Part shown: positions 1-25,851 of the stretch, in pieces
Position numbering within the stretch: position 1 is the first letter of the stretch
Layout: each line of letters starts with the position of its first letter
IMG/VR virus record: IMGVR_UViG_3300022665_000336
Coordinates: 1 to 25,851 of that record
DNA from: a virus
Strand: one strand, 5' to 3'
DNA: 25,851 bases
Translations under genes and position numbers: made by a program
Notes under the pieces: model-generated
Told to the model about the DNA's origin: nothing
Database searches by the model: none
Seen by the model: only the letters and a program-made list of their open reading frames with translations

Positions 1-2
1 AG

Positions 3-827
3 CTTACCTCTGCGGATCTCATTCCGGCAGAAATTGACGGTATAAAAACGGATGTAGTGCAGACGGATATAATCAGAGCTTTACAGTCACGTACTGCTCG
101 TCACCGGCCTGCGCCGGGAGGCGTCAGCATTGGTCACGTCAATATTACTGCGGGTACGCTTGGGTGTTTGCTGAAGAGAAACGGCGCAATGGTGATCTTG
201 TCGAACAATCACATACTGGCTGACAGCAATGCGGGAAAAGTAGGCGATGCCATCTTACAGCCGGGACCAATCGATAATGGTGGGCGCAGAGATCACATCG
301 CTGATTTGCTCGATTTCGTGCCGATCAATTTCGACAAGCCGCCAAGCAAGTGTCGATTCGCGCATGCAGTCATCGCTATTTTCAATTTGGGCTGCCGAAT
401 TATTGGCAGTAAGACTCGCTACTGCATCGTGACTTCTGCAGTGGCCGATAATTTGGTAGATGCGGCCATCGCGAAGCCCCTGGAAACCACGGACGTCGTC
501 GATAGGATTCTCGATATCGGCGTGATTCGAAGCGTCGCCACGGCTGTGCTCGGCATGGAGGTAAAAAAATCAGGGCGCACCACGGGCTTGACCACCGGCG
601 TGGTACTGCAAGTGAATGTTACCGTCGATGTGAATTATGGCGCCGGACGCATAGCGCGCTTCAAGGATCAATTCATGACCGGACCAATGAGTAAAGGTGG
701 CGACAGTGGCTCCGCGGTATTGAGCGACGAGGACGAGTTGGTTGGTTTGTTGTTTGCAGGCAGTACGAGCACCACCATTATTAATCACATCGGCCATGTG
801 TTTTCGCTTTTGAACGTGAGCCGATAG
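3..827 (+). CDS. Trypsin-like serine protease, 5' end cut by window edge
   Basis: Predicted chymotrypsin-fold endopeptidase. Counting from the GTG at 57, the His of the triad is H52 in LSNNHILA, the Asp is D135 in LVDAAIA, and the nucleophile is S217 in GGDSGSA, preceded by the KSGRTTG segment usual in this fold. The reading frame stays open to the left edge and encodes IPAEIDGIKTDVV, which looks like the normal N-terminus of the bacterial family that continues with PGGVSIGH and TAGTLGC; I therefore treat the gene as truncated by the window rather than starting at 57. No signal peptide or membrane segment is visible in the part present, so it may act in the cytoplasm or in the particle. It ends 14 bases before the ParB-like gene. 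A role in phage protein processing or against host proteins is possible but not shown. The fold call is solid, the biological role unknown. Confidence 0.8.
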   Translation, partial: LTSADLIPAEIDGIKTDVVQTDIIRALQSRTARHRPAPGGVSIGHVNITAGTLGCLLKRNGAMVILSNNHILADSNAGKVGDAILQPGPIDNGGRRDHIADLLDFVPINFDKPPSKCRFAHAVIAIFNLGCRIIGSKTRYCIVTSAVADNLVDAAIAKPLETTDVVDRILDIGVIRSVATAVLGMEVKKSGRTTGLTTGVVLQVNVTVDVNYGAGRIARFKDQFMTGPMSKGGDSGSAVLSDEDELVGLLFAGSTSTTIINHIGHVFSLLNVSR

Positions 828-841
828 AACAGGAAAGCAGC

Positions 842-1489
842 ATGAGACAAGTACAAGTGACGCCGAAATCGATCAGCCCATATGCGCGGAATCCACGCGA
901 TAATTCGAAAGCGATTGAGGCTGTCGCGCAAAGCATCGACGATTTTGGATTCAATCAGCCCATCGTGGTCGATAAAAAGAATGTGATAATCGTCGGACAC
1001 ACACGACACGCGGCGGCGTTATTGCTTGGACTTAAAAAAATTCCTGTCCTGGTGGCTAACCATCTAACTAAAGCACAGGCGCGCGCTTACCGGATTGCAG
1101 ATAACCGCACGAACGAAAATAGTTTCTGGCTCGAAGACGAATTGGCCGAAGAGTTATTGTCCTTGACCAAGGACCAAAGGAAATCGACCGCATTCAGTGA
1201 CGAAGAGATTGGCGAGTTAATCAATGCGGCCGAGGATGCGGCTCCGGTTCCTGGTAAGATCGAGTTCAGCGAGGAACTTTTGGAGTCGAGAAATTACGTT
1301 GTGCTATATTTCGACAACGACGTTGATTGGCTGAGCGCGCGAACCCATTTTCGGTTGAAGTCCGTATACAGCAAAAGATGCAATGGCAAACCTTGGAGTA
1401 AAGGAATCGGGCGTGTTGTCGATGGGGCAAAGTATCTCAGGAGGATTACCAGAAATGGCAAAAAAAAAGAAAGACAGCGAGTACATTGA
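842..1489 (+). CDS. ParB/sulfiredoxin-fold protein with phage-type C-terminal domain
   Basis: 215 residues. Residues 1-75 form a ParB/Srx N-terminal domain: an ARNPRD box near residue 16, then IVVD at 41-44 and the nucleotide-binding motif VGHTRHAAA at 51-59. The following part (residues 75-110, with RIADNRTNE) is the linker found in ParB domains that often accompany phage DNA methylases, but no methylase is fused here. The C-terminal part (about 140-205, with NYVVLYF and GIGRVVDG) resembles a conserved extension of phage ParB-like proteins. ParB-fold domains bind or hydrolyse nucleotides or cut DNA; which applies cannot be told. A ribosome binding site AGGAAAG lies just before ATG 842. The 3' end overlaps the next gene by 35 bases. 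Its place beside a glycosyltransferase and the terminase suggests a role in virion DNA processing or modification. Confidence 0.85.
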   Translation: MRQVQVTPKSISPYARNPRDNSKAIEAVAQSIDDFGFNQPIVVDKKNVIIVGHTRHAAALLLGLKKIPVLVANHLTKAQARAYRIADNRTNENSFWLEDELAEELLSLTKDQRKSTAFSDEEIGELINAAEDAAPVPGKIEFSEELLESRNYVVLYFDNDVDWLSARTHFRLKSVYSKRCNGKPWSKGIGRVVDGAKYLRRITRNGKKKERQRVH

Positions 1490-1817
1490 CGCCAAAGGCA
1501 ACCTGCACAAGCAGTTTGCGGACGGATCTTGCGAAATTTATATCGGCGGTTTTGAAAAAAATGCGCAATATGTGGAAGTCACTGACGAAGCGGATAAGCA
1601 TGTGAAGCGGAAAAGGTTCATGCCTTATGTTGAGCCGCCAATCCAGGAGACATTGCTAAACACGGATGCGGGGGAAATCGCCAAGCGATTCACTCCTGAC
1701 GAGGTTCAAGCGGAGTTCGATAAAGCCGACGAACTGTTTAAGGGCCAGCCCTTTGAGGATGCCGTTCCAGGGATCGACCTCGACGATGATTCGGACAGCG
1801 CGTCGGATGAAGATTGA
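1455..1817 (+). CDS. Small hypothetical protein, charged ends
   Basis: 120 residues, family not recognised. The protein starts with a lysine cluster (MAKKKKDSEY), has a middle part rich in beta-type residues (GSCEIYIGGF around 30-39), and ends in a strongly acidic tail (DLDDDSDSASDED). I chose ATG 1455 because AGGAGG lies at 1439-1444, ten bases upstream; an earlier ATG at 1383 lies inside the ParB-like gene and would add 24 residues of doubtful sequence. It overlaps the ParB-like gene by 35 bases and runs 11 bases into the next gene, so it is very likely cotranslated with both. The acidic tail could be a disordered interaction segment. Function unknown. Confidence 0.7.
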   Translation: MAKKKKDSEYIDAKGNLHKQFADGSCEIYIGGFEKNAQYVEVTDEADKHVKRKRFMPYVEPPIQETLLNTDAGEIAKRFTPDEVQAEFDKADELFKGQPFEDAVPGIDLDDDSDSASDED

Positions 1818-2553
1818 AATACTCTCGCCCTCTTACCGCCGCGCAGACATTGCTACCACTCAGGACTATCTGCCCGGTTGCACCTATGTCGTCGCACGGT
1901 CCGAAAAAAAGGCTTACGAGCGCGCAGGAAGGCGAGTTATTGCCATCCCGAACGACCTGCAGGGCAACGTCTGTCGTGTACGCAATTACATACTCGACCA
2001 CTTCAACCCCGTTCTGATTTTGGACGACGACATTCGGCGCTTCGGTCGATGGTCTGCGCAGGAAAACGTCAAACTCGATACTGACGATGCTCTCCAGTTC
2101 ATCGAACACGCTTTTATTCTTGCCAAGCAAATGAAGGCCCGCATGTGGGGCATGAATTTGTTGCCGGACAAGGGCGCATATCGTGAGTACACACCGTTCG
2201 CTTTTCGTGCTGTGGTGTTGGGTCCGGTCCAGGGATTTATCGATATGGATTTGCGCTATGACGAATCGCTACCGCTGAAGGAAGATTACGATTTGAGCCT
2301 TCAGGTTTTGAACAAATACCGTCGCACCTTGCGGTTTAATATGTACCACTACGTCTGCGGCCAACACAACAATGTCGGCGGATGCGCCGCGTACCGCACG
2401 ATGGGCCGGGAAAAGAAACAGTTCCAATTACTGCAAGAAAAATGGGGCAGTGAAATCGTGCGCATCGACACCCAGGGCGGACAAGTGAATCAAAAGAAGC
2501 ACACCAACTGGGATATCAACCCCGTTGTCAGAGTGCCTATCGCTGGCGTTTAA
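1807..2553 (+). CDS. Glycosyltransferase-like protein, resembling TET-associated glycosyltransferases
   Basis: 248 residues. The N-terminus ILSPSYRRADI, the loop NDLQGNVCRVRNYIL and the metal-binding DDD of LILDDDIRRFG (residues 73-75) look like a GT-A-type nucleotide-sugar transferase. The order matches what I remember of the phage TET/JBP-associated glycosyltransferase (TAGT) family, which adds sugars to oxidised pyrimidines in phage DNA. A further acidic segment, LKEDYDLSLQ, lies near residues 158-167. I picked ATG 1807 because the family-like sequence begins exactly there; the frame is open further upstream but that part reads as shadow of the preceding gene. It overlaps that gene by 11 bases and shares TAATG with the small terminase gene. 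No TET oxygenase or DNA methylase is visible in the window, so the substrate is inferred only. An alternative is a GT2-like enzyme acting on a virion or cell-surface glycan. Confidence 0.65.
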   Translation: MKIEILSPSYRRADIATTQDYLPGCTYVVARSEKKAYERAGRRVIAIPNDLQGNVCRVRNYILDHFNPVLILDDDIRRFGRWSAQENVKLDTDDALQFIEHAFILAKQMKARMWGMNLLPDKGAYREYTPFAFRAVVLGPVQGFIDMDLRYDESLPLKEDYDLSLQVLNKYRRTLRFNMYHYVCGQHNNVGGCAAYRTMGREKKQFQLLQEKWGSEIVRIDTQGGQVNQKKHTNWDINPVVRVPIAGV

Positions 2554-3143
2554 TGGCCGGGCCGGATCGAAACGTAGCCGCGAAACAACTGGCGTTTATT
2601 TTCAAAGTCAGCGAGCGGCGCATCCAACAACTCGCCTCAGAAGGTGTGATCGAGAAGGTAGGGCGTAATCGATACAAATTCATTGAATCGATCATGGGCT
2701 ACATCGAGTACCAGCAAGCCATTATTGCGGGAAAACACGGTGAGACTCATAGCGATTATGGCGATGCGCGATCACAGAAAATGCGCGCTGATGCTGATAA
2801 ATCGATCATGGAAGCGGCACAACTGGCCGGTGATCTGATCCCTGCCGATATCGTCGCCTATAATTGGAATCACATGGTCGGTGCTTTTCGCGCTAAACTC
2901 CTGAATCTGCCTAAGAAAACCGCGCCGCTAGTCCAACATGAAAGCAGTTTCCGAAAATGTCAGACCGCTCTCCAATCATCGATACATGAATGTTTGGCAG
3001 AATTATCTAAGTATCGACCTCCCGCAAAGCATTTCAACAACCTTGAGCAGTACATCACTGGCGCCGCCCCCTCACTTAACGATCAGTCAATGGGCGAACG
3101 AAAAAAGAAAACTGTCAAGCGAAAGCAGCGCAGAGCCGGGTAG
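2553..3143 (+). CDS. Terminase small subunit, lambda Nu1-like
   Basis: 196 residues. Residues 6-48 (VAAKQLAFIFKVSERRIQQ and on) form a winged helix-turn-helix as in the lambda Nu1 family, which recognises the packaging site and recruits the large subunit. The middle region (QKMRADADKSIMEAAQLAGDL, about 72-95) is helical and matches the dimerising segment of this family. The C-terminus is strongly basic (KKKTVKRKQRRAG). The start ATG 2553 shares a base with the stop codon of the glycosyltransferase gene, indicating translational coupling. The 3' end overlaps the large terminase gene by about 158 bases, which is unusually long. Assignment rests on the HTH, the size and the adjacent GpA-family gene. 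Confidence 0.85.
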   Translation: MAGPDRNVAAKQLAFIFKVSERRIQQLASEGVIEKVGRNRYKFIESIMGYIEYQQAIIAGKHGETHSDYGDARSQKMRADADKSIMEAAQLAGDLIPADIVAYNWNHMVGAFRAKLLNLPKKTAPLVQHESSFRKCQTALQSSIHECLAELSKYRPPAKHFNNLEQYITGAAPSLNDQSMGERKKKTVKRKQRRAG

Positions 3144-4890
3144 CTGGTCGAACAGTCGGGCTCCGTATCAAGTCGGCATGATGGACGCCTGCTGCGATGA
3201 AGATACGACCGATATCACTTTCATGACCAGTTCGCAGGTCGGCAAAACTGAAATAATAAATAACGTACTTGGCTTTCACATAGACCAAGATCCTTGTCCA
3301 GTGATGATTGTGTTTCCAACAAAGGAAATCGGCCAAGCGTATTCGAAGGACAGACTGGACCCGATGATTCGGGACACTGATGCGCTTGCTCAAAAGGTGG
3401 CGATCGATGGTTCTAAGAAAAAAGAAAATACTGTCTTGCATAAAAAGTTCCCTGGCGGCCATGTGACCATCAGCGGTGCGAATAGTCCTGCTTCGCTCAG
3501 TTCGCGGCCCATTCGGATAGTATTGTGCGACGAGGTTGACAGATTCCCGTACTCTGTCGGGGACGAAGGCGACCCGGAACAGTTGGCTTTTAAGCGCACG
3601 CAAACTTTCTACAACAAAAAACGAATCGACACATCAACTCCGACTGTCAGAGGATTGAGTCGAATCGAAAGCCGATTTGAGGCCGGTGATATGCAGAAAT
3701 ATTTTGTGCCCTGCCACAAATGCGGACACTGCCAAATTCTCGAATGGAAGCAAATCATTTTCAAAGACAAAACTGGAGAGCGAGTCGAGCCATATTACAA
3801 GTGCATCAAATGTTCTGCTCAATGGACTGAAATCGATAAACGCAAAAATGTCGCTCGCGCAGAGTCAGTAGCTGGTGGCGGCTGGATTGCCACCAACGAG
3901 AACCCTGCACCTGCTCACCAATCATTTACGATTTGGGAGGCATACTCGCCCTGGTCGACGATGGATGAAATCGTGGTGGCCTTTTACAGTGCGAAAGAGA
4001 ACCCATTGAAATTGCAAACCTTTGTGAACACCGTGCTTGCAGAGAGTTGGGAAGAGTCGGGCGAAACCTTGTCGAGCAATAAATTATTCTTGCGCATTGA
4101 ACGATATCCCGCGGAAGTGCCAAAAGAAGTGCTGGTACTCATTGCTGGCATCGATATTCAGAAGAACTGGATCGAGGGCGAAGTCGCTGGCTTTGGTGCT
4201 GGCGAAGAGTGGTGGGGCATCGAACACTTTAAGATTGTCGGGGACACCGAATCTGACGATGTGTGGCTAGAGTTATCGGAGCAGTTGGAGAAGACGTACC
4301 GCCACGAAACAGGCCATATCCTGAAAATCGCAGCCACAGGTATCGATTCAGGACACAGGACTAATACAGTGTATCGATTTTGCGCTGAACGATCGCAGCG
4401 CAGAGTTTGGGCCATGAAGGGCCGAGGTGGTGAAGGCGTTCCAGTTGCGTCGCCACCTACCAAGAAAAAAACAACCATTCCGGGAATGCCAGTTGATCTG
4501 TACACTGTAGGCACAGACCAAGCTAAATCGTCCATCTATGCACGATTGAAGTTGACGCGGCCCGGTCCTGGCTATTGCCATTTCCCGAGCACCTACACGG
4601 AAGCATTTTTCGAAGGGCTGACAGCCGAAAAAGCACTTACGGTTTACACAAAGGGATTCCCGAAATTGGTGTGGAAAAAACCAGCGGGAATGCCGAATGA
4701 ACCGTTGGACATTCGTGTCTACCAATACGCGGCGCTGGCGATCTTGCATCCAGTTTGGAAGGCGCTGCAAAAAAGGCTAGAATCTGAGCCACCGGAGGAA
4801 GTGAAAGCGGCACCGGACGACGAACCGAAAAAACCCCGACGCAAACCAAAGCGGAAGCGTCGATCTAGCTTTGTTGGAGGCTTGAGCTAA
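2986..4890 (+). CDS. Terminase large subunit, GpA family
   Basis: 634 residues from ATG 2986. This is the packaging motor and nuclease that pumps DNA into proheads and cuts it. Signature SESSAEPGSW followed by RAPYQ opens the conserved part. The Walker A-like segment SSQVGKTE is at about 82-89 and the Walker B VLCDEVD at 179-185. A CxxC pair (CHKCGHC near 243-249 and CIKC near 273-276) forms the zinc-binding insertion seen in GpA proteins. Nuclease acidic motifs are AGIDIQ and TGIDSG. The tail is lysine/arginine-rich. The start is uncertain: ATG 2938 is also in frame and neither has a clear ribosome binding site; 2986 gives about 33 residues before ISQWA, similar to lambda gpA. The next gene begins on the last base of its stop codon. 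Confidence 0.95.
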   Translation: MNVWQNYLSIDLPQSISTTLSSTSLAPPPHLTISQWANEKRKLSSESSAEPGSWSNSRAPYQVGMMDACCDEDTTDITFMTSSQVGKTEIINNVLGFHIDQDPCPVMIVFPTKEIGQAYSKDRLDPMIRDTDALAQKVAIDGSKKKENTVLHKKFPGGHVTISGANSPASLSSRPIRIVLCDEVDRFPYSVGDEGDPEQLAFKRTQTFYNKKRIDTSTPTVRGLSRIESRFEAGDMQKYFVPCHKCGHCQILEWKQIIFKDKTGERVEPYYKCIKCSAQWTEIDKRKNVARAESVAGGGWIATNENPAPAHQSFTIWEAYSPWSTMDEIVVAFYSAKENPLKLQTFVNTVLAESWEESGETLSSNKLFLRIERYPAEVPKEVLVLIAGIDIQKNWIEGEVAGFGAGEEWWGIEHFKIVGDTESDDVWLELSEQLEKTYRHETGHILKIAATGIDSGHRTNTVYRFCAERSQRRVWAMKGRGGEGVPVASPPTKKKTTIPGMPVDLYTVGTDQAKSSIYARLKLTRPGPGYCHFPSTYTEAFFEGLTAEKALTVYTKGFPKLVWKKPAGMPNEPLDIRVYQYAALAILHPVWKALQKRLESEPPEEVKAAPDDEPKKPRRKPKRKRRSSFVGGLS

Positions 4891-5453
4891 TGCCTGCGCA
4901 TGTTTTGACCGAACTACCGCGACGAATAACAATCGGGGATACAATCACGTGGGACGAAACCCTCACTGACTTTCCAGCCAGTGCATCCTGGATCGTGTCG
5001 TATAATTTCACTGCCAAGAATGGTCGGTTTGGCAGCGCGCACGTTGCTGTTGGCGACATTCACCGTATTTCAATAGTTACGACCAATCTCGAAGAGGGGC
5101 ATTACCCTTACACGAAAAAAGTCGGGGACGGCACAGACACCTTTACCTTGGAATCCGGCTTTATCGATATAGACCCGGATTTGTCTGCCGATACTGCTGG
5201 CGTTGATCGGCGCAGTTTCGCTGAAATCGCCTTAGAAAATATCGAGGCGCTTTTACAGGGAAAGGCGACCAGGGACCAGACCAGTTATTCTCTGAATGGT
5301 CGGGCTTTGTCCCGCTATTCAATCGATGAACTCAACGATTGGCGAGCAACATTGCGCGTCGAGGTCCGGGATGAACGGCAGAAGGCCCGCAGAAAATCTG
5401 GCGGGAAATCACATCGTAACGTGCATGTGAGCATGAGCAGTGGCATTCCTTAA
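4890..5453 (+). CDS. gpW-like head-tail connector with extra N-terminal domain
   Basis: 187 residues. The C-terminal part (about residues 105-170) has the pattern of lambda gpW: a helix with IEALLQGKAT, then SYSLNGRALSRYSIDELNDW, then a long basic helix. gpW fills the connector hole after packaging and lets the tail attach. Lambda gpW has 68 residues; here about 100 residues of beta-rich sequence precede it (TITWDETLTDFPASASWIVS, with a repeated aromatic/threonine pattern), so this is a two-domain version. ATG 4890 overlaps the stop codon of the large terminase gene. The 3' end overlaps the portal gene by 14 bases. Position between terminase and portal fits gpW exactly. The role of the N-terminal domain is not known to me; an immunoglobulin-like fold is a guess. 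Confidence 0.7.
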   Translation: MPAHVLTELPRRITIGDTITWDETLTDFPASASWIVSYNFTAKNGRFGSAHVAVGDIHRISIVTTNLEEGHYPYTKKVGDGTDTFTLESGFIDIDPDLSADTAGVDRRSFAEIALENIEALLQGKATRDQTSYSLNGRALSRYSIDELNDWRATLRVEVRDERQKARRKSGGKSHRNVHVSMSSGIP

Positions 5454-7023
5454 TAAATTGAAAAAATTGCTGCCGGTAAAACGGAAAACAGCCATCCAGG
5501 TTGCGCGGAAATACGCGGCGGCGCAGATTGGCCGGTTGCAGCAGGGCTGGATTACGCAACCTGCTGTAATTGATTCCGATATTCGCATGGGCCTGACTGC
5601 CTTGCGCGCTCGTTCGCGGGAGGAAGCGCAGAACAATGGCTATTACAAAGGATTTCTGCGCGATCTGCAGGAGAACGTGGTTGGCGCTCAGGGATTCCAA
5701 CTGATAAGCAAACCTATGGATTCGGACACCCAGGTAGACGTTGAAGCGAAAAATACCATCGAACGGCATTGGAAAATCTGGCAACGAAAAGAGAGTCGTC
5801 CGGAATTGTCCGGTATGGGATTCAAGAATTTTTGCAAACTGGTGGTTCGATCTGCTGCGCAGGACGGTGAGGTTTTTATTTGGGAACGGAAAGGCGTCAG
5901 TGTGAATCCGTATCGATATTCATTACGGTTAATGGAACCTGGCAGCGTCGATGTAGAGCTAAATTCTGTCGGCTTTAGTGGCACGTTATCCGGTATCAAC
6001 GTCGCTGAAAACAATGTGGTTCGCATGGGCGTCGAATATGACGAAAATCATTTCCCGGTTGCTTATCATGTGTTGGCAAGCGAACGTGATGTTGAATTTT
6101 TTCTCAGCCCAAACACTGGTCGAAAATATATCCGAATACCGAGCAGTGAAATCATTCACCTGTTCTTGAGCGATGGCATTTGGCAGACACGCGGAGTGCC
6201 GTGGATTCATCCGGCTTTACTGCGCTTCAACAGCCTAAGCAAGTACGAAGAAGCTGAATTGATTTCTGCACGCGGTGGCGCTTGCAAAATGGGATTTATC
6301 ACCGACGCAGACGATGGCACTGGCTACACTGGTGACGACGACGAAGACGATACCGATGCTGATGAATTGATCGAAGAGTTCGAGCCTGGAATGATTGGTC
6401 GTCTGAAGGTTGGACAGACCTTCACTTCCTTTAATCCAGATCATCCTAACGCTGTATATCCGGATTTCGTGAAGACGAACCTACGCGGGATTGCGGCGGC
6501 CCTGGGCGAATCGTACAACCAATTGGCTCAAGACCTCGAGGGCGTCAGTTTTGGAAGTCTGAGACAAGGCGCGCTGAGCGAACGAGCCGTATGGATGGGC
6601 CTGCAACAATGGCTTATCGAAGAGGCTTTCGACCGAATCTTTGCCGCGTGGCTTACGTTGGGATTGCAGGCAGGTGCAATCACAAATAGAAATGGCCAAC
6701 CGTTACCATTCGAGCGCGTTGCCAAGTTTCTCGAACACGAATGGCAGCCTCGTCGGTGGGATTGGATCGACCCGCTCAAAGACACAAGCGCGGATAGGAT
6801 GCAACAACAGGATTTGACCATGAGCCGGTCCGAGCGGATTCGGAAAAGAGGCCGTCAACCGACTGAAGTATTTCAGGAAATCGCTACTGAAAATGAGCTG
6901 ATGGAATCACTTGGCATTGAAAGTTCCCAGGTTAATGCTAAACTCGGTTCCAAGTCAGCAGAGGACAGGCTGAACTTGCTCGAAAGCGCGGTTGGCGATT
7001 TGACAGATCAGGACAACGAGTAA
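5440..7023 (+). CDS. Portal protein, lambda gpB family
   Basis: 527 residues, close to the 533 of lambda gpB. The portal is the dodecameric ring at the head vertex through which DNA passes. The conserved beginning is clear: DSDIRMGLTALRARSREEA, NNGYYKGFLRDLQENVVGAQG (around 45-85), then FKNFCKLVVRSAAQDGEVFI, and later the FVKTNLRGIAAALGESYNQL segment with the wing/stem region. An acidic insertion, DDDEDDTDADELIEEFE, lies near 300-315. The start is GTG 5440; no ATG fits, and there is only a weak ribosome binding site, consistent with coupling to the overlapping upstream gene. The stop is followed at once by the start of the protease-capsid gene. Confidence 0.95.
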   Translation: MAFLNKLKKLLPVKRKTAIQVARKYAAAQIGRLQQGWITQPAVIDSDIRMGLTALRARSREEAQNNGYYKGFLRDLQENVVGAQGFQLISKPMDSDTQVDVEAKNTIERHWKIWQRKESRPELSGMGFKNFCKLVVRSAAQDGEVFIWERKGVSVNPYRYSLRLMEPGSVDVELNSVGFSGTLSGINVAENNVVRMGVEYDENHFPVAYHVLASERDVEFFLSPNTGRKYIRIPSSEIIHLFLSDGIWQTRGVPWIHPALLRFNSLSKYEEAELISARGGACKMGFITDADDGTGYTGDDDEDDTDADELIEEFEPGMIGRLKVGQTFTSFNPDHPNAVYPDFVKTNLRGIAAALGESYNQLAQDLEGVSFGSLRQGALSERAVWMGLQQWLIEEAFDRIFAAWLTLGLQAGAITNRNGQPLPFERVAKFLEHEWQPRRWDWIDPLKDTSADRMQQQDLTMSRSERIRKRGRQPTEVFQEIATENELMESLGIESSQVNAKLGSKSAEDRLNLLESAVGDLTDQDNE

Positions 7024-7024
7024 C

Positions 7025-9172
7025 ATGCCGTGCTTGAAGTGCGACAATGGAAAGTACAAATGGGGTGAGAGTGGTCGCTGTCAATATGACACCAAAGCCG
7101 ATTGCGAACATGCGCATCCGGAAGCGGAAAACTTAGCCATGCCAGATAAGACCAAGCAGAAAAAGACGCGGAAAATTCGCACAACGAGTTTACGGCGGCT
7201 TGCTTATTTTGATCGGGAATCCCTGGACATGGACGCGCGCACGGTCGGCCTTGCATTTTCCAGCGAACAACCTGTTTCACGTTGGTTCGGTGAGGAAATT
7301 CTGGATCACGGCAAAGGCTCAGTACGCCTAGACAGGATACGATCAGTCGGCCCACTGCTGATGGATCACAACAGCCGAGAACATATCGGCACGATTGAGA
7401 AGGCCACGATTGATAAAGATCGCGTTGGTCGCGCGATTGTTCGTTTTGGGAAAGGAAAACAACGCGACGCAATCTTGGCTGATATCGAGGATGGAATACG
7501 AAAATGCGTCAGCGTGGGATACCGCATTCACCGTATGAAACTCGAAGAGGGTGGCGACGAAGGTGTGGACATATATCGGTCAACCGATTGGGAGCCATAC
7601 GAGATATCGCTAGTGGCAATGCCTGCGGATACGTCTGTCGGCGTGGGTCGGGAAGCCCGCGAATGGCAACCAGAATCTGCAGATGCGCATGACACAATCA
7701 TTGTAGATTTACCGGAAAAGGAAACCAAGACCATGAAATTTGACGTTAACGGGAATCCAATCCCGGAAACAGACGAGGATCGTGCCGCGATCGCTGCGGG
7801 TACAGCGTTTTGTAAAGACGGATCGAAATTTGTTCAGGTCGGCACTATCGTGGCCGTGCCAGACACAGTAAAAGTTGAAGAGGTCCGCGAAGCAGAGCGC
7901 ACCAGGATCAAACTCATTACCGAGGTTGGCCTGAAGTACGACCGAGTCGAACTGGCTAAGAAGTCAGTTGACGAGAATGATTCGCTTGCTGAGTTCAACG
8001 CGAAACTGCTCGATTCACTGCCGGGTGCTCAGAAATATACACCTGAAACCCGATCGCCAGAGGACGTAAATATCGGCCTCACCGTGCAAGAAACGAAACG
8101 CTTTCAATTCTTGCGCCTTATTCGCGCTAAAGCGTTCGGCCATGACCAGCCTCAATTCATTGAGGAAGCGAGTTTCGAGTTTGCCGTGTGTCGTGCTGCT
8201 AGTGAACAGGCGGTAAAGGAAAACCGGAAGCCTCGCGGCGTGGTAATTCCGAATGACGTATTGCTTTATTCGGACCCTGACGCGACCCGCGATTGGCGAG
8301 CAGTCCGCGCAGTGCGTGAATTGTTACAGCAACGCGTGTTGACCCAGGCTGTTGCTGGCGCGTCGGTGATCGCAGAAGACTTGTTGGCAGGTTCATTCAT
8401 CGATCTGCTTCGTAATCGCATGATTCTGTCTGCGCTCGGCCTGACAATGTTGCCAGGACTGGATGGCGACGTTGCCATTCCGAGATTGACTGGCGGCGGC
8501 ACGCATTTCTGGTTAGCGACTGACGAAACCGATATCACGGAAGCCACACAGACCTTGGACCAAGTAACACTGGTGCCGAGGAATGTTGGCGCGTTGTCAG
8601 TATTCACCAGACAATTGCTTTTGCAATCGAGCATTGCGATTGAAGCACTGGTCAGGAGCGATATCGCGACCGTGCTGGCAATCGCGGTCGATCTTGCAGG
8701 CTTGTACGGTACTGGTGCTGGTGGGGAACCGACTGGTATTGCCAACACAACCGGAATCGGCGCACCTGGCACATTTGCTGCTGCGGTGCCGACCTTTGCT
8801 GAAGTGGTGTCATTGGAGACAGTTGTTGCTCAATCGAACGCTCTGGTGAACACGCTTGCTTATGCGGTGGACACGGGAATGCGCGGCAGCCTGAAAACTG
8901 CGGAGAAATTCGCGACGACAGGGCTGACGATCTGGGAACCAGGTAACACGCTGAATGGTCACAGAACCGAGGTATCGAATCAGATTACCGATGGCGACGT
9001 GTTTTTCGGCAACTGGTCTGACCTTCTGCAAGGAGCGTGGGGCGGTCTCGACGTGCTAGTCGATCCGTTCACACTGTCCGCGAGAGCGAATATAAGAGTG
9101 ATCGCTTTCTGGACCACGGACTTTGCGGTTAGGCATCCGGAGTCGTTTGCATTCGAGAACGACACGCCGTAA
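7025..9172 (+). CDS. Prohead protease - major capsid protein fusion (HK97-like)
   Basis: 715 residues joining two normally separate genes. Residues 1-36 carry a cysteine-rich cap (C3, C6, C19, C27, around YKWGESG). Residues 50-210 are an HK97-type prohead protease: LLMDHN gives the catalytic His (H115), CVSVGY the Ser (S163), and DWEPYEISLVAMPAD (188-202) the conserved third element. Residues about 237-350 are a charged linker that probably serves as delta/scaffold domain. The rest is HK97-fold capsid protein: ERTRIKLI, VIAEDLLAGSFIDLLRNRM, TFAEVVSLE, and the C-terminal VLVDPFTLSARANIRVIAF and DFAVRHPESFA. The protease would mature the shell by removing the N-terminal half. A possible internal start, ATG 7733 with AAGGA ten bases upstream, would give a 479-residue capsid form without protease. 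Confidence 0.9.
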   Translation: MPCLKCDNGKYKWGESGRCQYDTKADCEHAHPEAENLAMPDKTKQKKTRKIRTTSLRRLAYFDRESLDMDARTVGLAFSSEQPVSRWFGEEILDHGKGSVRLDRIRSVGPLLMDHNSREHIGTIEKATIDKDRVGRAIVRFGKGKQRDAILADIEDGIRKCVSVGYRIHRMKLEEGGDEGVDIYRSTDWEPYEISLVAMPADTSVGVGREAREWQPESADAHDTIIVDLPEKETKTMKFDVNGNPIPETDEDRAAIAAGTAFCKDGSKFVQVGTIVAVPDTVKVEEVREAERTRIKLITEVGLKYDRVELAKKSVDENDSLAEFNAKLLDSLPGAQKYTPETRSPEDVNIGLTVQETKRFQFLRLIRAKAFGHDQPQFIEEASFEFAVCRAASEQAVKENRKPRGVVIPNDVLLYSDPDATRDWRAVRAVRELLQQRVLTQAVAGASVIAEDLLAGSFIDLLRNRMILSALGLTMLPGLDGDVAIPRLTGGGTHFWLATDETDITEATQTLDQVTLVPRNVGALSVFTRQLLLQSSIAIEALVRSDIATVLAIAVDLAGLYGTGAGGEPTGIANTTGIGAPGTFAAAVPTFAEVVSLETVVAQSNALVNTLAYAVDTGMRGSLKTAEKFATTGLTIWEPGNTLNGHRTEVSNQITDGDVFFGNWSDLLQGAWGGLDVLVDPFTLSARANIRVIAFWTTDFAVRHPESFAFENDTP

Positions 9173-9210
9173 TAACACTGCGTAAAGCCGATGGTGTTGA
9201 ATGTGAAAAC

Positions 9211-9235
9211 GGGGCGGGCTGCTTTGGCCCGCCCC
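9211..9235 (+). terminator. GC-rich hairpin after the capsid gene, without a T-run
   Basis: A perfect 9-bp stem, GGGGCGGGC (9211-9219) with GCCCGCCCC (9227-9235), encloses the loop TGCTTTG. It sits in the 84-base gap after the capsid gene. The bases that follow (ATAATTAAC) are A/T-rich but contain no T-run, so it is more likely a partial terminator, an mRNA-stabilising end, or a processing site that sets capsid mRNA apart from the tail genes. Confidence 0.6.
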
Positions 9236-9256
9236 ATAATTAACAGAGGTGGAAAC

Positions 9257-9463
9257 ATGGCAGATCAATCAAAGAAAGTCGTAATACCTTCGCATAGACT
9301 CGAACGCATTCGAGTTTGCGGAAAATGGCAAAAGCCTGGTTACCGCGCGGACGATGCCGAAAAGGCAGCGTGGGCAAAGCGTTGTAAAGATCGCGGCTAT
9401 GACGTGAAGACTGGAAAGCCTAAAACTGACAACACCGCTCCGGCCCGGACAGAAAAAAAATAG
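9257..9463 (+). CDS. Small basic hypothetical protein
   Basis: 68 residues, family not recognised. It is lysine/arginine-rich over its whole length (RLERIRVCGKW, WAKRCKDRGYD) with a proline/threonine tail ending in EKK. I chose ATG 9257 because GAGGTGG lies six to ten bases upstream and the earlier ATG at 9191 would run through the capsid-terminal hairpin. It lies between the capsid gene and the head-tail joining gene, where lambda-like phages often carry small head or connector genes such as gpFI. A structural or accessory head role is inferred from position only. Confidence 0.65.
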   Translation: MADQSKKVVIPSHRLERIRVCGKWQKPGYRADDAEKAAWAKRCKDRGYDVKTGKPKTDNTAPARTEKK

Positions 9464-9466
9464 ATA

Positions 9467-9778
9467 ATGCCACCGATCGAATCAGAGACTGATCGTGCCT
9501 CGTATTTTGATGATGCAGAAGTCGCTGAAATTCGCGGCGTTGAGGTTGGTGGCCAGTTCGATGAACGAACAGAGTTTGTCGAGGGTGTCGGACCGGTTCC
9601 GCTTCAAACCAGCGACCCAGTGTTTATGTGCCAGTCGATCAAACTACCTGCTGATGCCGAAGAGGGCGAGCCAATTTCAATCACCAGGCAGGATGGCTCG
9701 GTCTTTTCGGGAACGATTATCACCATTGAACCAGATGGTTTCGGCATGTCTACCTTGACCTTGCAGGACGATGGCTGA
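9467..9778 (+). CDS. Head-tail joining protein, lambda gpFII/Gifsy-2-like
   Basis: 103 residues. Size, place and features such as YFDDAEVAEI near the N-terminus and the beta-rich C-terminal half (SITRQDGSVFSGTIITIEPD) fit the gpFII-like head-tail joining family, often annotated from a Gifsy-2 domain. Such proteins form the ring between connector and tail. ATG 9467 follows the previous stop by three bases and the gene overlaps the next one by eight bases (ATGGCTGA). Similarity is by pattern only, so I am moderately sure of the family and more so of its class as a head-tail connector. Confidence 0.6.
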   Translation: MPPIESETDRASYFDDAEVAEIRGVEVGGQFDERTEFVEGVGPVPLQTSDPVFMCQSIKLPADAEEGEPISITRQDGSVFSGTIITIEPDGFGMSTLTLQDDG

Positions 9779-10217
9779 TCACGTTCGGAAACAAATACGA
9801 AAAGCAGCTATCGCGGCGCTGCAGAATCTTGCGACAACGGGTAATCGAGTCTACGAATCGCGTGTTTATCCTCTTGCCAAAGCGAAACTTCCTGGATTGT
9901 GCGTTTACACGCCTGCCGAGGGATCGGAACGCGATGAATCGCCAACGGAATCAATGCGCGATTTGACGCTCATGGTGCATGGACTTGTCGCAATCAGCGA
10001 TAAATTGGAGGATGAACTGGACGGAATTGCGCTTGAAGTCGAAACTGCACTTGACGACGAAGGTTTGTTTGGTGATCTTGCAAAAATTTATCATGGAATA
10101 CAGACCACCATTACAACCCTGGAAGGCGAGGACACGGATCAACCGTATGGTGCAATCGACTTGGAGTTTCTATACACTTACCGAACTAGAGCAGGCAGTC
10201 CGCAGATATCCCGATAG
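9771..10217 (+). CDS. Tail terminator protein, lambda gpU-like
   Basis: 148 residues. The pattern IRKAAIAALQNL near the start, then VYESRVYPLAKAKLPGLCVY, TLMVHGLVAI and ELDGIALEVETAL follows minor tail protein U of lambda-like phages, which caps the tail tube at its final length and docks to the head. It comes after the head-tail joining gene and before the tail tube gene, as gpU does. The start overlaps the upstream stop. The C-terminal AIDLEFLYTYRT is the usual last beta strand of this family. Confidence 0.75.
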   Translation: MADHVRKQIRKAAIAALQNLATTGNRVYESRVYPLAKAKLPGLCVYTPAEGSERDESPTESMRDLTLMVHGLVAISDKLEDELDGIALEVETALDDEGLFGDLAKIYHGIQTTITTLEGEDTDQPYGAIDLEFLYTYRTRAGSPQISR

Positions 10218-10229
10218 TGAGGAACGAAC

Positions 10230-10622
10230 ATGACTACCGCAACAGGCAATTCAGGATCACTTACCTTCGCAGGAAGTGCAGTTACGGAATTAAAGGCTTG
10301 GAGTATCGACGAAGCCGCGGAACAGATCGACGACACTGCTATGGAGGATACCAACCGGACCTCGAAGGCCGGCCTTGCGAGTGCCAGCGGAACGATTGAG
10401 GTCCATTTCGACGAAGCGGATTCAGTACAGGAATCGATGGATGCAGGCTCCAGTGGTGTGCTTGTTCTTTTCCCGAAAGGAAATGCGACTGGCAATCCGC
10501 GCATTACGCTGTCTGTACAAATTACTGGTCGAGCCGGATCTGGCGCCATCGATGAAATATTACCGCAGACATTCAACTACGCATTATCGAGCGGCGGGGT
10601 CGTACGCGATCTGGTTCCGTAA
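10230..10622 (+). CDS. Major tail (tube) protein
   Basis: 130 residues, beta-rich. It opens with ATGNSGSLTFAGSAVTELKA, then WSIDEAAEQIDDTAMED and ASGTIEVHFDEAD, a pattern common to phage tail tube subunits, and ends with the ITGRAGSGAIDEILPQTFNYA strands of that fold. Many copies stack to build the non-contractile tail tube around the tape measure. A strong ribosome binding site (GAGGAAC) precedes ATG 10230, as expected for a very abundant protein. Its place between tail terminator and tail assembly chaperone is the usual one. Lambda gpV has an extra C-terminal Ig domain that is absent here. Confidence 0.8.
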   Translation: MTTATGNSGSLTFAGSAVTELKAWSIDEAAEQIDDTAMEDTNRTSKAGLASASGTIEVHFDEADSVQESMDAGSSGVLVLFPKGNATGNPRITLSVQITGRAGSGAIDEILPQTFNYALSSGGVVRDLVP

Positions 10623-10646
10623 CGCCTGGAAAAATGAAGGTGGGAA

Positions 10647-11027
10647 ATGACAGACGGTGAAATTCTGCATCCGGACGAAACTGCGTTCGGTAAGGTACAC
10701 GTTAAGCGCCAATCGAAAAGAAAAGTGCGCTGCATTAAAGTTCCGGAATGGGGAGTCGGCAAAAAGCCATTGCTGCTTTACGCCTACCCGCTGACTACTG
10801 GTCAGGTGATGGAATTAGAAGGCAAGTACCCGACCAACACCGAACAGAATGTCATGCAAATGATTATGCAGTGCTTGGACCGCAACGGAAATCACTACTT
10901 TTCGCTATTGGACAAAACCGCCCTGATGAACGAACCTAGCGAAATAATTGGGCGCGTCGTGACAGTGCTCAATGGCGATCTAGGCTCCTTCGAAGAGGAA
11001 TTAAAAAAAAATAACAAGCAGCAGTGA
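10647..11027 (+). CDS. Tail assembly chaperone, first frame (gpG-like)
   Basis: 126 residues in the zero frame. The gene sits directly before the tape measure gene, where lambda has G and G-T. These chaperones coat the tape measure protein during tail building and are absent from the finished virion. Recognisable parts are KVRCIKVPEWG, LLLYAYPLTTGQVMEL and a helical C-terminal half ending in EEELKKNNKQQ. A ribosome binding site (AGGTGGG) precedes ATG 10647. Near the 3' end lies TTA followed by nine A residues (11003-11011), a likely slippage site that joins it to the second frame. Confidence 0.8.
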   Translation: MTDGEILHPDETAFGKVHVKRQSKRKVRCIKVPEWGVGKKPLLLYAYPLTTGQVMELEGKYPTNTEQNVMQMIMQCLDRNGNHYFSLLDKTALMNEPSEIIGRVVTVLNGDLGSFEEELKKNNKQQ

Positions 11028-11193
11028 GCTGTTCGCTCAATTCTGGCTGGCTGAAAAATTGGCCCGTCCGCTGCGAACCATCCGGGATATGCCAACTACC
11101 GAATTTAGCGGTTGGATGGCATACTTGCTCATCAAGGGCGAATCGCCATACCCGGTACACAAAAAATGGCTCGACGAAACCAAGCCGAAATAG
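11005..11193 (+). CDS. Tail assembly chaperone, second-frame extension (gpT-like), made by frameshift
   Basis: In the frame one base ahead of the G-like gene, codons from the A-run to TAG 11191-11193 encode SSSELFAQFWLAEKLARPL, TIRDMPTTEFSGW, AYLLIKGES and a basic end. This is typical second-frame (T-like) sequence of tail chaperones. It has no ATG until 11088 and no ribosome binding site, so it is best explained as an extension joined to the G-like product by slippage of +1 or -2 at the A-run (11003-11011). The -1 frame hits TAA at 11012 at once. One A too many in the sequence would mimic this. It overlaps the tape measure start by 28 bases. Confidence 0.7.
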   Translation, partial: KKITSSSELFAQFWLAEKLARPLRTIRDMPTTEFSGWMAYLLIKGESPYPVHKKWLDETKPK

Positions 11194-13043
11194 AGTTAAC
11201 CGCAAGGGATAGAACTAAAACCGCCTTCAGGGCAGTCAATCAGCGGCTTGGCCGGTTCGCTTCTATCGGCCTTGCTGGCGCTGCGGCAGGTGTCGCGCTG
11301 CTAACCAGGGCCAGCCTCAAACAGATCGATGCGCTTGCCAAACAATCGCAGTTACTCGGTATCACCACCGAGAAATTAGCGGCCCTTCAATTAGTCAGCG
11401 CGAAAACCGGCGTCGAGCAAAAGACACTCGAAAAGTCGCTGATCAATGTCACGCGAGTGGTCGCCGAAGCGGCGGAAGGGACCGGCCTTGCCGTTGATAC
11501 CCTGAAAAAACTTGGCTTAGAAGCCCAGTCGCTTGCCAGACAGTCTCCGGATGAACAGTTCCGGTTGATTGGCGACGCAATGAAAGGGCTGAATACACAG
11601 GCTGAAAAAGTCCTGGCAGCTTACGAATTGTTCGGCGGTCGAGGCGCGGCGTTGCTGCGAACACTGGAAGCCGGAAGCGCCGGTTTTGAAGAGGCCGAAG
11701 AGAAAACAAAGCGATTCGGCACTGCGATATCTGCTGTCGATGCAAAAGGAGTCGAGGACGCAAACGACGCATTCACAGATATGTCGGAAGCCCTTAAAGG
11801 CGTCGGCTTCGATCTTGCAAGAAGATTCGCGCCGGGGATGGAAGCGGCAAGCACAAGCACTGCTAATTTTATTGTCACCATTCGTAGAGACTTAATTCCT
11901 GCAATGGTATTGCTGCTTGAACAGATGGAACTGGTGCAAGCCAATGTGCGCGGCTTATCGGATATCGAATTGGCGGTACGGGTAGAACTGCAACTGGATT
12001 CGATAAAGGAAGTCGAAAAACGGATGGCCGATTTTGAAGCGACTGGCCGGACAAGAGCACTTAATGCGCTGGACAAATTGGAAGCTAACAAAACGGAGTT
12101 GGCGCGATTGCATTTGCTAGAACGGCAGAGACAGGAGTTCGCCGCGGAATTGGCAGCAGAAGAAGCGCGGCTGGATGAAGTTAAAAACGAACAGCAACGT
12201 CGTGCCGATATCATCCTGGAAGCGGACCGAAAATTAGAGGATCAACGAGTAGCGCAACAAGAAGAGGCGCGGCTGAAACGGGAAGAGGCCGATGCGGCTG
12301 CTGAACAAGAAAGTTTCGAGAATAGACTAGCGAAACAGCAAGAGCGGAATGCAGAGTTTATTCGGGAACGACTCAAGCGAGCAAAACAAGAACGGAGGAT
12401 ATTATTTGACGAAGCCAAAGAATTATCTCGCGCGTTAGATGCTCAGGGACGATTGGAACAGCAAGCGGCGCAAGCGACGATTTTTCTGAGACAACAGACT
12501 GCCTCGACCACTATTCAAATTTTGCAGCAGTTGGTCGGTAAGAATAAGGCCGTAGCAAGAGCATTGTTTCTGGTTGAGAAGGGCCTTGCCATTGCCCGAA
12601 CGATTCAGAATACTGCTGCGGCATCGGTAAAGGCGTTGGCAGAATTAGGACCAATAGCCGGTCCACCGGCAGCAGCGGCCATCCAGGCATTCGGCGCTGC
12701 ACAAGTCGGGTTGATCACGGCGACCGCGTTGACCGGAGTTGGCACCATCGGTGGCGGCGGCGGCGCTTTGAGTGGAATAGGTGGGTTAGGTGGCGGTGGC
12801 TTTACTGGTGCCGGTGATGCTGGCGGCGGGTTCCAACCGGACCGGACGCCGATCGGCGGTGGAACTGCTGTCCAGGAACAGGGCGTAGTGCAATTGATAT
12901 TCCCGTCGCTGTTCGGTATCACCCCGGAAGCCATCGACGCGCTTGCCGACGCGTTGCGGGATGCGTCAGAGAATCGCGACATAGTTGTTGTCTCTGGCAT
13001 TGGTCGAAACGCAGACATACTTGCTGAAGGTGTCAACCAATGA
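11166..13043 (+). CDS. Tape measure protein
   Basis: 625 residues from ATG 11166. The N-terminus (AEIELTARDRTKTAFRAVNQ, then SIGLAGAAAGVALLTRASL) is the usual start of phage tape measure proteins and contains a hydrophobic segment near 28-45. The region with LLGITTEKLAALQLVSAKTG and KVLAAYELFGGRGAALLRTL is the conserved core. Residues about 310-440 are a charged coiled coil (EELAAEEARLDEV type). A helical hydrophobic part and a glycine-rich linker (GGGGALSGIGGLGGGGFTG) come before the C-terminal domain. The protein sets tail length; at roughly 0.15 nm per residue it would specify about 90 nm, shorter than lambda. An earlier in-frame ATG at 11112 would start inside the chaperone extension. The next gene starts at ATGA on its stop. 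Confidence 0.9.
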   Translation: MARRNQAEIELTARDRTKTAFRAVNQRLGRFASIGLAGAAAGVALLTRASLKQIDALAKQSQLLGITTEKLAALQLVSAKTGVEQKTLEKSLINVTRVVAEAAEGTGLAVDTLKKLGLEAQSLARQSPDEQFRLIGDAMKGLNTQAEKVLAAYELFGGRGAALLRTLEAGSAGFEEAEEKTKRFGTAISAVDAKGVEDANDAFTDMSEALKGVGFDLARRFAPGMEAASTSTANFIVTIRRDLIPAMVLLLEQMELVQANVRGLSDIELAVRVELQLDSIKEVEKRMADFEATGRTRALNALDKLEANKTELARLHLLERQRQEFAAELAAEEARLDEVKNEQQRRADIILEADRKLEDQRVAQQEEARLKREEADAAAEQESFENRLAKQQERNAEFIRERLKRAKQERRILFDEAKELSRALDAQGRLEQQAAQATIFLRQQTASTTIQILQQLVGKNKAVARALFLVEKGLAIARTIQNTAAASVKALAELGPIAGPPAAAAIQAFGAAQVGLITATALTGVGTIGGGGGALSGIGGLGGGGFTGAGDAGGGFQPDRTPIGGGTAVQEQGVVQLIFPSLFGITPEAIDALADALRDASENRDIVVVSGIGRNADILAEGVNQ

Positions 13044-13441
13044 GCATTTTAACGTATACGGCAACTCGACGACTGGCTCCTGGGTCAGTTGTGGACGTGT
13101 CTGTCACTCGGGAATTTCGGTTAACCACCCGTACTCGCGGAGAAAAAGCAGTGACCCAACGCAACACTGCGCTTGGCGGTGCCGTTGAATCATTGTTATT
13201 TCGCAGCGAGCGATCATTCGATTGCCGAACTGAGTTGATTACACCTAGAAGTCAACTCGAAAATCACATTGTCGAATTTCTTGCGTCGGTACAAAATGCC
13301 GAAATATTTACCTTCGACCGACGCGGTACGATCGCCCAACCGGACGATCCGTTGCTGTGCATTATGACCTCGAGCAATTTCTCTGAAATGGAACGCGGAA
13401 AGCGCTTTCACGCATATAGGTTTAGTCTGCGTGAGAATTGA
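13040..13441 (+). CDS. Minor tail protein (distal-tail position)
   Basis: 133 residues, no firm family. It is beta-rich with SVTREFRLTTRTRGEK, ESLLFRSERSFDCRTEL, EIFTFDRRGT and ends AYRFSLREN. Immediately after the tape measure and before the tail tip protein is where lambda-like phages encode gpM/gpL or distal tail proteins that form the baseplate hub. ATG 13040 overlaps the tape measure stop (ATGA), and its own stop lies inside the next gene, so the three are translationally coupled. Hub or adaptor function is inferred from position. Confidence 0.6.
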   Translation: MSILTYTATRRLAPGSVVDVSVTREFRLTTRTRGEKAVTQRNTALGGAVESLLFRSERSFDCRTELITPRSQLENHIVEFLASVQNAEIFTFDRRGTIAQPDDPLLCIMTSSNFSEMERGKRFHAYRFSLREN

Positions 13442-16400
13442 CACCAACATATTCGATTCCACGAACGCGGAATTATCGAAGGAACCCAGATACATCGTTG
13501 GCATCGACTTCGACGGTTCGATTACCTATATCACGTCACATGATGGCATCCCGAATGTACCTGGTACCCCAATAGAAAATGCTTTAACCAATATTTCTGC
13601 AACCACCCAAACGCTCAATCCGGACAAAGCAAACGCCACCGTCGGCACAATGTCGTTTTCGCTGATCGACGAGGCGAGTGCGTTTACAGATCTGGTTCGT
13701 ACGAAATTGGACTCAAACATTGGGTTGAAAGGCCGGACGGTTACTTTCCACCTTGGGTTTGAGGGCATCGATTTCACCGAGTTTGTTTTATTTCAGACCC
13801 AGGTGATCCGCTCTGCACAGACGAAAGGCGGCTTTTATCAAATTCTGTGCGCGGATATTCAGCGCGAAACGAAAACTCGCATTTTCGAACTCGCACTTAC
13901 GTTCCTTACTACGTCAATCAGCGACACTGCGACTACCATTCCAGTGCTCGATCTATCTGGATTCGAAGGCAACAATCACGGCACTAGTTACTCCGATGCG
14001 CCGAGCGCGAATGTTATCTACATACAGATCGATCAGACAAAGGAAATCATACGTTGCCCAGTTTCGGGAATTTCAGGGAATGATTTCACTGGCGTTACGC
14101 GAGGGGCATTAAGCACGAAAGCGAAGGCGGTCGATGTAGACGTCACGTTGCCGAGTAGTCGCAGACCACAGGTAAAAGAATACGTTTACCTCGAATTGCC
14201 TGCGGTGAAGTTGGCTTACGCAATTCTGACTGGCGATATCGAAGGCACAGCCGATGTGTTGCCAAGCGGATGGCACGCTGCCGTTGCTACATCATTTGTG
14301 CGACTAACTGATTTCACTGACATAGGCACAGACCTTTGGGACCCTGCTGACGACACTGCCGGATTGGTGGTTAGGTTCGAAGGATTAGATGCGCAGGATG
14401 CGAAGCGCTTTTTAGAAACAGAAATCTATTTGCTGTTGGGATGCTTCAGTCCGGTATACGCGGATGGACAACTTGGCTTGAAACGGATGGTGCCGTCCCT
14501 GGTTGACTCGCCTTATGTTGTCGAACTCAACGATCAGAATGTGACCGGGCATAGCACCCTGACACATGACATGGAAAGCGTTCTGAACAATATCCGGATT
14601 GATTGGAACTGGAATGGGACCCGGTTTATCCGTTCGACCATTTTTACTGATTCAACTTCAATCACACGGCATGGAATTGCGCCGCAGAAACGAATCGGAT
14701 TTCGAGGACTTGCAGGGACGAGATTCACGGAAGGATTGCTCGGGCAAATGATTACCTCGCTCCGTGATATGTACACGGGGCCTCCGCTCGGACTCGATGT
14801 TCGCGGATTCATGTCGCTCAACCAATTGGAAATCGGTGATCCGGTTCGCGTCAATTTAACCGGCATCCGAGATTTCAGCAATACGCCAGCCAACTTGCAG
14901 CGCACGATGGTCATTCACGGTATGACCGTGAACATGATGCAGGGAGTCAGACTGAAATTGTTTGGCAGTTCCGAGCGTCTTACCGAGACTTCACCGACTG
15001 CTGACACATCTGTTTTACCTGCCGCTTTTTATCCGGATATCGGCACTGCGCTGTCGAGCATTCCAGGGTTAATGACTGGTGATGTGACCAATGCAGGTAC
15101 GTTCACGTTAACCGGCAGTTCAGATATGAACGCTGCGGCATCGATTTTTTACCACGATGGCCCGCTTACGATCAGTTCGACTACAACAATAATTATCGAA
15201 AACAATGTGCAGCTTCGCGTCAATGGGTTCTTGACCATCAATGGCACTATCGATGGCATCCAAAATGGACACCCAGGTGGCACGGACACGGCGGTTCTCG
15301 AAGCAAATTGGAATGGCTCACCGGCGAACGCGGGAGTGCAGGGATTCATCGGCAACAGTTTTTCCAATTCCGGGATAACACTACAGCCGGATCACAGTAA
15401 ATCAGTATTCCGCAATGCGCCGTATTTCACACCGTCGTTGTACGACGCTTTCCCGAACATAGTTACTCAAGTCGATGCCACCGGCAATGGTTCGATTTCC
15501 GGAATACCGACCGACATGCGTGGCGGCGGCGGCGCTGCTGGTGCGCGCGTTGTGCAAAGAGTGGGAGATATATTTAGGATAAAAGCGTTGGGCGGGTCGC
15601 CTGGTGGTACTGGTGGCGCTGGTTTTTGCATCATTTCCAAGGGCGGAGATTTCGGCGCGTCGGGTGCTATCAATTTATCTGGCGGCGATGGCACTGAAAA
15701 CGATACTGCTTATGTTTTCGATGGCCTGAATTTCTTTGCAGGAACCGCTGGTGCTGGAGTTCCAGGTGCGTTGTTGTGGCTGCTCGATGGGTCTGCTGTT
15801 ACGTTCCCGGATTTGCTAGGGAAATACACGGCGATCACTGGCGAAGTGCAGGTCGATTTTCCGACTGCAATGCCTTTCTTTTTGGACGACCCGAATCGTC
15901 CGGGCCCGAACATTGAAGCGACTCCGCAAGCAGATCGACGGATTAGCCTGTTCGATCAGTCGGGAACTAATTTTCGCATTCAATTTTTAGCGGCTGATGA
16001 TTCGGCTATCGACGATCAGGGAGTCATTGTACCCGCACCTACCGCGCTGGCTGCTGTGTCCGTCCTGGAAGGCGTGCAGCTTACATGGGTCAATCCGCCA
16101 GAAGGACAGTTTGCGACCATCGAGATTTGGGCGAGCGACGATAACGACATAGCAAACGCGGTACAAATTGCCGACACAACCGGCGAGCAATTTATCGACT
16201 ACATGGATTATCGGGCGAAGAGAACCCGGTTCTATTGGATTCGCTCGCGTGATGTAGATGGCAACGTAAGCCTTTACGAACCAGACAGCACGACGACCAC
16301 TGCCACCACAGAGCCTCTGCGTGAGCGAAAAAATTGGCTTCTTGATCCGGAGTTCGACATTGGTGATCCGGACCCGAATTGGCTTGGCAATGGCAATGGT

Positions 16401-18347
16401 AGTCAAACCGAATTTTGGCGCGCAAACATAACCGGCGCCGGCACGGCAGACCATGTTCCAGGTGGAGGGCAAGCGGGATCAGTTGCTATCGATTTATTAC
16501 AGGATGGAACGACTGCTCGAACAGAACTTCAACACAAAAAACGAGTTTCCTTCAAAGGCAACAACGGCACGTTCCTTTTTCAGATTAAATACCGAACTGA
16601 GGGATCGATTGACGCTCTGGACCATGACAATTTTGCTGTAACCATCGAGGTCAGCGAATTGGAATTTGGCGGAACGATTACTGGATTTGTACAAAGTCCG
16701 TTGGTCACGTTGCTGAGGTCCGCGACATTTGTGACTTACGAGACTGTTTGGTCATTTGCCACATCGAGCAATATAAATTGGGTCAGCTTCGCTATTGGCC
16801 TTCGCGATAATCAAGGGACAGCCGACAAACTTCGAATAGATTCGATACAGGTACAGTCCATTGGGACTGAGTTCGGCACAGTCAGTGCATCATCACAAAC
16901 AAAACCTGGTTTAGTACCGCTCGCTTTATCAGGCGATCAAGGAAAATTCCTACAAGGCGATGGCACCTGGGGAACTCCAACCGGAAGCGGCGTGGATTCC
17001 TTCGAAGGCAGAACCGGAGTCGTTACCGCAATTCAAGCCGATTACGATTCGTTTTTCTTAACCCCGGCTGAAGGCGATGCCGCTTATTCATTACTTGGGC
17101 ACGCGCACACTCTCGCAGATATAACCGATTCTGGCGCGTTGGCCGCGTTGAGCACGGTTGGAACCGTAGAGATTGATAACGATGCAGTAACTTTTGCGAA
17201 GATGGCGAACATTGCCACCGCGCGGATTATCGGTAGAGTAACTGCGGCGACCGGCGATCCCGAAGCGTTAACTGGAACTCAGGCCACAACTCTACTCGAT
17301 GTATTTACCGATGCCTTAAAGGGCTTGGCCCCGTCGTCTGGCGGAGGAACCGCGAACTTTCTGCGAGCCGATGGGGCATGGGTGGCACCACCAACCGGGG
17401 ACCGGCTTGTGGTCGGCGGTAACGACGCACTTGTCGCAATCGCACAGGGAAGCCTAGAGGCGCGTGGCAGCATCTTGGGGTCGAGTCCACCCGTTGATAC
17501 AGACAATGGCACGAACACCCTTGGGTTCACCAACAGCGACGACACAGTGATCTGGGGTAGCCTCGACTTCGGTAGTGGCGCGTTCGGCGGATTGACGAAT
17601 AGTGTTCGAGGTCAGAACGTAAGGTGGCGTGCGACCAAAGTGGCTGGCGGGCTGGCCTCCGTGTTTTTCGCGGATCCTGATGCTGGTGCTTTGCTTGCGT
17701 ACAACGGCGGCCAACGAATTATTACGCTAGACAAAGGCATACGTGTATCTCGCGCCGCAACAGGTGCCAGCATCTACATAGAAGAGGGCACTGCTGCCGC
17801 TGCCGATGTTACTGGTGATGGTCAATTTTGGGTTCGTACCGATGGTACACCGATGTTTACTGGTGACGATGGCGTTGATATCGATTTGTCGGCAACTGGT
17901 GGTACTGGAGGTGTCTTAAAATTAAAAACGGCAGATGAAAGCGTAACAAATAGCACTGTCTTCCAAGACGATAACGATTTCAACTCATGGGATCTCGCTG
18001 CTGACCAGTGGTATTCAATACAAGGATACATGGAGGTCACTTCAGGCATCACCGAAGATTTCAAGGCTAAATGGGTATTCGCAAACGCGCCCCAAGACGG
18101 GACCTGGAGCATAGTAGGCAGCAGTAGTGGCTCAGCGTTTCAGGGCGATACTGCTATCAGCCCCACGGCTGAGATTTTGATACTTCATGCGAATGTCAAT
18201 CCTATTGGCTACAGTGTGCAGGGAGCATTTAAGACGAACCTCACTACCGGAGGTACACTAAAACTACAGTGGGCGCAGCGAATTTCTGGCGGCACCGCCA
18301 CTACCGTGAGCGCGGGCAGCCACATCACTATCACACCGATACCGTAA
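13431..18347 (+). CDS. Large tail tip / central fibre protein, probable host-recognition protein
   Basis: 1638 residues, the largest gene. The start is GTG 13431 with AGG about ten bases upstream. The N-terminal 500 residues (DGSITYITSHDG, TMSFSLIDEASAF, TVTFHLGFEG, REIQRETKTR-like segment, GFRGLAGTRFTEGLL) look like a tail hub domain. A glycine-rich beta stretch lies near 695-755 (GGGGAAGARVVQ, GGSPGGTGGAGF). A fibronectin type III-like domain is at about 866-960 (PTALAAVSVLEGVQLTWVNP). A jelly-roll-like part follows near 970-1150. Residues 1165-1320 carry two fibre repeats (FLQGDGTWGTP and FLRADGAWVAPP) with AHTLADITDSG. The last 150 residues are a beta-rich head that probably contacts the receptor. 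No chaperone or peptidase domain is evident. Host range is probably set here. Confidence 0.85.
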   Translation: MRIDTNIFDSTNAELSKEPRYIVGIDFDGSITYITSHDGIPNVPGTPIENALTNISATTQTLNPDKANATVGTMSFSLIDEASAFTDLVRTKLDSNIGLKGRTVTFHLGFEGIDFTEFVLFQTQVIRSAQTKGGFYQILCADIQRETKTRIFELALTFLTTSISDTATTIPVLDLSGFEGNNHGTSYSDAPSANVIYIQIDQTKEIIRCPVSGISGNDFTGVTRGALSTKAKAVDVDVTLPSSRRPQVKEYVYLELPAVKLAYAILTGDIEGTADVLPSGWHAAVATSFVRLTDFTDIGTDLWDPADDTAGLVVRFEGLDAQDAKRFLETEIYLLLGCFSPVYADGQLGLKRMVPSLVDSPYVVELNDQNVTGHSTLTHDMESVLNNIRIDWNWNGTRFIRSTIFTDSTSITRHGIAPQKRIGFRGLAGTRFTEGLLGQMITSLRDMYTGPPLGLDVRGFMSLNQLEIGDPVRVNLTGIRDFSNTPANLQRTMVIHGMTVNMMQGVRLKLFGSSERLTETSPTADTSVLPAAFYPDIGTALSSIPGLMTGDVTNAGTFTLTGSSDMNAAASIFYHDGPLTISSTTTIIIENNVQLRVNGFLTINGTIDGIQNGHPGGTDTAVLEANWNGSPANAGVQGFIGNSFSNSGITLQPDHSKSVFRNAPYFTPSLYDAFPNIVTQVDATGNGSISGIPTDMRGGGGAAGARVVQRVGDIFRIKALGGSPGGTGGAGFCIISKGGDFGASGAINLSGGDGTENDTAYVFDGLNFFAGTAGAGVPGALLWLLDGSAVTFPDLLGKYTAITGEVQVDFPTAMPFFLDDPNRPGPNIEATPQADRRISLFDQSGTNFRIQFLAADDSAIDDQGVIVPAPTALAAVSVLEGVQLTWVNPPEGQFATIEIWASDDNDIANAVQIADTTGEQFIDYMDYRAKRTRFYWIRSRDVDGNVSLYEPDSTTTTATTEPLRERKNWLLDPEFDIGDPDPNWLGNGNGSQTEFWRANITGAGTADHVPGGGQAGSVAIDLLQDGTTARTELQHKKRVSFKGNNGTFLFQIKYRTEGSIDALDHDNFAVTIEVSELEFGGTITGFVQSPLVTLLRSATFVTYETVWSFATSSNINWVSFAIGLRDNQGTADKLRIDSIQVQSIGTEFGTVSASSQTKPGLVPLALSGDQGKFLQGDGTWGTPTGSGVDSFEGRTGVVTAIQADYDSFFLTPAEGDAAYSLLGHAHTLADITDSGALAALSTVGTVEIDNDAVTFAKMANIATARIIGRVTAATGDPEALTGTQATTLLDVFTDALKGLAPSSGGGTANFLRADGAWVAPPTGDRLVVGGNDALVAIAQGSLEARGSILGSSPPVDTDNGTNTLGFTNSDDTVIWGSLDFGSGAFGGLTNSVRGQNVRWRATKVAGGLASVFFADPDAGALLAYNGGQRIITLDKGIRVSRAATGASIYIEEGTAAAADVTGDGQFWVRTDGTPMFTGDDGVDIDLSATGGTGGVLKLKTADESVTNSTVFQDDNDFNSWDLAADQWYSIQGYMEVTSGITEDFKAKWVFANAPQDGTWSIVGSSSGSAFQGDTAISPTAEILILHANVNPIGYSVQGAFKTNLTTGGTLKLQWAQRISGGTATTVSAGSHITITPIP

Positions 18348-18367
18348 ATTTTTTTGAAGGTGACGAC

Positions 18368-18541
18368 ATGCGAACTGTAATAGATCTGATCGATGCTCTA
18401 ATCCAGATGGGAGTGATACTACCCGTTCAGCGAACGGAATTGCTTGCGCGGCTACGTGCAAATGGCGACGATGATTTCGAAGGAGTTGCTACTGTAGATG
18501 TAGATCCTCTAACGCGAGGACTCGATAAACCCTCGCCGTGA
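18368..18541 (+). CDS. Small hypothetical protein after the tail fibre
   Basis: 57 residues, not recognised. The N-terminal half is a predicted amphipathic helix (VIDLIDALIQMGVILPVQRT), the C-terminal half acidic and proline-containing (DDDFEGVATVDVDP). I chose ATG 18368 because GAAGGTGA lies about nine bases upstream; the longer frame from 18269 would overlap the fibre gene. Short helical genes at this place are sometimes small tail or lysis accessory proteins, but nothing in the sequence proves it. Confidence 0.5.
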   Translation: MRTVIDLIDALIQMGVILPVQRTELLARLRANGDDDFEGVATVDVDPLTRGLDKPSP

Positions 18542-18559
18542 CGTGAGAAAATGTAGAGT

Positions 18560-18590
18560 CGATTATGACACAGAGAATGTGACATAATCG
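18560..18590 (+). promoter_or_regulatory. Inverted repeat before the lysis cassette
   Basis: CGATTATG (18560-18567) and CATAATCG (18583-18590) are perfect complements, followed inside by an A/A mismatch and CAC/GTG, with a 7-base loop. No T-run follows, so it is not a standard terminator. It could be an operator palindrome or an RNA hairpin that controls the membrane-protein gene starting 20 bases downstream. Confidence 0.5.
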
Positions 18591-18610
18591 GAAAGTGAGA
18601 GGGATTGCGA

Positions 18611-18979
18611 ATGACGAGGATTGCTGGCAGGGAAATCACAAAAAATACGATGGTCGGCATGAGCGTCGGCACGTTTGCTACTGTCATTGCAATTGTGTGG
18701 ACCGCTGCCGGAATAGGACGACCGTTATTCGCCTCTGATTTGCAGCGTATCGAAGAAAAAATCGACGCGTATCAGACCAACACTGCTGTTCAGATTTTGA
18801 GTATCAGAAAAGCAGCGTTGAACTCGGAGTTGCGCGAAGCGAAGCGTGACCTTCGAAAAGATCCGGACGACAACGACGCCCTGGAAGACGTGGAGGAAAT
18901 CGAAGCGGATATCAGAGAAATTGAAGCATCGATCCTTTGCCATAGAACTGAGGGTTGCGTTGTTGGCACTCTGATATGA
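18611..18979 (+). CDS. Membrane protein with one N-terminal segment, possible holin
   Basis: 122 residues. A single hydrophobic segment (about 14-36, MVGMSVGTFATVIAIVWTAA) is followed by a long charged coiled coil (DLQRIEEKIDAYQ and on to EIEADIREIEA). A holin or holin-associated protein is plausible because it is directly upstream of the endolysin gene and overlaps it. Most holins have more membrane segments, though class III ones have one; a spanin-like or antiholin role is also possible. ATG 18611 has a ribosome binding site (GAGAGGGA, 18597-18604); a TTG two codons earlier is the only alternative. Confidence 0.5.
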   Translation: MTRIAGREITKNTMVGMSVGTFATVIAIVWTAAGIGRPLFASDLQRIEEKIDAYQTNTAVQILSIRKAALNSELREAKRDLRKDPDDNDALEDVEEIEADIREIEASILCHRTEGCVVGTLI

Positions 18980-19425
18980 ACATCACCGCTTTCGATATTG
19001 CACAGAGGTTTGTCGGCCAGACCGAGATTGCCGGGGAAATGTCCAACCCACATATCCTTGCAATGTTGAAACTGGATAGTAATTGGCCTGAAGATGATGA
19101 AGTAGCTTGGTGTTCTGCATTTGTGAACTACCCAACATGGCTATTGCGATTGCCAAGATCGAAAAGCCTGCTTGCTCGATCCTGGTTGAATGTCGGAAAG
19201 GAAATCGGCCTACCAAACGCCAAGCCTGGATTTGATATTGTGATTCTCAAAAGGGGAGCAGGTGAGCAACCCGGCGTAGAAAATACCACTGCCCCTGGTC
19301 ATGTCGGCTTTTACGCAGGACAGGCAGGTAATTTTGTGCAACTACTTGGTGGCAATCAGTCCGACTCTGTTAAAGTATCGAGCTATGCTATCTCGCGCAT
19401 TTTGAGTATACGAAGGCTGATTTGA
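18976..19425 (+). CDS. Endolysin-like protein, CHAP/NlpC-P60 type (TIGR02594-like)
   Basis: 149 residues. A single catalytic domain of the papain-like NlpC/P60-CHAP group: the cysteine is C46 in AWCSAFVN, the histidine H109 in PGHVGFYAG, and the polar third residue lies in LLGGNQSD (about 124-130). The layout (GEMSNPHILAMLK, PDD-EVAWCSAFVN, KPGFDIVIL, GHVGFYAG, LLGGNQSDSV) is that of the family known as TIGR02594. Such proteins cut peptide bonds in peptidoglycan and act as phage lysins. No signal peptide is seen, so export would need the holin. ATG 18976 overlaps the previous stop (ATATGA). A lysis role is supported by the spanin genes downstream. Confidence 0.8.
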   Translation: MNITAFDIAQRFVGQTEIAGEMSNPHILAMLKLDSNWPEDDEVAWCSAFVNYPTWLLRLPRSKSLLARSWLNVGKEIGLPNAKPGFDIVILKRGAGEQPGVENTTAPGHVGFYAGQAGNFVQLLGGNQSDSVKVSSYAISRILSIRRLI

Positions 19426-19446
19426 TTTTTTGACTGAGGAACTAAC

Positions 19447-19854
19447 ATGGCCGATCTAGTTGTTGTCGCTGCGAATGTGAAACCGGGCGCAGACGTAGTT
19501 ACCCGACGCGGAATTGCTGGCGAAGCAATTACCGCTGGCGATTCTCTTTTCGAGGCTGCCGATGGCGAATTAGAACTTGCCGAAAAAGATCTGGCCGCGG
19601 CCGATGCTGCTTGTGTCGGCGTCGCATTGAATGATGCAGCGGTCTTACAACCTGTCGAGTACGGAGTGACCGGCACAATCGACATGGGCGCAATTCTTGC
19701 GATAGGACAAACGTATATTGTCGGCGCCGGTCCCGGATCACTTGCGCCAGAAGCCGATGCTGCGGTCGGAAACTTCACTACGATTGTCGGTATTGCGACG
19801 AGCATCAACATTCTGAAGTTGGGAATCGTGCAGAGTGGGGTCGCTCACGCGTAA
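19447..19854 (+). CDS. DUF2190-like protein, possibly a capsid decoration protein
   Basis: 135 residues, small and beta-rich, with alanine/glycine patterns GIAGEAITAGDSLFEA, CVGVALNDAAVLQPVEYG and MGAILAIGQTYIVGAGPG. This pattern resembles the DUF2190 group, of which several members are capsid cement proteins. The gene lies inside the lysis cassette between endolysin and spanins, not beside the capsid gene, which is unusual. A good ribosome binding site (GAGGAAC) precedes ATG 19447, suggesting strong expression, as expected of a structural protein. The stop overlaps the start of the spanin gene. Family similarity is from memory of the motif only. Confidence 0.5.
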   Translation: MADLVVVAANVKPGADVVTRRGIAGEAITAGDSLFEAADGELELAEKDLAAADAACVGVALNDAAVLQPVEYGVTGTIDMGAILAIGQTYIVGAGPGSLAPEADAAVGNFTTIVGIATSINILKLGIVQSGVAHA

Positions 19855-20333
19855 TGGGCTGGCTCGTAAAATTTGTGCTTGGCAAGGTGTCAGGGCCAGT
19901 TCTGTTTTATTTGCTGCTTGCCTTGCTCGCTGCCAACCTAACCACTGGGGCTCTCCTCAAAAAAGCGTGGAATGATAATGCTCGCGCATCAGTGGAGTGC
20001 GAGAATCAGGCGCTACGTGACGCAAACAATCGCAATCTTGCTGTGTCAACCGAATTGCAGCGCATCCAGAAGGAATTGCGCCATAACACAGAAACCCTTT
20101 TACTTGCTGCTGCCCAGGCGGACGCTGAAAGTCGAGAGCGATTGATTGAGAAGGAAATCGAACACCAAGAAGCAATAGAACGGTTGGAGTTTGCGAAAAA
20201 TGAAATTACCGACGAAGAATTTTCGTGTGCCAGTGAGCCTGTTCCTTTGCCTTTTCTTGATGGGATGCGCAGCGCGGCCACCACCTATAACGACAACAGA
20301 AATAATCCGCGTTCCGGAGTTCCACCCGATTGA
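19854..20333 (+). CDS. Inner-membrane spanin (Rz-like)
   Basis: 159 residues. One N-terminal membrane segment (about 11-31, GPVLFYLLLALLAANL) is followed by a long periplasmic coiled coil (about 45-125) and a proline-containing C-terminus. That is the i-spanin layout, which with the o-spanin spans the periplasm and fuses the two membranes at the end of lysis. The o-spanin gene begins inside its 3' part in another frame and goes beyond its end, which is the classic Rz/Rz1 arrangement and only makes sense in a Gram-negative host. The start ATG 19854 overlaps the preceding stop. Confidence 0.85.
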   Translation: MGWLVKFVLGKVSGPVLFYLLLALLAANLTTGALLKKAWNDNARASVECENQALRDANNRNLAVSTELQRIQKELRHNTETLLLAAAQADAESRERLIEKEIEHQEAIERLEFAKNEITDEEFSCASEPVPLPFLDGMRSAATTYNDNRNNPRSGVPPD

Positions 20334-20496
20334 AATACCTGCGCACCGATTGCCACCTTGCGATTCGGTGCGCGTTCCAGCGTCAGATTTAGAATGGCAA
20401 GACCTCCCCGCTGAGTACCAACATTCAGTGCAAAAATTAGAGTCGTGTAACGACCGAATCACAGCATTTTGGACGTGGTATTCGTCACAAAAATGA
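20200..20496 (+). CDS. Outer-membrane spanin lipoprotein (Rz1-like)
   Basis: 98 residues in the frame overlapping the 3' end of the i-spanin gene. A short basic start (KLPTKNFR) and hydrophobic core end in a lipobox, LFLMGC, with the lipidated cysteine at residue 23, followed by a proline-rich stretch (ARPPPI, PEFHPIEIPAHRLPP). These are the marks of an o-spanin anchored in the outer membrane. It is longer than lambda Rz1 (60 residues) and contains two further cysteines. I chose ATG 20200; an in-frame TTG three codons upstream is possible. Confidence 0.85.
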   Translation: MKLPTKNFRVPVSLFLCLFLMGCAARPPPITTTEIIRVPEFHPIEIPAHRLPPCDSVRVPASDLEWQDLPAEYQHSVQKLESCNDRITAFWTWYSSQK

Positions 20497-20564
20497 AATT
20501 TTTTTTAGGCCCTCTGTAGGTCAATAGGACCAATGGCTCTGTGACGCCTGGGTGACCCCTTTGC

Positions 20565-20592
20565 TTGTATATCCGTATGAGCGGAGTAGAAT
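20565..20592 (+). promoter_or_regulatory. Possible sigma-70-type promoter
   Basis: TTGTAT (20565-20570) and TAGAAT (20587-20592) are 16 bases apart and could be a -35/-10 pair. They lie in the only longer gap (140 bases) between the lysis genes and the next gene cluster, so a new transcription unit is expected here. The -35 box matches poorly. The left part of the gap (20499-20506) carries eight T's without a strong stem, otherwise I see nothing certain in it. Confidence 0.35.
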
Positions 20593-20636
20593 TTGAACTG
20601 GCCCTATGGCCTTCAAATCAACACGGAGTAAAGAGC

Positions 20637-20849
20637 ATGAATACGGCAATCAAATCAACCAATCACGCAGTAACCGATAACAACGTCATTGTCGCCAAAG
20701 GCAGCAAAAAGCTGATGCTTCGTAAGCGAGCAGATCTTGCTGCGGAAAATGCAACGCCGGATGGCTTCGAACAGAGGCAGGAAAATGGTCGTCGGCGCTT
20801 TGATGTTTGGCTTTCAATTACAGGACAGATCGGAGACACGCTTTCATAA
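20637..20849 (+). CDS. Small hypothetical protein, first gene of the unit
   Basis: 70 residues, not recognised, rich in K/R/A/N (KGSKKLMLRKRADLAAEN in the middle) and hydrophobic only at the end (FDVWLSITGQIG). I chose ATG 20637 because GGAG at 20625-20628 gives a good ribosome binding site; the longer frame from 20565 would run through the proposed promoter. The leader CAACACGGAGTAAA is identical to that of the next gene. The gene is followed by an intrinsic terminator. Basic composition suggests nucleic-acid contact but this is a guess. Confidence 0.6.
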   Translation: MNTAIKSTNHAVTDNNVIVAKGSKKLMLRKRADLAAENATPDGFEQRQENGRRRFDVWLSITGQIGDTLS

Positions 20850-20860
20850 GTGGCTCTCTC

Positions 20861-20886
20861 AAGCCGATTCAGCGAGTCGGCTTTTT
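20861..20886 (+). terminator. Intrinsic terminator
   Basis: AAGCCGATTC (20861-20870) pairs with GAGTCGGCTT (20874-20883), ten pairs with one T-G wobble and a 3-base loop, running directly into TTTTT (20882-20886). It lies 11 bases after the previous stop. Partial read-through would let the next gene be made at a lower level. Confidence 0.85.
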
Positions 20887-20918
20887 GGGAATCATCCTGA
20901 CAACACGGAGTAAATGAA

Positions 20919-21122
20919 ATGCTTAATCCGAAATATCCAAACATCACAGTTCAACTCACTGGCGAAGATGGCAATGCGTTTGCCATTATGGCCAGGGTGT
21001 CGAAAGCGTTGCGCAGGGCCGATGTTCCTGCCGAGGAAATCAAAAAGTACACTGACGAATCAATTGCTAGTGATTTCGATAACGTACTTGTGACCGCTAT
21101 GTCGTGGGTTGATGTTCAATAA
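20919..21122 (+). CDS. Small conserved phage protein, function unknown
   Basis: 67 residues. The sequence NPKYPNITVQLTGEDGNAFA, then MARVSKALRRADVPAEEI and a VDVQ end is a pattern I have seen repeatedly in phage and actinobacterial genomes, always without an assigned function. The compact alpha/beta outline suggests a small globular regulator or inhibitor. A ribosome binding site CACGGAG lies nine bases upstream of ATG 20919, in the same 14-base leader (CAACACGGAGTAAA) as the gene before the terminator. Confidence 0.7.
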   Translation: MLNPKYPNITVQLTGEDGNAFAIMARVSKALRRADVPAEEIKKYTDESIASDFDNVLVTAMSWVDVQ

Positions 21123-21136
21123 CAGGAGTAAACACC

Positions 21137-21349
21137 ATGGGTAAAGCTGAACAAAAAATCGGGCGAGCAATAGAGACTTGCGATTTGATAAAAGAATTGC
21201 GGACCGCAAAGGATGGAGTGAAATTGATTCGGCTGCACGTCTTTGACACGATCAATGTGCCTTTTCCTATCGTTCGTCGGATGCACGATTGCTTGATCGA
21301 TGCCGAGAAATCAATCGACGCCGCCGCAATCACCTTGACAAAGAGTTGA
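21137..21349 (+). CDS. Small hypothetical protein
   Basis: 70 residues, mostly helical, not recognised (EQKIGRAIETCDLIKELRT, then VFDTINVPFPIVRRMHDC). ATG 21137 follows a strong ribosome binding site (AACAGGAGTAAACACC), the same GGAGTAA style as its neighbours. Its stop codon lies inside the left arm of a hairpin at 21346-21387. It belongs to the cluster of small early genes before the DUF932 gene. Confidence 0.6.
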   Translation: MGKAEQKIGRAIETCDLIKELRTAKDGVKLIRLHVFDTINVPFPIVRRMHDCLIDAEKSIDAAAITLTKS

Positions 21350-21387
21350 TACCTTGAGCGTCGTGACAGGGCGCTCCCTGGTATCAA
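21346..21387 (+). promoter_or_regulatory. Hairpin in the leader of the DUF932 gene
   Basis: TTGATACC (21346-21353) pairs perfectly with GGTATCAA (21380-21387); inside, GAGCG (21356-21360) pairs with CGCTC (21372-21376). Only TTCC follows, so it is not a classical terminator. It may be an attenuator or an RNA-stability element 30 bases before the DUF932 start. Confidence 0.5.
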
Positions 21388-21416
21388 TTCCGATACCTAT
21401 ACAGGAGTAAGAAAAA

Positions 21417-22604
21417 ATGAAAACAGGAATGACAATCGAAGAGCTGCTTACGGAAGTGCAGCGACAGTCACACGCTAAAAAGGATTACGTCGCATCGACC
21501 GAGAACGATGTTCGAATGGTGCCGATGCCCGATTATCCGAGTGGCGTGGCTGTTGTTTTGCAGAAGGGGCAGGATTCGGAGGTTGAGCGTGGGCTTTCGC
21601 AAAATATTGCAGAGTACCTAACGACCCCGGTGGAGCCGCTGGAGCGGTTGGAAGTTACCGAACATGCACATCGTCAGATTGCTGGTCGGTTGCAGATACC
21701 ATGGAAGTTTTATGCACGGATGCTTGATGACCACACCGACATAGTGTTGGATGCGGTCAACAAGTTATTCGAGCGCGAGCCGGGAACTCGCCTGCTGCGA
21801 ACGATGGACAATAAGCTGAGAGCATTCTTGTCGGACCGGTACAAAAGGATCGACAACGATCAGGTGCTTGCAGCGGCGTTGCCAGCGATCGTGAAGGGCG
21901 ACCTCGAAACAGTCCTGCTGAGTTCACAAGTTACCGACAGAAATCTGTATGTCAAAGTGCTTTTGAATGGTGACGAAATGACGCAGGAAATCGGCAGGAC
22001 GCGGGACGGCGGGCCGGATATCGTGCAACCTGGATTCATTCTGAAAAATTCAGAGATTGGATCAGGGTCCGTGCAAATATCTGCCTTCTTTTACCGCAGT
22101 TTTTGCTACAACGGCTGTGTGTTCGGCAAGACCGACGCCTTTCAATACAGGCGCACCCACCTGGGTGGCACACTTATCGAGGGAGCGGACTTCGAAATCC
22201 TATCGGACAAGAGCAAAAAACTCGAAGACGAAACGATTTTGAGTCAGGTCACTGACGTTATGCACGCGATTGCTACACCGGAGTTTGTAAACCAGATGGG
22301 AGCCAAACTGCGATCACTGAAAGAGGGTTCAGTGATTAAAAATCCGGTTCCGGCAATCGAATTACTTGCGACGGATACTGGTCTGACTCAACCGGAGTCG
22401 AATCAGGTGCTACAAAACCTGATAGAAGATCGCGATTACTCAAGGTGGGGAGTGGTCAACGCGGTCACCAAAGTCGCCAACAGCGAAATAGTCAATTACG
22501 ACAGGGCATCGGACCTTGAAGTGATCGGCTCCAAGCTGATCGACATCAACCAAGCCAACTGGAACAGAATGGTCGAGGCCGTTCCCGTTGCAGTAGCGGC
22601 GTAA
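21417..22604 (+). CDS. DUF932 family phage/plasmid protein
   Basis: 395 residues. The middle part has the DUF932 pattern: RQIAGRLQIPWKFYARML, LLRTMDNKLRAFLSDRYKR, the LLSSQVTDRNLYVKVL strand, GFILKNSEIGSGSVQISAFF and YRSFCYNGCVFG. DUF932 genes are common near recT and other recombination genes in phages and plasmids, and their biochemical role is not established. A ribosome binding site, ACAGGAGTAAG, precedes ATG 21417. The gene ends in an intrinsic terminator, so it closes this transcription unit. No membrane segments. The DUF932 call is from motif order only but is fairly sure. Confidence 0.85.
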   Translation: MKTGMTIEELLTEVQRQSHAKKDYVASTENDVRMVPMPDYPSGVAVVLQKGQDSEVERGLSQNIAEYLTTPVEPLERLEVTEHAHRQIAGRLQIPWKFYARMLDDHTDIVLDAVNKLFEREPGTRLLRTMDNKLRAFLSDRYKRIDNDQVLAAALPAIVKGDLETVLLSSQVTDRNLYVKVLLNGDEMTQEIGRTRDGGPDIVQPGFILKNSEIGSGSVQISAFFYRSFCYNGCVFGKTDAFQYRRTHLGGTLIEGADFEILSDKSKKLEDETILSQVTDVMHAIATPEFVNQMGAKLRSLKEGSVIKNPVPAIELLATDTGLTQPESNQVLQNLIEDRDYSRWGVVNAVTKVANSEIVNYDRASDLEVIGSKLIDINQANWNRMVEAVPVAVAA

Positions 22605-22611
22605 CCGAGGG

Positions 22612-22644
22612 TCCGGAGTCGGGGAAACTCGGCTCCGGATTTTT
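22612..22644 (+). terminator. Intrinsic terminator with GAAA loop
   Basis: TCCGGAGTCGGG (22612-22623) pairs with CTCGGCTCCGGA (22628-22639), twelve pairs including two wobble pairs, closed by the loop GAAA, then TTTTT (22640-22644). It separates the DUF932 gene from the csrA-like gene, whose start is 12 bases further on. Confidence 0.85.
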
Positions 22645-22655
22645 CACAGGAAAAC

Positions 22656-22847
22656 ATGCTAAATCTCACCCGCTATCCAGGACAAAAAATAATCGTGACT
22701 CACAAACCAACCGGCGAAGTTTTGACCATCGAGGTCGGCGCCGTTTCGCGGGATACGCAAGTCCGATTAAAACTCACTGCTGGTCCGACCTTCTTGATTG
22801 ATCGGGAGGAAATTCACCTAGAGAAATTGAGGGAACTCGAAACATGA
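22656..22847 (+). CDS. csrA: CsrA-family RNA-binding translational regulator
   Basis: 63 residues, the size of bacterial CsrA. It starts MLNLTRYPGQKIIV, close to the CsrA start with L4 and R6 kept, continues with VRLKLTAG, and has IDREEIHLEKL, matching the VHREEI RNA-binding segment with the key arginine (R50). CsrA dimers bind GGA motifs in mRNA leaders and repress or stabilise messages; in a phage it could regulate phage genes or interfere with the host Csr/Rsm system. An insertion of a few residues occurs around 15-20 (THKPTG). AGGAAA precedes ATG 22656. It overlaps recT by four bases, so it is cotranslated with it. The symbol refers to the family; orthology to host csrA is not claimed. 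Confidence 0.85.
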   Translation: MLNLTRYPGQKIIVTHKPTGEVLTIEVGAVSRDTQVRLKLTAGPTFLIDREEIHLEKLRELET

Positions 22848-23710
22848 CGTTACACGCTTTAGTGGAATACAAAGAAACATTGAACGATCGATCACTCATT
22901 GCCCGGTTCAACGCAGGGCGACCGGACAAGCGCATGAAATATAGCGCACAGAGAAATTTTGCTTTACAGATCATCCAGGGCAGCGAAAAACTCAGAGACT
23001 GTACCCCCGAGTCAATACACAATTGTATGCTCGATGTCGCGTTCACTGGCCTGACTCTTGCTCCAAGCCAATCACTTTTATATCTGATTCCGTACAAAGG
23101 GATCGCCACCCTTTGTATCGGGTATCGAGGAATGGAGCAGTTGGCGTATCGCACGAAAATCATCCTTTCGATTCAGGCTGTACTCGTTTACGAAAACGAT
23201 CCGGTTTTTGTCGTCGGCAGCGGCCCGAATGGCCGTTACATCAAACATGAAGAGGCGCGAAAAGATCGGGGTCCGCTCACACACGCATATTGCGTTGCAC
23301 AATTCGTCAATGGAAAACAACACGTCGAGGTAATGGACGTGGGCGACCTCAACGCAGTTGAAGCGGCTGCGACGAAAAGGAATCCACGCGGCGGCAAGGT
23401 GTGGCGTTCAAAGTTCCGGGGCGAAATGCAAAAAAAGGCCGTGATCCGTCGAGCATGGAAACACTGGCCCCAAGACACGGACGGAAGGCTCGAACAGGCT
23501 CAGACGATTATGGATTCAATCGAGCCGGTCACATTCGAAGGAGAGGCGGTTCGCATCATCAGCGATACGCAGACCAATCAACTCACTGATCTTTGCGCTG
23601 CACATAATATCTCTACGGAGACTGTTTGCCGTGCATTCGGTGTCGTGTCCCTGGCGCTGATTCCAGAAAAAGATTTCGACGAAGCAGTTCGCATGGTATC
23701 GCCGGTATGA
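22844..23710 (+). CDS. recT: RecT-family single-strand annealing recombinase
   Basis: 288 residues. The conserved RecT core is evident: ALQIIQGSEKLRDCTPESI, the helix DVAFTGLTLAPSQSLLYLIPY, then IATLCIGYRGMEQLAYRT (residues about 40-104), and later the KRNPRGGKVWRSKFRGEMQKK region (about 178-200). RecT anneals complementary single strands and supports phage recombination and repair of replicating DNA. The C-terminal 60 residues are less conserved. The start overlaps the csrA-like gene by four bases (ATGA). An exonuclease partner (RecE or YqaJ type) is normally next to recT but none is found in this window. No single-strand binding protein gene is visible either. Confidence 0.9.
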   Translation: MTLHALVEYKETLNDRSLIARFNAGRPDKRMKYSAQRNFALQIIQGSEKLRDCTPESIHNCMLDVAFTGLTLAPSQSLLYLIPYKGIATLCIGYRGMEQLAYRTKIILSIQAVLVYENDPVFVVGSGPNGRYIKHEEARKDRGPLTHAYCVAQFVNGKQHVEVMDVGDLNAVEAAATKRNPRGGKVWRSKFRGEMQKKAVIRRAWKHWPQDTDGRLEQAQTIMDSIEPVTFEGEAVRIISDTQTNQLTDLCAAHNISTETVCRAFGVVSLALIPEKDFDEAVRMVSPV

Positions 23711-23994
23711 AACTCGTAACCAAAATCGATATCGACGGCTGGACGTGGTCCACCAATCCATCTGAATTAACCGTGCTGCACGATTTGCGCGATAGCAAAG
23801 GGGAATTGCTGGCCTGGGTAGAAAAAAGACACTCCTATTGTGATCGCGGACATTGGAAGGGCAACATCGAAATCGCTTGCGGATTAAACGATCAGGACGG
23901 ATGGCCTAATTACTACATGTCGCTTGATCGAGCGCAAAAGGAAATCAGCGCTTTTTTGAAATGGCGACTTTTCAAAGTGAGGTATGTTGAATAA
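23707..23994 (+). CDS. Hypothetical protein downstream of recT
   Basis: 95 residues, alpha/beta, no known name. Recognisable parts are KRHSYCDRGHWKGNIEI, NDQDGWPNYYMSLDRAQKEI and FLKWRLFKVRYVE. I have seen this kind of small protein beside phage recombination genes. ATG 23707 overlaps the recT stop (ATGA), so the pair is coupled; a longer frame reading from 23626 lies within recT and is not needed. The tryptophan and aromatic content suggests a binding protein. A role with RecT is inferred from position. Confidence 0.65.
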   Translation: MKLVTKIDIDGWTWSTNPSELTVLHDLRDSKGELLAWVEKRHSYCDRGHWKGNIEIACGLNDQDGWPNYYMSLDRAQKEISAFLKWRLFKVRYVE

Positions 23995-24024
23995 AAACAA
24001 TTTTATTGGTAGCTACATTACCAA

Positions 24025-24120
24025 GCCGAGCATAGCGAAGCCTTGCCGAGCACGGCGCAGTATAGCCAAGCTGGGCAGAGCATAGCGGAGCCAAGCAGAG
24101 CACAGCACAGCACAGCACAG
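24025..24120 (+). repeat. Array A: GC phased every 5 bases (GCNNN)
   Basis: A G stands at every fifth position from 24025 to 24120 (20 in a row), and it is followed by C in all 5-base units except one (GT at 24060). The three other bases vary, often ending in A (GCCGA, GCATA, GCACA). The array fills most of the 155-base gap between the recT operon and the RAMP-like gene. It begins after ATTACCAAGCC and ends GCACAGCACAGAT. A ribosome binding site (GGAGG, 24141-24145) and ATG 24150 follow. Confidence 0.8.
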
Positions 24121-24149
24121 ATTTTTAGGGTTAACCACTTGGAGGATGC

Positions 24150-24731
24150 ATGAAAATATTGACATATAAATTCACCGGAATTTCGCCTTTGCTAATGGCA
24201 AACATCGAATCAGTGAATCGCAAAGTACCGCAACTGAAAATCGGCACAAAACCGAATAAGGATGATATCAAAATAATCGCAGAGGCTATGACATATCGGA
24301 ACGAAGACAATAAATTCTACATGCCGACACAGGCGCTTCGCTCATCATTGCTAAAAGGCTGTGTAGGTATGAAATTCCCAGGAACTAGACAGGGACCGGC
24401 GAGTATTTTTCAAGCACTGGTGTTTCCGGCAGAAGAAAAGGCGACACTTTTGAATGCAAATGGCAAACCGTTGAAGCGTTACGAAATTCAGATCGATAGC
24501 GGAGTCAATAAAAGTACCAAAAGTCGCATCATTATCGTGAGACCTAGATTCGATTCGTGGTCAATGGTGGTGCCTTTTGAGATTGACGACGAATTTGCAC
24601 CTTCAAACTTCGATGAGTTCCTGGATGCGTTGCTGCGAATCTGGAATCGCGCCGGGAGGACTGCCGGTATCGGGGCTTGGCGTCCGGAGTGTAAAGGGCG
24701 TCACGGACGATATGACGTGGAATTGGTTTAG
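24150..24731 (+). CDS. RAMP/Cas7-like RNA- or DNA-binding protein (tentative)
   Basis: 193 residues. An N-terminal strand with TGISPLLMAN, then KFYMPTQALRSSLLKGCVG (about 52-72), a middle domain with KTSKSRIIIVRPRF-type strands, and a C-terminal glycine-rich segment GRTAGIGAWRPECKGRHGRY resemble the PLxM opening, the P-SSLKG helix and the G-rich loop of RAMP-superfamily proteins (Cas5/6/7 kind). I have also seen similar unnamed proteins in phages next to recT. No catalytic residue can be assigned. It has its own ribosome binding site (TTGGAGGATG) and is preceded and followed by 5-base-phased arrays. The last 22 bases are repeated, inverted, at the window end. Whether it binds the arrays or their RNA is untested. 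No CRISPR array or other cas gene is present. Confidence 0.45.
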   Translation: MKILTYKFTGISPLLMANIESVNRKVPQLKIGTKPNKDDIKIIAEAMTYRNEDNKFYMPTQALRSSLLKGCVGMKFPGTRQGPASIFQALVFPAEEKATLLNANGKPLKRYEIQIDSGVNKSTKSRIIIVRPRFDSWSMVVPFEIDDEFAPSNFDEFLDALLRIWNRAGRTAGIGAWRPECKGRHGRYDVELV

Positions 24732-24826
24732 ATATTATTAAGCAACAACGAAACGCCGCTTCGCAATGCCGCGCCGAGCATTGCCTCGCGATGCTCAGCC
24801 TAGCAAAGCACAGCACAGATATTTCA
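24710..24826 (+). repeat. Inverted repeat, left copy (117 bp, perfect)
   Basis: These 117 bases are the exact reverse complement of 25735-25851; all 117 positions agree. The copy covers the last 22 bases of the RAMP-like gene and all of array B. The outer limit is set only by the window end, so the repeat may be longer. The inner limit is a real mismatch (24827 against 25734). Confidence 0.95.
24758..24818 (+). repeat. Array B: GC phased every 5 bases
   Basis: Thirteen G's in exact 5-base phase from 24758 to 24818, each but the last followed by C. It lies 26 bases after the RAMP-like gene stop and ends GCACAGCACAGATATTT. Inside, GAGCATTGC (24777-24785 region) can pair with GCGATGCTC with one wobble pair and a 3-base loop, so the RNA may form a hairpin. 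The same array recurs inverted at 25743-25803. Confidence 0.8.
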
Positions 24827-24855
24827 GTGAATGGAATTAGTTTAATGATTACCAA

Positions 24856-24901
24856 GCCTTGCGTCGCCAGGCATGGCGCCGCGCAGCCAAGTACAGCACA
24901 G
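24856..24901 (+). repeat. Array C: GC phased every 5 bases
   Basis: Ten G's in exact 5-base phase from 24856 to 24901, followed by C except at one internal unit (GT at 24891) and the last G. It shares the left border ATTACCAAGCC with array A and the right border GCACAGATATTT with array B. A hairpin CGCCA/TGGCG lies inside. The ParB-like gene starts 31 bases downstream. The 201-base gap 24732-24932 consists of arrays B and C plus a short A/T-rich spacer. Confidence 0.8.
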
Positions 24902-24932
24902 ATATTTTGGCCCAAAACTTTGTGGAGGATGT

Positions 24933-25598
24933 ATGAAAAACTATTTATTGTCAGAACTCGTTCTGGATTTCGATTTGTATCCGCGCGGAAGTATCGACAA
25001 CCATCACGTTGCCGAGATTGCCACCGCGGTCTCAGCCGGTTCCAGCATGCCACCGATCGTTATCGAAAAAGTTTCAAAACGTATTGTGGATGGCTTTCAC
25101 CGTTGGAAAGCATATCGACGTTTGTATGGCGAGGAACATTCCACGAAATGCGTTGAAAAGACCTATCCAGGTGACAGTCAATTGTTATTGGATGCCATGC
25201 GGTTCAACGCTTCACATGGCAGAGCATTGACGCAGCATGACAAAACGCACTGCATATTGCTTGCTCAAAAACTCAATATTTCCTCAAAATTGGTCGCCGA
25301 AGTCCTTAACCTCACGTCTGAAAATATTGGTAAATTAAAAACTGGACGCATTGGCACAATCGGCTCTCAACCGTTAGCTCTTAAACAAACTATACGTCAT
25401 ATGTCCGGGCGCAAATTGACGAAAAGACAAGCATTGGCTAACGATAAACTCAGTGGGATGAATCAGACATTCTACGTCAACCAGTTGCTCACATTGTTGG
25501 AAACGGACCTGATCGATACAGCAAACACTGATTTGTGTAGTGGACTGGTGAGGCTGCAAGAGGCGATCAGCGACTTTCTCAAAAAACAGGCAGCATAA
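24933..25598 (+). CDS. ParB/sulfiredoxin-domain protein
   Basis: 221 residues. The N-terminal domain (residues 1-70) has the ParB/Srx pattern with PRGSIDNHHVAEIA and MPPIVIEK, then the motif IVDGFHRWKAYRRL at 51-64. Residues about 95-140 (GRALTQHDKTHCILLAQKLN, then SKLVAEVLNLTSENIGKLKTG) form the helix-turn-helix expected of a ParB-type DNA-binding domain. The C-terminal 80 residues are helical. It may bind a specific DNA site, for example the nearby arrays. ATG 24933 has GGAGG (24924-24928) just upstream; the leader TGGAGGATGTATGAAAA is almost the same as that of the RAMP-like gene. It differs in sequence from the ParB-like protein at 842-1489. Confidence 0.8.
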   Translation: MKNYLLSELVLDFDLYPRGSIDNHHVAEIATAVSAGSSMPPIVIEKVSKRIVDGFHRWKAYRRLYGEEHSTKCVEKTYPGDSQLLLDAMRFNASHGRALTQHDKTHCILLAQKLNISSKLVAEVLNLTSENIGKLKTGRIGTIGSQPLALKQTIRHMSGRKLTKRQALANDKLSGMNQTFYVNQLLTLLETDLIDTANTDLCSGLVRLQEAISDFLKKQAA

Positions 25599-25605
25599 AT
25601 GATTT

Positions 25606-25717
25606 TGGTCGCTCCCCGCGTAAGTACGATTGTCAGCGGATACCACGGACGAGTTTGCGCGCACTGTCAGTCCGGTAGGTGTGAAACCGCGAATGTAAGT
25701 ACGGCCGGGAGCGACCA
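25606..25717 (+). ncRNA. Structured element, possible non-coding RNA or recombination hairpin
   Basis: TGGTCGCTCCC (25606-25616) pairs perfectly with GGGAGCGACCA (25707-25717), closing a 112-base element. Inside, three nested stems stack: GCGG/CCGC (25636-25639, 25687-25690), ATACC/GGTGT with one wobble (25640-25644, 25678-25682) and CGGAC/GTCCG (25646-25650, 25670-25674). GTAAGTACG is repeated directly inside both arms (25620-25628 and 25695-25703). No open reading frame of note crosses it. The fold is visible; transcription and function are unknown. It fits neither a tRNA nor an intrinsic terminator. Confidence 0.5.
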
Positions 25718-25734
25718 TTCAAAGACAGCCGAGG

Positions 25735-25851
25735 TGAAATATCTGTGCTGTGCTTTGCTAGGCTGAGCATCGCGAGGCAATGCTCGGCGCGGCATTGCGA
25801 AGCGGCGTTTCGTTGTTGCTTAATAATATCTAAACCAATTCCACGTCATAT
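25735..25851 (-). repeat. Inverted repeat, right copy (117 bp, perfect), carrying inverted array B
   Basis: Exact reverse complement of 24710-24826. It holds the inverted 5-base-phased array (25743-25803) and, on the - strand at 25830-25851, the last codons of a gene copy ending in YDVELV and TAG. It reaches the end of the window, so its outer limit is unknown. Confidence 0.95.
25830..25851 (-). pseudogene. 3' end of an inverted copy of the RAMP-like gene, cut by the window
   Basis: On the - strand, the final 22 bases read YDVELV and TAG exactly as the end of the RAMP-like gene at 24150-24731. Whether a full second copy lies outside the window, or only this fragment was duplicated, or the sequence end is an assembly artefact, cannot be told. 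Confidence 0.4.

Follow-up and report, generated by a model that had tools for sequence, protein, structure and literature searches.

A divergent CsrA-family gene among the recombination genes of a tailed-phage contig and two related phage lineages

CsrA dimers bind GGA triplets in hairpin loops and at ribosome-binding sites and change translation or stability, and the presence of a gene of this family directly against recT on a phage contig raises the question of what a phage might control with such a protein: its own genes, those of its host or the regulator itself. The locus is suited to asking this and represents a concrete test bed, being compact, shared by three related lineages and provided with well-understood neighbours and a conserved leader hairpin.

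We report a computational analysis of this locus in a stretch of 25,851 bases (the window), which is the whole of a virus record. Terminase, portal, capsid and tape measure genes are all present on this tailed-phage contig, which bears out an earlier claim, made in a first-pass annotation, that the gene is phage-encoded. The csrA-like open reading frame (22656-22847, plus strand) begins with ATG, is preceded by a Shine-Dalgarno-like AGGA (22648-22651, plus strand; CACAGGAAAACATG) and encodes 63 amino acids. Phage csrA genes are already known, and the gene described here is a divergent member whose setting among recombination genes is conserved. We consider it probable that its product is a phage CsrA/Rsm protein, expressed with the recombination genes, which as a dimer tunes translation via GGA-containing leaders in the course of infection.

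Family membership and the RNA-binding residues

Profile searches, on which the first-pass annotation had staked the CsrA-like identity of the protein, returned CsrA from both collections: the 63-residue sequence matches Pfam PF02599 (E 1.3e-6; 28.7 bits, above the curated cut-off of 27) and the PHROG family phrog_9500, 'CsrA-like regulator' (E 1.2e-6). The CsrA proteins of the sister phages described below reach 55.1 and 41.8 bits on the Pfam CsrA model and therefore place the family assignment beyond doubt, while making the window protein the most diverged of the three lineages, which counts against the role that we prefer. On the equivalog model of housekeeping CsrA (NCBI NF002469) the window protein scores 16.3 bits against a cut-off of 73, and it should therefore not be named an orthologue of the cellular CsrA. 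A phmmer search of the PDB with the single sequence gave no match; a ten-member profile matched CsrA, RsmE and RsmN there but is dominated by closer CsrA proteins and cannot serve as an independent check on the window sequence.

Alignment with E. coli CsrA confirms the earlier reading that L4, R6 and the REEI segment (R50-E51-E52-I53, equivalent to R44-E45-E46-I47 in E. coli) are retained, and the motifs that mark the family, M-L-x-L-T/S-R at the N-terminus and REEI with the R44-equivalent arginine towards the C-terminus, are both found. The E. coli arginine is, according to PMC7366521, indispensable for RNA binding. The start ML.LTR..G and the block TFLIDREEI are identical in all three lineages, within which L4, T5, R6, G9 and FLIDREEI are invariant and much of the remaining sequence is variable. 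RNA binding by the 63-residue protein may be predicted from these residues. Against the preferred role count the replacement of E. coli R7 by Y and of H43 by D, as well as a beta1-beta2 turn some five residues longer than that of E. coli CsrA.

The fold of the CsrA/RsmA family is one that we take to be five strands plus a helix, assembled as an interlocked dimer. The monomer model of the window protein, which was built on an alignment containing other CsrA proteins, has three strands and a helix with a mean pLDDT of 87, the N-terminal ten residues being the least certain. When the PDB was searched by fold, RsmE was the top match, with an E-value of 0.06 whose weakness again counts against our reading, and the best viral match in BFVD was a phage CsrA, with a TM score of 0.78.

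Conservation of the locus in related phages

Neither tblastn of the 63-residue protein against GenBank phages nor a single-sequence search of IMG/VR returned a relative. These negatives reflect low sensitivity rather than absence, because searches routed through recT and the DUF932-like neighbour, together with a small alignment, did find orthologues. The neighbour searches gave four IMG/VR contigs, all with csrA in the same slot, that fall into two lineages (3300009788_000188 and 3300024265_000259 in one, 3300032105_000061 and 3300010931_000047 in the other), the members of each pair being more than 99.9% identical over the loci compared. The first-pass annotation had proposed that related phages be searched for the gene, and it is present in two further lineages. 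The order DUF932-like gene, hairpin, csrA, recT is common to the window and both sister lineages; in the window the DUF932-like gene occupies 21417-22604 (plus strand; Pfam DUF932, E 4.3e-7; phrog_1362, E 9.5e-44) and recT, for a single-strand annealing protein, occupies 22844-23710 (plus strand; Pfam RecT, E 2.7e-28; phrog_148, E 3.5e-44). Two scans of genome contigs for bacterial relatives found none, and the more distant recT relatives that were fetched, in records that may be fragments, gave no csrA match.

Among the three genes compared, conservation is highest for the DUF932-like gene, with 82-84% protein identity of the sisters to the window, followed by RecT at 75-76% and CsrA at 51-53%. 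Estimates of pN/pS, which are rough as synonymous sites are near saturation, are 0.35-0.54 for csrA against 0.14-0.23 for its neighbours. We conclude from these values that csrA is under purifying selection, weaker than that acting on its neighbours, and is diverging the fastest. Since two other phage lineages retain the gene at the same position under such selection, a chance open reading frame is ruled out. The faster evolution and the weakest family match, both of which belong to the window copy, would also suit a horizontally acquired csrA that is decaying and has lost its RNA binding. We think this very unlikely, as pN/pS lies below 1 and the frame, start, ribosome site and key residues are intact in all three lineages.

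The hairpin upstream of csrA and the overlap with the next gene

In each of the three lineages a stable hairpin separates csrA from the DUF932-like gene. That of the window (about 22608-22643, plus strand) has a GAAA loop and a predicted free energy of about -27 kcal/mol (z -3.9 to -5.9), and its stem ends at 22638 and runs into ATTTTT. The element is terminator-like or a leader hairpin. Its loop strand, GUCGGGGAAA, is identical in the three lineages and occurs as a single copy in the window and in each sister locus searched; the T-run is found in the window and one sister and is absent from the other. The first-pass annotation had argued that csrA follows a terminator and is, for that reason, made together with recT. 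A strong hairpin with a T-run does lie upstream, but the inference fails, since the distance from the end of the GC stem to the csrA ATG is 17 nt, which hardly suffices for a promoter; a scan for promoters detected no sigma-70-type site close to the hairpin. Most likely, therefore, the csrA mRNA reads through the hairpin or starts upstream and carries it as a leader.

Self-regulation is known among members of the CsrA family, and this precedent, together with a hairpin that has the same loop strand in three csrA leaders and GGA triplets at the hairpin tip and ribosome site of each, favours a reading in which CsrA binds GGGGAAA in the hairpin and its own Shine-Dalgarno AGGA, which would double as a possible GGA autoregulation site, and so sets the levels of CsrA, RecT and later products. 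In the predicted fold, however, the GGA is largely paired within the stem and the loop is a GAAA tetraloop, and it is because of this that we treat the tip as a CsrA site only under a rival explanation. Ribosome sites would, moreover, be expected to contain GGA in any case, the sequences do not preserve the ANGGA consensus, and a terminator with a GNRA loop accounts for the hairpin equally well. Autoregulation of this kind thus seems to us rather doubtful. We regard as unlikely the more specific proposal that the conserved leader hairpin at csrA is an autoregulatory CsrA attenuator, through which bound CsrA would time the downstream recombination genes in this subgroup of phages; if true, it would constitute a post-transcriptional clock for phage recombination.

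The four-base overlap noticed at the outset is real: csrA ends in TGA at 22845-22847, recT starts with ATG at 22844, and the two share ATGA at 22844-22847. The accompanying claim of a single coupled unit with recT stands only in part. The overlap exists in the window but is specific to this contig, as the sister lineages have an open reading frame of 73 or 72 amino acids between csrA and recT, with which csrA overlaps, likewise as ATGA. The two intervening frames are, by eye, seemingly unrelated to each other, and a PHROG search with them gave no match. Judged from these sequences, overlap of csrA with the next gene recurs and the partner is recT in the window only. One sister has an exonuclease gene directly after recT (phrog_149; weak YqaJ match), and the other a similar exonuclease-like frame further downstream of recT.

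Proposed role, known csrA genes and further features of the contig

In the role that we prefer, csrA would be expressed together with the phage recombination genes, either from an mRNA that bears the hairpin in its leader or by transcription that passes through it, and the gene after csrA would probably be translated in part by coupling across the ATGA overlap. The putative CsrA dimer would bind GGA-containing mRNA leaders of the phage, the host or both and, once bound, would repress or otherwise tune the translation of these targets during infection. Counting against this, GGA-loop hairpins on the coding (plus) strand of the window show no excess (9, versus 10.4 in shuffles). A CsrB-like decoy RNA was rejected on the same lack of excess and on an Rfam scan of the region, in which no family was matched.

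A survey from 2020 found csrA/rsm alleles in 30 of 2517 phage genomes, and its authors state that loss-of-function tests of the role of phage csrA are still needed (PMC7366521, Table 3). The tailed phages of that survey share with the window a CsrA-family protein, but the window gene lies at recombination genes, and its product has the longer beta1-beta2 turn noted above and gave no tblastn match among GenBank phages. Burkholderia phage JC1 also has a phage CsrA of PF02599, gp47, of which one peptide was detected in virions; this gene adjoins the capsid gene rather than recT, and its product is possibly a virion component (PMC9144972). Vibrio phages 431E45.1, D65 and their relatives have an annotated csrA that is 43-45% identical to the sister-phage protein, but it lies in a region of small genes with no recT annotated adjacent. 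RsmQ is similarly a CsrA/Rsm homologue on a mobile element, but it is plasmid-borne, and host regulation by it is demonstrated experimentally (PMC9928087). In a phage collection csrA matches also came from three 'phage' records, two of them Acinetobacter MD-2021a contigs by name and one a Salmonella contig. The two inspected were rejected as host sequence, with an ordinary csrA among bacterial genes and alaS upstream. Counts of phage csrA from such collections therefore need checking.

These comparisons bear on whether csrA instead acts mainly to reprogramme the host, as a moron or auxiliary gene imitating host CsrA or competing with it, the proximity of recT being a mere landing site. RsmQ takes over host behaviour (PMC9928087), the csrA of JC1 has been treated as a moron (PMC9144972), and in unrelated viral contigs csrA is found near terminase, integrase or exonuclease genes instead. 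The csrA slot is nevertheless constant in three lineages despite the turnover of the next gene, which suggests a role in the phage operon as well. Host reprogramming is thus quite possible, though we lean away from it.

Elsewhere on the contig, positions 24710-24826 and 25735-25851 form a perfect 117-nt inverted repeat, the second arm of which stops at the very last base of the contig; the repeat could be genuine or an artefact of fold-back in assembly. Three arrays built on a five-base AGCNN period (24010-24126, 24754-24824 and 24856-24907) precede genes at 24150 and about 24873; their motif, AGCACAGCACAG, occurs far above chance in the window and is absent from the sister-phage loci fetched. 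Positions 57-827 give a weak match, under the Pfam cut-off, to trypsin-like proteases and include a GDSGS motif, and 1777-2550 match the TET-associated glycosyltransferase family (Pfam TAGT, E 1.1e-10), a hint that the phage DNA may be modified.
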